A stretch of 64,000 bases of DNA from NCBI RefSeq assembly GCF_007741475.1, contig NZ_CP036261.1, positions 1,798,001-1,862,000 of the forward strand, in the 5' to 3' direction. The notes beneath the pieces were generated by a model. That model saw only the letters and a list, made by a program, of their open reading frames with translations, searched no databases and was not told where the DNA came from. Positions within the stretch are counted from its first letter, which is position 1; the number at the start of each line of letters is the position of its first letter. Origin of the DNA: Rosistilla ulvae (GTDB lineage: Bacteria; Planctomycetota; Planctomycetia; Pirellulales; Pirellulaceae). This document shows positions 1 to 64,000 of this stretch, piece after piece. The position numbers and the translations under genes were made by a program.

Positions 1-1246
1 CGAATCGCTTGCGACGATTGGGATCGGCGGGATCGACCATCGTCGCCCCCTGGGCGAAATCGATCGAGGCTGCTTCGTTGTAGATCATGTCGCCGCGATG
101 CTCCGATTCGTTTTCGAAACGCCGGACTTGCAGGATTCCCGGATTGCTGACCTTGATCGTTTGCTCGGACAGCTTCAGCCGGTACTGCCACGCGCCATCG
201 GGATCGCGAATCGCCCCCAGCTTATAGACTCCGCCGAGTGCCGGTTGATCGTAGGCGGTCACCAGTTTCGTCCCGACGCCCCAGGTATCGATCCGAGCTC
301 CCTGCAGCTTGAGGCTCACGATCAGCCGCTCGTCGAGATCGTTACTGGCGACGATCCGCGCGTCGGGAAAGCCCGAATCGTCGAGGATCTTTCGCGCTTC
401 GATACTCAACCACGCCAGATCGCCCGAATCGAGTCGGATTCCCAACATCTCGTGCCCTTGGGCGCGAAGCGTCCGCGCTGTCTCGACGGCATTGCGGACA
501 CCGGCCAACGTGTCGTAGGTGTCGACCAGAAATAGACTGTTGTTGGGCATCGCCGCGGCATAGGCGTCAAACGCCTCGCGCTCGCTGGGAAACGTCATCA
601 CCCAGCTGTGGGCGTGGGTGCCGAAGATCGGCAGATCGTACAACTTGCCCGCCAGCACGTTGGACGTTCCCGAGCAACCGCCGATGCACGCGGCGCGCGA
701 AGCCGACAGCGAACCGTCGATCCCTTGGGCGCGGCGGAGCCCATATTCGACGACGCGATCGCCGGCGGCAGCTTGGCAAACCCGAGCGGCTTTGGTCGCG
801 ATCAAGGTCTGGAAATTGAGGATGTTCAGCAGCGGCGTCTCCAACAGCTGGCCCATCAGCATCGGCCCCCGAACGCGCAGCAACGGTTCGTGCGGATAGA
901 CGACCGTTCCCTCGGGGATCGCATCGATGTCGCAGCTGAATTTCAGCTGCCCCAAGTACTCGAGAAAACCATCGTCGAACAACGGCTTGGCGTCGGCACC
1001 TCGCAGCGTGGCGAGGTAGGCCAGATCGTCCGCTTCGAAGCGAAAGTTCTCCACGTATTCGATCGCCATTTGCAGCCCACACGCGATCGAGTAGCCGCCT
1101 GAAAACGGATGGTTGCGAAAGAAAAGATGGAACGCCGCCTCGCGCTCCGCCAGGCCATGCTTCCAGTATCCGTAAGCCATCGTCAACTGATAGAGATCGG
1201 TCAACATCGCCAACGAAGGTCGATACAACTGCTGCAAAAGATTCAT
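1..1246 (-). CDS. pncB: nicotinate phosphoribosyltransferase, 3' end outside window
   Basis: Converts nicotinate and PRPP to nicotinate mononucleotide in the NAD salvage (Preiss-Handler) pathway, in the cytoplasm. The minus frame opening at the ATG at 1246 begins [20 protein letters not shown] and stays open to the left edge, so the C-terminus is missing. Family features seen: the [14 protein letters not shown]-terminal segment, EYGLRRAQG, the [15 protein letters not shown] segment, [10 protein letters not shown] around residue 210, and a later IRLDSGDL and DTWGVGT phosphoribosyl-binding part. A GTG four bases upstream opens a different frame and is not the gene. Nothing looks broken in the visible part. 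Confidence 0.93.
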
Positions 1247-1665
1247 GCACGCTGCCCTGTCTACGAGATAGATCCTGGGCACCGGTGTACCCCCAATTCC
1301 TGCCTGCCCTAATGATTTTATCGCAACATTATACTCCATCGGTTTCCGATACGTGCCCGTCGCAAGACGACGCATCAGGGCTATTAAGTGTTTCAAACTG
1401 AGAAGCGTCAGTGGAAATGGAAACCCGACGCGTAAGCGAGGAATTTGCATGCTTCCTCGCTTACGCGTCGGGTCTTCAACAATCCCCAGACTCAAACACT
1501 GATTTGCCCTGGACGACGCATCTCGCGGATCGATCGTGCGGTGGGCCGCGGAAAAATCTCACCTTCGGTCTGTGAATTTTCTCGAAACGGGTCGATCCGG
1601 CTGATACTTTGGTGCACTTGCGTTACAGAATTTATCCCCCCAACAAACACCCCTGAGACCTGAGC
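1247..1665. other. intergenic region with a long hairpin
   Basis: No gene is supported between the divergent nicotinate phosphoribosyltransferase and SGNH hydrolase genes. The stretch should hold both promoters; I see no convincing sigma-70 boxes. It contains the perfect palindrome at 1423-1473, listed separately. Confidence 0.5.
1423..1473. repeat. perfect 21-bp inverted repeat (hairpin)
   Basis: The arms 1423-1443 and 1453-1473 are exact reverse complements (core gacgcgtaagcgagg / cctcgcttacgcgtc) around a 9-base loop. There is no T-tract and it lies upstream of both flanking divergent genes, so a terminator role is unlikely. It looks like a mobile or REP-like intergenic palindrome, but no second copy was found in this window. 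Confidence 0.8.
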
Positions 1666-2877
1666 ATGCCGCGCCCGTTGATGATCGCCTTATTTCTATG
1701 GATCTCCTGTTCGATCTTCGCCGCCAATCCGGCCAGTGCCGACGATTCGCTGACCCTCGATCCGGCCAATTCGATATTGCGCGGCGATTTCCAGAATGCA
1801 CGGATTCTGTTCGAACGGGAGCAGCGCGGGCACGTCGCCTTCATCGGTGGTTCGATCACCGAAATGGATGGCTATCGCCCGATGGTGATGAAGTCGCTGC
1901 AGGAGCGATTCCCAAAAACAGAGTTCACGTTCACCGACGCCGGCATCTCGTCGACCTGTTCGACGACCGGTGCCTTCCGACTGCAGCGCGATGTGTTGGA
2001 CAAGGGGCCCGTCGATCTGTTTTTTGTCGAATTTGCCGTCAACGACGATCAGGACGCGATGCACTCGCGAGAGGCTGCGATTCGCGGGATGGAAGGGATC
2101 ATCCGCCACGCCCGCTTGCACAATCCAAACGCCGACATCGTGCTGACCTACTTTGTGAATCCGGGAATGTTGGCCACGTCGCAGCAGCAGAAAACTCCGC
2201 TCTCGATCGCCGCTCATGAAGCGGTTGCCGAACACTATAAGATCCCAGCGATTCGGCTGGCTCGGCAGGTTGCCAGCAGCATCTCCGCGGGCGATCTCAG
2301 CTGGGAAGTTTACGGTGGCACGCATCCCAAACCGGCGGGAAATCGGATCGCCGCCGATCTGATCGATCAATTGATCGATGTCGCTTGGAAAGGGGACAAG
2401 AACGCAAAGGACGCGAAGATCACGCCTCATCCGTTGCCCGAGCCGATGGATGCGGACAGCTATTTCCGCGGTCGTTTGTTGGATGTCGCCGACGCCGATC
2501 TGACAGCAAAAGCGACGGTGAAAGTTCCCGATTGGGATGCGATTCCCGGGGGCAAGCGAAGCCGCTTCACCAGCGAACGGCTGCTATGTCTCGAGGGGGC
2601 GGGAGCGGAATGCTCGTTGAAATTCAGCGGCACCGCGATCGGAGCTTATGTGTTGGCGGGGCCCGATGCGGCAACGGTCGAAGTGAGTATCGACGGCGGC
2701 GCTTTCCAGCCGTTCGAACTCTACCACCATCACAGCAAAGGGCTGCATTATCCGCGGACTGTGATGTTCGCCACCGATCTGAGCAACGATGCGCATCAGA
2801 TCAAATTGAGAGTCGCTGCGTCACCGGAGCATCCAGAACGCCAGGTCACGCGGATCCTAAACTTCGTCGCCAATTAA
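1666..2877 (+). CDS. secreted SGNH/GDSL-type hydrolase
   Basis: A 403-residue protein with a signal peptide (about residues 1-25, ending NPASA). The SGNH blocks are visible: GGSIT with the nucleophile Ser63, AGISST near 92-97, VNDD with Asn126, and GGTHPKPAGN with His220. The catalytic core covers about residues 50-240. A C-terminal part (about 280-400) looks like a beta-sandwich accessory domain. SGNH enzymes remove acyl or acetyl esters, often from polysaccharides. The real substrate cannot be told from sequence. It is transcribed alone, away from the pncB gene. The start ATG directly precedes the hydrophobic leader. Confidence 0.85.
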   Translation: MPRPLMIALFLWISCSIFAANPASADDSLTLDPANSILRGDFQNARILFEREQRGHVAFIGGSITEMDGYRPMVMKSLQERFPKTEFTFTDAGISSTCSTTGAFRLQRDVLDKGPVDLFFVEFAVNDDQDAMHSREAAIRGMEGIIRHARLHNPNADIVLTYFVNPGMLATSQQQKTPLSIAAHEAVAEHYKIPAIRLARQVASSISAGDLSWEVYGGTHPKPAGNRIAADLIDQLIDVAWKGDKNAKDAKITPHPLPEPMDADSYFRGRLLDVADADLTAKATVKVPDWDAIPGGKRSRFTSERLLCLEGAGAECSLKFSGTAIGAYVLAGPDAATVEVSIDGGAFQPFELYHHHSKGLHYPRTVMFATDLSNDAHQIKLRVAASPEHPERQVTRILNFVAN

Positions 2878-3116
2878 ACGATCTTGATGAAGGTGATCGT
2901 TAGCACGCAGGTTATTGCCAGAATGCTCCTGGCTGAACGAAAAGATGGGTGGTTGATCAATCTGCGAATCCAGCGCCAACGCTCCGACTGCTCCCTAATC
3001 TCCTTTGTCTTTGCTTTGGGGATGACATTCGGGTATAGCGACAAGGATCCCTGGCCCTTCCGGTTTTCGGCCGGAGCAGTAAGGACTCCTTATCTATAAA
3101 AAACATGGTGAAAGAG

Positions 3117-4034
3117 TCACTTGTAGACCCAATTGAACGGAGCAAGCCGAACCCCGCCATGCTTGATTACATTTCCGTTGTCGTTACGAATGGGGACCAA
3201 ACTTGATATATACCACTTACTGCCATCCCGAATGATTTCGGATGCGGATGTCTGCAACACGGTAATCTGTTTGCCCGAATCCACTCCAAAGTCATCAGGA
3301 TCTTTCGAAGCAAGTACTTGGGTTTGGTATTCCCCAGAGCCCCCCATGCAAAACAGATAGAACCAATCCGCATGCTGAATCACTGTCGGACACTGGGTGC
3401 GAGATGTCTTTTCTCGGTAGACAACGATAGGTGTCGACCAGACTTGCGAATCGGGACGGTCCGCCTCGACCATGGCGACCGTGTCGTCCTTTGTGTAGTA
3501 AATCCGATAAGAGTCACCGATCTTCGTCATATACGGGTCCCGGATACCGCTTGGAGTTCGGTTTTTCAGTTCAGAAATCAATCGGCTTGGCGATTGGTGC
3601 CGCCGAAACATCACACCATCTTGACTCGTGGCAAGGCAGATCTGTCCCCCACCGCCGTAAGTCATGTGATAGGTCCCGTCCGCCTTGTAGACGTGAGGGG
3701 CCTGAACAACTCCAGGCGTTTCGCCATGTTTCTCTTCTCCCTGCCACAACTCAGACGACAGCCGCCATTGATCGTTCAATCGAGCTCCCCCTGCCCACTG
3801 ACTGAAGATCCGACCGTTTTCGGTATCGCGAATCTGTGTCCACAGTCTCCACTTCCCATCGCTCGCGGTCCAGAAACAGTGATCGACAACCTCACTGTGG
3901 GGCGAACTGTCAGAATTGCCGGCTACTTGCCACCAATCCTTGACAATCACAGGAACAGGGGGATCGTCGGCTGCTGATGCAAACGCGGGAAGCAGCATGA
4001 CACATAGGTTTAATGTAAATACTCGTAGGTTCAT
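3117..4034 (-). CDS. secreted GH43-like five-bladed propeller protein
   Basis: A 305-residue protein with a signal peptide (about 1-22, ending AFASA). The body has repeated blade-like segments, such as APHVYKADGTYHMTYGGGG, CLATSQDGV, GIRDPYMTKIGDSYRIYYTK and CPTVIQHADWFYLFCMGGS. These resemble the glycoside hydrolase family 43/117-type five-bladed beta-propeller fold. That points to a periplasmic or secreted carbohydrate-active protein, but I cannot assign the catalytic triad or substrate with certainty. It stands alone, convergent with the SGNH hydrolase gene and 240 bp from it. Confidence 0.7.
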   Translation of the reverse strand: MNLRVFTLNLCVMLLPAFASAADDPPVPVIVKDWWQVAGNSDSSPHSEVVDHCFWTASDGKWRLWTQIRDTENGRIFSQWAGGARLNDQWRLSSELWQGEEKHGETPGVVQAPHVYKADGTYHMTYGGGGQICLATSQDGVMFRRHQSPSRLISELKNRTPSGIRDPYMTKIGDSYRIYYTKDDTVAMVEADRPDSQVWSTPIVVYREKTSRTQCPTVIQHADWFYLFCMGGSGEYQTQVLASKDPDDFGVDSGKQITVLQTSASEIIRDGSKWYISSLVPIRNDNGNVIKHGGVRLAPFNWVYK

Positions 4035-4570
4035 GGTTCTTTACAGGGAGGCAGCGTTCACCGGGGCGCGGCGAACTGTGTTAATCTCAAAACCCGCGCG
4101 ACCCGCGGCTCCGTGCACAACCCATTGTTATTTGCGATTGCGGTTCCCGGACTGCGTGGGATCGGTGAATCGTTCCACATCGCCAGAGTCAGCAACGGAC
4201 TTGATTATTTAATTACGTATTGCCAATAGTCTACGCACGTGCCGTGTGAAGAACAACTAGTTCGGGGTGTTGCCGTCGGTCTGGATGGGGTGTCGTGTTC
4301 AGGGCCCTCTGCTATCGTGGTGCGGATATCGCAAGGCTCAAAATAGTGCTCGCGATCGAATCTGAAAATCGCTCTTGAAACCTGTGAATTTCGAAAGTGC
4401 TTTGGTTGTTCAAATTGATTAACACAAAAACGGTCTGGCGTTAGCGTACGAAGAAATAGGTCGCTTCTCATGTTACGGTTTCGCCGAGCTCAGTCATGCC
4501 GGATGTGCTACCCGCCACTGCTTTCTCGTTTGTTTGCGCAGTGGATTTAACATACACGTCTATGCTCGAG
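4035..4570. other. gene-poor stretch beside a transposase relic
   Basis: Short open frames here (for example 4205-4471 on the minus strand, 88 codons) have no recognisable domain and I treat them as noise. The stretch lies between the 5' end of the GH43-like gene and the decayed IS4-type transposase, so it may be degraded IS flank. Confidence 0.4.
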
Positions 4571-4980
4571 TCAAGAAAACGGGACAGGACTGAATGACGC
4601 GGACATCGTTCTTAAGCTGCTGTGGCGTAACCGTTTTGGTGTGGGGGACGTGGAGATAGTTACGAGTCTGTAGCTCTTTGACCTACGCTTGAGTTCGCGT
4701 TTTTTCTTGACGTCCCGGCCGCTCCCCAACCGCGAAATCCGAAATCGTCTCAAACAAATTGTCCCACTGCCGGGTCCGGTTCACCGAGCGTAGACGCAAA
4801 CAGGCCGCAACTTCCTCCAACGCCTGAAGCACGCCCGTACAGCTCAGTCGGGTCGGACTGAGAGACGCAAGCGAGCATCGCTGCGCGTGATAGGTTGAAG
4901 CCAATCATGCGCCAGATGATTTTCTTGCAAACCATTTGTGGGCTCTTACAGCGAAGATGTTCCAACTGCGTTTGCTGGCA
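4571..4980 (-). pseudogene. IS4-family transposase C-terminal remnant, frameshifted
   Basis: Three minus frames must be joined to read one transposase tail. From about 4975: QLEHLRCKSPQMVCKKIIWRM then IGFNLSRAAMLA. After a shift near 4830: LSCTGVLQALEE, then QWDNLFETISDFAVGERPGR. After a second shift near 4690: KRELKRRSKSYRL. This order matches the C-terminal third of the DDE transposases of the IS4 family that are common in planctomycetes. The N-terminal catalytic part is absent upstream. No terminal inverted repeats were identified. The product cannot be functional. Confidence 0.75.
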
Positions 4981-5053
4981 CAGCGGGCGAGTGGCGGAAG
5001 TTTAAAAAACACAGCACAAGAAGGTGCCGGTGTTACAGCTGTGTGGTTGGACA

Positions 5054-7447
5054 TTAATGGGGCAGGATCAGATAGGGTTTGTCGTCGACCACAACCAGGA
5101 TCTCCACCGCTTCGGTGAGATAGGGATTCATCTTCTTGCCAAGCTTGTCGAGCAGGCCAAAGTAGGCGTCGCTGAACTGAGTGACCTTGGTCGCCGCTTC
5201 GATCTGCTCTTTAGTTGCCTCGGCATCGACGTAGCGATTGTACTTCAAGTAGAACGTTTTCGTCGCGATCTGTTTGACGCGAGGCAGGCTGCTGTGCGGT
5301 GCCTCCGGTTCAGCCGCCGACATGTTCGGCGCCGGTCTGATCGCTGAACCACTCGGTTTTCCGCCAAAGACACCTGGCCTGGCAACGTTGCCTGCGTTCG
5401 CCGCAGGCCGTCCCAAGCTTTGGCTTGCACCCGCCGCGGGTGCTGCGGGCGCGATCATCGGTTGATTGGAACTTTGTATTCCTCGATTCGCTTGTTTCAG
5501 CTGCGATTTAAACGAACGCTGATGGAAGGCGTCGGCTCCCGATTCGGCATGCAATCGGTGCAGTTGCACTTGAGCCAACTCGCGGCCCGCGGTGCGATCG
5601 TTCAGATCGGTCTTCTCTTCGGCGAGATAGGCGGTGTAGGGAGTCAGGATTCCATGCTTCTTCGACAGTAGAATCAGTTCGTCCACCAATTCGCTCTGCT
5701 CTCCATACAGATCGATCTCGTCGATGATCTGACCGATCCGCCGCGTCGCCCACAAGCGTTCGACGAAGACATTTTTTGAATCGTCGGTCTGTTTCGCGAA
5801 TTTGCCGTCGAACACAAACTCCTGCGATTCGCCCTCAAACTCTCCCGTCAGCTTGATCTGCACATCGCCATCCCGACGGTAGCGTCCCGCGATCACTAAT
5901 TGATCGCCCGAGAAGAGGTCATAGATTTCGGAGGGATACAACATTCGCGTCGCTCCCTGGCGGCCGTCGACGGTGATCTCCAGCTTGGCACCGGTCAGCG
6001 CCGGAGCGCCGATGCGGTCGTAGAGCTTTTTGACAACATCATCCAACGGTTCCCCCGGACGAACATACATCGTTTGACCGAAGCAGACTTCCGCCAGTTT
6101 GTCCAACAGGCGGCTGTTCACATCGTGGCCGATCCCCAAACTGAACAACCGCGTTCCAGAAGCGATTTGTTTGGACGCTTTGTCAGCGATCTTCATCCCG
6201 TTTTTCTCACCAACGGTCGGCTGGCCATCGCTCATGAAAACCACATAAGCTGGCCCGTCGCTTCCCTTGGTCGCCGCCAAGGCTTTGCTGAGCGCCGCGT
6301 CGATGTTCGTGCTACCGCCAGCCAAAATCGAATCGATGTAGTCGGTTGCGTCGTCGCGAGTCGCGGGATCGGCGGCGATCAGATCATTGTTAAAGCTGTC
6401 GACGTCGCTGTCGTAGGTGATCAGGGTGAATTGATCTTGCGGTTTTAATTGGTCGACAACGTATCGCGACGCGCGGCGTGCTTGTTCGATCTTCTCGCCG
6501 CGCATGCTGCCGCTCTTGTCGACAACGACGACGATGTTCTTGCCAACTTTCGCGTTTGCCGGATCGGACTCGGGCAGCGACGGTTGCAACAACATCAAGA
6601 AGTACCCGTCCTCGTTAGGGTCGGGACGGTGCGCGATCAACGACATCTGCAGCGGGCTGTCACCCGCTTCCCACAAGACGCGAAAATCGCTCTCGGGACC
6701 ATGCTTCTTTGCCGCATATTTGAACTCGCTGCGATGATCGTCGCGGCGGTCGAAAGCGACTTCGTGCGTGGGGCTGTAGACATTGCCTAGCTTCGCGTCG
6801 CTGCGGATCCGGCCGCGGATCACGATCTCGCCGATCGGTTGGCTGGTGAATTGGGCGGGTGCCAGCGGCAGCGTCCAGTCGTTCATCGACCCGCTGCGAC
6901 GGCAGATCTGTGAATATTGTAGCGTCACCGTTCGCTCGGCTCCCGGCGGCACGGGGAAGACTTGCGTTTGGAACATCCCATGCCCAATCCATTGAACCAA
7001 CGCCGGATCTTTGCTGCGCCGCACGTACCCCTCGTAGATCTCCCTCGCTTTGTCCGCTTCCAACAGCCGGCCCGTCAACTCTTCGCCATCGACCATAAAT
7101 GTCATCTGGTCGATCGCTCCATCGTCGGGCAGTGGGAAGATAAATTTCACCTGCAGCGTCCGGCTTGTGACATTCTTAAACGTCTGATCGACTTGCACTT
7201 TAGCGATCTGCCCCTGGACGGAAGCGTCGATTTCCAGCCGAGCGATGTCGTACAGGAAACCAGGAGTTGCGGGCTGCGGCCGAGGATGCGGACTCGGCCG
7301 CCACGGCGGTCGGATCGGCCGCGGCAACCGATCTCCGATCCCAGGTTCCGAAGCGATCAGCAGGCCTTGCGCCTGGGCTGGCGAGATCCAGAACAGCGAC
7401 AGACACAGGCTGGCGCAGGTGGCGATCGTGGCAATTGTTCGCGACAT
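5054..7447 (-). CDS. secreted VIT and von Willebrand A domain protein
   Basis: A 797-residue protein from the ATG at 7447, which follows an AAGGA ribosome site and opens the signal peptide (1-27, ending SPAQAQ). The upstream extension of the same frame is rejected. A Pro-rich linker (40-62) leads to a VIT domain (about 63-185, with VKFIFPLPDDGAIDQM and EADKAREIYEGYV). A VWA domain follows, with an intact MIDAS DKSGS at 310-314. The C-terminal third is Ala/Pro-rich and ends in a region with AYFGLLDKLGKKMNPYL. VIT/VWA proteins act in metal-dependent binding at the envelope; the ligand is unknown. Divergent from the ABC ATPase gene. Confidence 0.85.
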   Translation of the reverse strand: MSRTIATIATCASLCLSLFWISPAQAQGLLIASEPGIGDRLPRPIRPPWRPSPHPRPQPATPGFLYDIARLEIDASVQGQIAKVQVDQTFKNVTSRTLQVKFIFPLPDDGAIDQMTFMVDGEELTGRLLEADKAREIYEGYVRRSKDPALVQWIGHGMFQTQVFPVPPGAERTVTLQYSQICRRSGSMNDWTLPLAPAQFTSQPIGEIVIRGRIRSDAKLGNVYSPTHEVAFDRRDDHRSEFKYAAKKHGPESDFRVLWEAGDSPLQMSLIAHRPDPNEDGYFLMLLQPSLPESDPANAKVGKNIVVVVDKSGSMRGEKIEQARRASRYVVDQLKPQDQFTLITYDSDVDSFNNDLIAADPATRDDATDYIDSILAGGSTNIDAALSKALAATKGSDGPAYVVFMSDGQPTVGEKNGMKIADKASKQIASGTRLFSLGIGHDVNSRLLDKLAEVCFGQTMYVRPGEPLDDVVKKLYDRIGAPALTGAKLEITVDGRQGATRMLYPSEIYDLFSGDQLVIAGRYRRDGDVQIKLTGEFEGESQEFVFDGKFAKQTDDSKNVFVERLWATRRIGQIIDEIDLYGEQSELVDELILLSKKHGILTPYTAYLAEEKTDLNDRTAGRELAQVQLHRLHAESGADAFHQRSFKSQLKQANRGIQSSNQPMIAPAAPAAGASQSLGRPAANAGNVARPGVFGGKPSGSAIRPAPNMSAAEPEAPHSSLPRVKQIATKTFYLKYNRYVDAEATKEQIEAATKVTQFSDAYFGLLDKLGKKMNPYLTEAVEILVVVDDKPYLILPH

Positions 7448-7762
7448 GGTTTCGGTTCCTTTGATAAGCGGAAAACGACGAGTGCCCCAACGAGCGGCGG
7501 CAACGCTCGCTGTCCTAGACGCACTGACCCCACGGCGGTTCCCAAAAACAGGGTGAATCCAATTTTGAATGGCAGGTATCCGCCGGCACGTATGTGCGGC
7601 CGGTGCACCTGGCAATCGGACGCTAATACGAACAGGCGGATTTGAACGGACACAGAAACTGAAGTTGCCCTGTTTCCGAGAAGCTTGCCGACGACACGAA
7701 GGGACGATTTGCGATAGAATTGGAGGCGCAACTGGACGATTGGATCGGCGCAGGATTTCTCG
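7448..7762. promoter_or_regulatory. divergent intergenic region
   Basis: 315 bp between two divergent genes, so it must hold both promoters. Apart from the AAGGA ribosome site just upstream of the VIT/VWA ATG I see no clear promoter boxes or operators. Confidence 0.35.
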
Positions 7763-8689
7763 ATGATTGAACTCAACGGCTTTGGCAAAGACTACGGCGA
7801 CTTCACCGCCGTCGACTGCATCGACATGAAAATCGAGGCGGGGGAGGTGTTTGGGTTTATCGGTCCCAACGGCGCTGGCAAAAGCACCTCGATCCGTTTC
7901 CTAGCGACCCTGCTAAAAGCATCGCGCGGCGACGGAACGGTCGCCGGACACAGCGTCTCTCGCGATCCGATGGCGGTCCGCCGCGTGGTCGGTTACATGC
8001 CCGATAACTTTGGCGTCTACGATGGGATGCGGGTCTGGGAGTTTCTAGACTTCTTCGCTGTCGCCTACCAGATTCGCAAAGAGGCGCGGAAGCGGATCAT
8101 TTCCGAAGTCCTCGAACTGTTGGACCTGTCGCACAAGCGGGACGATTTCGTCAACGGGCTCTCCCGCGGCATGAAACAACGACTGTGCCTTGCCAAGACG
8201 CTTGTCCACGACCCGCCGGTTCTGATCCTCGACGAACCGGCTAGCGGTCTGGATCCGCGGGCCCGCGTCGAAGTCAAAGCGTTATTAAAAGAGCTGCGGC
8301 GGATGGGGAAAACGATCCTGATCAGCAGCCACATTTTGACCGAGCTCGCCGATTGCTGCACTTCGATTGGGATCATCGAACGAGGCAAGATCCTGATGCA
8401 CGGGCCGATCGATTCGGTTTACCGGCAACTGCGCCGCAATCGTGTCTTGGAGGTCAGCTTCCTCGAAAACCAAGATGCGGGGCTGTCGATCTTGCGGAGC
8501 AGCGAAGCGCTGCGGTCGTTGGACGTGATCGGCGACAAAGCGACAGCGGAAATGGAGACCGACGACGAGGGGATGGCTCAATTGTTGGAACGGATGCTGG
8601 CCGAAGGGGTCCGCGTGCGGAAGTTCAACGACAAAGATCCGACGCTCGAAGACGTCTTTATGACAGTCACCAAGGGCCTGGTTTCCTAA
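7763..8689 (+). CDS. ABC transporter ATP-binding protein
   Basis: 308 residues. Walker A GPNGAGKST at 34-42, signature LSRGMKQ near 133, Walker B LILDEPASGLD near 155, and the H-loop ISSHILTEL region near 190. The C-terminal 80 residues form the extra domain seen in ABC-2 type export ATPases of the CcmA/NatA class. No permease gene lies next to it; the next gene is a small zinc-ribbon protein. It therefore works with a partner encoded elsewhere or with an unrecognised one. Cytoplasmic face of the inner membrane; the substrate is unknown. Confidence 0.9.
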   Translation: MIELNGFGKDYGDFTAVDCIDMKIEAGEVFGFIGPNGAGKSTSIRFLATLLKASRGDGTVAGHSVSRDPMAVRRVVGYMPDNFGVYDGMRVWEFLDFFAVAYQIRKEARKRIISEVLELLDLSHKRDDFVNGLSRGMKQRLCLAKTLVHDPPVLILDEPASGLDPRARVEVKALLKELRRMGKTILISSHILTELADCCTSIGIIERGKILMHGPIDSVYRQLRRNRVLEVSFLENQDAGLSILRSSEALRSLDVIGDKATAEMETDDEGMAQLLERMLAEGVRVRKFNDKDPTLEDVFMTVTKGLVS

Positions 8690-8697
8690 CAGCAAGA

Positions 8698-8762
8698 TGG
8701 TCGCCTTTCGCTCCGCGAAAGAGCGTTTCGGGGCCGCACCTTCGCGGAGCGAAAGGCGACCA
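8698..8762. repeat. palindromic intergenic repeat, copy 1
   Basis: Arms 8698-8719 and 8741-8762 are exact 22-bp reverse complements (core tcgcctttcgctccgcgaa) around a 21-base loop, just after the ABC ATPase stop. A second, diverged copy of the same arms lies at 38659-38719. This marks it as a dispersed REP-like element. It could also act as a terminator or an mRNA 3' stabiliser, though no T-tract follows. Confidence 0.85.
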
Positions 8763-8796
8763 ACCCGATCCGCTTAATTTTTTAAGGGTTCCTGCG

Positions 8797-8979
8797 ATGC
8801 AAGACGAAGCAAAATATATCTGCGATGGCTGTGGTGAGGAGATCGTGATCCCGATCGATCTCTCGGCGGGCGTCAGCCAAGATTACGTCGAAGACTGTCC
8901 AGTCTGCTGCCGCCCCAACGTGATCCACGTCGACATCGACGCCGATGGGATGGCCAACGTCTGGACCGAACGCGAATAA
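8797..8979 (+). CDS. small CPXCG-type cysteine-rich protein
   Basis: A 60-residue protein. Two cysteine pairs, CDGC near residue 9 and CPVC near residue 36, sit 24 residues apart in an acidic chain: the layout of the small CPXCG zinc-ribbon family. The ATG at 8797 gives the start right before the conserved part; an in-frame extension upstream runs back through the palindromic repeat and is not credible. The likely role is a zinc-binding protein. No partner is known for the family as far as I can say. Confidence 0.8.
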   Translation: MQDEAKYICDGCGEEIVIPIDLSAGVSQDYVEDCPVCCRPNVIHVDIDADGMANVWTERE

Positions 8980-9107
8980 TATCCAGGTAGGCCGGCGGAT
9001 CGGCTGTGCGGACTGTCGGTTTGCTTGCATCGGCCGATTGCTGGCGAACAATCCGCCAGCGGCTGCGTATTAACACGGTTCCCTGCGATCTTCCTAACGG
9101 AGTGACA

Positions 9108-9704
9108 ATGTTTTCCATGACGTCGATGAAATCAAACGCCCCCGACAATTCGAAGATTGTCGGCCGAGCTAGCTTTCGGCAAATCGGTTGCCTGTTGGCG
9201 CTGAGCCTTGTTCTGGCAGGCTGCGACGCGGCGTCGGACGCCGGTTCCGCGGCCGCTCCCGCTGTCGACAGCGAGTTCCTGTTGGCGGAAGTCCCCGCCG
9301 ATGCGGTCAGCATCTCCGACGCCAAACAGGGGTTGGAAGCGGGAGGTCCGGTGACGGTGATCGCGCGGATTACCGCTGGCGAGCACGATCCGTTTGAGGC
9401 GGACAAGGCGATGTTTTTGATGAAGAGCGATACGACGACGACGTTGGACGCCGAAGCAGCTGCGGCTCACGAAGGCCCCGGCCACGATCCCGACAACTGT
9501 CCGTTTTGCAAGCAAAAGAACAACCCAACCGATTCGGTAGCGATCGTTCGCTTCCTCGATGAAGAGGGGAAGATCCTGCCGCAAGACGCCCGGGAAATGT
9601 TGGGCGTTAAGAAAGACCAAGTCGTTGTCGTTCAAGGGACTGCGTCGGTCGATCCGCTAGGCCATCTGATGATCGACGCCAGCGGACTGTTTATCGTTCG
9701 CTAA
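9108..9704 (+). CDS. lipoprotein of unknown function with a CPFC motif
   Basis: 198 residues from the ATG at 9108, which follows a GGAG ribosome site. An in-frame upstream extension was rejected for lack of a ribosome site. The leader ends in the lipobox LVLAGC with Cys39, so the protein is probably membrane-anchored in the periplasm. The body shows a nucleic-acid-binding (OB) like segment VTVIARITAGEHDPFEADKA and a GHDPDNCPFCKQK motif near residue 125 that may bind metal. Similar proteins occur in planctomycetes without an assigned role. Confidence 0.7.
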   Translation: MFSMTSMKSNAPDNSKIVGRASFRQIGCLLALSLVLAGCDAASDAGSAAAPAVDSEFLLAEVPADAVSISDAKQGLEAGGPVTVIARITAGEHDPFEADKAMFLMKSDTTTTLDAEAAAAHEGPGHDPDNCPFCKQKNNPTDSVAIVRFLDEEGKILPQDAREMLGVKKDQVVVVQGTASVDPLGHLMIDASGLFIVR

Positions 9705-9715
9705 CCGTCGGCGGT

Positions 9716-10681
9716 TCAGCTAGCGATCCCATCGGCAACGGTTTGCAGAATCTGTTGGGTGTCGAGCGCCTGCTGATTCATCGCCGTGGCCGCGGTGGCG
9801 TTGCTGACCAGATCGGCAAAAGTGGCCAGCATCCGGGCTTCTTGGTTTCCGTCAAAGGTTTCGCTTTTGACGCTCCCAGCCCGGTCGTGGATCCAGAATC
9901 TTGCCGGCTTCGAAGGCCACGGACGGGTGAAGTCGTCGCAGACGATCGACGCCTGGTCGCCAGCGATTTCGAACCACTTCCGCGTCGCGGTGTCATAGGC
10001 ACAGTTCACCGTGGCGGTCAGGTCGTCGCCAAAGTCCAACAGGCTGCTGCTGCGAAACCAGATGCCCCGATCCTGCCGGCCGATCGATTGTACCGCGACC
10101 GGCAGACGGCCCGCCGCCCACCGCGCCATCCCGTACGCATACCAACCGAGATCCAACAGACAACCGCCGCCCAGTTCGGGGTTCAGCCGATGGTCGTCCG
10201 ATTGAAACGGTTCAAAAAACGAACAAGCGACGCTGATATGCTGCACTCGTCCGAGTTCGCCTGCGTCGATCGATTGCCGGATTCGATCGGTCCGCAGATG
10301 ATGCAGCCAAGCGGTTGCGTCGAGCCATTGCCGGCCGCGGTCGCGACAGCGTTGGTCGATCGCTTGAGCTTCGGCCAGCGTCATCGCAACCGGCTTTTCG
10401 ACGATCAGATGTTTGCCCGCATCGGCGGCGGCCAAGGCCCAGTCGTGATGCAGCGATGGGGGCAACGGGATATAGACCGCGTCGATACTGTCGCTGGCGA
10501 GCATTGCGTCGTAGCTGTCGAAGGCTTGAGCGATCCCGTACTGATCGGCGTACCAACGAGCCCGCGCGGGATCGCGACTGGCGATCCCCACGACTTGAAT
10601 CGCATCGACCGATTGCATATCGGCGACGATCCGCCGCGCGATCCGCGCCGTTCCCAAAACTCCAAAACGTAAAGCGTTCAA
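9716..10681 (-). CDS. Gfo/Idh/MocA family oxidoreductase
   Basis: A 321-residue NAD(P)-dependent sugar dehydrogenase-like protein. The N-terminal Rossmann fold starts FGVLGTARIARRI, and the conserved EKP motif lies in LIVEKPVAMTLAEAQ near residue 95. The C-terminal alpha/beta domain has GGGCLLDLGWYAYGMARW. There is no export signal, so it is probably cytoplasmic. The family oxidises or reduces sugars, inositols and related compounds; the substrate cannot be inferred. Convergent with the lipoprotein gene, with an 11-bp gap. Confidence 0.9.
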   Translation of the reverse strand: MNALRFGVLGTARIARRIVADMQSVDAIQVVGIASRDPARARWYADQYGIAQAFDSYDAMLASDSIDAVYIPLPPSLHHDWALAAADAGKHLIVEKPVAMTLAEAQAIDQRCRDRGRQWLDATAWLHHLRTDRIRQSIDAGELGRVQHISVACSFFEPFQSDDHRLNPELGGGCLLDLGWYAYGMARWAAGRLPVAVQSIGRQDRGIWFRSSSLLDFGDDLTATVNCAYDTATRKWFEIAGDQASIVCDDFTRPWPSKPARFWIHDRAGSVKSETFDGNQEARMLATFADLVSNATAATAMNQQALDTQQILQTVADGIAS

Positions 10682-10859
10682 GCGAAATATCCGATCCGCA
10701 AACCAAGCGGTTTGCGCAAATAAACAAATAGCGAAGCAACAGACCGCCGGAGTGCATGCCGGAGGAAATCTGTTTCAAAATAGGCGACGTGAGCGACTGA
10801 ACACCAGCCCAATGCCAGTTACTTCGATGGTTACGTACGGGCTGGGTGGGCAAAAACAG
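10682..10859. other. upstream region of the oxidoreductase
   Basis: 178 bp between the 5' end of the oxidoreductase gene and the repeat array. It should contain that gene's promoter; nothing specific was recognised. Confidence 0.3.
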
Positions 10860-11740
10860 AACTCTAATCTGCTCTAATCCACGCTGATCCAATTCAGGAA
10901 CCTTCGAGCGAGCAGAGGAACCAACAACTTCTCCTGGCACCTCGCCTTCGATCAGCGAAGATCAGTGGTTTCAATAACGGAACGCTAATCTGCTCTAATC
11001 CACGCTAATCCAATTCAGGAAACTTCGAGCGACCAGTGGAACCGACAACTTCGCCTGGCACCTCGCCTTCCATCAGCATCGATTAGCGAAGTTCAGCGGT
11101 TCAATAGCGGAACTCTAATCTGCTCTAATCCACGCTAATCCACGCTAATCCAATTCCGGAAACTTCGAGCGACCTGAGTAACCGACAACTTCTCCTGGCA
11201 CCTCGCCTTCCATCAGCGTCGATTGGCGAAGATCTGTGGTTTCAATAACGGAACGCTAATCCAATTCTGGAAATTTCGAGCGACCAGAGGAACCGACAAC
11301 TTCGTCTGGCACCTCGCCTTCGATCAGCGTCGATTAGCGAAGATCGGTGGTTTCAATAACGGAACGCTAATCTGCTCTAATCCAATTCCGGAAACTTCGA
11401 GCGACCAGAGGAACCGACAACTTCTCCTGGCACCTCGACCTCGATCAGCGTCGATTAGCGAAGATCTGTGGTTTCAATAACGGAACGCTAATCTGCTCTA
11501 ATCCACGCTAATCCAATTCCGGAAACTTCGAGCGACCAGAGGAACCGACAACTTCTCCTGGCACCTCGACCTCGATCAGCGTCGATTAGCGAAGATCTGT
11601 GGTTTCAATAACGGAACGCAAATCTGCTCTAATCCACGCTAATCCAATTCCGGAAACTTCGAGCGACCAGAGGAACCAAATAACTTCGCCTGGCAGCTCG
11701 CCTTCCATCAGCGTCGAGTCCTGAAGATCGGTGGTTTCAA
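10860..11740. repeat. tandem array of seven 111-141 bp units with nested 10-bp repeats
   Basis: Units begin with aac(g/t)ctaat at 10860, 10981, 11111, 11252, 11363, 11484 and 11615, and the last ends near 11740. Spacings are 121, 130, 141, 111, 121, 131 and about 126. The differences come mostly from 10-bp blocks of the type ctaatccacg or ctaatctgct: the fourth unit has none extra, the fifth one, the sixth and seventh two, the third three. The first unit lacks a different 10-bp block (gtcgattagc). The remainder, with gaaacttcgagcgacc and cctggcacctcg, is well conserved. No frame is open through it, so it is non-coding. Confidence 0.9.
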
Positions 11741-11837
11741 GCTGGCCATGCTCGCGAGGAAAGGGGCCTGGTCGCGTCGCGACACCGGGCTGGCAGCTTA
11801 TTCGACGATCGGTCATCATAAAAGCCAAGGAGCCCTC

Positions 11838-12059
11838 ATGAACCCGTCTGAATCGATGCAACAACAGATTAACAAGCTACAGGAAACCGTCGCGTTCCAG
11901 CAACGAACGATCGACCATTTTCAAGAAGCCTTATTGCAGATCCGCCGCGAATTGGACAACGCGACGCGGCAGCTGGAGCAGCAAAAAGGCCGCGTCCACT
12001 GGCTCTCGGAGAACATCGCCGGCGACAACCTGCCTCATGAGAAGCCGCCGCACTATTGA
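11838..12059 (+). CDS. SlyX-like coiled-coil protein
   Basis: A 73-residue protein from the ATG at 11838, preceded by AAGGAG. It is almost entirely a predicted coiled coil: INKLQETVAFQQRTIDHFQE followed by ALLQIRRELDNATRQLEQQK. The tail GDNLPHEKPPHY matches the SlyX family ending in a Pro-rich PPHY. SlyX proteins are small, cytoplasmic and of unclear function. It is convergent with the flagellar operon and separated from the array by about 100 bp. Confidence 0.85.
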   Translation: MNPSESMQQQINKLQETVAFQQRTIDHFQEALLQIRRELDNATRQLEQQKGRVHWLSENIAGDNLPHEKPPHY

Positions 12060-12083
12060 TGTTCGGCAACCGCTGGCGGCAAC

Positions 12084-12416
12084 CTATCCGCGACGGGAGA
12101 GTTGGAACAGTTCGAACATCGGGTCGGCGATCTGCGAAGCAGACGATTCGGTGATCTCGTCGACCATCACCTGATCCAACTGCTGTTGAAAGATCTCTTC
12201 GGCTTGGCCGCCGTGAAAGTAGGCGGCTTTGTCGTGCGTCTTGTGCATCGACGACATCAGTTCGCCAAACAGCGTCTTGCCGACGAAGTCGCGAAACAGC
12301 GTCTGCATCTCATCGGCCGGTGCGGCTTGCAAGGAATTGCCCGATTGCTGCAGATTCGACTTCGAATGCGCCGCCGCTTGGTTGGTAAGCGATTGATTAT
12401 GGATTCCGCTGATCAT
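12084..12416 (-). CDS. flgJ: flagellar rod-binding protein, FlgJ N-terminal type
   Basis: 110 residues with the rod-binding domain only: LFRDFVGKTLFGELMSSMHK then YFHGGQAEEIFQQQLDQVMV. It lacks the peptidoglycan hydrolase domain found at the C-terminus of enterobacterial FlgJ, so another enzyme must open the wall for the rod. The ATG overlaps the flgI stop (ATGA), so translation is probably coupled. Last gene of the flagellar operon here. Confidence 0.85.
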   Translation of the reverse strand: MISGIHNQSLTNQAAAHSKSNLQQSGNSLQAAPADEMQTLFRDFVGKTLFGELMSSMHKTHDKAAYFHGGQAEEIFQQQLDQVMVDEITESSASQIADPMFELFQLSRRG

Positions 12417-13516
12417 TGGAAGATCACATCTCCGTAAAGGTCGCCTTTGGTTTTCAAGGCTTTGATAATTGCGATCAGATCGTCGGTGGGAACTTCCAAC
12501 GCGTTGAGCGCATCGGCCAGATTCTTCAGCTTCGCGTTTTCGGCTTTGGGCGCCGCCGCATCGACCGGCACAAACCCCGGCCGCGCACCCGCTTCGATTC
12601 GTAGGTTGCGATGCGTGATCAGCACCGGCGCGATCCGCACCTCTTCGCCGATCACGACCACCCCTTCGCGTTCGTTGATCACGACGCGGGTGTCATTGTT
12701 GGGCAGCGCGACACGCAGCCCCAACAACAGCGAGATGAACGAGATCGGATTGTTTCGGTAGACCGGCGGTATGTCGACTTCGATATGTAATTGATCGATC
12801 GCACGAGCCACGGGGACACGAGCCGACGGATCGATCCCAGCCGATTCGCCGGTCAGCGGTTGTTCGCCTTGGCTGTTGATCGCATCTTCGATCCATTGCA
12901 CGGTGTCGAAGTCGGCGAAGTCGCGATCCAGGACCAATGTCAGCCTGCCGTTTTCATGAAACGGCGCCAGCAGCGAGCGCTCCATCTTCGCTCCCTGATG
13001 CACCATCGCGGAAGTTGGCGAATCGGGGTTTGAAATCCGCAGCGGCCCTTCGGCCATCGCGTAGACAGTCGGCTGATCGGCTCGCGGGCCCAACAGTGGC
13101 GAGAGCATCAGCGTTCCGCCCGCGAGACTCTTGGCTCCGATCGCGTTGACGGTACAGTCGAGTCGGTCGCCCTGCTGAGCTCCAACTTCGGGAACCCTCG
13201 CGGTGACAAACACCAACGCCACGTTCCCGGCTTGTTCGACATCGTCCAACATCAACTGGCCGCGTGGATCGGTCGAGATCTGGCCGCCCATCAATTGGAT
13301 CATCCGAGCCAACGCTTTGGCGGTCGGCTTGGCATCCGGATCGCCGGTCCCCTTGAGTCCGACGACCAGTCCAAGCCCCTGAACCGTCGTGATCTCTTGC
13401 CCCTTGATGCGGCAGATATCGCGCAGCTTCAGTTCTTCGGCGCTAGCAATAATGGCAAACGCCGTAAATATCGGCAGCATTGCAAGCGTTAGAGTTAGTC
13501 GCATGAGAGCTTTCAT
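12413..13516 (-). CDS. flgI: flagellar basal body P-ring protein FlgI
   Basis: 367 residues from the ATG at 13516, which has a GAGAA ribosome site and opens a signal peptide ending near ASAEE. Family segments: LRDICRIKGQEITTVQGLGL, VGLKGTGD, LARMIQLMGG, VFVTARVPEVGAQQGDRLDC and the C-terminal LNALEVPTDDLIAIIKALK. FlgI forms the periplasmic P ring around the rod and needs FlgA for assembly. An in-frame extension to 13594 exists but carries no leader. Its upstream neighbour is not flgH directly: a plus-strand gene pair sits between. Confidence 0.95.
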   Translation of the reverse strand: MKALMRLTLTLAMLPIFTAFAIIASAEELKLRDICRIKGQEITTVQGLGLVVGLKGTGDPDAKPTAKALARMIQLMGGQISTDPRGQLMLDDVEQAGNVALVFVTARVPEVGAQQGDRLDCTVNAIGAKSLAGGTLMLSPLLGPRADQPTVYAMAEGPLRISNPDSPTSAMVHQGAKMERSLLAPFHENGRLTLVLDRDFADFDTVQWIEDAINSQGEQPLTGESAGIDPSARVPVARAIDQLHIEVDIPPVYRNNPISFISLLLGLRVALPNNDTRVVINEREGVVVIGEEVRIAPVLITHRNLRIEAGARPGFVPVDAAAPKAENAKLKNLADALNALEVPTDDLIAIIKALKTKGDLYGDVIFQ

Positions 13517-13920
13517 GTTCTCGGTGATACGCAAAACTCTTCGACGGTTGCAATAGTCGTTCCATGATAAGCGTGACGTCAGGATCGAGAGCACCTGCTT
13601 CCATAGCTACGCACACCGTCTGAACCCATATGCCTCGCCACTACCCTCTCCCCCCGGTGGATTGCGTTCTGTTTGGCGGGCGGACGGCCACTCCGCAGTG
13701 GGGTTCGGGGAGGGACCGCGATGCGGGCCAGGGCGCCCCTGGGGTTGCCTTAGTGTGGGGTAATGCTTCCTTGGTGGGGTCACCATATTGACTAGTGCCT
13801 TTGGAGTGTTTATCGTGGGCGGGTATTCTCTGATGCGGCATTTTTATGGCCGTTTTCTGTGTAATTCCAACGTCGAAACGTCCTGGAAACGACACGTCAC
13901 CATTTACTTAAGGCCTAGCC
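13517..13920. other. intergenic region between flgI and the DUF1559 gene
   Basis: 404 bp between divergent genes. It should hold a promoter for flgI-flgJ, now separated from flgH, and for the DUF1559 gene (see 13788-13816). Nothing else was recognised. Confidence 0.4.
13788..13816 (+). promoter_or_regulatory. candidate sigma-70 promoter of the DUF1559 gene
   Basis: TTGACT at 13788-13793 and TATCGT at 13811-13816 with 17-bp spacing, about 105 bp upstream of the DUF1559 ATG. The -10 box is a partial match, so this is only a candidate. Confidence 0.3.
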
Positions 13921-14880
13921 ATGTTTGGTTTCCGACACAACCGATTGAACAGCCGCGGTTTTACGCTGGTTGAATTGCTGGTTGTCATTGCGATCATCGG
14001 TATTCTTGTCGGACTATTGCTGCCAGCTGTTCAAGCGGCTCGCGAAGCGGCTCGCCGGATGCAGTGTTCGAACAATATTAAACAGATCGGATTGGCGGTT
14101 CATAACTACCACGACACCTTCAAAACATTTCCGCCTGGAGCGCTCCTGCCAGGTACCAACTGTAATACCGTTGCACCTTCGGAGCCGATCATGAATCACA
14201 CGGCATACCAGATGTTGTTGCCGTTTCTGGAACTCAACAATTTGTATGAGAAGTTCAATTTCAGTCTGCCAAGTGGAAAATCGTTATATGTCGGTGCCAA
14301 CGGTTGTGCCGCTGCGACACCAACCACAGATCAATTGGCCTTAGTAACCAGTCCCGTGGCCGCGTTTTTGTGTCCTTCGGATCCGGGACCAGAACAGGGG
14401 GATGACAACCATTCATTTTCGATGGCAAAAACTGCCTATCGAACGAGTTACGCATTAGTGTCGCATCAAAATGACCCTTCCTGGACCAAGTCGTGGAAAG
14501 CAGAGACCCATCCTGCAAAAGGTGTCTGGGGCCCCAATGGAGCCGCACGTTTCCGCGACATCACCGATGGCACTAGCAACACATGTGCGATTGTCGAAGC
14601 TCCGTTGCAAAAGAAAGGTGGGGAAAAGTGGAATGGACCCTATTGGAACACTTACACCTATACCTACTGGGCCGTCATCTATAATCGTGGTCTGAACGTG
14701 ATTGTTGCTGATACGCCGCCAGGCGTCACTCGCAACGGTGCTGGCAGCTCGCATGTCAGCGGGGCGATGATCATGCTGTGCGATGGTTCGGTGCGATTCC
14801 TAAGTGAGAACGTCGATCAAATCGGCGTCCTAAACGCGTTGGTATCCGCGCGTGGTGGAGAGGTTCTCGCGTCCTTTTAG
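13921..14880 (+). CDS. DUF1559 domain protein with type IV prepilin-like N-terminus
   Basis: 319 residues. The N-terminus has the prepilin methylation motif and hydrophobic helix: SRGFTLVELLVVIAIIGILV at about residues 10-29. Then LLPAVQAAREAARRMQC and the SNNIKQIGLAVHNYHDTFKTFP segment define the DUF1559 (SBP_bac_10-like) family, which is hugely expanded in planctomycetes. The C-terminus has the typical H-x9-DGSVRFLSENVD ending. Probably processed by a prepilin peptidase and exported; function unknown. It lies inside the flagellar operon on the opposite strand and looks A/T-richer than its neighbours. Confidence 0.92.
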   Translation: MFGFRHNRLNSRGFTLVELLVVIAIIGILVGLLLPAVQAAREAARRMQCSNNIKQIGLAVHNYHDTFKTFPPGALLPGTNCNTVAPSEPIMNHTAYQMLLPFLELNNLYEKFNFSLPSGKSLYVGANGCAAATPTTDQLALVTSPVAAFLCPSDPGPEQGDDNHSFSMAKTAYRTSYALVSHQNDPSWTKSWKAETHPAKGVWGPNGAARFRDITDGTSNTCAIVEAPLQKKGGEKWNGPYWNTYTYTYWAVIYNRGLNVIVADTPPGVTRNGAGSSHVSGAMIMLCDGSVRFLSENVDQIGVLNALVSARGGEVLASF

Positions 14881-14939
14881 GTCTTATTTAGCCTTGCTGC
14901 AAATCTGTTCGCACATCGTCCCATTCTGGATTTAGCTTG

Positions 14940-15347
14940 ATGAAGTTCCCGATTGTTACTGCGTTTCCGTTTCTCTGTGCTCTAACTTTGATCGCGGGAT
15001 GTTCAGGCCCGCCTTCGGATCAGCCCGATTTGGGCCAGGTCACGGGCGTCGTTACTCTAGATGGTGAGCCATTGCCCGCTGCACAAATTGTTTTTCAACC
15101 GACCGAAGGACGCGCTTCGAATGGACTGACCGATGCGGAGGGTAACTACGTCTTGGACTTTAATCTCGATACGCCAGGAGCCAAAGTTGGATCACATCAG
15201 GTGAGGATCACGACCTTTTCCGAGGTCGATCCTAGCCAAGAGCCAACGCCTGAACTACTGCCGGCGAAGTACCATTCCAAGACGGAGCTAACCGCTACGG
15301 TTGCTGCGGGTGACAACGAAATTCCGTTTGATCTGCAATCTAAGTAA
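14940..15347 (+). CDS. lipoprotein with carboxypeptidase-regulatory-like domain
   Basis: 135 residues from the ATG at 14940. The leader ends in the lipobox TLIAGC (about Cys22). The body VTGVVTLDGEPLPAAQIVFQ, then the TDAEGNYVLDF part, is the transthyretin/carboxypeptidase-regulatory-like beta-sandwich that very often follows DUF1559 genes in planctomycetes. The 59-bp gap suggests one transcript with the DUF1559 gene. Role unknown; probably an envelope partner of that protein. Confidence 0.85.
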   Translation: MKFPIVTAFPFLCALTLIAGCSGPPSDQPDLGQVTGVVTLDGEPLPAAQIVFQPTEGRASNGLTDAEGNYVLDFNLDTPGAKVGSHQVRITTFSEVDPSQEPTPELLPAKYHSKTELTATVAAGDNEIPFDLQSK

Positions 15348-15368
15348 CCATTGACGAGTTGGCGAACT

Positions 15369-16163
15369 TTAGAACGGTTGCAGCGTTTCGAACCAACGCG
15401 TGAACCAACCGCGTTTGTAGCCGTCTCGCATCCGGCCGCGATCGTTTTTGCGGATTTGCAGATCCAGCAGATCGCGGCTGAGGACGACGTTGTCCGGCCC
15501 GATGTCCTCGCTGCGGCAGGTGCCCGAGAGGAACGTCTCCCAGACGTTTTCATTCACGTACATCGTCTTGTGAGCTTCGACGACCAAGTTGCCGTTGGGG
15601 CGAATGTCGACGACGCGGGCGGCGATGTTAAACGACAGCGCCTCGCGACTCTCGATCTCCGAATCGGCCCGATACAAACTGTTGACGGTCCCTTGCAGAC
15701 GGAGATCGCCACCTTCATGCGTATCGGGCTGAAGTTTGCCACCGCGAAGATTGATCCAGTCTTTTAGAAGCGTGTCGTACAATCCGTTCTTTCGCGTCGA
15801 GGCGGAGCCCTCGGCTTGAACGCGGGCGATTTCATCGACACGGATCGTGACGATGTCGTTCATCTGCAACGTGCGTGTGGGAGGTGGCGGGATGTAGGTC
15901 CAACTGGCCGATTGCAATCCCAACGGCGCATCGTAACGCTGAGTGTATTGGGCGCCAGCAGCCTGCGATGGAGCGGCACGAGAGGGATCAGGCGCCGCCG
16001 CGCCGCGATCATAGGGATCGCTGTTTTGATTCGACGGCGGCGCGATATCTTCGGTCCCAATTCCCGATTGAACTTGGGGGAATGGATTTTCTTGAGCTAC
16101 CGCTACGGCAGCGCAACCCAACAGCAAACCGACAAACCACGTCGATGAGATGGCTTTGAGCAT
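15369..16163 (-). CDS. flgH: flagellar basal body L-ring protein FlgH
   Basis: 264 residues. The leader VGLLLGC could be a lipobox (Cys17), as expected for the outer-membrane lipoprotein of the L ring. An unusual Pro/Gln/Ala-rich insert (about 25-80) precedes the conserved core: MNDIVTIRVDEIARVQAEGS, FNIAARVVDIRPNGNLVVEA, and GTCRSEDIGPDNVVLSRDLL. It follows flgA with a 62-bp gap. The gene after it should be flgI but is interrupted by a convergent gene pair. Confidence 0.93.
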   Translation of the reverse strand: MLKAISSTWFVGLLLGCAAVAVAQENPFPQVQSGIGTEDIAPPSNQNSDPYDRGAAAPDPSRAAPSQAAGAQYTQRYDAPLGLQSASWTYIPPPPTRTLQMNDIVTIRVDEIARVQAEGSASTRKNGLYDTLLKDWINLRGGKLQPDTHEGGDLRLQGTVNSLYRADSEIESREALSFNIAARVVDIRPNGNLVVEAHKTMYVNENVWETFLSGTCRSEDIGPDNVVLSRDLLDLQIRKNDRGRMRDGYKRGWFTRWFETLQPF

Positions 16164-16225
16164 TCGATGATTCCCTGGGTTTTGCTGAGTTTATCTGGTT
16201 GGGAGTTGGTGTCGCAGGGCACCGA

Positions 16226-17320
16226 TTAGCGTTGCACTTGCGGGGCGCGAGTGACGATCTCGACCAGCCCTGTGCTGATCACGCGAGCCAACAACCGCTT
16301 GCGATCTTCGATCGTTTCGATCTGAATCAGATCCCCTTCGGAACCTTCGCCCATCGCCTTGCCGCCGGTGCGAATCACGATCGCCCCGCCGACAACCATG
16401 ACTTCGACCATGTCGTTGCGACGGACCAAGATCGGCGGTCCCACATCGGTCTGTTGGACCCAACGCCCCGCGGGGACGTTCCGTTTAACTTCCTGGCCTA
16501 TCAACTGGCTCATGTCGGTAGCCAAATGATCGCTGCGGACGGTCGAATCTATCACCTTCCATTGCAGTTGACTGGGACCGATGATCTGCCCGCGGGAAAG
16601 GTTCTGCGTGGCGACGATCGCGCGAGGCAATTCGTTGATCTGCAGATAGACGGGCACCTCCCGCTTCTCTCCTTCCACGGCCGATGTCAGGACAAAACGA
16701 GCGACACCGGCGGTGATCGTCGTGGGGACAGCAACGCGTTGGTAACTGGTGATCTCTTCGACTTGGGCGATCGGCAGTCGTTCCCAATCGATCTTGTATT
16801 CGAAGTCGTTTTCGTAGTCCTGCATCGCTTTTTCGACAACTCGCTCGATCAAGCGTTTGCTCTGCGGATCGATTTCTTTCGGCGCGACTTCCGCCACCGT
16901 GGTGACCACTTTCGCAGCGACTTGCACGACGGGATTGGATCGGACGCTTGTCGATTCGGGGCCGACCCAAAGGATCGGTGCGGTGACCAGTTTGGAATGA
17001 TTGAGCGCTTCGGCCAAACGATATCGCATCAACTGTAGCGGTCGTCCATCGGTGGGGATCAATCCAACCGTCGATTTGCGCAGCTGATCCCAGACGTTGT
17101 CGGGGATCGAAACCGGTTGAACCACATCTTCGACACGCACGATCGACGAGGTGACCGTGACGTTGGGCTTCAACTGCAGTGTCCACGGATCGGACTGCTG
17201 TGCGAACGCAGCGGAGCTGAACAGGCCAAGCCAAACGCCGACGGCGCAGACCAGTTGCCAGCCGGCGACAGGTCGTCGCTGCGTTCCTGAGCCGCGAAAT
17301 CCGTGGCGTTCTGCAATCAT
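16226..17320 (-). CDS. flgA: flagellar P-ring assembly chaperone FlgA
   Basis: 364 residues from the ATG at 17320; a TTG at 17347 in the same frame is an alternative start. The leader (about 20-40) has WQLVCAVGVWLGLFSSAAFA. The C-terminal SAF-type half has LPRAIVATQNLSRGQIIGPS, the GQEVKRNVPAGRWVQQTDV segment and LVRRNDMVEVMVVGGAIVIR, typical for FlgA. The protein is longer than enterobacterial FlgA because of an N-terminal domain. It helps polymerise FlgI in the periplasm. It lies 29 bp after flgG, in the operon. Confidence 0.92.
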   Translation of the reverse strand: MIAERHGFRGSGTQRRPVAGWQLVCAVGVWLGLFSSAAFAQQSDPWTLQLKPNVTVTSSIVRVEDVVQPVSIPDNVWDQLRKSTVGLIPTDGRPLQLMRYRLAEALNHSKLVTAPILWVGPESTSVRSNPVVQVAAKVVTTVAEVAPKEIDPQSKRLIERVVEKAMQDYENDFEYKIDWERLPIAQVEEITSYQRVAVPTTITAGVARFVLTSAVEGEKREVPVYLQINELPRAIVATQNLSRGQIIGPSQLQWKVIDSTVRSDHLATDMSQLIGQEVKRNVPAGRWVQQTDVGPPILVRRNDMVEVMVVGGAIVIRTGGKAMGEGSEGDLIQIETIEDRKRLLARVISTGLVEIVTRAPQVQR

Positions 17321-17349
17321 CGTGGAGGTAATAATCAGAGATCCCAAGA

Positions 17350-18156
17350 TTAGAAACGACGTAGGTTGGCGATGGTTTGCATCATTTGGTCGCCCGCCTG
17401 GACGGCTTGCGAATTCAACTCAAACGCCCGCTGTGTGGTGATCAGGTCGATCAACTCACGGACCGGTTCGACGTTAGAAACCTCGAGATTTCCCTGCCGA
17501 ATCACTCCAGCGCCATCGCTGCCCGGCTCGCTCAGCTGGTTGGTTCCCGATGCTTCGGTCTCTTGATACAGATTTTCACCGATCTTCAGCAAGCCATCCG
17601 GATTGACGAACTGCGCCAACTGAATCTGCCCCTGCTGTTGCAGTTCGACGGTTCCGGGGATCCGCACCGAGACGATTCCGGTGTCGCTGATTTGGATCTG
17701 CGTTGCGTCTTGTGGGATCGTGATCGGTGGATCGATCAAGCGGCCCGTTTGCGCCGATCCAAGGACCAATTGCCCGTTGGCATTGACGTCCAGATTCGCC
17801 GCGCGAGTGTAGACGGTCGTCTGGCTGCGTGGATCCAAGACGGGCAGGAAGCCGCGTCCTTCGATGCCAAAGTCGAGTTCGCGGCCGGTCTGTTCCAAGG
17901 TTCCTTGGCTGTGATCGGTCTGCGTGCTCATCACGCGAACGCCGAGCCCGATCTGCGTCCCGGTCGGCGTGGGTGTTTGGTTGGAATCTTGCACGCCCGG
18001 ATAGATCTCGTTGCGATACAACAGATCTTCGAAGTTCGCGCGATCGCGTTTGAACCCAGTGGTGTTCACATTCGCCAAATTATTGGCGATCACATCCAAC
18101 TTGGTTTCCATCGCGTCCATACCGGTCGCGGCGGTGTATAGCGTTTGGACACTCAT
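17350..18156 (-). CDS. flgG: flagellar distal rod protein FlgG
   Basis: 268 residues. The N-terminal rod motif is exact: LYTAATGMDAMETKLDVIAN then NLANVNTTGFKRDRANFEDLL. The C-terminal motif NVEPVRELIDLITTQRAFEL, ending with TIANLRRF, is the standard D0 coiled region. FlgG builds the distal rod outside the inner membrane and passes through the P and L rings made by the next genes. It is separated from flgF by 12 bp. Confidence 0.96.
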   Translation of the reverse strand: MSVQTLYTAATGMDAMETKLDVIANNLANVNTTGFKRDRANFEDLLYRNEIYPGVQDSNQTPTPTGTQIGLGVRVMSTQTDHSQGTLEQTGRELDFGIEGRGFLPVLDPRSQTTVYTRAANLDVNANGQLVLGSAQTGRLIDPPITIPQDATQIQISDTGIVSVRIPGTVELQQQGQIQLAQFVNPDGLLKIGENLYQETEASGTNQLSEPGSDGAGVIRQGNLEVSNVEPVRELIDLITTQRAFELNSQAVQAGDQMMQTIANLRRF

Positions 18157-18168
18157 CTATCGCTCCAA

Positions 18169-18921
18169 TTAACTTTGCAAAATGCGCGAGATCAACGATC
18201 CCATCACATGATCTTGGTTCTGAATCATCTTGGTATTGGCTTCATAACCACGCGACGCTTCGATCAATTCCATCATCGTGGTCGTCGGGTTCACCGCCGA
18301 TTGTTCCAACGCGCCGTTGGCGACTTCGCGTTCGGTCGGCGCCACCGGCTGAAACTCAGCTAATGGCATGTACAGGTTTTCGCCTTGTCGCGAAAGATCG
18401 CCATAACCGTTCGGACGCGCTAGCATCAGGTCGAACGTGGTGCCCGATTGGGTGATCCGTCCCCCTGCGGTGACATCGAAGGGGAGCCGAGGATCGATCT
18501 GAATCGGGCGTCCGCCGGTGTCGAGCACCGGATCGCCGCCTTGATTGACCAGCGTGCCGTTGGAGTTGAACAAGAAGTTCCCGGCGCGGGTCAGCATCTG
18601 TTGATCGTCGTGCTGGACGACGAAGAAGTCCGACGCGTTGTGGATCGCAAAATCGGTGCGAACGCCAGTCTGTTTGATCGGTCCCTCGCGAAATTCCGTG
18701 CCAGTCGACTGCAGCGTGACGCCGCCGCCGACGTCATCGACCTCTCCGGTGCCAGGATTTTTTAGCGATTCTTCGATCGATTCGGCAAAGCGAGCCTGCA
18801 ACACCGGCGCCTGAGCTTTGTAGCCCGGCGTGTTGACATTGGCCAAGTTGTGGCTGACCACTTCTAAACGATGGCTCTGCGCTTTGGCGCCGGCCGCCGA
18901 CATGTACATTCCGTAGGGCAT
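18169..18921 (-). CDS. flgF: flagellar proximal rod protein FlgF
   Basis: 250 residues. N-terminal MYMSAAGAKAQSHRLEVVSH then NLANVNTPGYKAQAPVLQ, and C-terminal MMELIEASRGYEANTKMIQN mark the FlgF/FlgG rod family. Being upstream of the clear FlgG it is called FlgF; the family is so similar that FlgG-like is the only alternative. First gene of the minus-strand operon flgF-flgG-flgA-flgH. Its promoter should lie in 18922-19208; I see neither a sigma-54 (TGGCAC/TTGC) nor a sigma-28 box there. Confidence 0.92.
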   Translation of the reverse strand: MPYGMYMSAAGAKAQSHRLEVVSHNLANVNTPGYKAQAPVLQARFAESIEESLKNPGTGEVDDVGGGVTLQSTGTEFREGPIKQTGVRTDFAIHNASDFFVVQHDDQQMLTRAGNFLFNSNGTLVNQGGDPVLDTGGRPIQIDPRLPFDVTAGGRITQSGTTFDLMLARPNGYGDLSRQGENLYMPLAEFQPVAPTEREVANGALEQSAVNPTTTMMELIEASRGYEANTKMIQNQDHVMGSLISRILQS

Positions 18922-19208
18922 CGAGCTCTCGCCTCTTCGATCTAACGCCCCCCGGCGTGTATCCTCTCCCCAAAAGCCACGCCGACCGGCGCTCTGAAAT
19001 TTTCATTCAAGCGCCGCGGTGACTCGCAGGTTAAACTTGTCTCTAATCGATTCGGGAACTCAGTGACAAGAGCAGCTTGGCAAGCTGCCGACCAATCGCC
19101 GACGCGGCTCCCCGATCGATGTGATTGATAGCGTTCCCAATCGGTTGAGCGGGAATGCTACAATCGCGATCAGCCCTCTTCAAAACAATTTCCATTGGCG
19201 GAAACCTT

Positions 19209-21131
19209 ATGAAATCGCTGCTCCATCGCGCGTTATTGCTGCTGGTTGCGTTCGGATCGACATCGCTCCTTTCGTTGGCTCGCGGAGCCGACCAACCGAA
19301 CTTTGTCTTCCTTATCTCCGAAGACAATTCGATGCACTATATGAAGATGTTCGATCCTCACGGCGCAGCGACTCCAAATATCGAAGCCCTTGCCGCCAAT
19401 GGGCTGTTGTTCGAAAACGCCTTCTCCAACGCGCCGGTCTGCTCGGTCGCTCGCACGACATTAATTACAAGTTGTTACGGGCCGCGGATCGGCACGCAGT
19501 TCCATCGTCGCAGCCAGCCCGCTCCGATGCCCGAAGGGTTACGGATGTGGCCCGCCTATCTCCGCGATGCCGGCTACTACACGACCAACAACAGCAAAAA
19601 AGATTACAACGCGATCGAAGGTCCCGGCGTCTGGGATGCGTCGTCGGGCAAAGCGAATTGGCGCGGCCGCAAACCGGGCCAACCCTTCTTCCATAAACAG
19701 TCGTTCGGAACGACGCACGAGAGCCGGCTGCATTTCTCGCGTCAGTCGATGGAGGAGAACCCGACGACCACCGATCCCGCAATCGTCTTCGTCGCTCCCT
19801 ACCATCCCGACACGCCGACCTTCCGCTACACCAACGCCAAGTATCGCGATCTGATGCAGCAGGTCGATGCAGAGATCGGCAAGGTCGTCGATCGATTGGA
19901 AGCGGACGGTCTGTTGGAGGAGACTTTCATTTTCTACTTCGGCGATCATGGCGGAGTGTTGCCGCGCGGCAAGGGCTACGCCTACGACAGCGGTTTGCAC
20001 ATTCCGCTGGTCGTGCGGATTCCGGCCAAGTACCAACATCTTGTCGACGCCACGCGAGGCAGCCGCAGCGAAGGCTTTGTCAGCTTCATCGACTTCGGCC
20101 CGACACTGCTTCATTTGGCGGCAGTCGACGTGCCACAAGGCGTCGACGGTAAACCGTTTTTGGGACCAGGGATCTCGGCCGCCGAACTGGCCAGCCGCGA
20201 CGAAGCGTTTGGTTACGCCGACCGATTCGATGAAAAGTGGGACCTCGTGCGGACGCTGCGGAAGGGACGTTACGAATACGTTCGCAGCTTCCAACCGTTT
20301 AATTTTGATGGCTTGCATAACAACTATCGCTACAAATCGCTGGCCTTTCAGGAATGGAGAGATCTGTTTGCGGCGGGCGAGTTGAACGCCGTGCAGGCTC
20401 AATTTTTCCAACCTCGCAGCGTCGAAGCGTTATACGATTTGAAGTCCGATCCGCACGAAACGATCAACTTGGCCGGCGATCCTCGATACGCCGACGTGCT
20501 GATGGAGTTGCGAACGCAATTGGGACAACGGATGCGGCAGATGCCCGACCTCAGCCTGTTTCCCGAGAGCGTGCTGATCGACCAAGCGATGGATAACCCG
20601 GTGGCGTTTGGTCAGTGGCAGCAGGAGCGAATCGCGGCGGCAATGGATGTCGCCGATCTCAGCTTGCAACCGTTCCTCGATGCGGCGCCGGCGATCGCTA
20701 AAACGCTCGCCGCAGAGGATGAACTGCTCCGCTACTGGGGCTGCATCGTTTGCAGCTGTCACGGCAAACAGGCGGCATCGATGGCAGACGTTCTGCGCCG
20801 ACTGGCGGTCGGTGACGCCAGCCGCTTGGTCCGGGTGAGGGCTGCGGAAAGCTTGAGTCTGATCGCCGGGGAGGATCCGCGGCCGGTGATCATGCAGGCG
20901 CTGCGATCGACGACTTCGCCACTCGAAGCGGCGGAGATCCTGAACACGGTCGTGATGCTTCAAGACGGCCCGACGGCTGTCGATTTCGAGATTACCGCGG
21001 CGTCGCTGGCAAGCTTAAAATTGACGGCTAGCGACGATGCGGCGCTGCGACGGCTGGAGTATCTGGATCCGAGCTTCCAGCCGATCGCAAAAAAGAAGCA
21101 GCCGCAGGGCAAAGCGAAAAAGCGGCCTTGA
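19209..21131 (+). CDS. secreted sulfatase
   Basis: 640 residues from the ATG at 19209, which opens a leader ending near ARGA. Sulfatase features: QPNFVFLISEDN metal-binding start, HGAATPNIEALAANGLLFEN, the formylglycine site Cys78 in VCSVARTTLI, and the later FIFYFGDHGGVLPRGKGYAY metal site. The site reads C-S-V-A-R rather than the textbook C-x-P-x-R; this variant is common in planctomycete sulfatases. The last 150 residues add a HEAT-like helical part. It releases sulfate from polysaccharides or glycans in the periplasm or outside. Convergent with ferrochelatase; the stops abut. Confidence 0.92.
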   Translation: MKSLLHRALLLLVAFGSTSLLSLARGADQPNFVFLISEDNSMHYMKMFDPHGAATPNIEALAANGLLFENAFSNAPVCSVARTTLITSCYGPRIGTQFHRRSQPAPMPEGLRMWPAYLRDAGYYTTNNSKKDYNAIEGPGVWDASSGKANWRGRKPGQPFFHKQSFGTTHESRLHFSRQSMEENPTTTDPAIVFVAPYHPDTPTFRYTNAKYRDLMQQVDAEIGKVVDRLEADGLLEETFIFYFGDHGGVLPRGKGYAYDSGLHIPLVVRIPAKYQHLVDATRGSRSEGFVSFIDFGPTLLHLAAVDVPQGVDGKPFLGPGISAAELASRDEAFGYADRFDEKWDLVRTLRKGRYEYVRSFQPFNFDGLHNNYRYKSLAFQEWRDLFAAGELNAVQAQFFQPRSVEALYDLKSDPHETINLAGDPRYADVLMELRTQLGQRMRQMPDLSLFPESVLIDQAMDNPVAFGQWQQERIAAAMDVADLSLQPFLDAAPAIAKTLAAEDELLRYWGCIVCSCHGKQAASMADVLRRLAVGDASRLVRVRAAESLSLIAGEDPRPVIMQALRSTTSPLEAAEILNTVVMLQDGPTAVDFEITAASLASLKLTASDDAALRRLEYLDPSFQPIAKKKQPQGKAKKRP

Positions 21132-22277
21132 TCAAGCTCGCGGCCGGCCGGGGCGAGTCGGCGTGTAGGTGCAGCAATCGGCCGGGCAAACATCTTCGCA
21201 GGCGGGCAATTCGCCTGCAGTCGCTCGTCCGTCGCGGCGACCGATCCGCTCTTCCACCAGTTCGCGGATCATGCGGACAAAACTTGGATGCGTCCCGACA
21301 GTCCCGGCGCGTTGCATTTCGATCCCCAGCGATTTGCAAAGGGCGGCCGCTTCGTCGTCGAGGTCGTAGATGACTTCCATGTGATCCGATGTGAATCCGA
21401 TCGGCAAGATCACCAAACGATCGAGCGATCCGCCGTCGGCGGCGGCTTGCTGATGCAAGGCTTCGATCCGGTCGCAGATATCGGGCTCCAACCACGGAAC
21501 CTGCGGCGGGCCGCTGCGACTTTGATAACACAGTTCCCAATTAGCCGATCCGGTCTGTTGGGCGACCAATCGCGAAGCCTCGGTCAACTGCTGCACGTAG
21601 TTGCAGTTTTCAGCCATCGAAATCGGGATGCTGTGAGCGGTGAACAGGACCGGCACCTCGCCGCGAACCGCTTCGGGGAAAGCGGCCAAAGCGTCGTTCA
21701 AGCGACTGGCAACCGCTTCGATAAAGCTGGGGTGATTGAATCCCAACCGCAGCCGAACGATCGTCGGTGCGTTGGGGCCGATCTGCTTTTGGGCGTCGGC
21801 GATGTTTTCGCGGTACTGGCGGCATCCGCTGTAACAGCTGAACATGCTGGTGAAAAAAGCGATTCCGTTTTTCTTGCCGTCGTCGCGCATGCTCATCAAC
21901 GCGTCGGCGATCGTCGGTTCCCAGTTGCGGTTGCCCCAGTAGATCGGCAGCTGCACGCCGGCGCGACGCAGTTCGTGATGGACGGCGCTCAACAGTTCGC
22001 GATTCTGATCGTTGATCGGACTCTTGCCGCCAAACTTTTTGTAATGTTCGGCAACTTCAAGCATCCGCTCATGCGGAACGTTTTTGCCTCGCAGCACGTT
22101 CTCCAAGAACGGGACGACGTCTTCGAGCCCCTCCGGTCCACCGAAGGAGATCAACAAAAAGGCGTCGAGACTCTCGGGGGCCGGAGCCGTTGCATTGGTC
22201 AAATCGGTAGCGGTTACTGGCACGTCGTGGAACAACCATGAGAGATGGGAGAGGGAAGGTGTGTGCGGGACGATCAC
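21132..22277 (-). CDS. hemH: ferrochelatase
   Basis: 381 residues from a GTG at 22277. The conserved region begins only at about residue 37 (LDAFLLISFGGPEGLEDVVP), so a later start is possible. Ferrochelatase motifs: YWGNRNWEPTIADALM, FFTSMFSCYSGCRQYRENI, VLFTAHSIPISMAE with the catalytic His, and LPIGFTSDHMEVIYDLDDEA with the metal-binding HMEVIYDLD. It inserts ferrous iron into a porphyrin at the end of heme synthesis. The C-terminus carries a cysteine cluster (ACEDVCPADCC), a plausible iron-sulfur site as in other bacterial ferrochelatases. Confidence 0.93.
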   Translation of the reverse strand: MIVPHTPSLSHLSWLFHDVPVTATDLTNATAPAPESLDAFLLISFGGPEGLEDVVPFLENVLRGKNVPHERMLEVAEHYKKFGGKSPINDQNRELLSAVHHELRRAGVQLPIYWGNRNWEPTIADALMSMRDDGKKNGIAFFTSMFSCYSGCRQYRENIADAQKQIGPNAPTIVRLRLGFNHPSFIEAVASRLNDALAAFPEAVRGEVPVLFTAHSIPISMAENCNYVQQLTEASRLVAQQTGSANWELCYQSRSGPPQVPWLEPDICDRIEALHQQAAADGGSLDRLVILPIGFTSDHMEVIYDLDDEAAALCKSLGIEMQRAGTVGTHPSFVRMIRELVEERIGRRDGRATAGELPACEDVCPADCCTYTPTRPGRPRA

Positions 22278-22418
22278 AACGTTAACCGTGACGATCGCCC
22301 ACGGCGCAACATCATTCTATTATGCCTTCGAATCGGCCGTCGCACCAACGGACAACTTCATCGAAGCTCAATTTCAACGAGAAGTTCGATCCGATTGTTC
22401 TCACCCGCCAAACCGACG

Positions 22419-23765
22419 CTACACAAGCAACAGGCTGGCCAGGCCGAGGACCAAGAAGAAGCCGCACATATCGGTGATCGTCGTCAGCAACGGGCCCGAT
22501 GCGATCGCCGGATCAACCCCAGCTCGTTTCAAAATCAGCGGAACCACGCCGCCAAACGAGACGGCGATCATCGTGTTCATGCAGAGCGCGAATCCAACGA
22601 CAAAGCCGAGCATCGCGTCCCCTTTCCACAGCATCGCCGCGGTGGCGATCAGCAATCCGAGCGTGAAGCCGTTGAGGATGCCAACCGAAATCTCTTTGAA
22701 CCAAACGCGGAGGGCTTCGTTCGGTTTGACCAACCCGAGGGAGAGTTCTCGCATACTCACGGCGACCGCTTGATTGCCGCTGCAGCCGCTCATGTCGGAG
22801 ATGATCGGCAGGAAGACCGCCAGGGCGATCACCGATTCGAGCGTGTCCTGGAAGAAAGCGATCACGCTTGCCGCCATGATATTCAGCAAGATGTTGACGC
22901 TCAGCCATGAAAGTCGCCGCTTGCTGCGATCCAGCAGCGGCAGACTACGCACCTCTTCGCCACCTACGATACCCTGGCTCTTCAAATAGTCGCTGCGTTG
23001 TTGTTCGCTGCGGGCGTATTCAACAGCGGCTCGCTGCACGACGCCCAGCAAATCGCCTTGGGCATCGATCACCGGAACGCCTAGAAAGGCGTGCGATTCG
23101 AGCAAGTCTTCGACATCGTCCAACGACATCGTATCGAGCACCGAGATCGGATTGGCGACCATGATGTCGCGAAGCGGAGTGGCGCGTTTAGAGAGGAGCA
23201 GATCTCGCAGCGGCAGCACGCCGACCAACCGCTCGCCATCGCAGACAAACGAATATTGGATGTCGTAATGCCGGTATTCATCCGCGTTTTCGGCGAGGTC
23301 CTCGATCACATCGCGGACCGTTTGGTCGGCTTGAAAGCTGACGTATTCGGTGATCATCAGACCGCCGGCGGTGTCCGATGCGTATTGCATCAACGTCCGC
23401 GCGTCGGCCGCCTCTTCGGGAGTCATCTGGTCGATGATCTCCGCGGCGTTGGCTTCGGACAGTTCGGCGATCAGGTCGGCGCGGTGATCGCTGGTCACCT
23501 CGTCGAGGATCAGCGCGGCGACGCTGGTCGGCAGGTGATCGATGATCTCGACAGCACTCGCTTCGACCACATGCTCCATCAAATTCGCAGCGAGCTCGGG
23601 CGTTAGGCTGGCGACAGCTTCGGCTTGCGAATCGGGGGACAGCCGATCCAACGCGACCACGGCATCAGCCATCTCGCCCGTTGCAACAAGGTTCGCGATC
23701 TCGGCAATCCCCGCAGCTTCCGGGGCTTCGTCTTCCGTTGCGGGGTCGAGCTGCAAATGATTCAT
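22419..23765 (-). CDS. mgtE: magnesium transporter MgtE
   Basis: 448 residues from the ATG at 23765, with GGAAG upstream; a TTG five codons earlier is in frame. The order is the MgtE N-terminal helical domain (to about 135, with repeated LxPE/DxxAD turns), a CBS pair (about 140-260: RDIMVANPISVLDTMSLDDV and HAFLGVPVIDAQGDLLGVV), and five transmembrane helices with the pore signature LPIISDMSGCSGNQA. Cytosolic domains close the channel when magnesium is high. It stands alone, downstream of the ABC1 kinase gene. Confidence 0.95.
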   Translation of the reverse strand: MNHLQLDPATEDEAPEAAGIAEIANLVATGEMADAVVALDRLSPDSQAEAVASLTPELAANLMEHVVEASAVEIIDHLPTSVAALILDEVTSDHRADLIAELSEANAAEIIDQMTPEEAADARTLMQYASDTAGGLMITEYVSFQADQTVRDVIEDLAENADEYRHYDIQYSFVCDGERLVGVLPLRDLLLSKRATPLRDIMVANPISVLDTMSLDDVEDLLESHAFLGVPVIDAQGDLLGVVQRAAVEYARSEQQRSDYLKSQGIVGGEEVRSLPLLDRSKRRLSWLSVNILLNIMAASVIAFFQDTLESVIALAVFLPIISDMSGCSGNQAVAVSMRELSLGLVKPNEALRVWFKEISVGILNGFTLGLLIATAAMLWKGDAMLGFVVGFALCMNTMIAVSFGGVVPLILKRAGVDPAIASGPLLTTITDMCGFFLVLGLASLLLV

Positions 23766-23897
23766 GATGTTTGCTTCCAAGCCGGTTAGACGAGCCGAAG
23801 TTCAAGTGCGCACACGGTCACTGAATCGGTACAAAGCACGTTCTCAGAAAAACGCCAGCTGTGCAAGGAGAGGTGCCCTGGCGAAGCGATCGGTTGG

Positions 23898-25592
23898 TTA
23901 GTCCGAATCGCGGTCGTCCAAGTGCCCCGTTCGGCCGATCGCTCGGATCAATCGCATCATCACCAGCAAGCTGATCGAAATCCCGATCAGTCCGACCAGG
24001 CTGATGTTATGCAGGCCGAACCGCCACGGTTCGGTGAACAACAGCGGCGGAACTTCACGGCTGAGCAGCAGCGACGAACCGAGAAAGAGCGCGCTGGCCA
24101 GCATCCCCAACACCAATCGATTCACCGGCGGCCCGAGCCGGCGATGCTGCAGATTGACTTTCAGATGCCCCTGCCGGACCTGTTCCAACATGCTGACCAA
24201 TTGGTCCGGCACAACCTCCAGGAAGTTTTCAGCTTCCATATAGATCCGCCGCGCTTGGCGCAACCGCCGCCGCGGTGAAAGCCGCCGCATCATCGCGCGG
24301 CGCAGGAAACCACGCATGATCTCCAAGGTGCTGAAGCGGGCATCGAGTTCGCGCAACGTCCCTTCCAGCGAGATCAGCATCTTCAACAGCAGCGCCGATT
24401 GATGCGGCAGCTTGATCGAATGCCGATGCAAGATCTCCGACAGATCGTTCAGCGCCCCGGTCAGATCGAAACGATCGAGGTCTTGAGGCCCGTAGGTCGA
24501 CAGATATTCGGCGACATCGATCGACAGCGCCGCCTCGTCGATATCCTCGCGCGCTTTGCCGACGCGCTTGATCAGCCGCGTCAGCTGCATCTGATCGCTG
24601 GCGGAGATCGCATACAGCATTTCTTCGATCGTCTCGCGCAAACGGTCATCGATCCGGCCGACCATTCCGAAATCGAGGATCCCCAATTCGTCGCTGCCGA
24701 TCGCCAGCAGGTTTCCCGGATGCGGATCGGCATGAAAGGTGCCGTGTACAAACAGCATCTGCATGTAGCACTGGGCGATCCGTTGCGTCAGTTGTTCGCG
24801 GTCGCACGCTGGCGGCGGCTGGTCGGAGAACTTTGTCAGCGAGACGCCATCGATCCACTGCATCACCAGCACGCGATGGGTCGACAGCGCGTCGAAGGTC
24901 TTGGGGACATGGACCTTGGGATCGTTGGCCAAGAATCCACCGAACAGCCGCATATTCTGCAGTTCGCGTTCGAAATCGAGCTCGCGACGCAACATCGGCC
25001 CCATTTGAGCGACCATTTCAGCCGGGCCCCAGGCCGCCAGCGAGCTGACGCGTTGAGCCAGTTGGGCGAACCCCGACAGCACATCCAGATCGCGAAGGAT
25101 CGTGCTTTCGATTCCCTTGCGTTGGACTTTGACCGCCACATCGGACCCATCGATCAAGCGACCGCGATGGACCTGACCGATCGACGCAACAGCGGTTGGA
25201 ACGGGATCGAATTCAGCAAAGTGGAGTTCGAACTGTTCGCCTAACTCCGCTCGCATCGTCGCTTCGACGATTTCCGGTGGATCGGGCGGGACGCTGGCGT
25301 GCAGCTGACGCAGTTCGGTCGCCAAGGCGGGGCCGACGAGATCGGGGCGGGCGCTAAGAATCTGCCCCAGCTTGATAAACGTGGGGCCGAGTTCGGTTAG
25401 GGCCAGGCGGATCCGGACTTCGCGGGAGTGCTGGGACAGCGGGGTCCCTTGCGGATCCTTTAAGATATCGCTGAATGGCGTCTTCGGAAAATGACTCAGC
25501 CAACCGGCCAAGCCATAACGATTCAGGACGCCAAGAATTTCCTGGCATCGACGCAGATTGCGATACAGTTGTGGAATCGATGTGATCTTCAT
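23898..25592 (-). CDS. ABC1/UbiB-type atypical kinase
   Basis: 564 residues. UbiB/ABC1 motifs: the KxGQ-type IKLGQILSARPDLVGP near residue 72, AVASIGQVHRGRLIDG, AVKVQRKG with the lysine, HADPHPGN near 285, and LDFGMVGRID. Two C-terminal hydrophobic helices (about 490-555) anchor it in the inner membrane. The family supports quinone or other isoprenoid lipid biosynthesis as an ATPase/kinase-like factor. No ubi or men gene is adjacent, so the exact role is open. The ATG at 25592 is the natural start. Confidence 0.92.
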   Translation of the reverse strand: MKITSIPQLYRNLRRCQEILGVLNRYGLAGWLSHFPKTPFSDILKDPQGTPLSQHSREVRIRLALTELGPTFIKLGQILSARPDLVGPALATELRQLHASVPPDPPEIVEATMRAELGEQFELHFAEFDPVPTAVASIGQVHRGRLIDGSDVAVKVQRKGIESTILRDLDVLSGFAQLAQRVSSLAAWGPAEMVAQMGPMLRRELDFERELQNMRLFGGFLANDPKVHVPKTFDALSTHRVLVMQWIDGVSLTKFSDQPPPACDREQLTQRIAQCYMQMLFVHGTFHADPHPGNLLAIGSDELGILDFGMVGRIDDRLRETIEEMLYAISASDQMQLTRLIKRVGKAREDIDEAALSIDVAEYLSTYGPQDLDRFDLTGALNDLSEILHRHSIKLPHQSALLLKMLISLEGTLRELDARFSTLEIMRGFLRRAMMRRLSPRRRLRQARRIYMEAENFLEVVPDQLVSMLEQVRQGHLKVNLQHRRLGPPVNRLVLGMLASALFLGSSLLLSREVPPLLFTEPWRFGLHNISLVGLIGISISLLVMMRLIRAIGRTGHLDDRDSD

Positions 25593-25655
25593 GCATATCC
25601 GACGGAAGCGAGAGCCTCCATTGTAATCCGCACCAGATCACTTGCTGCGGAAGGT

Positions 25656-25958
25656 CTACTCTTCGACGATCTCTTCTTTGACCTTCTGGACAAAGTGAGG
25701 GCTTTTGCCCCCTTTGCCGAGTTCTTTGCAGCGTTTTTCCGCTTCTTCCTTCTGGTCGAATTCGAAGACAGCAACCCGCTTGAGGCTCTGGCTGAAGACG
25801 CCCCAATACAGCTTCATGCGTGCTTCGACGGCAACCTTCTTCTTCGTCTTGCGTTTCGCTTTGGCCTTTTTCTTGACGGGAGCTTCGGCTTCCTTTGCTT
25901 CGAAAGCATCCGCTTCGTCGCGAGCGCGTTTAAGGTTAGAACCGCGTGACTTGGCCAT
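25656..25958 (-). CDS. small basic/acidic conserved hypothetical protein
   Basis: A 100-residue protein not assigned to any family. The first half is Lys/Ala-rich (EAPVKKKAKAKRKTKKKVAV), the second half is an acidic-basic alpha/beta stretch with KLYWGVFSQSLKRVAVFEFD and KRCKELGKGGKSPHFVQKVK. The second half looks like a compact folded domain; the Lys-rich half could bind nucleic acid. It sits 63 bp upstream of the ABC1 kinase gene on the same strand. Found alone in the window; function unknown. Confidence 0.65.
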   Translation of the reverse strand: MAKSRGSNLKRARDEADAFEAKEAEAPVKKKAKAKRKTKKKVAVEARMKLYWGVFSQSLKRVAVFEFDQKEEAEKRCKELGKGGKSPHFVQKVKEEIVEE

Positions 25959-26141
25959 TGGCGATTAGCAGGGGTTGGAGTGAAGGTGTAGGAATTTGGG
26001 CGTTGTTCGGACCCGAAGTATGCTAACGCATTGGGAATCTGTTGACTAGTGCGTCAGACCCGCGAAAAACGATGCATCGAGCCGCCACGGGCCCTGGTTG
26101 GGCAGTGGTCGGCAATTCGTCGGCCGCTCGGCAGCGAGCCG

Positions 26142-27218
26142 CTACAGCAGCTCGTCGAGCCCTTGTTCGGTCAGTTGCCGGACGACTTCACGAACTCGTT
26201 CTTCAGCCGCTTTGGGAGCAACCAGAGTAGCGTCTTTGGTTTGCACGACGATCAGATCTTCGACGCCGATCGTGACGATCGTGTGTCCCCCTTCGCTGCG
26301 GATGATCGTTCCGCTGGTATCGATCCCCAGATGCTTGCCCAGCACGGTGTTGCCATCGGCATCGCTGGGGTTCATTCGGGCCAGCGATTGCCAGCTGCCG
26401 ACATCGTCCCAGCTGAATGGAGCTTCGATCACGACGATCGGTTCGTGCTTCTCCATCACTGCGAAATCGATTGAGATCCCCTCGATCGCAGTAAAACGTT
26501 CCTGCAGGACTTGCGGGAATTGGTCGGTCCCGATCGCGTCGGAGATCGCCATGATGTGTTCATACATCGCTGGTTGGTGCTGTTTCAGCGCATCGAGGAT
26601 CGTCGAAGCACGCCACAGGAAGATCCCGCTGTTCCAGTAGAACGATCCCGACGCCAAATACTCTTCGGCGGTGGCGCGATTCGGTTTCTCGCGGAACCGG
26701 GCGACGCTGTAGGCGGCTGGCGAATCCGAATCGATCGGCTCGCTGCGCTCGATGTATCCAAACGATTCGGCGGGATAGCTGGGCGTGATCCCAAAGGTCA
26801 CGATCCGCTGCGGGTCCTGTTCGATGAGGTCGACGCCGCGACGCAGCGCCGCTTGGAATTGATCGTTGCTGGAGATCACGTGATCGGCGGGCAACATCGC
26901 CATAATCCCATCGGGATCCTGCTTGGCGACCATCGCCGCAGCCAAGCCGACGCAGGGAGCGGTATCGCGTTTGCAGGGCTCACCGACGATGTTCTGCGAT
27001 GGCAGAGCGGGCAATTGTTCGGCGATCTTGTCGACGAGAGCCGCGTTGGTGATCACGCGGATCTGATCGGCGGGAACCAAGCCGTTCAAGCGATCGACCG
27101 TTGCCTGCATCATCGTTTGGTCACCGACCAAAGTCAGCATCTGCTTGGGCATCAATCGGCGGCTGGCGGGCCAGAACCGCGTTCCACTGCCACCGGCCAT
27201 GATGACTGCATGCAACAT
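26142..27218 (-). CDS. manC: mannose-1-phosphate guanylyltransferase
   Basis: 358 residues. The pyrophosphorylase signature is at the N-terminus: VIMAGGSGTRFWPASRRLMP then KQ. Further family blocks are NIVGEPCKRDTAPCVGLAA, MLPADHVISSNDQFQAAL, FGITPSYPAESFGYIERSE, YWNSGIFLWRASTILDALK, and SIDFAVMEKHEPIVVIEAPF then SWDDVGSW. It makes GDP-mannose from mannose-1-phosphate and GTP. The length matches the single-domain form without the C-terminal isomerase domain. The product would feed the polysaccharide locus 16 kb away, but no operon link exists. Confidence 0.94.
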   Translation of the reverse strand: MLHAVIMAGGSGTRFWPASRRLMPKQMLTLVGDQTMMQATVDRLNGLVPADQIRVITNAALVDKIAEQLPALPSQNIVGEPCKRDTAPCVGLAAAMVAKQDPDGIMAMLPADHVISSNDQFQAALRRGVDLIEQDPQRIVTFGITPSYPAESFGYIERSEPIDSDSPAAYSVARFREKPNRATAEEYLASGSFYWNSGIFLWRASTILDALKQHQPAMYEHIMAISDAIGTDQFPQVLQERFTAIEGISIDFAVMEKHEPIVVIEAPFSWDDVGSWQSLARMNPSDADGNTVLGKHLGIDTSGTIIRSEGGHTIVTIGVEDLIVVQTKDATLVAPKAAEERVREVVRQLTEQGLDELL

Positions 27219-27582
27219 TGGGAGTCTCTTTTCGTGCGTTGAATTGGGTTAATGAGTGCTGGCGACAATCGTGCCAGCTGGTTCAGCGAATTGCAAGACG
27301 AGATCACAACGCCAACTTTAACAAGAACTTCACACCCCCATTGGCTGTCGCGGAAACCACTGGTCGAGCCTGCCGCTGATGCCCCGTCAGCAAGCGAAAA
27401 TACAGGCACTTCAGGGCCGCTGGTGGGGCTTGGCCCGTTGAGTACCGGACAATTTATAGGTTACACAGGCACCTCCTCTGGGGCAGCCCCGCGGGTCTCG
27501 GAACTTTTTCACTTCCATTTTGCTAACCTTGTGATGAACCTCAGTGCCAACCGCCATCGAACCCCTTAGAGCAAACGCCCCC
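27219..27582. other. intergenic region
   Basis: 364 bp between divergent genes. A 105-codon open frame at 27252-27569 lacks a ribosome site and any recognisable domain. No promoter or operator was recognised. Confidence 0.35.
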
Positions 27583-28668
27583 ATGCGAACCAGTTTGGTA
27601 GTTTCGGCAGGCAAAAAGGCTGCGCTGAGCATCAAAATCAAACCCGGGATCAGCCTGATCGGTCGCAGTCGTCGGTGCCAAGTTCGGCCCAAGACGCGTT
27701 CGGTCAGCCGGCGGCATTGCGCGATCATCTGCAGCGATGAAAAGGTTTGGATCCAGGACCTCGGCAGCCACCTGGGGACTCTGGTCAACGACGTTCGACT
27801 CTCCCCCGACCGCAAACGCCGGCTTCGCGACGGCGACCAGATCTCGCTCGGCAAGGCGAAGTTTTCCGTCCAAGTGAGCGAAGCGAAGCCGAGCTGGGGA
27901 GACGATTGCCCTGCCGAGTTCGACGTCGAAGATCTAGCGAGCGATGTCGCCGAACGGCAGGACGCCGCGACGGCAGAGCGGAGTGTCAGCCCCGAACCGT
28001 TCGACGAGATGGATCTCGCGGCGCTGTTGGACGAACTGGACGAAGCCGATCGCCAGGAACGAATCGAAAAGATCCAGTCGGATCACCGTCGACGCAAAGA
28101 AGCCGAGGAGGCGGAGTTGGCCGAGCTGCTCTCGGACGACTTTGAAACCTCCGATTCGGATACCGATTCGGAGATTGGAACCAGCGAGGATCCAAGTTCC
28201 GGTTCGCGTATCGAGATGCGTTTTGGGCGACCGACCAGCGATCAAGCTGCCGCCAAGGGACTTCGGCAGATATTGACCGGCGTGATCGAAGAGACTCCCG
28301 AGAGCGAGAAGCCGCGGTTGCGGTCGCAGCTCGAAGCCGAGCGTCGAGCAGCTCAAGCCGCCGCCGAAGAAGAGGGGCTGTTTGGCGACGCGCCCGAAAC
28401 GCCGATGGCGGAGATGACTCCGGCGCAGCGAAAGCAGAAAGCGAAAGCGGATCGGGCGTTGGCCAAGCGGATCGCCAAAGCGAAACGGAAGCAAGCCCGC
28501 GCCGCCCAACCCTCGCTGCTGCAACGGCTCGGCAAACAAGACAACCACTGGTGGACCACGCGGGCGATTATCCTCGCGGTCGTCGTCGGGCTGGGGGTCA
28601 CATCGTATTCGTTCTACAGCAATCTGATCCACGACCCGCGCACCGAACACGCGCTGTTCCAGGAATAG
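27583..28668 (+). CDS. FHA domain membrane protein
   Basis: 361 residues from the ATG at 27583; a GTG 13 codons upstream is the alternative. The FHA domain (about 5-95) keeps the phosphothreonine-binding residues: GR at 27-28, SRRH at 42-45, and the GTLVN asparagine at 69. A long acidic, Ala/Glu-rich helical middle (120-300) follows, then a basic segment and a C-terminal transmembrane helix (about 327-347, IILAVVVGLGVTSYSFY). Such proteins read Thr phosphorylation by Hanks-type kinases, two of which lie in the next 10 kb. This partnership is inferred from proximity only. Confidence 0.8.
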   Translation: MRTSLVVSAGKKAALSIKIKPGISLIGRSRRCQVRPKTRSVSRRHCAIICSDEKVWIQDLGSHLGTLVNDVRLSPDRKRRLRDGDQISLGKAKFSVQVSEAKPSWGDDCPAEFDVEDLASDVAERQDAATAERSVSPEPFDEMDLAALLDELDEADRQERIEKIQSDHRRRKEAEEAELAELLSDDFETSDSDTDSEIGTSEDPSSGSRIEMRFGRPTSDQAAAKGLRQILTGVIEETPESEKPRLRSQLEAERRAAQAAAEEEGLFGDAPETPMAEMTPAQRKQKAKADRALAKRIAKAKRKQARAAQPSLLQRLGKQDNHWWTTRAIILAVVVGLGVTSYSFYSNLIHDPRTEHALFQE

Positions 28669-28836
28669 AAGTGGCGGCGAACTCGCGGTAGGTAGAAGCC
28701 CGGGGACTCGCGCCCCTGGCTGGCGCAAGTCGACGTTTTGCGACTGCAGCAGCCTATACTTCCACCTCCCCTAATCAAAGTTTCTAGGGAAGGGGGCGGA
28801 CGAGCGCAGCGTCGTTTGAGGAAGGGAGTTTGCGTG

Positions 28837-30069
28837 CTACGAACCGAGTCGCTGACGGACGCCTGGAATCAACCGAGCTGCGTTTTCCGAATAGACTTTT
28901 CGCAAAACGTCGTCGGGTAGGTAGAGGCCATAAATCTGCCACAGCCCCTGGGGCGGGAACTCTTTCTCCGAATACGGGAAGTATTGGTCGCGGGTCTCCA
29001 GAAAACGCCAGTACAGCCGGATCCGCGTCTCGGGCCAGGGACCATCGGTTCCGAACATCACGCGATCGGCATATTGCATGATGAAGTCGCGGGCCGAATA
29101 GGGCTGGCGTCCCAATTCGCCGATCCGCGATGCGAATTCGACCGACAGGTTGGGATAGCGATCCAACCACGCGGCCACGGTCTCTAGATCCTCCGAATTG
29201 TTCGCCACGTGGGCGCCGATAAACTTCGTTTTCGGATGCCGCTCAATCACGCGGTTTCTGGCCTCCAGCAAGGCCTCGCGCGACGGGAAGTCATCGCCGT
29301 GGAAACTCCAGTCGGGATGGCGGCTGAGTTCTTCCCAACGCTCGTTCTGCGGGTCGATCGGATCGAAGAAGGCGGCTGGGTCGGCGACGTGCATGATGAT
29401 CGGCAGTCCCAGTTGGCCGCACGCCTCCCAGATCGGATCCCACCGGAAATCGTCGATCGCCAACAGATTGCGATCCTCGCTGCGGTATCCCAGCCCAAAG
29501 CCCTTGAAGATCTTCAGACCGCTGACGCCCTGTTCCGCTGCCGCTTCCAACTGCATCACCGTTTGGCGAACAAACCCCGGTTGGTTGCAGGCCCAAGTCT
29601 CCGGGGCATCGGGCTCCCCCAAGCCTTGCCAATCGATGTTGGCATAGATCACAAAGCGGTTGCGATAATTGGTCCACAGATAACGCATGTGCTGCTGCAA
29701 TTTATCGCCCAGGCGGCCGTCGAGGCTGCAACAGACGGCGATGTTGTTGCGGTCCATCAATTCGACAAACGCGTCGAGCGCTTCGGGATCATCTTTCAAA
29801 CGATAGGAGAGATGCGTGTGGACATCGACGACAGGGAACTTGGCCGCGTCGCGAGGATTTTCGGGTACGCGGAGCCGCGATTTCGGACGGAAGTTGCGCA
29901 ACAGTAGCTCGCGCCCGTCGCGGCCATCCAGTGGCATTAAAAGCGGTTCCTGAGGCGAATCGGTTTCGTCGGGAGATGTTGTAGGTTGTTGTGCATCGAC
30001 TGAGGGGACCCACCAAACGGTGGTCAAGCCGATCGCGCAACAAAGTGATAGAATGCGAGCCAGAGACAT
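28837..30069 (-). CDS. secreted amidohydrolase family protein
   Basis: 410 residues from the ATG at 30069, which opens a leader (MSLARILSLCCAIGLTTVWW ... VDA). Amidohydrolase-2 type features: FPVVDVHTHLSYRL with the HxH metal ligands near 85, MHVADPAAFFDPIDP, KTKFIGAHVANNSEDLETVA, and FGTDGPWPETR with the metal-binding Asp near 355. Such enzymes hydrolyse or decarboxylate ring compounds; the substrate is unknown. A TTG six codons upstream is in frame. Divergent from the kinase gene, with only 34 bp between the starts. Confidence 0.85.
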   Translation of the reverse strand: MSLARILSLCCAIGLTTVWWVPSVDAQQPTTSPDETDSPQEPLLMPLDGRDGRELLLRNFRPKSRLRVPENPRDAAKFPVVDVHTHLSYRLKDDPEALDAFVELMDRNNIAVCCSLDGRLGDKLQQHMRYLWTNYRNRFVIYANIDWQGLGEPDAPETWACNQPGFVRQTVMQLEAAAEQGVSGLKIFKGFGLGYRSEDRNLLAIDDFRWDPIWEACGQLGLPIIMHVADPAAFFDPIDPQNERWEELSRHPDWSFHGDDFPSREALLEARNRVIERHPKTKFIGAHVANNSEDLETVAAWLDRYPNLSVEFASRIGELGRQPYSARDFIMQYADRVMFGTDGPWPETRIRLYWRFLETRDQYFPYSEKEFPPQGLWQIYGLYLPDDVLRKVYSENAARLIPGVRQRLGS

Positions 30070-30103
30070 TGTGATCCACGGATTCAAAGGAATTGCACTG
30101 TAA

Positions 30104-32329
30104 ATGGCAGATGATTATACCGAGCAACAGTCGACGGGCGAGCAGCAGGACGCTCTGAAGCTGAGCTTGCAAACGACGACGCCACCAGCCGAAGTACCAG
30201 GATATCGTATCGAGCGATTCCTAGGTGCCGGTGCGTTTGGTCAGGTTTGGGTGGCGCGGGACCTCAATACGGGACGCCCTGTGGCGATCAAATTCTATCT
30301 GCATCGCGGTGGGGTCAATTGGTCGCTGTTGAGTCGCGAGGTCAAGAATCTGGTTGCGCTTAGCGCCGACAGCTACATCGTGCAAGTCTTGGAAGTCGGT
30401 TGGGACAGCGAGCCGCCCTATTATGTGATGGAGCTGATCGAAAACGGATCGCTAGAAGATCTGTTGCACAAGCGCGGCCGCCTGCCGGTCGAACGATCGG
30501 TGCAGTTGTTCCGCGAGATCTGCATCGGCATGAACCATACCCACGGCAAGGGGATCCTGCATTGCGATTTGAAGCCAGCCAATGTCTTGCTGGACGAAGA
30601 ACTGCGCCCGCGGCTGGCTGATTTCGGGCAGAGCCGGCTGTCGCACGAACAGTCTCCGGCGCTGGGAACGCTGTTTTATATGGCTCCCGAACAAGCCGAT
30701 CTCGATGCGTCGCCCGATGTCCGCTGGGACGTCTACGGTCTGGGGGCGATCTTGTACCGGATGTTGACCGGCACGGCGCCGCATCGCGAAGGGACGCTGC
30801 TGGATCAAATCGACACCGCCGGTTCGCTGAACAAACGGCTCGAAAAATATCGCGATGTGATTTGTCAGTCGGGGCCGCCAACGGGGCATGAAAAAGTTGC
30901 GGGAGTCGATCGCCGACTGGCCCAGATCATCCAGCGTTGTTTGGATCCCGAACCCGAACATCGGTTTGCCAACGTCCAGCAATTGGTCGAAGCGATCGAT
31001 GAACGCGATGCGTCCAGAGCTCGCCGGCCATTGATTCTGCTGGGACTTGTCGGCCCGCTGCTGCTGCTGACCGCGATGGGGCTGTACGCGATCCGTAGCA
31101 TCCGCGAAACGGGCAAACAATTTACGACGGCGATGCGCGAAGAACGGAGCAAGACGAACCTGAGCGTCGCCGGTGAAAAAGCCCGCGCGCTAGAGATCGA
31201 ACTGCGTTCTTATTTCGATCTCGTGTCGGCGGAAGCTTCCAGTCCCGAGCTTGCCGAAACCTTGTCCGATGCATTGCAGCAGCCGAGGTTGAAGGAGTTG
31301 CGAGCGCAGATCGCGGCACAGCAGCAGCCCGAGGCGGCGCGCGACGAAATTCTAGATCAGCAGTTGGGACAACCGTTGGAAGACTATCTAACGGAGCGGT
31401 TGGATCACTACAACCAGCTTGCCGAAACTCATCCGGGCGTTCCCAAGTTGGCGACGATGTTTGTCACCGACAGCCAAGGAACGATGATCGGATTTGCGCA
31501 TTCGGCACCGATCACTCGCAGAACCAACAGCCGGGGCCGCAACTACGCCTTCCGGACCTACTTCACCGGTCTCAAGGAAGACCTTCCCAAGGGAACGCCT
31601 CCTGCGGAGATCGACCAGGTCATTCGGCAGACTCATCTATCGACGGCGTTCCAGAGCACCGCGACGGGAGTCTGGAAGGTTGCGGTTAGCACACCGATCC
31701 GATTGCCCAACCTGGACGACTCCAGCAGCCGCGACGACCAGATCGACGGCGTCTTGGTGGCCACCACCAACTTTGGCGACTTCGAACAATTTCGGGTGCG
31801 CGAAGACGATGAATACGACGTGATCGGGGTCTTGGTCGACGCTCGACCGGGGCCGTTGCGAGGGACAATTTTGCAGCATCCATGGATGCAGAACCATCAA
31901 TCGCAGCATCAAGGGCATCAGGATGAGCGGTTTCAGGTTGGCAACGCGGTCCTCGACGAACTGTTGGTCGGCGGGGACATCAATTACCACGATCCGATCG
32001 CCGCAGCCCATGGTGGCCAAGACTTTAAAGGCAATTGGATCGCAGCAGTGCAACCGGTCCAGTTGCCGAAATCGGGAGACGGCAGCGCGGGGCAAACCGA
32101 TTGGATGGTGTTGGTTCAGTTTCGATTAAGCAAGACGATTGCGCGGGTTGAAAGTCTGACCAACAAGCTGATCGTCGAAGGAGTTATCGCAGCGGTCGCG
32201 ATTCTTTTGGTCAATGGCGCGATGTGGTATCTTGTCCGCAAAGCCAATCGGGCGACAACCAGCGAGGAACCCGCTTCCGATTCGACGCTCCCCGTTGCGA
32301 TGCAGGAAACGGTCTCCGTGCGCGGATGA
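30104..32329 (+). CDS. transmembrane Ser/Thr protein kinase with sensor-like domain
   Basis: 741 residues. The Hanks-type kinase domain (about 34-300) has the glycine loop GAGAFG at 41-46, the AIK lysine 63, DFG at 173-175 and APE at 194-196. The catalytic loop is HCDLKPAN (153-160), so the usual Arg of HRD is Cys. A transmembrane helix (309-330) is followed by about 350 extracytoplasmic residues, resembling a Cache-type sensor (FVTDSQGTMIGFAHSAPI), and a second helix near 690-712. It probably senses an external cue and phosphorylates cytoplasmic targets; the FHA protein is a candidate. Confidence 0.87.
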   Translation: MADDYTEQQSTGEQQDALKLSLQTTTPPAEVPGYRIERFLGAGAFGQVWVARDLNTGRPVAIKFYLHRGGVNWSLLSREVKNLVALSADSYIVQVLEVGWDSEPPYYVMELIENGSLEDLLHKRGRLPVERSVQLFREICIGMNHTHGKGILHCDLKPANVLLDEELRPRLADFGQSRLSHEQSPALGTLFYMAPEQADLDASPDVRWDVYGLGAILYRMLTGTAPHREGTLLDQIDTAGSLNKRLEKYRDVICQSGPPTGHEKVAGVDRRLAQIIQRCLDPEPEHRFANVQQLVEAIDERDASRARRPLILLGLVGPLLLLTAMGLYAIRSIRETGKQFTTAMREERSKTNLSVAGEKARALEIELRSYFDLVSAEASSPELAETLSDALQQPRLKELRAQIAAQQQPEAARDEILDQQLGQPLEDYLTERLDHYNQLAETHPGVPKLATMFVTDSQGTMIGFAHSAPITRRTNSRGRNYAFRTYFTGLKEDLPKGTPPAEIDQVIRQTHLSTAFQSTATGVWKVAVSTPIRLPNLDDSSSRDDQIDGVLVATTNFGDFEQFRVREDDEYDVIGVLVDARPGPLRGTILQHPWMQNHQSQHQGHQDERFQVGNAVLDELLVGGDINYHDPIAAAHGGQDFKGNWIAAVQPVQLPKSGDGSAGQTDWMVLVQFRLSKTIARVESLTNKLIVEGVIAAVAILLVNGAMWYLVRKANRATTSEEPASDSTLPVAMQETVSVRG

Positions 32330-32341
32330 TTCAGCGGTTCG

Positions 32342-32716
32342 CTACGATGCGCGAACCCAGCGAAATGCCGCTGCGATCGTGATCCCGACAACTCCGCCGA
32401 TCAGATCGTTGACGACGTCGTGAAAACTGGCACGGCGACCGAAATAAGGCTGAATCAGTTCGATTCCAACCCCGATCGTGAGCACGCTGCTGAGCGTGAA
32501 TGCGACTTTTCGCAGGAAGCCCCAACTGGGGAATTGCCGCATCAAAAAATAAGCCAACCCGCCAAAAACCAATAGATGCGACAGGTTGTAGAGCTGGTCG
32601 AGACGTGGCGAACCGGCGGGCAAAGGGATCAGGAAAGCGCCCAAAACGCAACAAACCGCCATCAATTTCCAGAGAAAAGATTCGGGGCCGCGCTGTTTGA
32701 CTGGGGATGCGTTCAT
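32342..32716 (-). CDS. VanZ-like membrane protein
   Basis: A 124-residue protein with four predicted membrane helices and the VanZ-type segments NLSHLLVFGGLAYFLM, then GIELIQPYFGRRASFHDVVN with the Asp-x-x-x-Asp-like end DLIGGVVG. VanZ proteins are small inner-membrane proteins; one confers teicoplanin resistance, most have unknown roles. It converges with the sensor kinase gene, 12 bp apart. No drug-resistance genes are nearby, so resistance should not be assumed. Confidence 0.8.
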   Translation of the reverse strand: MNASPVKQRGPESFLWKLMAVCCVLGAFLIPLPAGSPRLDQLYNLSHLLVFGGLAYFLMRQFPSWGFLRKVAFTLSSVLTIGVGIELIQPYFGRRASFHDVVNDLIGGVVGITIAAAFRWVRAS

Positions 32717-32859
32717 GGAAACCTTTGGAAATGGAAGAGCCGAGCGCTGTCGCCACCCAGAAAAGTCTGCAATTTTGGCGACGATCGCACCCCAAACCTG
32801 ACTGGGTAACTATCCTGGAACGCGTGATTGGTTCGGTTTAACACTAGATTACGCTGGCT

Positions 32860-35800
32860 ATGCTTTTTCGTAAACGACAAAATCGACTGCGCGACGTGTC
32901 GTTTGCCGAACCGCTCGAGCCTCGCCAGCTCTTGGCTAGCACTCCGTTGACCGCAGCTGTGCCAGCCGACTCGGCCACCTCGTCCTCCACCCCGGATTCT
33001 GCTGCGGTTGAACCGGCGGCGAACCCCTCCAGTTCCGAACCGGCCAATGTTCAGACGGCGAGTGAGCCCTCCGTTGAGGTCGCTTCTTCCACTCAGGCCT
33101 CGGCAACGCTGCCAGCCACTGCCGCTGAGGAAACGTCGACGCGGCAGGAGGAGTCGGGAGATGATACGACGGAGGAGGCGAGCGCCCGTTCCGATAAAAC
33201 CACAGCTGGCGCAAGCGTCGGATCAGCCGTGGGGAACGTGGTCGATGTGGCGGCCAGCACCGCGAAGACGGTGACCACGGTGGCTTCGTCACTTGGGCAG
33301 GCTGTGATCCGTACGCTTCCTTTGGGCACCGACGATAGGTCCGACAGTCGTGCAGCCGAGTCCGAAGACGCGAGTGTGACAGCAGCAAGCGACGATCGTC
33401 AAAGCGGACAAGAAGACGCCCAGGATCCGCCGGACTTGACGGAACAATCCGACGTTAACCAAACGGCAGGAATCGCCGACACGTCGAGGGGTGTTGAAGC
33501 CGCCGACGCCCAAGAGGCGGAAGTCGTCAATGTTTCGTCGAATGTTAGCCTGCCTGTCACGCCAGTTGCGATGAAACGACCGGTGGTCGAACAAGTCGAT
33601 CCTTCGCGAGAACAAACGCCCCCTAGCGACAAAACGGATACTTCGAAATCGCAGGTTCAACGGGAGCTAATCGAGGAAGAATTGCCGGCATTTAGCGAGG
33701 TCGAATTTGTCAACAACACGTCTGTCGATGAATCGCTGCCGGCGCTATCGACGGCCCCTGCCCCAACGACTGAAAACCTTGCCGCCGAACCCGCCGCAGG
33801 CCAGCCCAATTCGAAGATCCCGCGCGTCGTAGCGCCCGCCGCGGTCGATGTCGAATTGCCTGCTGGTTTGGCGAAGCGAGTCGAATTGCCGGCCGGCTTG
33901 GCGAAGAAGGATTCGTTGCCAAAGGGCCTGGCAAAACGTGCGGCAACCGATGTTGTCGACGCGCCGCAGGATGAATCCGCATCCACGAAGGCAGCGCTTG
34001 CCGCACCTGTAGCGATCAAAACGCAAGCTGTCGCGGAGGCTACAAGCTCTCAAGTCGCCGAAGCGCGCGGAGCGGCAGAGACGCCGTCTGCTGCCGATTC
34101 CGAAGCTGCTGACCCAGCGGGCTCGGGCAACGCCAAATTGGCAAATGTTTCGCAAGTCGACGATGCGCCGCAGAACGGAATCGCAGCCGCTGCATCTTCG
34201 ACTGTCGTCGCGTTGCCGTCCGAAGCGTTGGAACAACAGGCTTCCACTCAGCAAGGTTCTGCCATCGGATCGGCGATGGTCGTCGCCGATGTTGCTGTTG
34301 AGAAGGATGCGTCTTTGAACGCAGGAGATCATCGCAAGCTTGCCGAAACAACGCCCGCGGAGAGTTTCGCTCCTTCGATCGCTGCAGCCAAATCCGACGC
34401 CTCGGCGCTGCAACCGAGAACGGTTGTCCAGGACGATGCAACGCGAGTGGCCGAAGATATCGCTAAGTCCACCGGCGAGAAAGCGACTCCAACACGAGCG
34501 TCGAAGAGTTCTGCGGAGTCGGGAAATCTCGCTCAAGCGGCCGAGTCCCACATCGCAGCCGCTTCGCCGACCACAAATCTGCTGGCAGCGGATTCTAGTG
34601 TCGCGCCCCATGCGGCCGATTTGCAGCCAAACGATTCATCGGATCCAGCGACTGTTCAAGCTGCCCCCGGCGAATCGGCCAAAGCCGAGCAAATCGCTAC
34701 GGCGGAACGGACGGTTGGCGATGCACCAACGGCAGCCGTGGAATCGACAACGGAAGGGCCAATTCACCTTGCCGATCAGCAATTGGAAGAAACTGCCGCA
34801 AGCAGCCTCGCAAGCAGCGAGGCCGTGGTGGCGTTTGGCGACAATACGTCAGTCCAGGTCGTTCAATCCGAACAAGGTTTCGCGACAAATCGTGTTGCGG
34901 GGGGAGAGGCCATTCACACAGCGGATCATATCGCTTCGGTGGATCAGTGGGAGTCGGTTTATGATGTTGATGTGTCAGGCTCCGCTGTCACGGCAGAGAT
35001 TCGCGAGCCGGTTGAAGATTCTGCGGTGTTCGGGGAAACAGCGGATGTCGGCCTGTGGGCCGGCAACGAAACGTCTGAACCTACGCCGGTGGAGCTGTCC
35101 CGAGGCGAGTCGTTGGTCTCGAATCTCCAATCGTCAAGCGAGGTTTTCGAGCTTGAAACCTTCGTGGCTGTCGATGTTTCAATGGAGGTTGCGGCGACAG
35201 TGCCAGCCGCGAAGTGGGCAGCGGGTGAAGGCGTTTTTGTAGCCGCTCAAAACGATTCTGGTGTTGGAGATTCCGTGGCGTCGGCGAGCAAAGCTCAAGC
35301 ATACACGGAGGTTCTGGAAGCGGTTTCTTCAGATGGAACAGGGACTGCGGTGGAATCTGCTGACGTCGTCGATGACGGCGGTGCTGGAACGTACGTATCG
35401 CGGCAACACGCGTCGTTCGAAGGGGGGGAAGCGTCCGAGTCGGTACGCGATGCTGAGCCTGTTGTTTCGTCCGACTGGGCGATCCAGGCAGCGAGAAACG
35501 CAATGGATCCAGCTGGCTTGTTGCCTGGTTCAGGTGCATTCGATGTCCAGGTTCCCACGCCTCCCACACTGGCGGCGATCATTGGTGGACTGGCGGAATC
35601 TCGCATCGAATCGCCAAACCCATTGGAAACAGATCTTCTGCACGAGGGGCAGCCCAGTGGGCGGGAAACAAGCGGGGCAGAGTCCTTGGCGGGGACGTTG
35701 CGGGCGTCAAATCCGGCAGTCCATCACAAGATAAGTTTCTCGATACAGAGCGACGCTCCGACGGATGTTGGAAAGGCAGACACGGCTTCGCGTTATTTGA

Positions 35801-36156
35801 ATGGGGAGGAAACCGATTTTTCCAACGTCGACGGTCGGGGGCTGGATGGCAATAACGCAGGCGGCTTTTACGTCCATCATGAATCGACTCACGACCTGAA
35901 GGAAGCCAAACGTGCCGACGGCGTCACTCCATCGGCGGCGGCGGTTGACGGTGGCAAGGTCACCACGCCGCCCAAACCGGCTGCGACGAAGGTGTTCCGC
36001 CGCGTTAGTGCACCGATTTCCCGCGTTTCGCCTACGGAAATGCCGTCTTCTGCAGCTGTCGTCCTAGGAATCTTTACGCCCATTTGGGGGCGTTTGAAGC
36101 AACGTTGGTCACTGGATGACAAGACGCAGAAACATCGAACGGAAGGGAAACCGTGA
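32860..36156 (+). CDS. large low-complexity LEPRxLL-motif protein
   Basis: A 1098-residue protein. It opens MLFRKRQNRLRDVSFAEPLE and then PRQLLAS, the LEPRxLL motif found at the N-terminus of large secreted planctomycete proteins. The rest is Ala/Ser/Val/Asp/Glu-rich and looks disordered. Three near-identical blocks (ELPAGLAKRV, ELPAGLAKKD, SLPKGLAKRA) lie near residues 328-360. No catalytic domain was found. Near the end comes a short hydrophobic stretch (SSAAVVLGIFTPIW) and a basic tail. Its stop overlaps the GTG start of the next kinase gene by 4 bases, which indicates coupled expression. Confidence 0.8.
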   Translation: MLFRKRQNRLRDVSFAEPLEPRQLLASTPLTAAVPADSATSSSTPDSAAVEPAANPSSSEPANVQTASEPSVEVASSTQASATLPATAAEETSTRQEESGDDTTEEASARSDKTTAGASVGSAVGNVVDVAASTAKTVTTVASSLGQAVIRTLPLGTDDRSDSRAAESEDASVTAASDDRQSGQEDAQDPPDLTEQSDVNQTAGIADTSRGVEAADAQEAEVVNVSSNVSLPVTPVAMKRPVVEQVDPSREQTPPSDKTDTSKSQVQRELIEEELPAFSEVEFVNNTSVDESLPALSTAPAPTTENLAAEPAAGQPNSKIPRVVAPAAVDVELPAGLAKRVELPAGLAKKDSLPKGLAKRAATDVVDAPQDESASTKAALAAPVAIKTQAVAEATSSQVAEARGAAETPSAADSEAADPAGSGNAKLANVSQVDDAPQNGIAAAASSTVVALPSEALEQQASTQQGSAIGSAMVVADVAVEKDASLNAGDHRKLAETTPAESFAPSIAAAKSDASALQPRTVVQDDATRVAEDIAKSTGEKATPTRASKSSAESGNLAQAAESHIAAASPTTNLLAADSSVAPHAADLQPNDSSDPATVQAAPGESAKAEQIATAERTVGDAPTAAVESTTEGPIHLADQQLEETAASSLASSEAVVAFGDNTSVQVVQSEQGFATNRVAGGEAIHTADHIASVDQWESVYDVDVSGSAVTAEIREPVEDSAVFGETADVGLWAGNETSEPTPVELSRGESLVSNLQSSSEVFELETFVAVDVSMEVAATVPAAKWAAGEGVFVAAQNDSGVGDSVASASKAQAYTEVLEAVSSDGTGTAVESADVVDDGGAGTYVSRQHASFEGGEASESVRDAEPVVSSDWAIQAARNAMDPAGLLPGSGAFDVQVPTPPTLAAIIGGLAESRIESPNPLETDLLHEGQPSGRETSGAESLAGTLRASNPAVHHKISFSIQSDAPTDVGKADTASRYLNGEETDFSNVDGRGLDGNNAGGFYVHHESTHDLKEAKRADGVTPSAAAVDGGKVTTPPKPAATKVFRRVSAPISRVSPTEMPSSAAVVLGIFTPIWGRLKQRWSLDDKTQKHRTEGKP

Positions 36157-38579
36157 CCGCCGCCGACCTGCAGTTACATGAAATCGAACAGCTTTGGTCC
36201 CGCTTCAAAGAGCAGCGGGTCGATGCAGCGGGGCTGTCGGTCGCCGAGTTCGCAAAGCAGTTTCCTGCGCAAGAAGCGGACATTTTGCGAGTCTTTCCAT
36301 TGATGATGGATCTGGACGAATACGCCAACACATGCGCCGACTTGCCCACGATGCAACGCATTCCCGATCGGGTAGGTCGATATCCCATCGAGCGTCAGAT
36401 CGGTGTCGGTGGGATGGGAATCGTCTACGAAGCGCAGTGCGATACGCTGCGCGAGCGCGTCGCGATCAAAGTGATTTCGTCGGAGCGGTTGGACGATAAA
36501 GGGATCGAGCGTTTCAAGCACGAAGCGCGTGCGGTCGCCAGTTTGCATCACACCAACATCGTTCCGATCTATGAGTTCGGCGAATCGGCGGAACACCATT
36601 TCTATACGATGCGTTTGATCGACGGTCCCAATCTGGCCGACGTCGTGCGGGCTGCTAGCGAGATGCGATCGGGATCAAATGCCGACAGCAGCGTCACCGA
36701 CATCGCCGCCTTTAATCTTCTGCAGCAGTTGCGCGATAACTGGCACCTGATCGCTCAACTGGGCAGCCAAGCCGCTGCCGCGCTGGCTCATGCTCACGCG
36801 AAACAGATCCTGCACCGCGACGTAAAGCCTGCCAATCTGTTGATCGACTCGTCGAACAAACTGTGGGTCACCGACTTTGGCCTGGCTAAGCGGACGCTGG
36901 ACGACAACAGCCTGACAAGCATGTATCACGCCGTGGGCACGCCTCGCTACATGGCTCCCGAACAACTGCGAGGTGTCTCCGACGAGCGCAGTGATATCTT
37001 CTCGTTGGGACTGACCCTCTGCGAACTGGTCACGCTGGAGAAAATGAACTCGGCGACCCGCGACGCGCTCGCTGTTGCCAAGCCGGGGTTTTTGCGGAAC
37101 ACAAATCCCAAGTTGCCAGCCGAACTGGAACGGATCGTTTTAAAAGCTGTCGCCAGCGCGCCCGAAGACCGCTATCGGACGGCCGCTGAGATGGCGGACG
37201 ACCTCAATGCTTTCGCAAAAAAACGCAAACCCAAGTCGAACCACGCTTCGTCGCGGACGGTCGCGGCGACGACCACTGCGCTGCTGCTGGCGATTGCCGG
37301 GCTGTTTGTTGCCAGCGCCACCGACGATAGCCTGTCCACCAGCATGAAACCGGTCGCAGCCAACACGATCGTCAATCGCAGCGACCAAATCATTCTGCGA
37401 GTTCGCGAGGGGAGCGATTCGGTCGGCCAGGTGCCTGAACTGGTTGGCGATCTCGGGTCCATGACGCTCAGCGGCGACGATGCCGATTGTTTCCTGATCG
37501 ATCCCGAAACGCGACAGCTTCGTTTCCGGGAGACTCCCGATTTCGAAGTTCCACTGGATCGGAACATGGACAATGTCTATTCGATTCGTATCGCCGATCA
37601 GCCGATGGCGGTGACTGTCGACAATAAAAACGAGCCGCCGCAGTTCGACGAATTTATTTTCGAACCCGATGGCCAATCGATCATCCTGTCGCGGCAGCAG
37701 ATGGCGGGCGCGTGGGCGATCGACGTCCGTGACGATTCCGATCGGCTGTACGATGGATTGTGCCTGACGGTCACAGGAGGTGACGATCGCGATTTGGTCA
37801 AGATGACGACGCAAGGGGTTTTTGTCTTCGATCGCAAGATGCGCGACGCGATGCCAGTTGACGCCAACGGCGATGGGGACTACGAGATCGAAGTCACCGC
37901 GAGCGATGAGACGCCGATCTGGATCGCGCGGCTGGAACAACAGGCCGATGGCAAGATTTCACTGCTGCGAGAGCGGGTCGTGGCAGGGGCACGACTCGAA
38001 TCGACCTTGCTGGCCGAGGACTGTTTGATCCGCCGCGACGTGATCGATATCGCAACCGCCGACGGGAAGACGTTTTATCATCTGCACCACAATCCGTCGG
38101 GGACGGTTTCGTTGATGAAGAGCAGGCTGAGTTCGCGTGGGACTTTTGATTCGACGCTGTTGAGCGAAGATTGTGGGATTGGCAACGATGTGATCGGATT
38201 TGCGACTCTCGACGGCAGAACCTTCCGTTACCTGACGCGACAGCGCGGCGCGCTGCAAGCGATTCGAATGCACCAGGCGATCCTCCGCGATGATGGAACG
38301 TTTGGAACCCAAACGATCAGCGAGGATTGTCGGTTGCCGTATACAATCGAAGGTTTCAGTTGGCTGGATACTTCGCGTTTCCATCACGTCCGGCGGCAAG
38401 CCAACGGCGAACGGGTGTTTTTCTTCTCCTTTCAATCGGGGAACCGGTTTGAAAACATGCGGCTGCATGCAACCGAATCGCAATACGACTCTCCGACGCG
38501 CGGCCAAGCCGCTTGGCTGGAACCCTCGTCGACATCCCGTTCCACCTCGCACCCAATTCGCTTTCGCATCGTGCCGTAA
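36153..38579 (+). CDS. transmembrane Ser/Thr protein kinase with repeat ectodomain
   Basis: 808 residues from a GTG that overlaps the preceding stop (GTGA). The kinase domain (about 75-350) is complete: GVGGMG 84-89, Lys106, HRD 221-223, DFG 241-243, APE 268-270. A transmembrane helix (370-388) separates it from about 420 outer residues. The ectodomain begins with a cadherin-like part (SIRIADQPMAVTVDNKNEPP) and ends with three roughly 55-residue repeats carrying LLAEDCLI, LLSEDCGI and TISEDCRL. It probably senses a ligand outside the cell. Coupling to the LEPRxLL protein suggests that protein is its partner or substrate. Confidence 0.9.
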   Translation: MTAADLQLHEIEQLWSRFKEQRVDAAGLSVAEFAKQFPAQEADILRVFPLMMDLDEYANTCADLPTMQRIPDRVGRYPIERQIGVGGMGIVYEAQCDTLRERVAIKVISSERLDDKGIERFKHEARAVASLHHTNIVPIYEFGESAEHHFYTMRLIDGPNLADVVRAASEMRSGSNADSSVTDIAAFNLLQQLRDNWHLIAQLGSQAAAALAHAHAKQILHRDVKPANLLIDSSNKLWVTDFGLAKRTLDDNSLTSMYHAVGTPRYMAPEQLRGVSDERSDIFSLGLTLCELVTLEKMNSATRDALAVAKPGFLRNTNPKLPAELERIVLKAVASAPEDRYRTAAEMADDLNAFAKKRKPKSNHASSRTVAATTTALLLAIAGLFVASATDDSLSTSMKPVAANTIVNRSDQIILRVREGSDSVGQVPELVGDLGSMTLSGDDADCFLIDPETRQLRFRETPDFEVPLDRNMDNVYSIRIADQPMAVTVDNKNEPPQFDEFIFEPDGQSIILSRQQMAGAWAIDVRDDSDRLYDGLCLTVTGGDDRDLVKMTTQGVFVFDRKMRDAMPVDANGDGDYEIEVTASDETPIWIARLEQQADGKISLLRERVVAGARLESTLLAEDCLIRRDVIDIATADGKTFYHLHHNPSGTVSLMKSRLSSRGTFDSTLLSEDCGIGNDVIGFATLDGRTFRYLTRQRGALQAIRMHQAILRDDGTFGTQTISEDCRLPYTIEGFSWLDTSRFHHVRRQANGERVFFFSFQSGNRFENMRLHATESQYDSPTRGQAAWLEPSSTSRSTSHPIRFRIVP

Positions 38580-38658
38580 TTTCCTGGCGACCGAAGCGAT
38601 CGAAAGCTTTGATTGAGGTTATGATACCGGCGGAGCACGCAATGCGGCCGGCGGGTGT

Positions 38659-38719
38659 GTCGCCTTTCGCTCCGCAAATGTGCGGGCGGCTAACGCTCTT
38701 TCGCGGAGCGAAAGACGAC
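38659..38719. repeat. palindromic intergenic repeat, copy 2
   Basis: Arms 38659-38675 (gtcgcctttcgctccgc) and 38703-38719 pair with one G-T type mismatch and are the same sequence family as the palindrome at 8698-8762. It lies between the kinase stop and the propeller protein gene, again intergenic. Confidence 0.8.
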
Positions 38720-38766
38720 CATCGACAGCGGCGCAACCCTCAACTCAACACATGGATCCCATCAAC

Positions 38767-39699
38767 ATGCGACTTGCTTTTCCACTGGCGTTTGCCTTTC
38801 TGATCCTCACGAATCTCTCCGCGATCGCTCAACATCGCTTCCTCGCCAATCAACAGAACAAGCTGGTGATCATCGATGCCGAGGGGAAGCCGCAGTGGCA
38901 GATGATGCTCAGCGGATCGCCTCACGATTTGCAGTTGCTCGACAACGGCAACATCCTCACGCATCAGAACACCGAGATCATCGAGATCGATCCCCGCAGC
39001 AGCGAGATCGTTTGGTCGTTGGATGCGAAGAAGTTTGCGACCGTCGACCGAGTCGAAGTTCACAGCGTGCGGGCGATTCCCGGCGACCGAATCATGATCG
39101 CGTTGAGCGGCGAAGGGAAGCTGTTGGAAGTCGATCGCGACGGGACGCTACATCATTCGATCACGCTGCAACGCACGCATCCGCATCCCCATCGCGACAC
39201 GCGTCTGGTTCGTCGTTTGGAGAACGGAAACTACCTGGTCGCTCAAGAAGGGGACGGCAAGGTCTGCGAATACGATCGCGATAGCAAGATCGTCTGGCAA
39301 TACGATGTGCCGATGTTTGGTCGCAAGGCACGCGGCGGGCACGGTCCCGAAGCGTTTGGCAATTCGGTCTTCAGCGCGTTGCGTCTACCCAACGGCAACA
39401 CGCTGATCGGCACCGGGAACGGGCACAGCATCTTGGAAGTGACGCCTGAAAAAGAGATCGTCTGGAAACTGCAGCAGCACGATCTACCAGGGATCACGTT
39501 GGCGTGGGTGACAACGCTCGAATACCATCCCAACGGCAACATCGTATTTGGCAACTGCCACGCCGGCCCGGAGAATCCTCAACTGATCGAAATCAATCGC
39601 GGTCAGGAAGTGCTGTGGAAAGTCCACGACTTCAAAACACTGGGGAACGACGTTTCCAATTCGATCATTCTAGACGCCGACGCCAACGTGATTCGTTGA
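38767..39699 (+). CDS. secreted beta-propeller protein (PQQ/arylsulfotransferase-like repeats)
   Basis: 310 residues from the ATG at 38767, which directly opens a leader (MRLAFPLAFAFLILTNLSAIA). An in-frame ATG five codons upstream is possible. Blade-like repeats recur along the chain: LVIIDAEGKPQWQMMLSG, IIEIDPRSSEIVWSLDAK, LLEVDRDGTLHHSITL, VCEYDRDSKIVWQYDV, ILEVTPEKEIVWKLQQHD. This is the pattern of PQQ-like or arylsulfotransferase-like propellers. No cofactor or catalytic site is evident. Function unknown; probably periplasmic. Confidence 0.75.
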   Translation: MRLAFPLAFAFLILTNLSAIAQHRFLANQQNKLVIIDAEGKPQWQMMLSGSPHDLQLLDNGNILTHQNTEIIEIDPRSSEIVWSLDAKKFATVDRVEVHSVRAIPGDRIMIALSGEGKLLEVDRDGTLHHSITLQRTHPHPHRDTRLVRRLENGNYLVAQEGDGKVCEYDRDSKIVWQYDVPMFGRKARGGHGPEAFGNSVFSALRLPNGNTLIGTGNGHSILEVTPEKEIVWKLQQHDLPGITLAWVTTLEYHPNGNIVFGNCHAGPENPQLIEINRGQEVLWKVHDFKTLGNDVSNSIILDADANVIR

Positions 39700-39734
39700 T
39701 CGGCGGCGAAGCCCGATCCGGCAGCCCGTGGCGA

Positions 39735-40754
39735 TCAAGTTGCCGCAGCGGGCTGCGACAGGGTTCGACATTGGTCATCGTGCACGATGCAGGCTGTCGC
39801 ATGAGAACTCGCAGGCAGCTGCGGAATGATCTCGCGACATTCCGGCTGGGCATCGGGACATCGATCGACAAATGGACAGCCCGGGTACGATTTGTCGGGC
39901 GAAGGGACTTCGCCGGTCAACACGATCCGCTCCCGCTGGGCTTCGATCTTCGGATCGGGAACCGGGACGGCCGACAATAAAGCCCGCGTGTAGGGGTGGG
40001 TTGGATCGTTGTAAAGTTCGTCGGCGTTGGCCGATTCGACGATCCGTCCCAGATACATCACGCCGACACGGGTTGCGATGTGCCGGACGATCCCCAGATC
40101 GTGCGCGATGAAGAGATAGGCGAGCCCAAGTTTTTGCTGCAGATCCATCATCAGATTGATCACTTGGGCTTGGATCGAAACGTCCAAAGCGCTAACCGGT
40201 TCGTCGCATAGGATCAACTTGGGGCGGACCGCCAAGGCTCGAGCGATACCGATCCGCTGGCGTTGGCCACCGGAGAATTCGTGAGGGTAGCGATTCAGGA
40301 AGCGGGGATTGAGGCCGACCAGATCCATCAGTCGCAGCACTTCCAAGCGGCGATCGGCGTTGCTCAGCACACCGTGAATCTGCAGCGGTTCGCTGAGAAT
40401 CGCACCGACGGTCATCCGTGGATTCAGCGAGGCGAAGGGATCTTGAAAGACCATCTGCACGATCCGCCGAAAAGGCATCATCGCCGATTCGCTGAGCCCA
40501 CAGATCTCGTGACCCTCGATCTTGATCGATCCCGAAGTCGGTTCATTAAGCCGCGCGATGGCGCGGGCGGTCGTCGATTTCCCGCAGCCCGATTCACCGA
40601 CCAAGCCTAGCGTTTCCCCTTCGCGAATCTCGAAAGAGACACCATCGACGGCGCGGATCAATCCATGTTCGGGGGCGAATAACGTGCCGCGGCGAAAGGG
40701 AAAATGAACCTTCAAATTCTCTACAGCCAACAGCGGCGCGGTCGAATCGTTCAT
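39735..40754 (-). CDS. oligopeptide/dipeptide ABC transporter ATPase
   Basis: 339 residues. Walker [10 protein letters not shown], signature [16 protein letters not shown], Walker [18 protein letters not shown]-loop [11 protein letters not shown]. The C-terminal extension has [17 protein letters not shown], the cysteine-rich tail characteristic of OppF/DppF-type ATPases. It energises uptake of peptides or similar solutes. No Opp/Dpp permease or binding protein is adjacent in the window; these would have to lie elsewhere. It converges with the propeller gene (35-bp gap). Confidence 0.92.
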
Positions 40755-41001
40755 GGATGCTCACAGAATTCGGGCAAATCGTCGTGGGACACCGGGGGTG
40801 GTCTAAGGCATCTTACAGTATAGGGAATCCCGCTCCCAGGCTTTCCACCGCCGGAAATTCGGCTAGGATTCAGACAACCGCCGCAAAGCGATGAACCGAC
40901 CTCATGTCGGCTCCACGGCGACCGCAGCGGAAGGTTTCGCCAGCGGCAACGGCCGCGCGGCCTTTCCATTGAACCTCGATCACGACCCGGAATCTATAGA
41001 G

Positions 41002-41340
41002 ATGGCAGATCTGCACGAACGCTACAACGAAGTCGAAAAACTGATGGACGCCGGCCAAGATGTCGAAGCGGTCGCGGGACTCAACGAGATCCTGGCCGAA
41101 GACGAAACCTTTGTGCTAGCTCACCTGGCGCTCTCGCGTGTCTTGACGCGAACTGGCGACCACGTGCAAGCGATCGTTCATGCGGATCGCGCGTGCGAAC
41201 TGGAACCGAACGAACCTTTTAATTACACGGCCAAAAGTGTCACCTGCCAACGAGCTTGGGCCGGAACTCAAGAGCAGAAATATATCCAGATGGCTGAAGA
41301 CGCGATGGCTCAAGCCCACGCGATCCAAGCCAAGCAATAA
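41002..41340 (+). CDS. small TPR-like protein
   Basis: 112 residues from the ATG at 41002; an in-frame ATG at 40891 would add a low-complexity tail and is less likely. The helical pairs RYNEVEKLMDAGQDVEAVAG, LAHLALSRVLTRTGDHVQAI and VHADRACELEPNEPFNYTAK have TPR spacing and signature residues. It probably serves as a protein-protein adaptor in the cytoplasm. No export signal. Partners are unknown. Confidence 0.7.
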   Translation: MADLHERYNEVEKLMDAGQDVEAVAGLNEILAEDETFVLAHLALSRVLTRTGDHVQAIVHADRACELEPNEPFNYTAKSVTCQRAWAGTQEQKYIQMAEDAMAQAHAIQAKQ

Positions 41341-41375
41341 AAAGTCGCGAGGTCGTGCCCGCTGGCGAAGCCCGA

Positions 41376-41672
41376 TCAGGCAGCTTCGCAGCGACGGATC
41401 TGATGGTATGCCAGCAGGACTTCGTACAAGTCTTCGGATACCGAGACCTCGTCCTTACAAAAATCTCGCAGCCAGTTGCGATCGGTCTCCCAAGCGTCGA
41501 CCAGCAGCGGCACGAGATCGCCTACCGAAACGGTGACGGCTGGCGCCGATGGGAGCGATTCCCGTCGAGGTGCGTGCAACTTCAGCGTATTCTTATCCAT
41601 CAAGCTTCCTTTGATCCATGTCTTGCCGTCGGGGAGGTCTACCCGAATTCGACCCTCGATGCCAAGAGCCAA
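41376..41672 (-). CDS. conserved hypothetical protein
   Basis: 98 residues from a TTG (no ATG is available upstream of the plausible domain; the next Met is at residue 25). The sequence GRIRVDLPDGKTWIKGSLMD then VSVGDLVPLLVDAWETDRNW and DLYEVLLAYHQIRR looks like a folded alpha/beta protein, not a shadow. I do not recognise the family. It converges with the TPR-like gene, 35 bp apart. Confidence 0.5.
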   Translation of the reverse strand: MALGIEGRIRVDLPDGKTWIKGSLMDKNTLKLHAPRRESLPSAPAVTVSVGDLVPLLVDAWETDRNWLRDFCKDEVSVSEDLYEVLLAYHQIRRCEAA

Positions 41673-42129
41673 ATTCCAGCATCAGCCGTATCTATCGGTG
41701 GACAAGCCTCGCCGACTTTAACGATTTTGCCGATTGTGCGGCATTCTTTTCTTCGATTCGGTTGTGCGAATCGCCTCCCGGTGCCAGCGGTAGAAAGAGC
41801 GTCTGGAGCTGCAAAAAGCGTTGTCGAACCGCGGCTCTGGCAAACGGAACGTCACCGTTCTAAAGCTCCGTAACTCACAAGAATTGTCCGCTCCTCTGCG
41901 CCAAATTCACACAAGTCACGTCGGTGGCTGCTGCGACGGGGGCGTTGGTTGAAAGCAATCGCAAGTTGCCGCGTCGGTGGTGGCTCGATTTGTTCCCCCC
42001 CCCCCGGTAGCTTCGGTCGCTGCAGAAAGCAGAGAACGCCCGATCGCGTCCCAATTGCAAGCGTTTGGAAATCTCCGATTGATTTTGGACAAAGTTTCAA
42101 TCTACATAGGAAATGCTCCGATTCAAGCA
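41673..42129. other. intergenic region with an 11-C tract
   Basis: About 460 bp without a supported gene. Small frames on both strands have no domain. It contains a homopolymer of 11 C at 41995-42005. The cysH promoter/operator begins at its right end. Confidence 0.35.
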
Positions 42130-42161
42130 ATACTTGACTAACTTGATAAAGTATGTACTAT
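42130..42161 (+). promoter_or_regulatory. cysH promoter overlapped by an IscR/Rrf2-type palindrome
   Basis: The 25 bases 42130-42154 open with ATACTTGACT and close with AAGTAT. They agree with the E. coli IscR type 1 consensus (ATASYYGACT then RWWWYAGTCRRSTAT) at 21 of 25 positions by my count. A -35 TTGACT (42134-42139) and a -10 TACTAT (42156-42161) with 16-bp spacing overlie it. The Rrf2-family regulator encoded just after cysH is the obvious candidate to bind here, giving feedback control. Confidence 0.6.
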
Positions 42162-42217
42162 TGAAGTCTTTGGTACGGCAAACGCCTTTATTGGTCCACG
42201 AAACCGTCATCTACCCT

Positions 42218-43042
42218 ATGCCTGAAAACAAGCTAGCGGAACTTTCCGATCGCCCCGCGCTGAAGGTGCTTCGCTCCGACGATTCTCCGGCGGCATCTGC
42301 TTTGGAACCACTCGGGGCACTAGCGGCTGATCCGCCATTAGTCCCCGGCGACGAACTGTTTGGCGAATTGGCTGAGCACAGCCAGCGTTTGGAATCCGCC
42401 TCGCCGCAGGAGATCCTTGCTTGGGCGGTCGAGCAGTATGCGCCGCGGTTCACGATGGCGACGGCCTTTGGCCCCGAGGGGATGTGCCTGATCCACATGT
42501 TTTCCGAAATCGCTCCCCAGACACCGATCTTCAATCTGGAGACCGGGTACCAGTTCAAGGAGACGCTGGCGTTGCGGGAACAGGTTCGCGAGCGGTATGG
42601 GATCACGATCGAATACAAATATCCCGAACAGACGGTTGAGGAATACGAAGCGGCCAACGGCGGGCCGGTTTACAAGACCGATACCAATCGCTGCTGCTTC
42701 GATCGCAAGATCAAGGTCTTGCACCAAGCGGCTCGCGGAATGCACGCTTGGTCGAGCGCGATTCGCCGCGACCAGTCTCCCGACCGGGCGGAGCATCCGA
42801 TCGTCGGTTGGGACAAGAAATTCCAGCTCGTCAAAATCAGCCCGCTAGCGAACTGGACCAAGAAGGATGTCTGGGGCTTCATCTCCAAGAACGACATCCC
42901 GTACAACCCGCTGCACGACCAAGGGTATCCAAGTGTCGGTTGCTGGCCTTGCACCCGTTCGATCGCCCTGGGCGAAGACGAACGAGCGGGGCGCTGGAGC
43001 GGTTCGGCCAAAACCGAATGTGGTTTGCACAGCAGCGACTGA
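42218..43042 (+). CDS. cysH: adenylyl-sulfate/PAPS reductase
   Basis: 274 residues from the ATG at 42218; the frame is open back to 42113, but that part lies upstream of the promoter. The CysH core is clear: FTMATAFGPEGMCLIHMFSE, NLETGYQFKETLALREQV, and the final ECGLH with the catalytic Cys268. The cysteine pairs CC (159-160) and CWPC (242-245) are the [4Fe-4S] ligands, so it is the iron-sulfur type, usually an APS reductase. It makes sulfite in cytoplasmic sulfate assimilation. Followed by an Rrf2 regulator 9 bp later. Confidence 0.93.
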   Translation: MPENKLAELSDRPALKVLRSDDSPAASALEPLGALAADPPLVPGDELFGELAEHSQRLESASPQEILAWAVEQYAPRFTMATAFGPEGMCLIHMFSEIAPQTPIFNLETGYQFKETLALREQVRERYGITIEYKYPEQTVEEYEAANGGPVYKTDTNRCCFDRKIKVLHQAARGMHAWSSAIRRDQSPDRAEHPIVGWDKKFQLVKISPLANWTKKDVWGFISKNDIPYNPLHDQGYPSVGCWPCTRSIALGEDERAGRWSGSAKTECGLHSSD

Positions 43043-43051
43043 GGTGACGTT

Positions 43052-43486
43052 GTGAGTTTCTCGATGTCCGCCAAGGCGCACTACGCCTGTCTGGCGATGC
43101 TGGAATTAGCGCTTCGTCACGACGAAGACCGCCCTGTGGCGTTGCGTGAGATCACTGCGCGGCACAGCATCCCGCAGCCCTTTTTGGTGCAAATCTTGCA
43201 ACAATTGAAGGTCGCCGGCTACGTGACAAGCACACGCGGCAGCCAAGGTGGCTATCGATTGTCGGTCGATGCGACCGCGATCTCTCTGTTGGACATCTGC
43301 GACGCGATTGGATGTGGGGATTCGGAACAATCACCTGAAAGCACCGACACAACGGCCGAGGCTCAGGTGTTGGGGGCGACATGGCGTTCGGCCAGCAAGG
43401 CGTTTCGCGATGTGCTGGCCTCGATCCGCTTAGAAGACCTGGCCAACGATTGTTCTCGCGCCGATGGTGCGATGTTTTATATCTAG
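43052..43486 (+). CDS. Rrf2 family transcriptional regulator
   Basis: 144 residues from the GTG at 43052, preceded by GAGGTGA. The winged-helix of the Rrf2 family is visible: SAKAHYACLAMLELALRH, LREITARHSIPQPFLVQILQ, GYVTSTRGSQGGYRLSVDAT. The cysteines are 13, 83, 88 and 133. The three-cysteine cluster of IscR is not fully kept, so [2Fe-2S] binding is uncertain. Co-transcribed with cysH, so it probably controls sulfur assimilation. It resembles CymR as much as IscR. Confidence 0.9.
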   Translation: MSFSMSAKAHYACLAMLELALRHDEDRPVALREITARHSIPQPFLVQILQQLKVAGYVTSTRGSQGGYRLSVDATAISLLDICDAIGCGDSEQSPESTDTTAEAQVLGATWRSASKAFRDVLASIRLEDLANDCSRADGAMFYI

Positions 43487-43760
43487 CTGTCTCGTTCGCA
43501 TGGCGCTTCAGACGCGTGCGTTGACAATCGATTCCAACATCAAGGCGATCGGGCGTTTCGGGTGTCGGCGACACCGTCGAAGGTCTGGCGTCTGGCCGCC
43601 CGCCTGACGACCGCTTGCGGTTTCCCAAATATTTTCGAAGCGTTGGGGGCCCCAAGCGATCGCCAGGCGGCAAATTGGATCGATGATCGGCTGGTTGGAG
43701 GGATGAGGTTGGTGGCGGGTGTTTTTGTTGTTATGTTGGCAGGGAGAATGAGACCAGACA
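43487..43760. other. intergenic region after the Rrf2 gene
   Basis: No gene is supported. A plus-strand frame at 43562-43921 (119 codons) would run through the terminator and into the export lipoprotein gene on the other strand, so it is treated as spurious. Confidence 0.4.
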
Positions 43761-43813
43761 GACGGCCATGTCGCGGGCGAATTGCATCGCCCGCGACATG
43801 TGGCTTGGCCGTC
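43761..43813. terminator. nested palindrome between convergent genes
   Basis: Inner arms 43767-43780 and 43787-43800 (catgtcgcgggcga) form a perfect 14-bp stem with a 6-base loop. Outer arms 43761-43768 (gacggcca) and 43806-43813 form a second 8-bp stem. It lies between the ends of convergent genes, as expected of a bidirectional terminator, though no long T-tract follows. Confidence 0.6.
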
Positions 43814-43834
43814 CTTCTTTACCATGATGAACCA

Positions 43835-45235
43835 TTAGTTGCTGAACAGTTCGCGAATACCGTAGGTGAAGAAGGTGACGAGGCTGAAGTTGACAGCTTC
43901 TTCGCATGGGGTATAGCGTAGGATCAGCGTGTCGCCCGGTTGGATCATCAGCCGTTCGGATTGGTCGTTGAGGGCCCGCTTGAGGTCGACTGCGATATTG
44001 AATTCACCGCCACCAGGAGTTCGCCGCATCACGTACAGTTGAGTCGGTGAAGCCCCCGCAAAACCGCCACCCAGAAGTCCGCCGGCAGCGCCTCCACCGC
44101 GGGAAGGACCGGTTCCGCCAAGCCCTTGGCCTGCGATCGCCATCGCCCCCATGACATCGAGGTCATAGTCGCGTGGAATTGGAAACTGTCCGCCTGGCAG
44201 AAGTCCGCCGGTATAGAAGACTTCGGTGTCGCGAGCCTCGACGACGACGATATCACCCTCTTCCAGAATAATGTCCGCAGGATTCAACTGCGGCATTTGT
44301 CCGGGTTGGACTCGCAGTGGAATGCGAATCGCCGATGGATCGTAATCTTGGTTTGGGTTGTATCCCGAAAAACAAGGATCTTGTGGCATGCAGCCACCGC
44401 CGATCATGCCCTCTCCCATGTAACTGCCCATCATGATTGGCATTCCATTGGCATCGAGTTGTCCAACACGGTTAGCCTTAAGGATCTTGACTTGGTTCTT
44501 GGCGTTCAGGCCAGGCAGGCCACCAGTTTGAGCCAGGGCGTGCATAACGTCGTTCTTGTAGGCGGGAAGGTCGAGGGTGTAGCCCGATCCTGAACGGGAA
44601 GCTCCGCCGACGATGCTCCCTTTGCTGCCACCACCGGTACCGCCTGGCAAAGCAAGCGAATCATCTTCGTCTTCGCGAATCACGATCACACGATACGTTC
44701 GCTCACGCATCAGCGAGACCAAGATCCGGTCGCGCCCCTCTTTGAGGATTTTCTTATCGACGACATACGCCTTGCGGATTTCGGCTTCGACTTCGGTCAA
44801 CGTCTTACCGCGAACCTGGATCGGTTCGACCAAGGGGAGTGGCAGAGTGCCGTCGTCGCGAATGGGAATCGGAAATCCGACCGAAGGTGGTAGGTCGCTG
44901 CCCGCTTCGGGAAAGTGAACCGGAGGTGCCGATTCGACTGTTTCATCGCCGGATTTAGGGGGCATCACACCTTCGATGTAGATGCCCAAAATGTCCCCTT
45001 CGTCGAGAAAGTAGTGCTCGGGGGCTTGTTGACGTAATACGGATAGTGGGACCGGTACCAAATTATTACGGCTTTCTCCTCGCATTTCCGTCGGCAAATG
45101 ACTGACCGGAATTCCCGACATCGGAGACATCATGGATGTGCAACCGGTTGCTGTTAGCACCAGCAGACTGGCAACAGCCCCCCAACACTTTGAGTGCCGG
45201 TAAGTTGATTTTTGTTTGTTCGTGAGGACGCGCAT
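43835..45235 (-). CDS. polysaccharide export lipoprotein, Wza type
   Basis: 466 residues from the ATG at 45235; an earlier ATG at 45250 is in frame. The leader ends in a lipobox LTATGC (Cys32). The polysaccharide export domain appears in YFLDEGDILGIYIEGVMPPK and PIPIRDDGTLPLPLVEPIQV, RGKTLTEVEAEIRKAYV. Further SLBB-like segments follow (PAYKNDVMHALAQTGGLPGL; FPIPRDYDLDVMGAMAIAGQ). Gly-rich inserts are unusual. It builds the outer-membrane channel for the exopolysaccharide, together with the Wzc-type kinase at 51-53 kb. It lies downstream of the Cys-rich lipoprotein gene on the same strand. Confidence 0.9.
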   Translation of the reverse strand: MRVLTNKQKSTYRHSKCWGAVASLLVLTATGCTSMMSPMSGIPVSHLPTEMRGESRNNLVPVPLSVLRQQAPEHYFLDEGDILGIYIEGVMPPKSGDETVESAPPVHFPEAGSDLPPSVGFPIPIRDDGTLPLPLVEPIQVRGKTLTEVEAEIRKAYVVDKKILKEGRDRILVSLMRERTYRVIVIREDEDDSLALPGGTGGGSKGSIVGGASRSGSGYTLDLPAYKNDVMHALAQTGGLPGLNAKNQVKILKANRVGQLDANGMPIMMGSYMGEGMIGGGCMPQDPCFSGYNPNQDYDPSAIRIPLRVQPGQMPQLNPADIILEEGDIVVVEARDTEVFYTGGLLPGGQFPIPRDYDLDVMGAMAIAGQGLGGTGPSRGGGAAGGLLGGGFAGASPTQLYVMRRTPGGGEFNIAVDLKRALNDQSERLMIQPGDTLILRYTPCEEAVNFSLVTFFTYGIRELFSN

Positions 45236-45425
45236 TTGACTACATTCCATTGTGTGGTGTGTTAGTTGAACATCTGTGGGTCGGTTCCTTGCGACCCCAC
45301 GATTGTGTTGTTGACGGTTGAGTTCGATAGCCTGTGGATATCTCACTTCAGCGGAGAGGGGATCGAAGGACTGCCGTCAGCGATCATTTTCTCGAAGGTT
45401 TGTCCGTGATCCTGCCGTGTCGCGT

Positions 45426-46370
45426 TTACTCGCTAACGCTGTCGGAAGAGGTTTGGCGATAGATCGGGTTCGATTCGTCCTTGACGGATAGTTTGATGGA
45501 CACAACGTCATGGGAGTCTTGTTCGGACACGTTCGAGCTATTTCGCAAGTTCAGCGAGGTCGCCGTGGCAGGCCAGTTAGGTGCCGCGTCGTTCGCGGGA
45601 AATTTGGCCGGACGCACAGAGGTTGGGATCCGTTTGCTGCGGGATACGAACGGGGCATTGTCGGATCGCACCGTCATTTCAGAGTCTCCTGCTTCACGAT
45701 TCGTAAAGGGCTCCAAATCGGTCGGCTGAGACTTTGCTTGTGTTAGGACTGATGATGAGGCTTCGCCGCGCTCTTGATCGATAACGCAACCTGTTGGACC
45801 GCAGCAGCCAGTTGATTCGCAATCTGTCGAGCCGCAACTGGTACAATTAGCCGATTGGTATTGGGCGATCAGATGTGCCGGCAGGTTGGATCTCCACCAC
45901 AAGTGACAGCCTTGTTGCTTTGCGGCAGCAACGCCCAGTGGGTATCCCTGGAACCACGCTTGGTCTCGACATTGGTTGACCGGTGATCTCAGTGGTCCTG
46001 TCAAGCAACATTCATTTTGTGGCGGGAAGACGGGGGGGCAACCATCTTTACCCGAAGCAATATCGACAAAGCCGTCGATAAAGCCGCGCCGGACATCTCG
46101 TGCGTTGCTATGGTTTTCGTGGCAGTCCGAATATTTGTAGCTCCATACGCGACGGGCCATCAATTCGGCACGCGTCATGTGTAAACTGCGGTTTAGCGAG
46201 CAATCGCAAGATCCGAAGACGCCTTGAACGTTTGCACAACCAGTCAGCGCTGTCGTCAGCAGAACCGCCGACATCGCAAGTACACATTGCTGGGTTGCTC
46301 TGCGAGCGACTCGTGGCCGCTGGCGGGGCTGCGCCAGGTTATCGCAATCACCTTTATTCAAATCTCTCAT
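45426..46370 (-). CDS. cysteine-rich lipoprotein near wza
   Basis: 314 residues from the ATG at 46370, after a strong GGAGGA site. The leader ends in the lipobox ALTGC (Cys45). The first 200 residues are rich in cysteine: GSCDCSLNRS, the NECCLTGPLR segment, and a cluster CTSCGSTDCESTGCCGPTGC. A conserved-looking part MARRVWSYKYSDCHENHSNA then DVRRGFIDGFVDIASGKDGC and WFQGYPLGVAAAKQQGCHLW follows. The C-terminal third is low-complexity. Not assigned to a family. Its position suggests an envelope partner of the exporter. Confidence 0.75.
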   Translation of the reverse strand: MRDLNKGDCDNLAQPRQRPRVARRATQQCVLAMSAVLLTTALTGCANVQGVFGSCDCSLNRSLHMTRAELMARRVWSYKYSDCHENHSNARDVRRGFIDGFVDIASGKDGCPPVFPPQNECCLTGPLRSPVNQCRDQAWFQGYPLGVAAAKQQGCHLWWRSNLPAHLIAQYQSANCTSCGSTDCESTGCCGPTGCVIDQERGEASSSVLTQAKSQPTDLEPFTNREAGDSEMTVRSDNAPFVSRSKRIPTSVRPAKFPANDAAPNWPATATSLNLRNSSNVSEQDSHDVVSIKLSVKDESNPIYRQTSSDSVSE

Positions 46371-46790
46371 TATTTCCTCCTAGGGAACTCAGCTGCATCG
46401 CCGACGCGGTGACAGCCTGCATTGGTAGTGAGCTGTGGTGGTTGCGGTCACTTCGTTTGACCCTCCCCACGGGTGCCACCTATCTGAAATTCCTTGCTGC
46501 AGTATTCAGGGGGCGGCGTGGCCTGCTTATTGTTTTCGAGGTTTCGCATAGCGAGGCATAATTTTTCTCGGGGTGTCGGCATTGTCTTCGTCATTGGGAA
46601 TTCTTTCGCAAACCCCGTGTTTTGCCGTTCGGCCAAGGTTGCGTGGCCGGCTGGATGGTTTCAGTGGGCTGGGTGATTTGTGTCGTTTGCGGTGTTTGCC
46701 TATTGTTTCAGGTGTGGGTAATTTGTACACTTGCGCGTTCTATGCGTGCGTTGGCTTTGCTTTACACATCAACAGAGAGGATTGAGAGAG
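46371..46790. promoter_or_regulatory. divergent intergenic region of the polysaccharide locus
   Basis: 420 bp between the Cys-rich lipoprotein gene (minus) and the Gly-rich protein gene (plus). Both promoters must be here. Apart from the strong ribosome sites next to the starts (GGAGGA for the minus gene, GAGAGAG for the plus gene) I see no clear boxes. Confidence 0.4.
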
Positions 46791-47459
46791 ATGAAACGCA
46801 GAAAGCTATGTACCGGTTTCTTGGTGGTCGCCTTTTCCGCCCATCAAGCATTTGGGGTGGTTGGAGCTCAGGTTGGCCAGGATGGGGGGGTAGTGTTGCC
46901 AGCTGAATCCACGGAATCAGCAGAAGCTATTGGCTTGGGCGAAATTGCCGATGCGGTGAAGGAGTTGCAGGCCGACATCGAAGGCAACGAGAAGCCCTGT
47001 GACGAGCTGCTGACGCGGCTCGACGAGCTGGAAACGGATCTGACCAGCGTGGTCGTGACCGAAGGGAATCAAGCGCAGTATGAGCAGTTGGTGGTTCATT
47101 CCAACACGATGCGTTCCGGTTTGCCCTGTGCAGGCGAAGAGTTCATTGTTGCGGAAGAGGAGATCATTGTCGGTGAAGAAATCATCGATGGATGTTGCCA
47201 GCAACCGACTCTCGGAGGAGCGCCAATCGCGGGAAGTGGCTGTTGTGGTGCCAGCGGCAGCGGTAGCGGCGGCGGCGGATTGGGCGGCGTAGCAGGCCTG
47301 GCAGGGCTGGCTGGTTTGGCTGCGATCGGCAGTGGCAGCAGTGGCAAAGGGGGCAGTTATAAAGGCGGCTACCAAGATGACAACGGTCATGGTGGTAAAC
47401 CTAACCCCCATGTCGTTTCGAAGCGCAAAGGCTACTACTACCAAGGATACGGCTACTAA
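46791..47459 (+). CDS. secreted Gly/Ser-rich protein
   Basis: 222 residues from the ATG at 46791, preceded by GAGAGAG. A signal peptide runs to about residue 26. An acidic helical region (30-110, EIADAVKELQADIEGNEKPC) is followed by a cysteine motif (CCQQPTLGG), a Gly-rich stretch (SGSGGGGLGGVAGLAGLAGL), then a polar Gly/Lys/Tyr tail ending KGYYYQGYGY. It may be a surface or matrix protein. No catalytic domain was found. It is followed by a clear terminator. Confidence 0.75.
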   Translation: MKRRKLCTGFLVVAFSAHQAFGVVGAQVGQDGGVVLPAESTESAEAIGLGEIADAVKELQADIEGNEKPCDELLTRLDELETDLTSVVVTEGNQAQYEQLVVHSNTMRSGLPCAGEEFIVAEEEIIVGEEIIDGCCQQPTLGGAPIAGSGCCGASGSGSGGGGLGGVAGLAGLAGLAAIGSGSSGKGGSYKGGYQDDNGHGGKPNPHVVSKRKGYYYQGYGY

Positions 47460-47514
47460 GTTGGAGTGAAGTGAAGGGGGCGAGCCAAGTGGGGCAGCCT
47501 CTTGGGGAATTGCG

Positions 47515-47555
47515 AATTCCGTGGCATCCGAAGCTCGGCTTGCCACGGAATTTTT
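47515..47555 (+). terminator. rho-independent terminator
   Basis: Arms 47515-47526 (aattccgtggca) and 47541-47552 form a perfect 12-bp stem with a 14-base loop, followed by a run of T (47551-47555). It lies 56 bp after the Gly-rich protein stop. Confidence 0.8.
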
Positions 47556-47666
47556 CCACATTTATAGGATGCTTTGTGGTTGCTCGAACCGCAGGCCTCC
47601 ACGCCGCCACTGCACGTGAGCGAGGTTCGCCGTGCTCAAGTGTTTTCATCCATCATGTAGACACCA

Positions 47667-50372
47667 ATGCCACGGAAACTGCGTTCAAATTCGACGATTC
47701 GCCAATCCAATTCGCACCGTTCCAAGTCGTGGGCTGTCGTAATCCCTCGTTTTTGCCAAGCGATTGTGCTGGGCGTGCTTTGCTACTCGGCTTGGCGGTA
47801 TGGCGGCGCAGAGACGGTTGTCCAATGGCAGATCGCCGTTGGGCTGAGCACTGCTGTTGGCTTGGGGCTGATATTTGTGGAGTCTCGCGAAACGACTCCT
47901 CCGCCTCGAACGGGCCTCTGTCTCCTTTGTTTTGCATGGCTGCTGTGGGGCGGGTTGCAAGTGGTTCCGTTGCCAGCGGAACTGGCTGCCATCATCTCGC
48001 CCGGGGCGGCCGGTACGCGCGCGGCGTTTGATCAAACCTTGGCGGAGCCCGAAGACCAATCCGCCGAGTCTCGCCAGACGCTGCCGCCGGAATCACGAAC
48101 GATCAGCATCATCCCCGCGGCCAGTCGTCTTCGCTTGAGCGTGAACACGTTGGGGGTAGCGGCATTTGTAATCGGTAGCACGCTGTTTGCTACTTCCAAG
48201 GGTCGGCGTTGGTTGTTGATGGGGTTGGCAGCCAACGGCGGTGCAATTGCTGCCTGGTCGATCATTCAACGCGCAACGAACGCATCGCACGTTATCCCCG
48301 GAGTGCGAAATGAAGTCTTTACAGGTGCGTTTTCCACGTTTCATTATCGCAACGCGGGAGCGGCCTATCTGTTGATCGGATTGGCTGCTGCGGTCGGTGT
48401 GTTGATTTGGACGCTCGTCGACAAACGGCTCTGGTATTTCGGCGGGCTGAAGAAGCAGAAGAGCAACCCACTGTACAGCCACAGCGGGGCTTGGAGCGAT
48501 CTTTCCGTGGTTGCTTCGGTCGCGCTTCTGTTATTGATTGGTTTTGCGATTTTGCTGTCGATGTCTCGTGGTGCGTGGGCTTGTGCAGTCGTCGGCCTGG
48601 GGGTGATCTCGCTCGCCGGGCTAGCCTACGTTGGTTGGCGAGCAATCCTTGCGTTTGTCGTGTGTGCGGTTGCCCTAACTACCGGATGCACCTATTTAGT
48701 CGCGCAGCACGAACGTATCGAAACACGTTCGGCAGATCTCACGCTGGACCAAATTACCGCAAATGATCGTTTTGTCCATTTCTGGGCTGGGTTGGATACT
48801 GCCCTCCATTATCTTCCCACGGGCTCAGGGATCGGCACCTACGGATACGCTCATCTTCCCTTCAAGCATCGCGACACGCGAGCCTGGTTCGAAAATGCCC
48901 ACAACCAGTATCTTGAGGTGGTCACCGAAAGCGGCATTGTCGGGATCGCGATCGTCGTGATCGGGATCGTGCTGTTGGCGCGCAGGTCTTGGAGCTTGTT
49001 TACACGAAGTAAGGAACCGAGCCGGATCGCAATGGGTGCAGCAGGGTGTGTCGCATTGATTGCTGTTGTTGGTCAAGGTTTTGTCGACTTTGTGATCACC
49101 TACCCCGCGAACATGATGGCTGCGGGGCTGTTGCTGGGAGCTGTAAGCGGTTGCGAGCGACGCGTTTCTTCGAAGTCAACTGGGCTCGATTCTGTCCCCT
49201 CTCCGAAACCGCGTCTGGGCTTCAGTGTGGTTGCTTCGGGGCCCTTTGCCTGGTTGCTGCTGCTGACCCTTCCCCTGCTCTTCAGCCAATACGTTTTCGG
49301 TCGCGAGCTGCACTACGAGCACGTTTTGGCGGTCACAGTGCCCCCAGGCGACGATGTCGTACCAACCCTATCGCAATGCACCGAGAACAGCCAGTTGCTG
49401 CACCAACTGACCCAAGAGATGCCGGATCATGCGATCGCTTGGCAGCGTTATGCGTGGTGGCAGACAGCGGAACTGCGGCTTCACATTCTTGCGCGGAAGG
49501 TGCAACAGGAACCGTCGACGATCGAATCGTTGCGATATCGCACCCAGTGGATTGCTCAGTCTCCATTGGGTTGGTTCGAGTCGTTTTTGGCCGGGGATCC
49601 GCAGCAGCAAGCGGCGCTCCGAAAACGCTTGGCACCCGAAGACGAAGATCGCCGTTTGCTGCGATCCGCCTTCGCGTCGCTATCGCGAGCCAACGAAATG
49701 AATCCGTTGATTCCACAAGTGCAACTGAGCTGTGCCACGTTGGCGCCCTGGATCGCAGATGATTGGCGGCCCCACGTCGAACGTTTAACGCAACTGGCCC
49801 GCAGCAATCCCGATCAGCTTTATTCTGCTGGACTGCTTTACTTCATGGTCGACGATCAAGAGGCGTCCATTGACGCCTGGAAACGCTATCTAGCGATCGC
49901 GTCGCCACGACGCGATACGATCCTTTCGCTGGCATCAAAGAAATGGGAACCGGAAACCGTCGTCGAGCGTCTCTTTCCAGCCAAGGTGGATTTGCTGATT
50001 GCGATGAATTTGCGGGCCTTGCGGGAAGAAGCTTTTGCTGGAACCGTCGAACTTTGGCGGCGGCGATGTGAGCAAGTGATCCAGTCCGACGAAACGCTCT
50101 CATCAGCGGAACGCCATGCCTGTTACGCACAATTGGCACAACTCGATTCCGATTTCCAATTGGCGGCGGAGCACTGGCAAAACGCATCGAAAGCCGCTCC
50201 CTCGAATATCTTCTACCGCCTTCGTCTGGCCACGACTTTTCTGAAGCTGGGCGACGACCGATCTGCCCAGTATCAGACGCTCGCTGCGAGAGCTCTCGGT
50301 GCATCGGATCGGCAACTCGATCCAATCCGTGCGGCGATCAAACGCCATCGCGACCGCAAGGCTCCGCGGTAG
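47667..50372 (+). CDS. O-antigen ligase/polymerase family protein with TPR-like tail
   Basis: 901 residues. The first 520 or so contain about a dozen membrane helices. The ligase/polymerase (Wzy_C) signature is seen: ILLSMSRGAWACAVVGLGV, then GIGTYGYAHLPFKHRDTRAW and FENAHNQYLEVVTESGIVGI, with the conserved His of AHNQ. The remaining 380 residues are soluble and helical, resembling TPR repeats (AWQRYAWWQTAELRLHILAR, RLATTFLKLGDDRSAQYQTL). It probably polymerises or transfers polysaccharide units on the periplasmic side. Which of the two is not decidable from sequence. It is the first plus-strand gene of the locus after the terminator. Confidence 0.85.
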   Translation: MPRKLRSNSTIRQSNSHRSKSWAVVIPRFCQAIVLGVLCYSAWRYGGAETVVQWQIAVGLSTAVGLGLIFVESRETTPPPRTGLCLLCFAWLLWGGLQVVPLPAELAAIISPGAAGTRAAFDQTLAEPEDQSAESRQTLPPESRTISIIPAASRLRLSVNTLGVAAFVIGSTLFATSKGRRWLLMGLAANGGAIAAWSIIQRATNASHVIPGVRNEVFTGAFSTFHYRNAGAAYLLIGLAAAVGVLIWTLVDKRLWYFGGLKKQKSNPLYSHSGAWSDLSVVASVALLLLIGFAILLSMSRGAWACAVVGLGVISLAGLAYVGWRAILAFVVCAVALTTGCTYLVAQHERIETRSADLTLDQITANDRFVHFWAGLDTALHYLPTGSGIGTYGYAHLPFKHRDTRAWFENAHNQYLEVVTESGIVGIAIVVIGIVLLARRSWSLFTRSKEPSRIAMGAAGCVALIAVVGQGFVDFVITYPANMMAAGLLLGAVSGCERRVSSKSTGLDSVPSPKPRLGFSVVASGPFAWLLLLTLPLLFSQYVFGRELHYEHVLAVTVPPGDDVVPTLSQCTENSQLLHQLTQEMPDHAIAWQRYAWWQTAELRLHILARKVQQEPSTIESLRYRTQWIAQSPLGWFESFLAGDPQQQAALRKRLAPEDEDRRLLRSAFASLSRANEMNPLIPQVQLSCATLAPWIADDWRPHVERLTQLARSNPDQLYSAGLLYFMVDDQEASIDAWKRYLAIASPRRDTILSLASKKWEPETVVERLFPAKVDLLIAMNLRALREEAFAGTVELWRRRCEQVIQSDETLSSAERHACYAQLAQLDSDFQLAAEHWQNASKAAPSNIFYRLRLATTFLKLGDDRSAQYQTLAARALGASDRQLDPIRAAIKRHRDRKAPR

Positions 50373-51280
50373 CCGGACATTTGCAAAAATGTTCGGATGC
50401 GGAATCCAATCCGGTTGGTTCGTTCTGTGAACGCGTCCATCGATCGCCTGTGGGACCGCACAAAACCCTTGTGCAGGTTGCACCCGGGACGTGGCGCATT
50501 GCGACTGCAAAGTTCTCGACGTGGCGTCAATTGGCGTTGTCTTTAACACTTGATTTCGAATTGTTTCGTATCAATCGAACACATGTTGCACGACGCCAGA
50601 TACCTGTCATGCAATTGTTCGTAGCTCAATCTAGGGATGCGTGATTTTGCAGTTGCATTCACCTGTGCCACGCGGAGAGTGTCGACGGGACACACGCCGA
50701 TAAAAGCAGTGCTCTTTCGCGGAAGATCGCGAAAACCGTTTGTCTACCAACGACATTGCTTTTTTTGCATTTCGCGAATGCACGATAGCACAGAAAGTGT
50801 AGTTCGCTGAGCTCTTGGTAATGGCGACTCATTGACCAGTGGGTGCATTTGTTGGGTGTTGCTTGCGCAATAACGATAAGGCGTCAATGGGGGAACCGTG
50901 AGAGGAGAATGGAGGCGTGAAAATTTCTCCTAAAAAAGCAAAGTTTACCGATGCTTGCTGCTTGTGTATTTGGCCTTGCTTGCCTAGTATACCTACTCAA
51001 GCGGTGGGGCCTGTTATCGAGCCTTTCGACGCTTGGAATAAATCTCAGTTCTGGTGGCAGAACCATCGGTCCCAAGGGAATCAGTTTCCATGGGGGCGTT
51101 CGGTATTTTTGCTGTTGATACAGCTGCGGGGTTAGGTCACCCAAAGGAACGAAGTGCGCGCCGACGCAACTCGTTCGACATTCTTGTCACCGCAATGAGT
51201 TTCGCTCGACTCATTTGCAAAGCCATTCAGTCCGGCATGGCTCAACGTTTCGTTACCTTGTTGCTGAAACCAAATCGAAT
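50373..51280. other. long intergenic region before the Wzc-type gene
   Basis: 908 bp with one weak candidate gene at 50917-51135, listed separately. Its length suggests an untranslated leader or regulatory region for the wzc gene. No riboswitch or operator pattern was recognised. Confidence 0.4.
50917..51135 (+). CDS. candidate small ORF, unknown
   Basis: A 72-codon frame from a GTG preceded by a strong purine-rich stretch (gagaggagaatggagg). The product has two cysteines in CCLCIWPCLP and an aromatic patch FWWQNHRSQGNQFPW. No family was recognised. It may be chance; the ribosome-site-like sequence is the only positive evidence. Confidence 0.25.
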   Translation: MKISPKKAKFTDACCLCIWPCLPSIPTQAVGPVIEPFDAWNKSQFWWQNHRSQGNQFPWGRSVFLLLIQLRG

Positions 51281-53632
51281 ATGAATGAATCAGAAACTCA
51301 TCGGATCGCGGAGCAGGACAGTTTTGAAATCGACATTCTGCGATTGCTTCGTCGTCGCTGGCCACTGCTCCTGTTTGGTCTGCTGGTAGGAGTGGGCGTC
51401 GCCGTTGCCTATCAAATGAATGCCAGAGTCAGCTATGAATCCAATATGGAAATCCTGATTGCTCTGCGCTCTTCGGAGTTGACGAACAGTGGGACGTCAA
51501 GCGATGGCGGAATCGACAGTACCGTACTTCACTCCGACATGCTTGCAACGCATATCGAGTTACTGACAAGTCCTTTGATCTTGAACGACGCAATCAAGGT
51601 GGGACGGTTCGACGAACTGGAGTCGTATATCGAGGCAAGACGGGAGGGAACTTCGGCGCTTTCCTTGCTCCAAAAGAATCTGCTCGTTGAACGAGGAGGC
51701 GAAGGAGATGCCCGTGGAGCCAGTGTTTTAAACGCATCCTATCGAAACCCCAACCCGGCGGATGCGGAACATGTCTTGACAGTTGTCTACGAGCGGTATT
51801 GCCATTATGTAGAGTCTCAGACCAGGAACGTTGGCGAAGAGGCGGCATCTTTGATCCAACAGGCGCAACAGACCAATGAAACGGAACTCCGTCAGGCCAC
51901 GCAGGAGTATACACGTTTCGTCGCTACCTCGGCGGGACTGCTCGATGGTGAGGAACTCCGCAGTGTTCCACACGAACGCTTGAAAGGGATTGAGCAAGAG
52001 CTCGCCGAGATTCGCTCGCAGCTCGCCTACGCCAAGTCACGCTATGAAATGATCGACGACCTCGAAGGGGCGAAGCAAGAGGGCGAGCCCACCGATATCG
52101 AACGGCTTGCATTGCTGAGTGCCAAGGAGATCGATCGGTTAAAATTGTTTATCGAAGTGACAAAAGGGGAAGTCGATAGTCAACAGTTCCAGATCGATCA
52201 ACCTATGCGGTCAGCCGCCCTTGACGCGGAATATGAAAAGGTGCTCAGCTTGATTCTCCGTGAGCAGGCTTTGACAGCCGATTTTGGTGACGATCACCCA
52301 CTTGTCCAACGCGTCCGCGACGAGGTTGCCTCGGTCAAACGATTTATTCGCGAGAAAGCACCGGGTGATTTGGAGGCCTTGGAATCAAAAGAGATGAAGC
52401 CAGCGCAAATATTAGAAGCTTATTCCTCGTTGCTCGCGAATGACATCAACGAACTCACCAAGCGACAACAGCATCTTGTGGAGGAAGCAAAGACCGAACG
52501 CGTGCTGGCGAAAGAAGTCGAGTCGGAATATCTCGAAGGCAAGGCGCTAAAGGCACGGATGGTTCGAGCTCAACAGCGCTATGACGAAGTTATGGAACGC
52601 CTGCAAGAAATACAATTAACGACAAACTACGCCGGCTTTTCAACCGACCTCTTGTCCGCTCCTGTTGTCGGAACCCAAGTCTGGCCCAATCCGCTGGTTG
52701 TGCTTTCGCTGGGCAGTTTCGCTGGGCTATTGCTTGGTTCTTGTGGCGCCCTGTGGGCCGACTATTCCGATCAAACTTTTCGCGATCCGGGCGATCTAGA
52801 GCGTTCTTTGGGGGCCAGCGTGCTCGCTCATGTTCCTCGATTCCAGATCACTCGCAAAGAAAAGAAGGCGGCAAAACAATCGAAGCTGTCACCCTTGTGT
52901 CGAACCGTATTTGCCCCGCACAGTACCGAGGCGGAGGTCTTGCGGATGGCTCGCACGGGCCTGTTTGTACACACCGGCCGCTCTCTCGACAAAGTCATGC
53001 TGGTTACGAGCCCGATGCCGGGGGATGGTAAGTCGACGATGATTGTCAATCTCGCCGCCGCGATCGCTAAAGCGGGAAAAAGTGTGTTGTTGGTCGATGC
53101 CGACCTGCGGCGCCCAACACTGCACAAGTTGCTGGGAGTCGAAGCCTCCATGGGACTCGCCGAATATTTACGCGGCGACGGCGACCTGGAAAGTGCGACG
53201 GTGCAAACCGAAGTCGCCGGACTCGATTTTATCTCCCACGGACATCACCCCAGCGATCCGGCTGAATTACTAGAGTCATTTGGCATGGAGCGATTGATTG
53301 CCGAAGCGAGACAAGAGTATGACTATGTATTCATCGATACTCCACCTTTGCTGGCCGTCGCCGACCCGTTGATTATCGCCGCACAGGTCGATTCCGCACT
53401 GTTGGTCGTCCGTGTTCAAAAGAATGGCAGACGGCCTGTAGAACGGTCACGCGAGTTGCTAGTGTCGAGCAAAGTCAATGTTGCGGGCATCATAGTCAAC
53501 GGTGCCGAACGCGGGGACAAGAATTTTGGATATGGCGAATACGTGCAGCCTTACGAATACGGCTACGCCACAAAGTACACCAAGTCGTACTCTTCTCGAG
53601 ACACTGAAGAATTAGCGACGGCAAGTCGCTAG
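51281..53632 (+). CDS. polysaccharide co-polymerase and tyrosine autokinase, Wzc type
   Basis: 783 residues from the ATG at 51281; an in-frame ATG at 51215 gives a 22-residue extension. The Wzz-like N-terminal part has a first membrane helix (LLLFGLLVGVGVAVAY), a long periplasmic coiled coil (to about 440) and a second helix (LVVLSLGSFAGLLLGSCGAL). The BY-kinase domain has Walker A SPMPGDGKSTMIVNLA, Walker A' VLLVDADLRRP, and Walker B YVFIDTPP. The C-terminus has a tyrosine cluster (GYGEYVQPYEYGYATKY) for autophosphorylation. It controls chain length and works with the Wza-type channel. Confidence 0.95.
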   Translation: MNESETHRIAEQDSFEIDILRLLRRRWPLLLFGLLVGVGVAVAYQMNARVSYESNMEILIALRSSELTNSGTSSDGGIDSTVLHSDMLATHIELLTSPLILNDAIKVGRFDELESYIEARREGTSALSLLQKNLLVERGGEGDARGASVLNASYRNPNPADAEHVLTVVYERYCHYVESQTRNVGEEAASLIQQAQQTNETELRQATQEYTRFVATSAGLLDGEELRSVPHERLKGIEQELAEIRSQLAYAKSRYEMIDDLEGAKQEGEPTDIERLALLSAKEIDRLKLFIEVTKGEVDSQQFQIDQPMRSAALDAEYEKVLSLILREQALTADFGDDHPLVQRVRDEVASVKRFIREKAPGDLEALESKEMKPAQILEAYSSLLANDINELTKRQQHLVEEAKTERVLAKEVESEYLEGKALKARMVRAQQRYDEVMERLQEIQLTTNYAGFSTDLLSAPVVGTQVWPNPLVVLSLGSFAGLLLGSCGALWADYSDQTFRDPGDLERSLGASVLAHVPRFQITRKEKKAAKQSKLSPLCRTVFAPHSTEAEVLRMARTGLFVHTGRSLDKVMLVTSPMPGDGKSTMIVNLAAAIAKAGKSVLLVDADLRRPTLHKLLGVEASMGLAEYLRGDGDLESATVQTEVAGLDFISHGHHPSDPAELLESFGMERLIAEARQEYDYVFIDTPPLLAVADPLIIAAQVDSALLVVRVQKNGRRPVERSRELLVSSKVNVAGIIVNGAERGDKNFGYGEYVQPYEYGYATKYTKSYSSRDTEELATASR

Positions 53633-53770
53633 ACCTTTCATGACGGGGCTGCCGGCTCGTTCGGGACAGATTCGCGTCGATGATCTCAATTCTTTGAAGA
53701 CCATCGATTAGAGCCGGCAACCAAGCGTCGCTTTCAACTGCTCTTTGATCAACTATACGGCAAGAGTACT

Positions 53771-55726
53771 GTGAATACCGAATTAGCAACAACCTCTATT
53801 TCCGAAGTCGATCGCGGTCCTTTCGGGGCACGTGACCTTTGGGCTGGTTTCTTTCCTGTTCTGGCGAAGCTCCGGTTTTGGATTCTGCTGACGGCGCACG
53901 TGTCGATATTTTTCGCCACCTGTTTTGTCGCGTTCGCCATTCGCTTCGAGTTTCGGCTCAACGAAAATGCAATTCAATTGTTTCAGCAGTGCCTGTTCCC
54001 GCTACTTCTAGTAAAGCTAATCACGTTTTATCTGTTCCGTAGTTTTCACGGTTGGTGGCGATACGTTACCTTCTCCGACTTGCGATCGCTTGGAAAAGCG
54101 ACCCTCGTTTCATTTGTCTTGGTGTCGATCATCGACCACTTCTTTCTCTCGCTCCAGATACCACGCTCCGTCTTGATCATCGATTCGATGTTGACGATCC
54201 TTGCTCTCGGAACCGTTCGTTCCAGCTGGCGTCTGTTGCATGAAGAAGTTCGGCCGATTGTCGATGGAACACCTCGCAAGCGAACAGTTGTCATCGGCAC
54301 CAGCGACACGGCGCTCCGGTTGGCAAACCAATTGCGATCGCAACCGCGACTAGGGTTTGTGATCGTGGGGATTGCGTCGGTTGATCGGATGTCGGGATCG
54401 AGATGGTTGTCCAGTCTTCCCGTGCTTGGTGATCTAAATGCACTCCCTTCATTGGTCTCCGCCTATCGGGTTCAAGAGTTGCTGGTTCCGGCGGGGGAAT
54501 TGACCGGACAGCAAATGCGTGAACTGACCCAAAGCCTGGAAGCGAGTGGGCGAAAATTGCACGTGATACCGCGGATGGAAGACGTTTTTTCGGGTGACGG
54601 CAAGATTCCACTTCGCGACGTCGATATCAACGACCTTCTTCGCCGTGATCCTGTTGTCTTGGATAATCTGGCGATCGGAGAAATTATCAACGACCGTCGC
54701 GTGCTGGTGACCGGTGCGGGAGGGAGCATCGGATCAGAGATCTCGCGTCAAGTGCTTGGCGCCGGGCCCGCCGAATTGATTCTGTTGGGACGCGGGGAAA
54801 ATCGAATTTTCGAGATCGAGCAAGAATTGAAGCAACGACAGTGCGAGATCAAGATCGTGCCCGTGATTGCCGACATCACCGACGTTCCGCGGATGCGTCA
54901 GGTCTTCGAAAAATTTCGCCCCGAGATCATCTTTCATGCCGCAGCTCACAAACATGTGCCATTGATGGAAGCCAATGTTGGCGAAGCGATCAAGAACAAC
55001 ATTATCGGGACACGTGGTCTCGCCGATCTCGCCGACGAATATGATGTTCGCAAGTTTGTCTTGATCTCGACAGATAAAGCTGTCAATCCAACCAGCGTGA
55101 TGGGCACCTCGAAGCACCTTGCGGAGCGATATGTCAACGCCCTCTCAAAGTCATCGGACACCAAATTCATCGTCGTTCGTTTCGGCAACGTCTTGGGCTC
55201 CAACGGTAGCGTGGTTCCCACCTTCCGGCGGCAAATTGAAAACGGAGGCCCGATCACCGTCACCGATCCAAGGATGCGACGCTTCTTCATGACGATCCCC
55301 GAAGCATCGCGATTGGTTCTGCAAGCGGCCGCGATGGGCAATGGTGGCGAAATTTTTGTTCTCGACATGGGGGAACCTATCAAGATCGTCGATCTCGCCA
55401 AAGATATGATCCGTTTGTCAGGCTTGCCCGAGGAAGCGATTGAGATTGTGTTCAGTGGAAAACGACCAGGAGAAAAGCTCTATGAAGAGCTTTACTTCAG
55501 CGACGAAGAAAGTCTCCCCACATCGCACCCCAAACTCCGCGCCTCCCAGCACCGATCACATGGATTAACTGAGGCAAACGCATCCGTTGAGATGTTACTG
55601 AATGAATGTGACGAAGAGCAAATTAAATGCATTCTGGAACAATTGGTTCCTGAGTATGCAGTCGCGAATCGCGCTCGGTTCGCCCAAGAAATAGCGATAG
55701 CCAAAAACTCGCCGATGACACATTGA
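53771..55726 (+). CDS. nucleotide-sugar 4,6-dehydratase, WbpM/CapD type
   Basis: 651 residues from a GTG at 53771. Four N-terminal membrane helices (about 35-140) precede a first nucleotide-binding domain (VVIGTSDTALRLANQLRSQ). The catalytic SDR domain begins VLVTGAGGSIGSEISRQV near 310. The active-site part is STDKAVNPTSVMGTSKHLAE, as in UDP-GlcNAc 4,6-dehydratases, which use Asp-Lys and a Met-x3-Lys (MGTSK) pair in place of Tyr-x3-Lys. It makes UDP-4-keto-6-deoxy sugars, the first step to amino-deoxy sugars in polysaccharides. It follows the wzc-type gene by 138 bp. Confidence 0.93.
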   Translation: MNTELATTSISEVDRGPFGARDLWAGFFPVLAKLRFWILLTAHVSIFFATCFVAFAIRFEFRLNENAIQLFQQCLFPLLLVKLITFYLFRSFHGWWRYVTFSDLRSLGKATLVSFVLVSIIDHFFLSLQIPRSVLIIDSMLTILALGTVRSSWRLLHEEVRPIVDGTPRKRTVVIGTSDTALRLANQLRSQPRLGFVIVGIASVDRMSGSRWLSSLPVLGDLNALPSLVSAYRVQELLVPAGELTGQQMRELTQSLEASGRKLHVIPRMEDVFSGDGKIPLRDVDINDLLRRDPVVLDNLAIGEIINDRRVLVTGAGGSIGSEISRQVLGAGPAELILLGRGENRIFEIEQELKQRQCEIKIVPVIADITDVPRMRQVFEKFRPEIIFHAAAHKHVPLMEANVGEAIKNNIIGTRGLADLADEYDVRKFVLISTDKAVNPTSVMGTSKHLAERYVNALSKSSDTKFIVVRFGNVLGSNGSVVPTFRRQIENGGPITVTDPRMRRFFMTIPEASRLVLQAAAMGNGGEIFVLDMGEPIKIVDLAKDMIRLSGLPEEAIEIVFSGKRPGEKLYEELYFSDEESLPTSHPKLRASQHRSHGLTEANASVEMLLNECDEEQIKCILEQLVPEYAVANRARFAQEIAIAKNSPMTH

Positions 55727-55823
55727 AAATCTAAGCGACTGTCGCATGAACGCCAAAGCAAAGTGACACACATCTCCTTTTACAACAAGACAATTGACAA
55801 CAAAGGGTAACGAAAAGACGTTA

Positions 55824-56528
55824 ATGTGCTCTAGGGAAGCGATTCAACAAATCGTTCGCGCAATGCTAAAGCCCGCAAATAGAGCGACGCCTGAGCGATG
55901 GCGTACCAGCTTGCAAATAGTTAGACGATTACATCTGTTTCGGAGCAAGGGCATTATATACATACATATACCAAAGGCGGGAGGATCAAGTGTTAATGAA
56001 GCAATATACGGTCGTTTCATGGGGCATTACACAATCCAGCAAGTGCATCGAATCGCTTCATCTAAAACCCGCTCCCTCCCTTCGTTCTCGCTGACAAGGA
56101 ACCCGTGGGCTCGCCTATTTTCCGCTTACCGTTTTGCCATTGCAGGTCGCGGAACTGGTGGAACCGTCACGGCGGGAATACGGCATCCCAAACGCTACCA
56201 AAAAAAAGAATTCGGCACTTTCGATAGCTTTATCTTTGACTGGTTGCGCAAACGCAACATCAACAAACTCGATGGCGTGTTCCGTTTGCAATCAAACTAT
56301 GTATGCGACAATAAAGGGCGAGTCATGGTTGACCATCTAGGACGTCTGGAAGACTTGGACACAACCTACATTTGGCTTGCGAAATACCTTGGTGCGTCCT
56401 TGGAATTCCCGCACAGCAACCGATCGGGAACAGAAGTCAACTATCGCGAACACTACAACAGCGAAACAGCCCGGATCGTTGGCGACATTTATGCCGAGGA
56501 TGTTGAGCGTTTCAGGTACAAGTTCTAA
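55824..56528 (+). CDS. sulfotransferase family protein
   Basis: 234 residues from the ATG at 55824; a TTG at 55794 is the upstream alternative. The PAPS-binding 5' motif IYIHIPKAGGSSVNEAIYG (near 50) and the 3' motif SLTRNPWARLFSAYRFAIAG (near 90) are intact, as in the sulfotransferase type 2 family acting on carbohydrates. It probably adds sulfate to the polysaccharide, which fits a sulfated polymer from a marine-type planctomycete. PAPS synthesis genes are not in the window. From here onward the DNA looks richer in A/T. Confidence 0.85.
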   Translation: MCSREAIQQIVRAMLKPANRATPERWRTSLQIVRRLHLFRSKGIIYIHIPKAGGSSVNEAIYGRFMGHYTIQQVHRIASSKTRSLPSFSLTRNPWARLFSAYRFAIAGRGTGGTVTAGIRHPKRYQKKEFGTFDSFIFDWLRKRNINKLDGVFRLQSNYVCDNKGRVMVDHLGRLEDLDTTYIWLAKYLGASLEFPHSNRSGTEVNYREHYNSETARIVGDIYAEDVERFRYKF

Positions 56529-56551
56529 ATTGCATGGAGATCCTTTGAACA

Positions 56552-57346
56552 GTGAAATTCACTACACTTCAGAACATTGCACGCAATACCACAAAGCCTC
56601 TAATGCTTCCTGAGATGTTGCGCAAGCTTAAAAATCGCGTGACTCATCGACCCGACACCAACGCAATTGCAGCCTATCGCGATCACTGCACGACCCACTC
56701 CACGGATGCCAACGAGTGGGCAAGCCAAATCGATGCAGACATTTGGAAGGAATCGCTAGAATTCGCCCAATCTCAAAGGTCACTGGCTGATCGCGTGCTC
56801 CAGCAGATTCCGGTAAAGCTTGGCGGCGGCGGGTTCTATGCTTTACTGTATTTTATCACTCGAATTGCACGTCCAACCACCATTGTTGAAACAGGGGTTG
56901 CCGCGGGCTTCAGTTCGCGGGCTTTCCTTAAATCAATCGAAGTCAATGACCACGGCCGACTGATAAGCAGTGATTTTCCATACATTCGCTTCGACAATCC
57001 TGAACGGTATATTGGCGTTCTTGTGGAGCCAGAGATTCGATGCAATTGGACACTGTTAATTGGTTGTGACCGTCGGAATCTTCCCTTGATCGCCGAAGAG
57101 GCTGGCGAAATCGACCTGCTGCACTATGACTCCGATAAAACGGTCGAAGGACGCAATTTTGCATTGCAAAGTTTAGAAAAAAACATAACTTCATCAACAA
57201 TCGTGGTGTTCGACGATATTCAAGACAATTTACACTTCCGGGACTATGTCGCGGCATCCAATCGCGAGCATTTAATTTTTGAATTTCTTGGGAAATACAT
57301 CGGGTTTGTGCCTCCGCTTCACAGTACAAAATGGAATCGAAAATGA
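56552..57346 (+). CDS. class I SAM-dependent methyltransferase
   Basis: 264 residues from a GTG at 56552; an ATG at 56603 would remove 17 residues. The methyltransferase core has TIVETGVAAGFSSRAFLKSI with the SAM-binding loop near 113-125, the acidic strand LISSDFPYI, and the later IDLLHYDSDKTVEGRNFALQ, like the Methyltransf_24 group. No known substrate. It sits 23 bp after the sulfotransferase and overlaps the next methyltransferase by 16 bp, so they are co-transcribed. It probably modifies a sugar of the polymer. Confidence 0.85.
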   Translation: MKFTTLQNIARNTTKPLMLPEMLRKLKNRVTHRPDTNAIAAYRDHCTTHSTDANEWASQIDADIWKESLEFAQSQRSLADRVLQQIPVKLGGGGFYALLYFITRIARPTTIVETGVAAGFSSRAFLKSIEVNDHGRLISSDFPYIRFDNPERYIGVLVEPEIRCNWTLLIGCDRRNLPLIAEEAGEIDLLHYDSDKTVEGRNFALQSLEKNITSSTIVVFDDIQDNLHFRDYVAASNREHLIFEFLGKYIGFVPPLHSTKWNRK

Positions 57347-58146
57347 TCGAGAAAACCTCACTCGCATCACTGGCGGCGAAACACCACAGTGACAAAGGAC
57401 TTGCCGGCCCCACCCCTAGGTGGAACGGAAACAACTATGTCGATATCTATGAGGCGTATTTGCGCGACCGGAGATTAGACCCGATTGTGATGCTGGAGAT
57501 CGGCATTGGGGTTACCGGTCCATATTGGCGCGCCGATATCGCACAAGCGGCAAATTGCGGTGGAGGTGCATCGGTGAAAATGTGGCAAGACTATTTTGCG
57601 AGTGGAATGATCTACGCTATGGACATAAATCCGGCGCAGCATCTCGATACTGATCGCATCAAAACATTTGTTGTAGATCAGGGATCACGACAAGAACTCA
57701 ATTCGTTTAAAAAACAGATGGCAGGCGTACGGTTCGACTTCATTATTGATGATGGCAGTCATCGTGGCGATCACCAGCAATGTTCAATGGAATTGTTGTG
57801 GCCGACGCTCAAGAGCAACGGGCTGTATATTATCGAAGATTTGAACGACTATGGGTTCGGAGAGCAAACGGATGGTAGGCATGGTTCCTCTGACTGTGTT
57901 TCAACAAGGCGTTTGTTTCGCGAATACTTAAGGACGGGGTCGATCCTTACTCCAAATGGATTCGATGATACTTCCTTTTTCAGTCAAATTGAAGATGCTT
58001 GTTTTCATAGCCCACGTCCGAAGCTCGACTTTTCAATGATTGGTCGAGAAGCGGTGAGGTGCGTTCTGGGACGTGCCAAGAAGGGTGTAGGTCAAACGAA
58101 GTTTTCGGAAGGAAGCCACAAGATGTTGGTTTTGACGAAGCGATAG
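57331..58146 (+). CDS. SAM-dependent methyltransferase, MycE-like
   Basis: 271 residues. Segments LEIGIGVTGPYWRADIAQAA, MKMWQDYF-type WQDYFASGMIYAMDI, and FDFIIDDGSHRGDHQQCSME then LYIIEDLNDY match the macrolide sugar O-methyltransferase (MycE/TylE) group, including the metal-binding DDGSH and ED residues. It probably methylates a hexose hydroxyl on the polymer. It overlaps the previous gene by 16 bp; its stop TAG shares one base with the GTG start of the flippase gene. An ATG at 57343 (MIEKT) is an alternative start. Confidence 0.82.
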   Translation: MESKMIEKTSLASLAAKHHSDKGLAGPTPRWNGNNYVDIYEAYLRDRRLDPIVMLEIGIGVTGPYWRADIAQAANCGGGASVKMWQDYFASGMIYAMDINPAQHLDTDRIKTFVVDQGSRQELNSFKKQMAGVRFDFIIDDGSHRGDHQQCSMELLWPTLKSNGLYIIEDLNDYGFGEQTDGRHGSSDCVSTRRLFREYLRTGSILTPNGFDDTSFFSQIEDACFHSPRPKLDFSMIGREAVRCVLGRAKKGVGQTKFSEGSHKMLVLTKR

Positions 58147-59393
58147 TGCGGATTTCGATTGCATTCGCGAAACGAGGGCTATCGCTCGCCTCGTTACCGT
58201 TTACCATTCTATTTATAGCATGGAATTTTTCGCCTCAGGCCCGTGACGAATTTGTCAACCTGTTTGCGATGACGTCGATGTTAGCTTTGCTATGTCGCTT
58301 TGGCGCTGACGAATTCTTGTATAGCACAATAACGGCTCAAGACACAGAATTCAGCCGCGCGATTTCGCATTCACATGCTACCTTACTACTAAGCTTCGGG
58401 CTTTTGGCTTGTGCAATCATCGCTTGGCTGGGAATCCGCCAGCCCAGAGACCATGACACGATACTTGCGGTTATCTCGACGACCGTTGCGCTTATCTTGT
58501 TACAGAACCGTGCGACTGCGTTTCAGATCAGAGGTCGGACCTTTGCCTCCAGCGTTACATTCCCCGGTGCATTTTTGTTAGTGGTTGTGATCGCTATCGC
58601 CGCTGGGGTAGATCTTAAGCATGCGTTTTTCTTGGCAGCACTGATTTCAATCATTGTGACGCTGCCACTGGTCGCGAAGGAAGGAAGCAATTGCGAAAAA
58701 AGGGAGCAGATTTCCCCTCGAAAGCTTATAGCACAAATGGTTCCATATGCCGCGATAAACACTAATAAAGTGTGCTTTGCTTGGGGCGCAAGCATGTACG
58801 TTGTCACGATCCTTGACGCCGCAGCGCTTTCGACATTTGTGGTCGCATCAAGGCTGTCGGCAATGTTCAGCCTACCGGCAAACTGTTTGAATGCGTATGT
58901 ATTACGCGAACTTACGATGAATCAAAGTGCCGGCGAAAGTGTAGCAAACTACCGATTAATGACCAGCGTCATTCGTTTGAGTATCGCAATTCAATTACTT
59001 ATCTTGTTAATTTACTTATGCACCTTTCCAATTATTGCGGGCGCATTCAGGGTTGATCCCATTGCACTCCTTGTTGTGATGACTCCGCTTTGCGTTGCAC
59101 AAATTTTTCACGGTCTAAGTGGCCCAGCGGGAGCGTTTCTCTTGGTTCACGGGCAACAACACGTGGTGGCAACAATCAGTATCGTCGTCGCAATGTTTGC
59201 CTTTGCTTTTGGATACTTAGGCGCTGCCAACTTTGGCCTAATTGGACTCGGAATCGCGACGGGAGCAATGTTGGTAATTCAGAACATTGCCTTTATGGTT
59301 GTAATGTTCCGTTGCCACGGTAATCTGCCACTCTCAGGATTCCTTGGGATCAATAGCTGCGCAAGTCGCAGCTCTATTCGCGTGCGGTTATGA
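58146..59393 (+). CDS. Wzx/MOP flippase-like membrane protein
   Basis: 415 residues from the GTG at 58146. It has about ten hydrophobic helices along the whole length (FVNLFAMTSMLALLCRFGAD, LLLSFGLLACAIIAWLGI, FPGAFLLVVVIAIAAGV, LAALISIIVTLPLV and more) in the pattern of polysaccharide flippases. There is no strict family signature, so the assignment rests on topology, size and position. It would move lipid-linked repeat units across the inner membrane. The stop overlaps the next start (ATGA). Confidence 0.72.
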   Translation: MRISIAFAKRGLSLASLPFTILFIAWNFSPQARDEFVNLFAMTSMLALLCRFGADEFLYSTITAQDTEFSRAISHSHATLLLSFGLLACAIIAWLGIRQPRDHDTILAVISTTVALILLQNRATAFQIRGRTFASSVTFPGAFLLVVVIAIAAGVDLKHAFFLAALISIIVTLPLVAKEGSNCEKREQISPRKLIAQMVPYAAINTNKVCFAWGASMYVVTILDAAALSTFVVASRLSAMFSLPANCLNAYVLRELTMNQSAGESVANYRLMTSVIRLSIAIQLLILLIYLCTFPIIAGAFRVDPIALLVVMTPLCVAQIFHGLSGPAGAFLLVHGQQHVVATISIVVAMFAFAFGYLGAANFGLIGLGIATGAMLVIQNIAFMVVMFRCHGNLPLSGFLGINSCASRSSIRVRL

Positions 59394-60571
59394 AAAAGCT
59401 AAGGGTCTTACATGTCATTACATGGTTAAACCATGGTGGTGTTGAAACTTGGCTACTAAGGCACCTTAGAAGCATTCAACAGACAAAACGTTGGCATGTT
59501 GATATCTTGTGTCGCGGAAAAGAACGCGGGTGCCTTGCGAACAATGCCGAGCGCTTTGGTGCGAAAGTCGACTGGATTTCAATGCGACTTGCCACGCGTG
59601 GGAACGCCAAAAAGCTCGCGCGCCATATCCAGTCTGGCGGATATAACGTCGTCCATGGACACCTCAATTCACACAACTCGGTTGTTGCTCGAGCGGCAAA
59701 ACTCGCAAATATTCCCTCCATTGTCATGTTTCACAACGAACGCATGATCGCGCAGGCGGATCGTTCTACGGCCTCATGGAAACGTTGGTTGGCACAGGAG
59801 TACGTCCGTCGCAGCGTTGTCTACACTCTGCGTAACGCGACGACAGTCGCCCCGGTTTCACACGCCGTGGCACAGGTCCTTAGCAACTACCACGCCGTAC
59901 CAAGTGAGCGCATGCAAGTTGCATATTTGGGTACCGAGCCAGCTTCGAAAATCACTGAGCAAGAAATTCGCTCGATACGAGAAAAAGTATTTCGATGCCC
60001 GGCGGATGGGAAGGTTATCCTTCATGTTGGCTCGTTTTCGGAGCAAAAAAACCATGTCGGCCTGCTAACTGCGTTTGAGCGACTTCGAGAACAAGGCACA
60101 AATGCGATTTTGGCGCTCGTTGGTGGAGGCAAACTGTATTTAGAAATTCAAGCCCGCATCGAATCCAGTACCGCCCGACCATACATACGGTGCTTGGGGA
60201 CGCGAGACGATGTCGAACGATTGATGCAGTCGGCCGATTGCTTCTTCTTGCCGTCTCACCACGAGGGTTTGCCTATCGTGCTGATGGAGGCATTCGCGGC
60301 CGGATTGCCAGTGGTCGCTTCAGATATCCCCAGCATCCGAGAAGCCTTTGCCAATCCATCTGCGGCGGCCATTGCCGCACCTTGCAACCATGCGGCCTTT
60401 GCATTGCTGCTTCGCAACGTCCTAACAAACTCAGATCACTCCGCCAAGATGCGGACAGACGGAATCGAGCGATTCGCGAATCTTTTTAGCATCGACGCAT
60501 CGAATAAACGGATGGAAGATTTATATCATCAAGCACTAGAGAGTCACTTGTGCCGAAGACACACCCAATAA
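59390..60571 (+). CDS. GT4 family glycosyltransferase
   Basis: 393 residues. The N-terminal GT-B half begins LRVLHVITWLNHGGVETWLL, with the Gly-Gly motif of GT4. The C-terminal half has ILHVGSFSEQKNHVGLLTAF, the YIRCLGTRDDVERLMQSADC segment, and FLPSHHEGLPIVLMEAFAAG then LPVVAS with the E-x7-E pair. It transfers a sugar from a nucleotide donor, probably to the lipid-linked repeat unit, on the cytoplasmic face. The start overlaps the flippase stop by 4 bases. Confidence 0.93.
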   Translation: MKKLRVLHVITWLNHGGVETWLLRHLRSIQQTKRWHVDILCRGKERGCLANNAERFGAKVDWISMRLATRGNAKKLARHIQSGGYNVVHGHLNSHNSVVARAAKLANIPSIVMFHNERMIAQADRSTASWKRWLAQEYVRRSVVYTLRNATTVAPVSHAVAQVLSNYHAVPSERMQVAYLGTEPASKITEQEIRSIREKVFRCPADGKVILHVGSFSEQKNHVGLLTAFERLREQGTNAILALVGGGKLYLEIQARIESSTARPYIRCLGTRDDVERLMQSADCFFLPSHHEGLPIVLMEAFAAGLPVVASDIPSIREAFANPSAAAIAAPCNHAAFALLLRNVLTNSDHSAKMRTDGIERFANLFSIDASNKRMEDLYHQALESHLCRRHTQ

Positions 60572-60599
60572 CGCGCACCATAAGTTTACGAGACCACAA

Positions 60600-61862
60600 G
60601 TGATAGACGATGCAATATCAACCCTGATCCTGTTTTTGTGCGGCGTCTTTTTAGTGATGTTTATTCAGCGTGTTTGCAATCGCCAACCAGCATTAAAACA
60701 CGCGTTCCCGATCTTGCTGTTTTGCTTGACGCTTTGGTCATTGGCAACATGCTTCAGTATCGACTATCACATTCGACAGGGAGTTGAGTACGACGGGACA
60801 GCCCACGACCGAGAAGCTCACTACATTGCCAACCAGATCAAAAATTTCAACCTCCATTCAAGCAGCTGGATGGTCATTGGAAACAATGGCTATCGCCTAT
60901 TTCTTGGTGTTTTTTATGCCCTTACGAATGCAGGCCCGGTCGCGATTTACGGCATCAATGCCGCATTTGGGTATCTTGGAATGCTTTTGGTTCTAGAAAG
61001 CTCGTGTCGGTACTTTCACGCGAAACGGTGCCCTGCAATTTTGGTTCTAACGGCCATGGCATTACCGAGCATGATGCTGTGGTCTCCAAAAAATCTAAAA
61101 GAGGGGTCGATCATTTTTTGCATTGGACTGATTGTTCGATGGTTTGCGCATCCAACCGAATCAAAGAAAGCTTTTGGCGACCATTTATCATTTGCATTTG
61201 GCAGCGTACTACTCTTTTATTTCCGTCCTCATATCGCCGCCGCGTGGGTTGGAGGAATGGCAATTGGTGCAGCTCAACCAACAAAGAGTTTACCCAAGGC
61301 ATTTTTTGCGTCCATTGCGTTTCTCTCCATCGGAATCTCTGCATTTTATGCGGTTGAAATAGCCAAGCCTGGGTTTAATCAAGAGGTCGCTGACCAAGGC
61401 TTGACCGAAACCATGAACTCCCGGTACGAAACCAGAATGCACATGGGAAACACAGCGATATACCGTCAAACCAATCCGATTCCCGTGGGAACCGGGTTAA
61501 TGATTATCCTGCTTTCGCCGCCACCCTACCTTTGGGCCTCGCCGCCGTGGCTAATCTTAGGACTGGAGTCACTATTTCTTACATCCGCATCGCTGGCTTC
61601 CTGGATGCTAACCAAAGTGCAAAGGCTGCAACTGGTTCGTGACTCTATCGTTATCGGTTCGCTATACACCATCATATTCCTGGCGTTTTTCTTAACGTAT
61701 TCATACAACGTTGGACTGGCAGTGCGCCAAAAAATGCAAGTTACGCCGGCGATTCTGTTGCTTCTTGCGGCTCCGGTATTCCAAGCTCAGCATCTACGCA
61801 GCCGGGCTACGAAAAGACTTTCCGACAGCGAGATATTTCCAGAAAGCTCCACAGCGAAGTAA
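60600..61862 (+). CDS. polytopic membrane protein, possible polysaccharide polymerase
   Basis: 420 residues from a GTG at 60600. About ten hydrophobic helices with a large loop between the second and third (IDYHIRQGVEYDGTAHDREA, then HYIANQIKNFN). An Arg/Asp-rich loop and the PKNLKEGSIIF segment resemble membrane proteins of polysaccharide clusters, such as Wzy-type polymerases or GT-C-like proteins, but no family signature is certain. It is the last intact gene before the ISAs1 relic. Confidence 0.55.
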   Translation: MIDDAISTLILFLCGVFLVMFIQRVCNRQPALKHAFPILLFCLTLWSLATCFSIDYHIRQGVEYDGTAHDREAHYIANQIKNFNLHSSSWMVIGNNGYRLFLGVFYALTNAGPVAIYGINAAFGYLGMLLVLESSCRYFHAKRCPAILVLTAMALPSMMLWSPKNLKEGSIIFCIGLIVRWFAHPTESKKAFGDHLSFAFGSVLLFYFRPHIAAAWVGGMAIGAAQPTKSLPKAFFASIAFLSIGISAFYAVEIAKPGFNQEVADQGLTETMNSRYETRMHMGNTAIYRQTNPIPVGTGLMIILLSPPPYLWASPPWLILGLESLFLTSASLASWMLTKVQRLQLVRDSIVIGSLYTIIFLAFFLTYSYNVGLAVRQKMQVTPAILLLLAAPVFQAQHLRSRATKRLSDSEIFPESSTAK

Positions 61863-62165
61863 AAGAATTCAAAGGTGATGATTGCGTGAACACGATCAAC
61901 ACTTCCTCGTCGCACCACGTTACGGTACAAGCATCTCTTTAGAGACCACGCGGTTAGGTTCGGAAAACACCGTGGTCGCGAAGCATCTTTTGGCGTTTGC
62001 CTTAGAGATGATCGTGAATTCCTTTAGCCTCGCAATTTTGAGTGGGCTCATCAGCAGGGATACCGCACTTCGACTTTACTTTGAGTCTAAGTGTTTCGTG
62101 GAGGGTGGATGAGTCAAGATGCTTCGACGATCAGCATTGTCGCTCCTTCGTGGAGGTGTTTGTCG
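61863..62165. other. intergenic stretch left of the transposase relic
   Basis: 303 bp with no supported gene. A 76-codon frame (61882-62112) shows no domain. A short reading from a GTG at 61886 ends after 18 codons and could be the broken start of a gene interrupted by the element. Confidence 0.35.
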
Positions 62166-63255
62166 ATGTCTGACGCAGTTGCAATTGTTTCAAAATGCCT
62201 TTGAAACATAATCGATCCGCGCGTTGATCGTGGCCACAACTATGATCTCGTGGGAATAATCTTCATCACGGTGACCGCTGCGGTCTGTGGGGCGAACGGC
62301 TGGCTAAATGTGAAACGTTTTGCGAAGGCAAAAATCGATTTGTTTCGATGCTATGGCAAACTCGAAAATGGAATCCACAGTCACGATACGTTTGGCCGCG
62401 TCATCTCGAACCTCGGCACCGGAGAGTTTCTCACGGCGAAGCATCATTGGGCCGATCATTTTTCCAGTTCGATGCGAGACAAAGGAGTTGCCATCGACGG
62501 GAAAGTCTTGCGTAGCCCATTTGATCACGCTGCGGGCACGGGCCCATTACATACTATTACTGCCTTCTCCATCGATACAAAGCTGGTGCTACGGCAAATG
62601 TCAGTCGGCGATAAATGCAACGAAGTCCTTGCCGTTCCTCCATGTCTCGATTTGCTCAACCTTTCTTGATCTGTGGTCACGCTAGACGCGATCACGGCTA
62701 GGAAGAGACCGCCAGGCGGATTGTCGCCGCAGATGCGGACTATATCCTGACGGACAAAGGTAACCAAAAAAATCTTGCGACTCCATTGTTAGAACTGTTA
62801 CTTGAGCATGATGAGTAGCGGTATAGCGTAGGAGGATTACGCAAGCATGTAATGGTGGAAACATCGCGTGGTCGCGACGAGCGCCGTGAGCACTACACAA
62901 GTTCCGTTCCAGACGAACCGCGCTTTGCTGACTGTGAAATGATCTTCCGCGTCCGTGGCGATGGCGATGTGAGGCATTTCGAGGCGACGTACTTCATTAG
63001 CAGTCTGCCGCCCAAGGTGAAAAACGATGAGCCGGTGGAATCGGGTTCACTGGAAAGTTGAGAACAGTGGACACTACCTTTGGGATGGAACGGTATCCGA
63101 AGACGCCACTCGAATTCGCGCGGGCACTTCGCCATAAATCTCCGTTGCATTTCGCCGAATGGCGCTGACCATGTTGCAGCAGGACAAAACGCTGCAAGGC
63201 TCGATTCGCGGCAAATGACTCCGTGCGGGTAAAGACGACATCGTTCATGATGCCA
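62166..63255 (+). pseudogene. decayed ISAs1-family transposase
   Basis: Nearly the whole ISAs1 transposase can be followed, but only by changing frame. Pieces in order: MSDAVAIVSK (62166), then after shifts IIDPRVDRGHNYDLVGIIF, then ITVTAAVCGANGW, GIHSHDTFGRVISNLGTGEF, GVAIDGKVLRSPFDHAAGTG, LHTITAFSIDTKLVLRQMSV. An in-frame stop comes near 62667. A frame change follows: ETARRIVAADADYILTDKGN, then a stop near 62816. Then LRKHVMVETSRGRDERRE and ATYFISSLPPKV, another shift, SEDATRIRAGTSP, and AFRRMALTMLQQDKTLQGSI. At least three shifts and several stops make it non-functional. No terminal repeats were identified. Confidence 0.85.
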
Positions 63256-63329
63256 TCAATGTCGGTTTTAGCGAGGTTTGTACGTGCGATTGCTCTGAGG
63301 GTCAAATTGATGGATGGAAGTAGTTTGTG

Positions 63330-64000
63330 GTGAAACTAATATATATAATGACTGTCCCAGAGACAGTCCGTGGTTCGCTTGAAGGACAGCTTCGTTATGT
63401 TCAGCAATACAGCGGTTGCGATGTGATTGTAGTGTCGTCACCTGGCGATGATCTCGACTATTCCGCCTTGCGTGAGGGCGTCCAAGGATTGGCTGTCCGT
63501 ATGGAACGTGAGGTTTCCCCTTGGCGTGATGTTGTCGCGTTGTATAGACTTTGGAGGATGCTTGTACAGCAACAGCCAGGAATTGTTATCGCGGGAACAC
63601 CGAAGGCTGCTCTGTTAGGTATGCTCGCTAGTTGGTTTGCTAGAGTCCCGCGGCGAATTTACCTTCTCAAAGGGCTTCGGCTTGCCACTACAGTTGGGAT
63701 TAAGCGCAAGTTGCTTGTGTTCGCTGAAAGGTTGGCATCGCATAGTGCAACCGAAATCCTTTGTGTTAGCGATAGCTTGCGAAAGCGGTATGCGCAATTG
63801 CGGCTTGCTGATCCAAGCAAACTGATTGTTCTGGGCAATGGCACATCGAATGGCGTTTGTGCGAACAGATTTGATTATCAAATTCGAGAGTCTGAACGCA
63901 CGGATTTAATACGTAAAGAATTAGATATACCTTTAGAGGCTACAGTACTAGGATTTGTTGGGCGCCTGGTGCGCGACAAAGGTATCGCGAATCTTGTCGC
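63330..64000 (+). CDS. GT4-like glycosyltransferase, cut by right edge
   Basis: The frame from the GTG at 63330 (another GTG is at 63327; a GGAAG site ends at 63320) is open to the window end, about 220 codons. It begins VKLIYIMTVPETVRGSLEGQ with LRYV, matching the N-terminus of the WbpH/PglA-like GT-B transferases that add sugars to lipid-linked oligosaccharides. Further segments are IVIAGTPKAALLGMLASWFA, CVSDSLRKRYAQLRLADPSK and the start of the C-terminal domain VLGFVGRLVRDKGIANLV. It lies after the ISAs1 relic and continues the polysaccharide locus. Confidence 0.85.
   Translation, partial: MKLIYIMTVPETVRGSLEGQLRYVQQYSGCDVIVVSSPGDDLDYSALREGVQGLAVRMEREVSPWRDVVALYRLWRMLVQQQPGIVIAGTPKAALLGMLASWFARVPRRIYLLKGLRLATTVGIKRKLLVFAERLASHSATEILCVSDSLRKRYAQLRLADPSKLIVLGNGTSNGVCANRFDYQIRESERTDLIRKELDIPLEATVLGFVGRLVRDKGIANLV

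Follow-up and report, generated by a model that had tools for sequence, protein, structure and literature searches.

A seven-unit octamer array in Rosistilla ulvae, probably a gene-less derivative of an element with inverted arms around a GxxExxY gene

The window analyzed here is a stretch of 64,000 nucleotides from the genome of Rosistilla ulvae, which consists of one contig of 7,475,804 bp. Between two divergent genes, one for a Gfo/Idh/MocA oxidoreductase and one that the first-pass annotation called SlyX-like and that does match the SlyX family, the window carries a tandem array of seven units at about 10862-11740 (Table 1). The array is real, as octamer counts, core anchors and the tandem-repeat finder TRF agree: TRF, a check that had been proposed for this region, returned overlapping arrays with periods of 140, 111 and 131 and 84-91% matches. 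The array also matches itself at 0.486 (shift 121) and 0.470 (shift 131), whereas 200 mononucleotide shuffles reached 0.30 at most. Each unit is made up of an arm, a spacer, an arm and a loop, and each contains a palindrome in which a left arm of octamers like GATTAGCG (GATYAGYG), set at steps of one helical turn, is followed by a 15-bp loop and a right arm of inverted octamers. The spacers, of about 58 bp, are homologous, with mutual identities of 64-100% (mean 84%), and their core occurs in seven copies, starting at 10891, 11012, 11152, 11263, 11384, 11515 and 11646.

The spacing of the units follows a simple law. Core-to-core distances are 121, 140, 111, 121, 131 and 131, and since 2 bp follow every octamer, a 10-bp block corresponds to one octamer plus a 2-bp linker. 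Counting the octamers in the left (nL) and right (nR) arms gives a spacing of 71 + 10(nL+nR) in all six intervals, the lone deviation being a 1-bp loop deletion that turns 141 into 140, so that every 10-bp step is one complete octamer block. The first-pass annotation was thus right in describing nested 10-bp blocks that are gained or lost, with minisatellite-like changes of length by whole blocks. Its spacings of 130, 141, 111, 121 and 131 were recovered when the loop was used as the anchor, whereas its last value, of about 126, was not.

Table 1. Coordinates, within the window, of the array, its parts and the flanking genes.
Feature	Coordinates	Strand	Basis
Tandem array, seven units	10862..11740	+	TRF, core anchors, octamer count
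Right arm 1, 3 octamers, CRCTRATC type	10862..10889	+	octamer scan
Spacer 1 (core recurs six more times)	10891..10948	+	core comparison
Left arm 1, 2 octamers, GATYAGYG type	10950..10967	+	octamer scan
Right arm 2, 3 octamers	10983..11010	+	octamer scan
Left arm 2, 3 octamers, two degenerate	11071..11098	+	octamer scan
Right arm 3, 4 octamers	11113..11150	+	octamer scan
Left arm 3, 3 octamers	11211..11238	+	octamer scan
Right arm 4, 1 octamer	11254..11261	+	octamer scan
Left arm 4, 3 octamers	11322..11349	+	octamer scan
Right arm 5, 2 octamers	11365..11382	+	octamer scan
Left arm 5, 3 octamers	11443..11470	+	octamer scan
Right arm 6, 3 octamers	11486..11513	+	octamer scan
Left arm 6, 3 octamers	11574..11601	+	octamer scan
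Right arm 7, 3 octamers	11617..11644	+	octamer scan
Left arm 7, 1 octamer above scan threshold, into truncated loop; array end	11726..11740	+	octamer scan
SlyX gene, flanking host context outside the element	11838..12059	+	PF04102, E 3.7e-13
Gfo/Idh/MocA oxidoreductase gene, flanking host context outside the element	9716..10681	-	PF01408, E 7.6e-26
Stretch that two congeners lack at this site	10725..11759	.	blastn and junction alignment with L259 (G002), L260 (G001)

Beyond slyX, at 12084-16163, minus-strand genes for a flagellar rod-binding protein, FlgI and FlgH are split by a plus-strand pair, which encodes a DUF1559 prepilin-like protein (13921-14880) and a small lipoprotein-like ORF (14937-15347).

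In two congeners the flanks of the array align at 96.6-97.0% (G002) and 93.2-93.6% (G001), and about 1 kb with the array is missing. The junctions are blurred, and the insertion proper probably covers about 10741-11757. By parsimony only, one gain at this site would be simpler than two losses, because the genome of the window is nearer to G002. Spacers within the array diverge more than the flanks do between species, which suggests that the array may predate its arrival and may have reached this site ready-formed.

The same genome holds four sister arrays (C1:2295023-2296367, 2713200-2713723, 3548467-3549115 and 7286548-7287640), which resemble the array of the window at 64-73% over longer matches and at up to 85% over short ones, and whose neighbours are unrelated genes. 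One arm of the sister array at 7286548-7287640 has grown to about 11 octamers, repeated as decamers (L017:5899-6006).

To follow the octamers across genomes, we used a module pattern in which a gap separates two left octamers from one right octamer, with the reversed pattern as control. Of the 241 genomes of the family, 31 had the module (29 of the 159 of good quality) and none had the control; both other genomes of the window's genus lacked the pattern. A conserved core, whose absence from related genomes the first-pass annotation had named as evidence against its reading, is thus found in relatives. A stricter pattern, searched in 84,980 named species, matched 12 stretches, all with planctomycete titles and including Rhodopirellula solitaria and Rubripirellula obstinata. 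Arms nearly always have three octamers, and 22 representatives of 61 distinct 3+3 elements have loops of 15-37 bp and linker lengths that are symmetric in 20 of the 22. Arms also face outward (eight copies in G055 and three others) or inward at about 245 bp, and arm pairs are found as direct repeats as well. In another genome (G192; L117-L119) the module is flanked by other hairpin repeats, whose ends are CGACGAACG / GTTCGTCG, and the arrangement is cassette-like. A literature search with the repeat words returned primer matches only.

The linkers differ from the octamers in how they have been kept. Among the 22 representatives, inner linkers of the two arms are complementary at 13 of 44 positions (shuffled mean 14.1) and outer linkers at 25 of 47 (shuffled mean 23.6); over all 61 elements, pairing of the inner linkers falls below that of shuffles (23 of 122, mean 37.1). 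Of ten pairing tests, a single one exceeded shuffles, that of the middle octamers over all 61 elements (421 against 409.7, P 0.013), an excess that is not seen among the representatives. Kept octamers with non-complementary linkers would agree better with words that a protein binds at intervals of one helical turn than with a folded hairpin, which lends support to the earlier suggestion of repeated protein-binding sites.

In one genus (G185, G186, G187 and G190) a 192-bp MITE, bounded by terminal repeats TTTTTRTACCCCACATCT, contains the module, and a 1,564-bp element whose ends are almost those of the MITE encodes a DDE transposase and has no octamer module. This larger element, with ends TTTTTATACCCCACAACT, is found at L147:342-1905 (G187:C28:39841-41404), and the module-bearing MITEs lie between copies of another palindrome, e.g. 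GGCTTCTAGCC. On this layout, the octamer module is cargo of the MITE in this genus and is spread there by another enzyme. An IS4-like transposase was rejected as the general mover, as it accounts for one genus only.

The first-pass annotation left the array otherwise unexplained, a description that proved incomplete, since the array does not stand alone: not only is the array absent from two congeners, but elsewhere the same arms bound a nuclease-like gene of the GxxExxY protein family (PF13366/TIGR04256, PDDEXK_3), no member of which lies inside the window. For instance, four arm pairs in G073 enclose decayed copies of a PF13366 gene. GxxExxY genes were found in 18 of 18 genomes searched (72 rows), most of which had been picked for carrying arms. 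GATTAG arms were present at 10 of 30 fetched PF13366 loci, as against none of 300 block shuffles; nine of these ten genes form one clade, and at the tenth (L203) the arms lie outside the arms of another word. With one member of the clade as query, matches at E 1e-25 were obtained in 43 of the 241 family genomes. Among the best 30 loci of this cognate clade, arms lie near the gene in 29 (28 of the 29 scanned, plus L253), and at the sole locus without them (L249) the contig ends just after the gene. An inward-facing arm pair lies within 150 bp of both gene ends at 10 of 29 cognate loci, and L234, L236, L243, L256 and L258 are cognate loci inside tandem arrays like that of the window. The cognate gene is carried by 18 of the 31 arm-bearing genomes, compared with 25 of the other 210 in the family (Fisher 4.6e-8). 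From 14 of the 31, no cognate gene was obtained at E 1e-25, and of the 25 genomes with the gene and without the pattern, fourteen or fewer may hold arms that the strict pattern missed.

The autonomous unit, of about 500 bp, consists of a three-octamer arm, about 36 bp, the GxxExxY gene, about 15 bp and an inverted arm; GxxExxY is the only gene inside it, and at the nine loci measured the upstream arm lies 25-42 bp from the start codon. An alignment of 16 proteins has invariant E25, D65, E75, K77, Q89 and Y93, that is, the E, D, ExK and QxxxY that mark RecB-type PD-(D/E)XK nucleases, with a catalytic role presumed by analogy. A search for relatives of solved structure found none, and a predicted model from the single sequence was too poor to use (mean pLDDT 44).

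We compared six solo arm-gene-arm copies from different genomes, pairwise and in both directions (30 comparisons), and left out the orthologous loci of one genus, whose flanks are shared over long stretches. In 20 of the 30 comparisons, homology stops no more than 5 bp from the outer octamers at the left and the right end alike (left 22, right 28); past the outer octamers homology runs never exceed 17 bp, and the remaining misses stop short inside. The arms are therefore the ends of the unit, and copies at different loci have defined inverted ends in common, as MITEs and insertion sequences do. Inspection by eye found no consistent target-site duplication at solo copies, and the junction in the window is blurred. 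A phage origin was rejected: the strict pattern had no match in IMG/VR, and there were no close protein relatives and no phage records, with two distant relatives in IMG/VR.

The genome of the window carries one gene of the cognate clade, at C1:2712616-2712960, which is intact and adjoins a sister array (L016). A second GxxExxY gene belongs to another clade, has another word and is accompanied by its own tandem array of palindromic units of about 131 bp (L190:1900-2234, L192:1900-2876), with 2.6 copies in the genome of the window and about 7 at the same locus in G001. As read from these two genomes, there is between-species copy-number change beside this gene. The flanks of the PS decarboxylase gene in congeners gave no second readable empty site, homology ending inside the gene.

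Other GxxExxY clades have inverted repeats of other iterated words, e.g. CACGAAGG, CACGAATC and CGCGGAGA. By an inverted-repeat alignment score, 15 of 27 GxxExxY loci pass, as against 0 of 16 PS decarboxylase loci, which come from 11 of 18 genomes and whose flanks start at the domain match and not at the gene end (Fisher 1.5e-4). Several GxxExxY loci are mutually orthologous (L183/L184, L190/L192, L193/L194). The 12 GxxExxY loci below the threshold include five of the cognate clade that do have arms. In a tree of 50 proteins, the 25 with CTAATC-type arms form one clade (98/98), with 0 of 500 shuffles as low, though 16 of these 25 genes, all beyond the first nine, came from homology to that clade. 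A period test of 14 arms gave P below 0.05 in only 8, because the steps mix 8-11 bp. Outside the planctomycetes, 5 of 11 GxxExxY loci pass against their own shuffles and six do not; the passing loci belong to Bacteroides finegoldii, Bernardetia, two IMG/VR contigs and Gemmatirosa, in which 3+3 palindromes flank the gene on either side. A plasmid record from Sphingomonas (L277:1495-1923) has fabD and fabG on either side of a GxxExxY gene; a word iterated three times stands immediately 5' of the start of this gene, and downstream there is no matching arm.

Across the genomes compared, then, we show that arms bound the gene, that gene-less arm pairs are both dispersed and in tandem, and that the arm word follows the GxxExxY clade. 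We consider it probable that the array of the window is a gene-less tandem derivative of a mobile-type arm-gene-arm element, and we infer that its spread was driven by GxxExxY. At each helical turn the protein would bind one octamer of its own element, and it would cut or nick at the arms, so that arm pairs become dispersed. Repair after cutting or nicking would let arrays expand and contract, and single octamers (10 bp) would be gained or lost by slippage or unequal exchange with helical phase kept. More tentatively, as a serious possibility, this may be a new class of bacterial selfish system, in which a lone RecB-type PD-(D/E)XK GxxExxY protein recognizes an element-specific word, present three times per inverted arm at steps of 8-11 bp, disperses arm pairs and gives rise to arrays, and in which the word recognized changes from one protein clade to another in several phyla.

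An ordinary minisatellite, built by slippage and unequal crossing-over with no function and no enzyme, would account for the whole-block length changes, the spacers of 64-100% identity (mean 84%) and the sister-array arm of about 11 decamers. It is nevertheless unlikely, given that other genera and families have the same octamers, likewise arranged 3+3, and that the arms bound a specific gene clade; slippage may still account for the copy changes. The octamers could also be sites for a host regulator or a self-repressing GxxExxY protein, with the array regulating SlyX or its divergent neighbour. The divergent promoter region, the helical phase of octamers with non-complementary linkers and the closeness of the upstream arm to the start codon (25-42 bp at nine loci) are consistent with this reading, which we nonetheless judge improbable: two congeners lack the array at this site, sister arrays adjoin unrelated genes, presence is patchy, and the downstream inverted arms are left unaccounted for. 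The arms are inverted, and attC systems act on hairpins, as do REP systems (PMC8266576). A folded single strand (REP-like, attC-like or RNA) as the functional form is nevertheless highly improbable, and both hairpin selection and an RNA family were rejected, since linkers and octamer variants of the 22 representatives pair no more than shuffles and Rfam 15 gave no match at E up to 1 in 10600-12100 and none at the gathering threshold in L230, L245, L265 and L190.

Among known systems, the REPtron is the nearest in logic to the arm-gene-arm element. As described in PMC8266576 and PMC3733652, one enzyme gene (TnpAREP/RAYT) lies between inverted palindromes, many gene-less palindromes lie elsewhere, singly or clustered, and enzyme and repeat co-vary. 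The likeness is one enzyme gene flanked by palindromes. The REPtron enzyme is of the HUH type, whereas the PD-(D/E)XK-type GxxExxY protein and its repeats are unrelated to it: no HUH domain, the mark of the REPtron Y1 transposase, is reported in the flanked gene (PF13366/TIGR04256), and no GTAG or CGTC tag, as in REP, was seen by eye at the palindrome foot. REP palindromes are self-complementary, whereas here iterated octamers stand in duplex-like phase with unpaired linkers. BrickBuilt of Porphyromonas gingivalis, described in PMC4596501 as an intergenic MITE with inverted ends and a 23-nt unit inside in variable repeat number, is alike in being intergenic and in those ends and that variability; its repeats lie inside the MITE, whereas here the ends consist of the repeat words themselves and there is an autonomous arm-gene-arm form. 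No known transposase class (DDE, HUH, serine or tyrosine recombinase) was found inside the arm-bounded unit. The 23S rRNA intervening sequence with the S23 ORF, a short selfish element with one small ORF according to PMC4990558, sits in an rRNA gene, whereas the element of the window is intergenic and its partner gene is of a different family. A CRISPR array has near-identical repeats and unique spacers, unlike the mutually similar spacers here, and in comparison with an integron attC array, units of 111-140 bp with homologous spacers of about 58 bp leave no room for cassettes.

Mechanism aside, the array and its partner element appear categorically new among known kinds, because both enzyme and repeats differ from those of the REPtron. 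The term GxxExxY, which occurs in PMC8934634, is rare in the literature searched, and the proteins are annotated in several phyla yet little studied; we found no description of flanking iterated arms of GxxExxY genes in the non-subscription, non-preprint literature searched. Tying this family to DNA words of its own would provide its first testable substrate and a natural set of protein-word pairs with changed specificity. If the GxxExxY protein moves the arms, this would be a mobile element run by an enzyme fold for which, to our knowledge, no such role is known. The link between arms and gene would also account for a class of puzzling iterated palindromes, and the new class, if true, would cover many of the iterated palindromes that environmental bacteria carry, of the CACGAAGG, CACAGAGG, CGCAAAGA and CACTAATC types.
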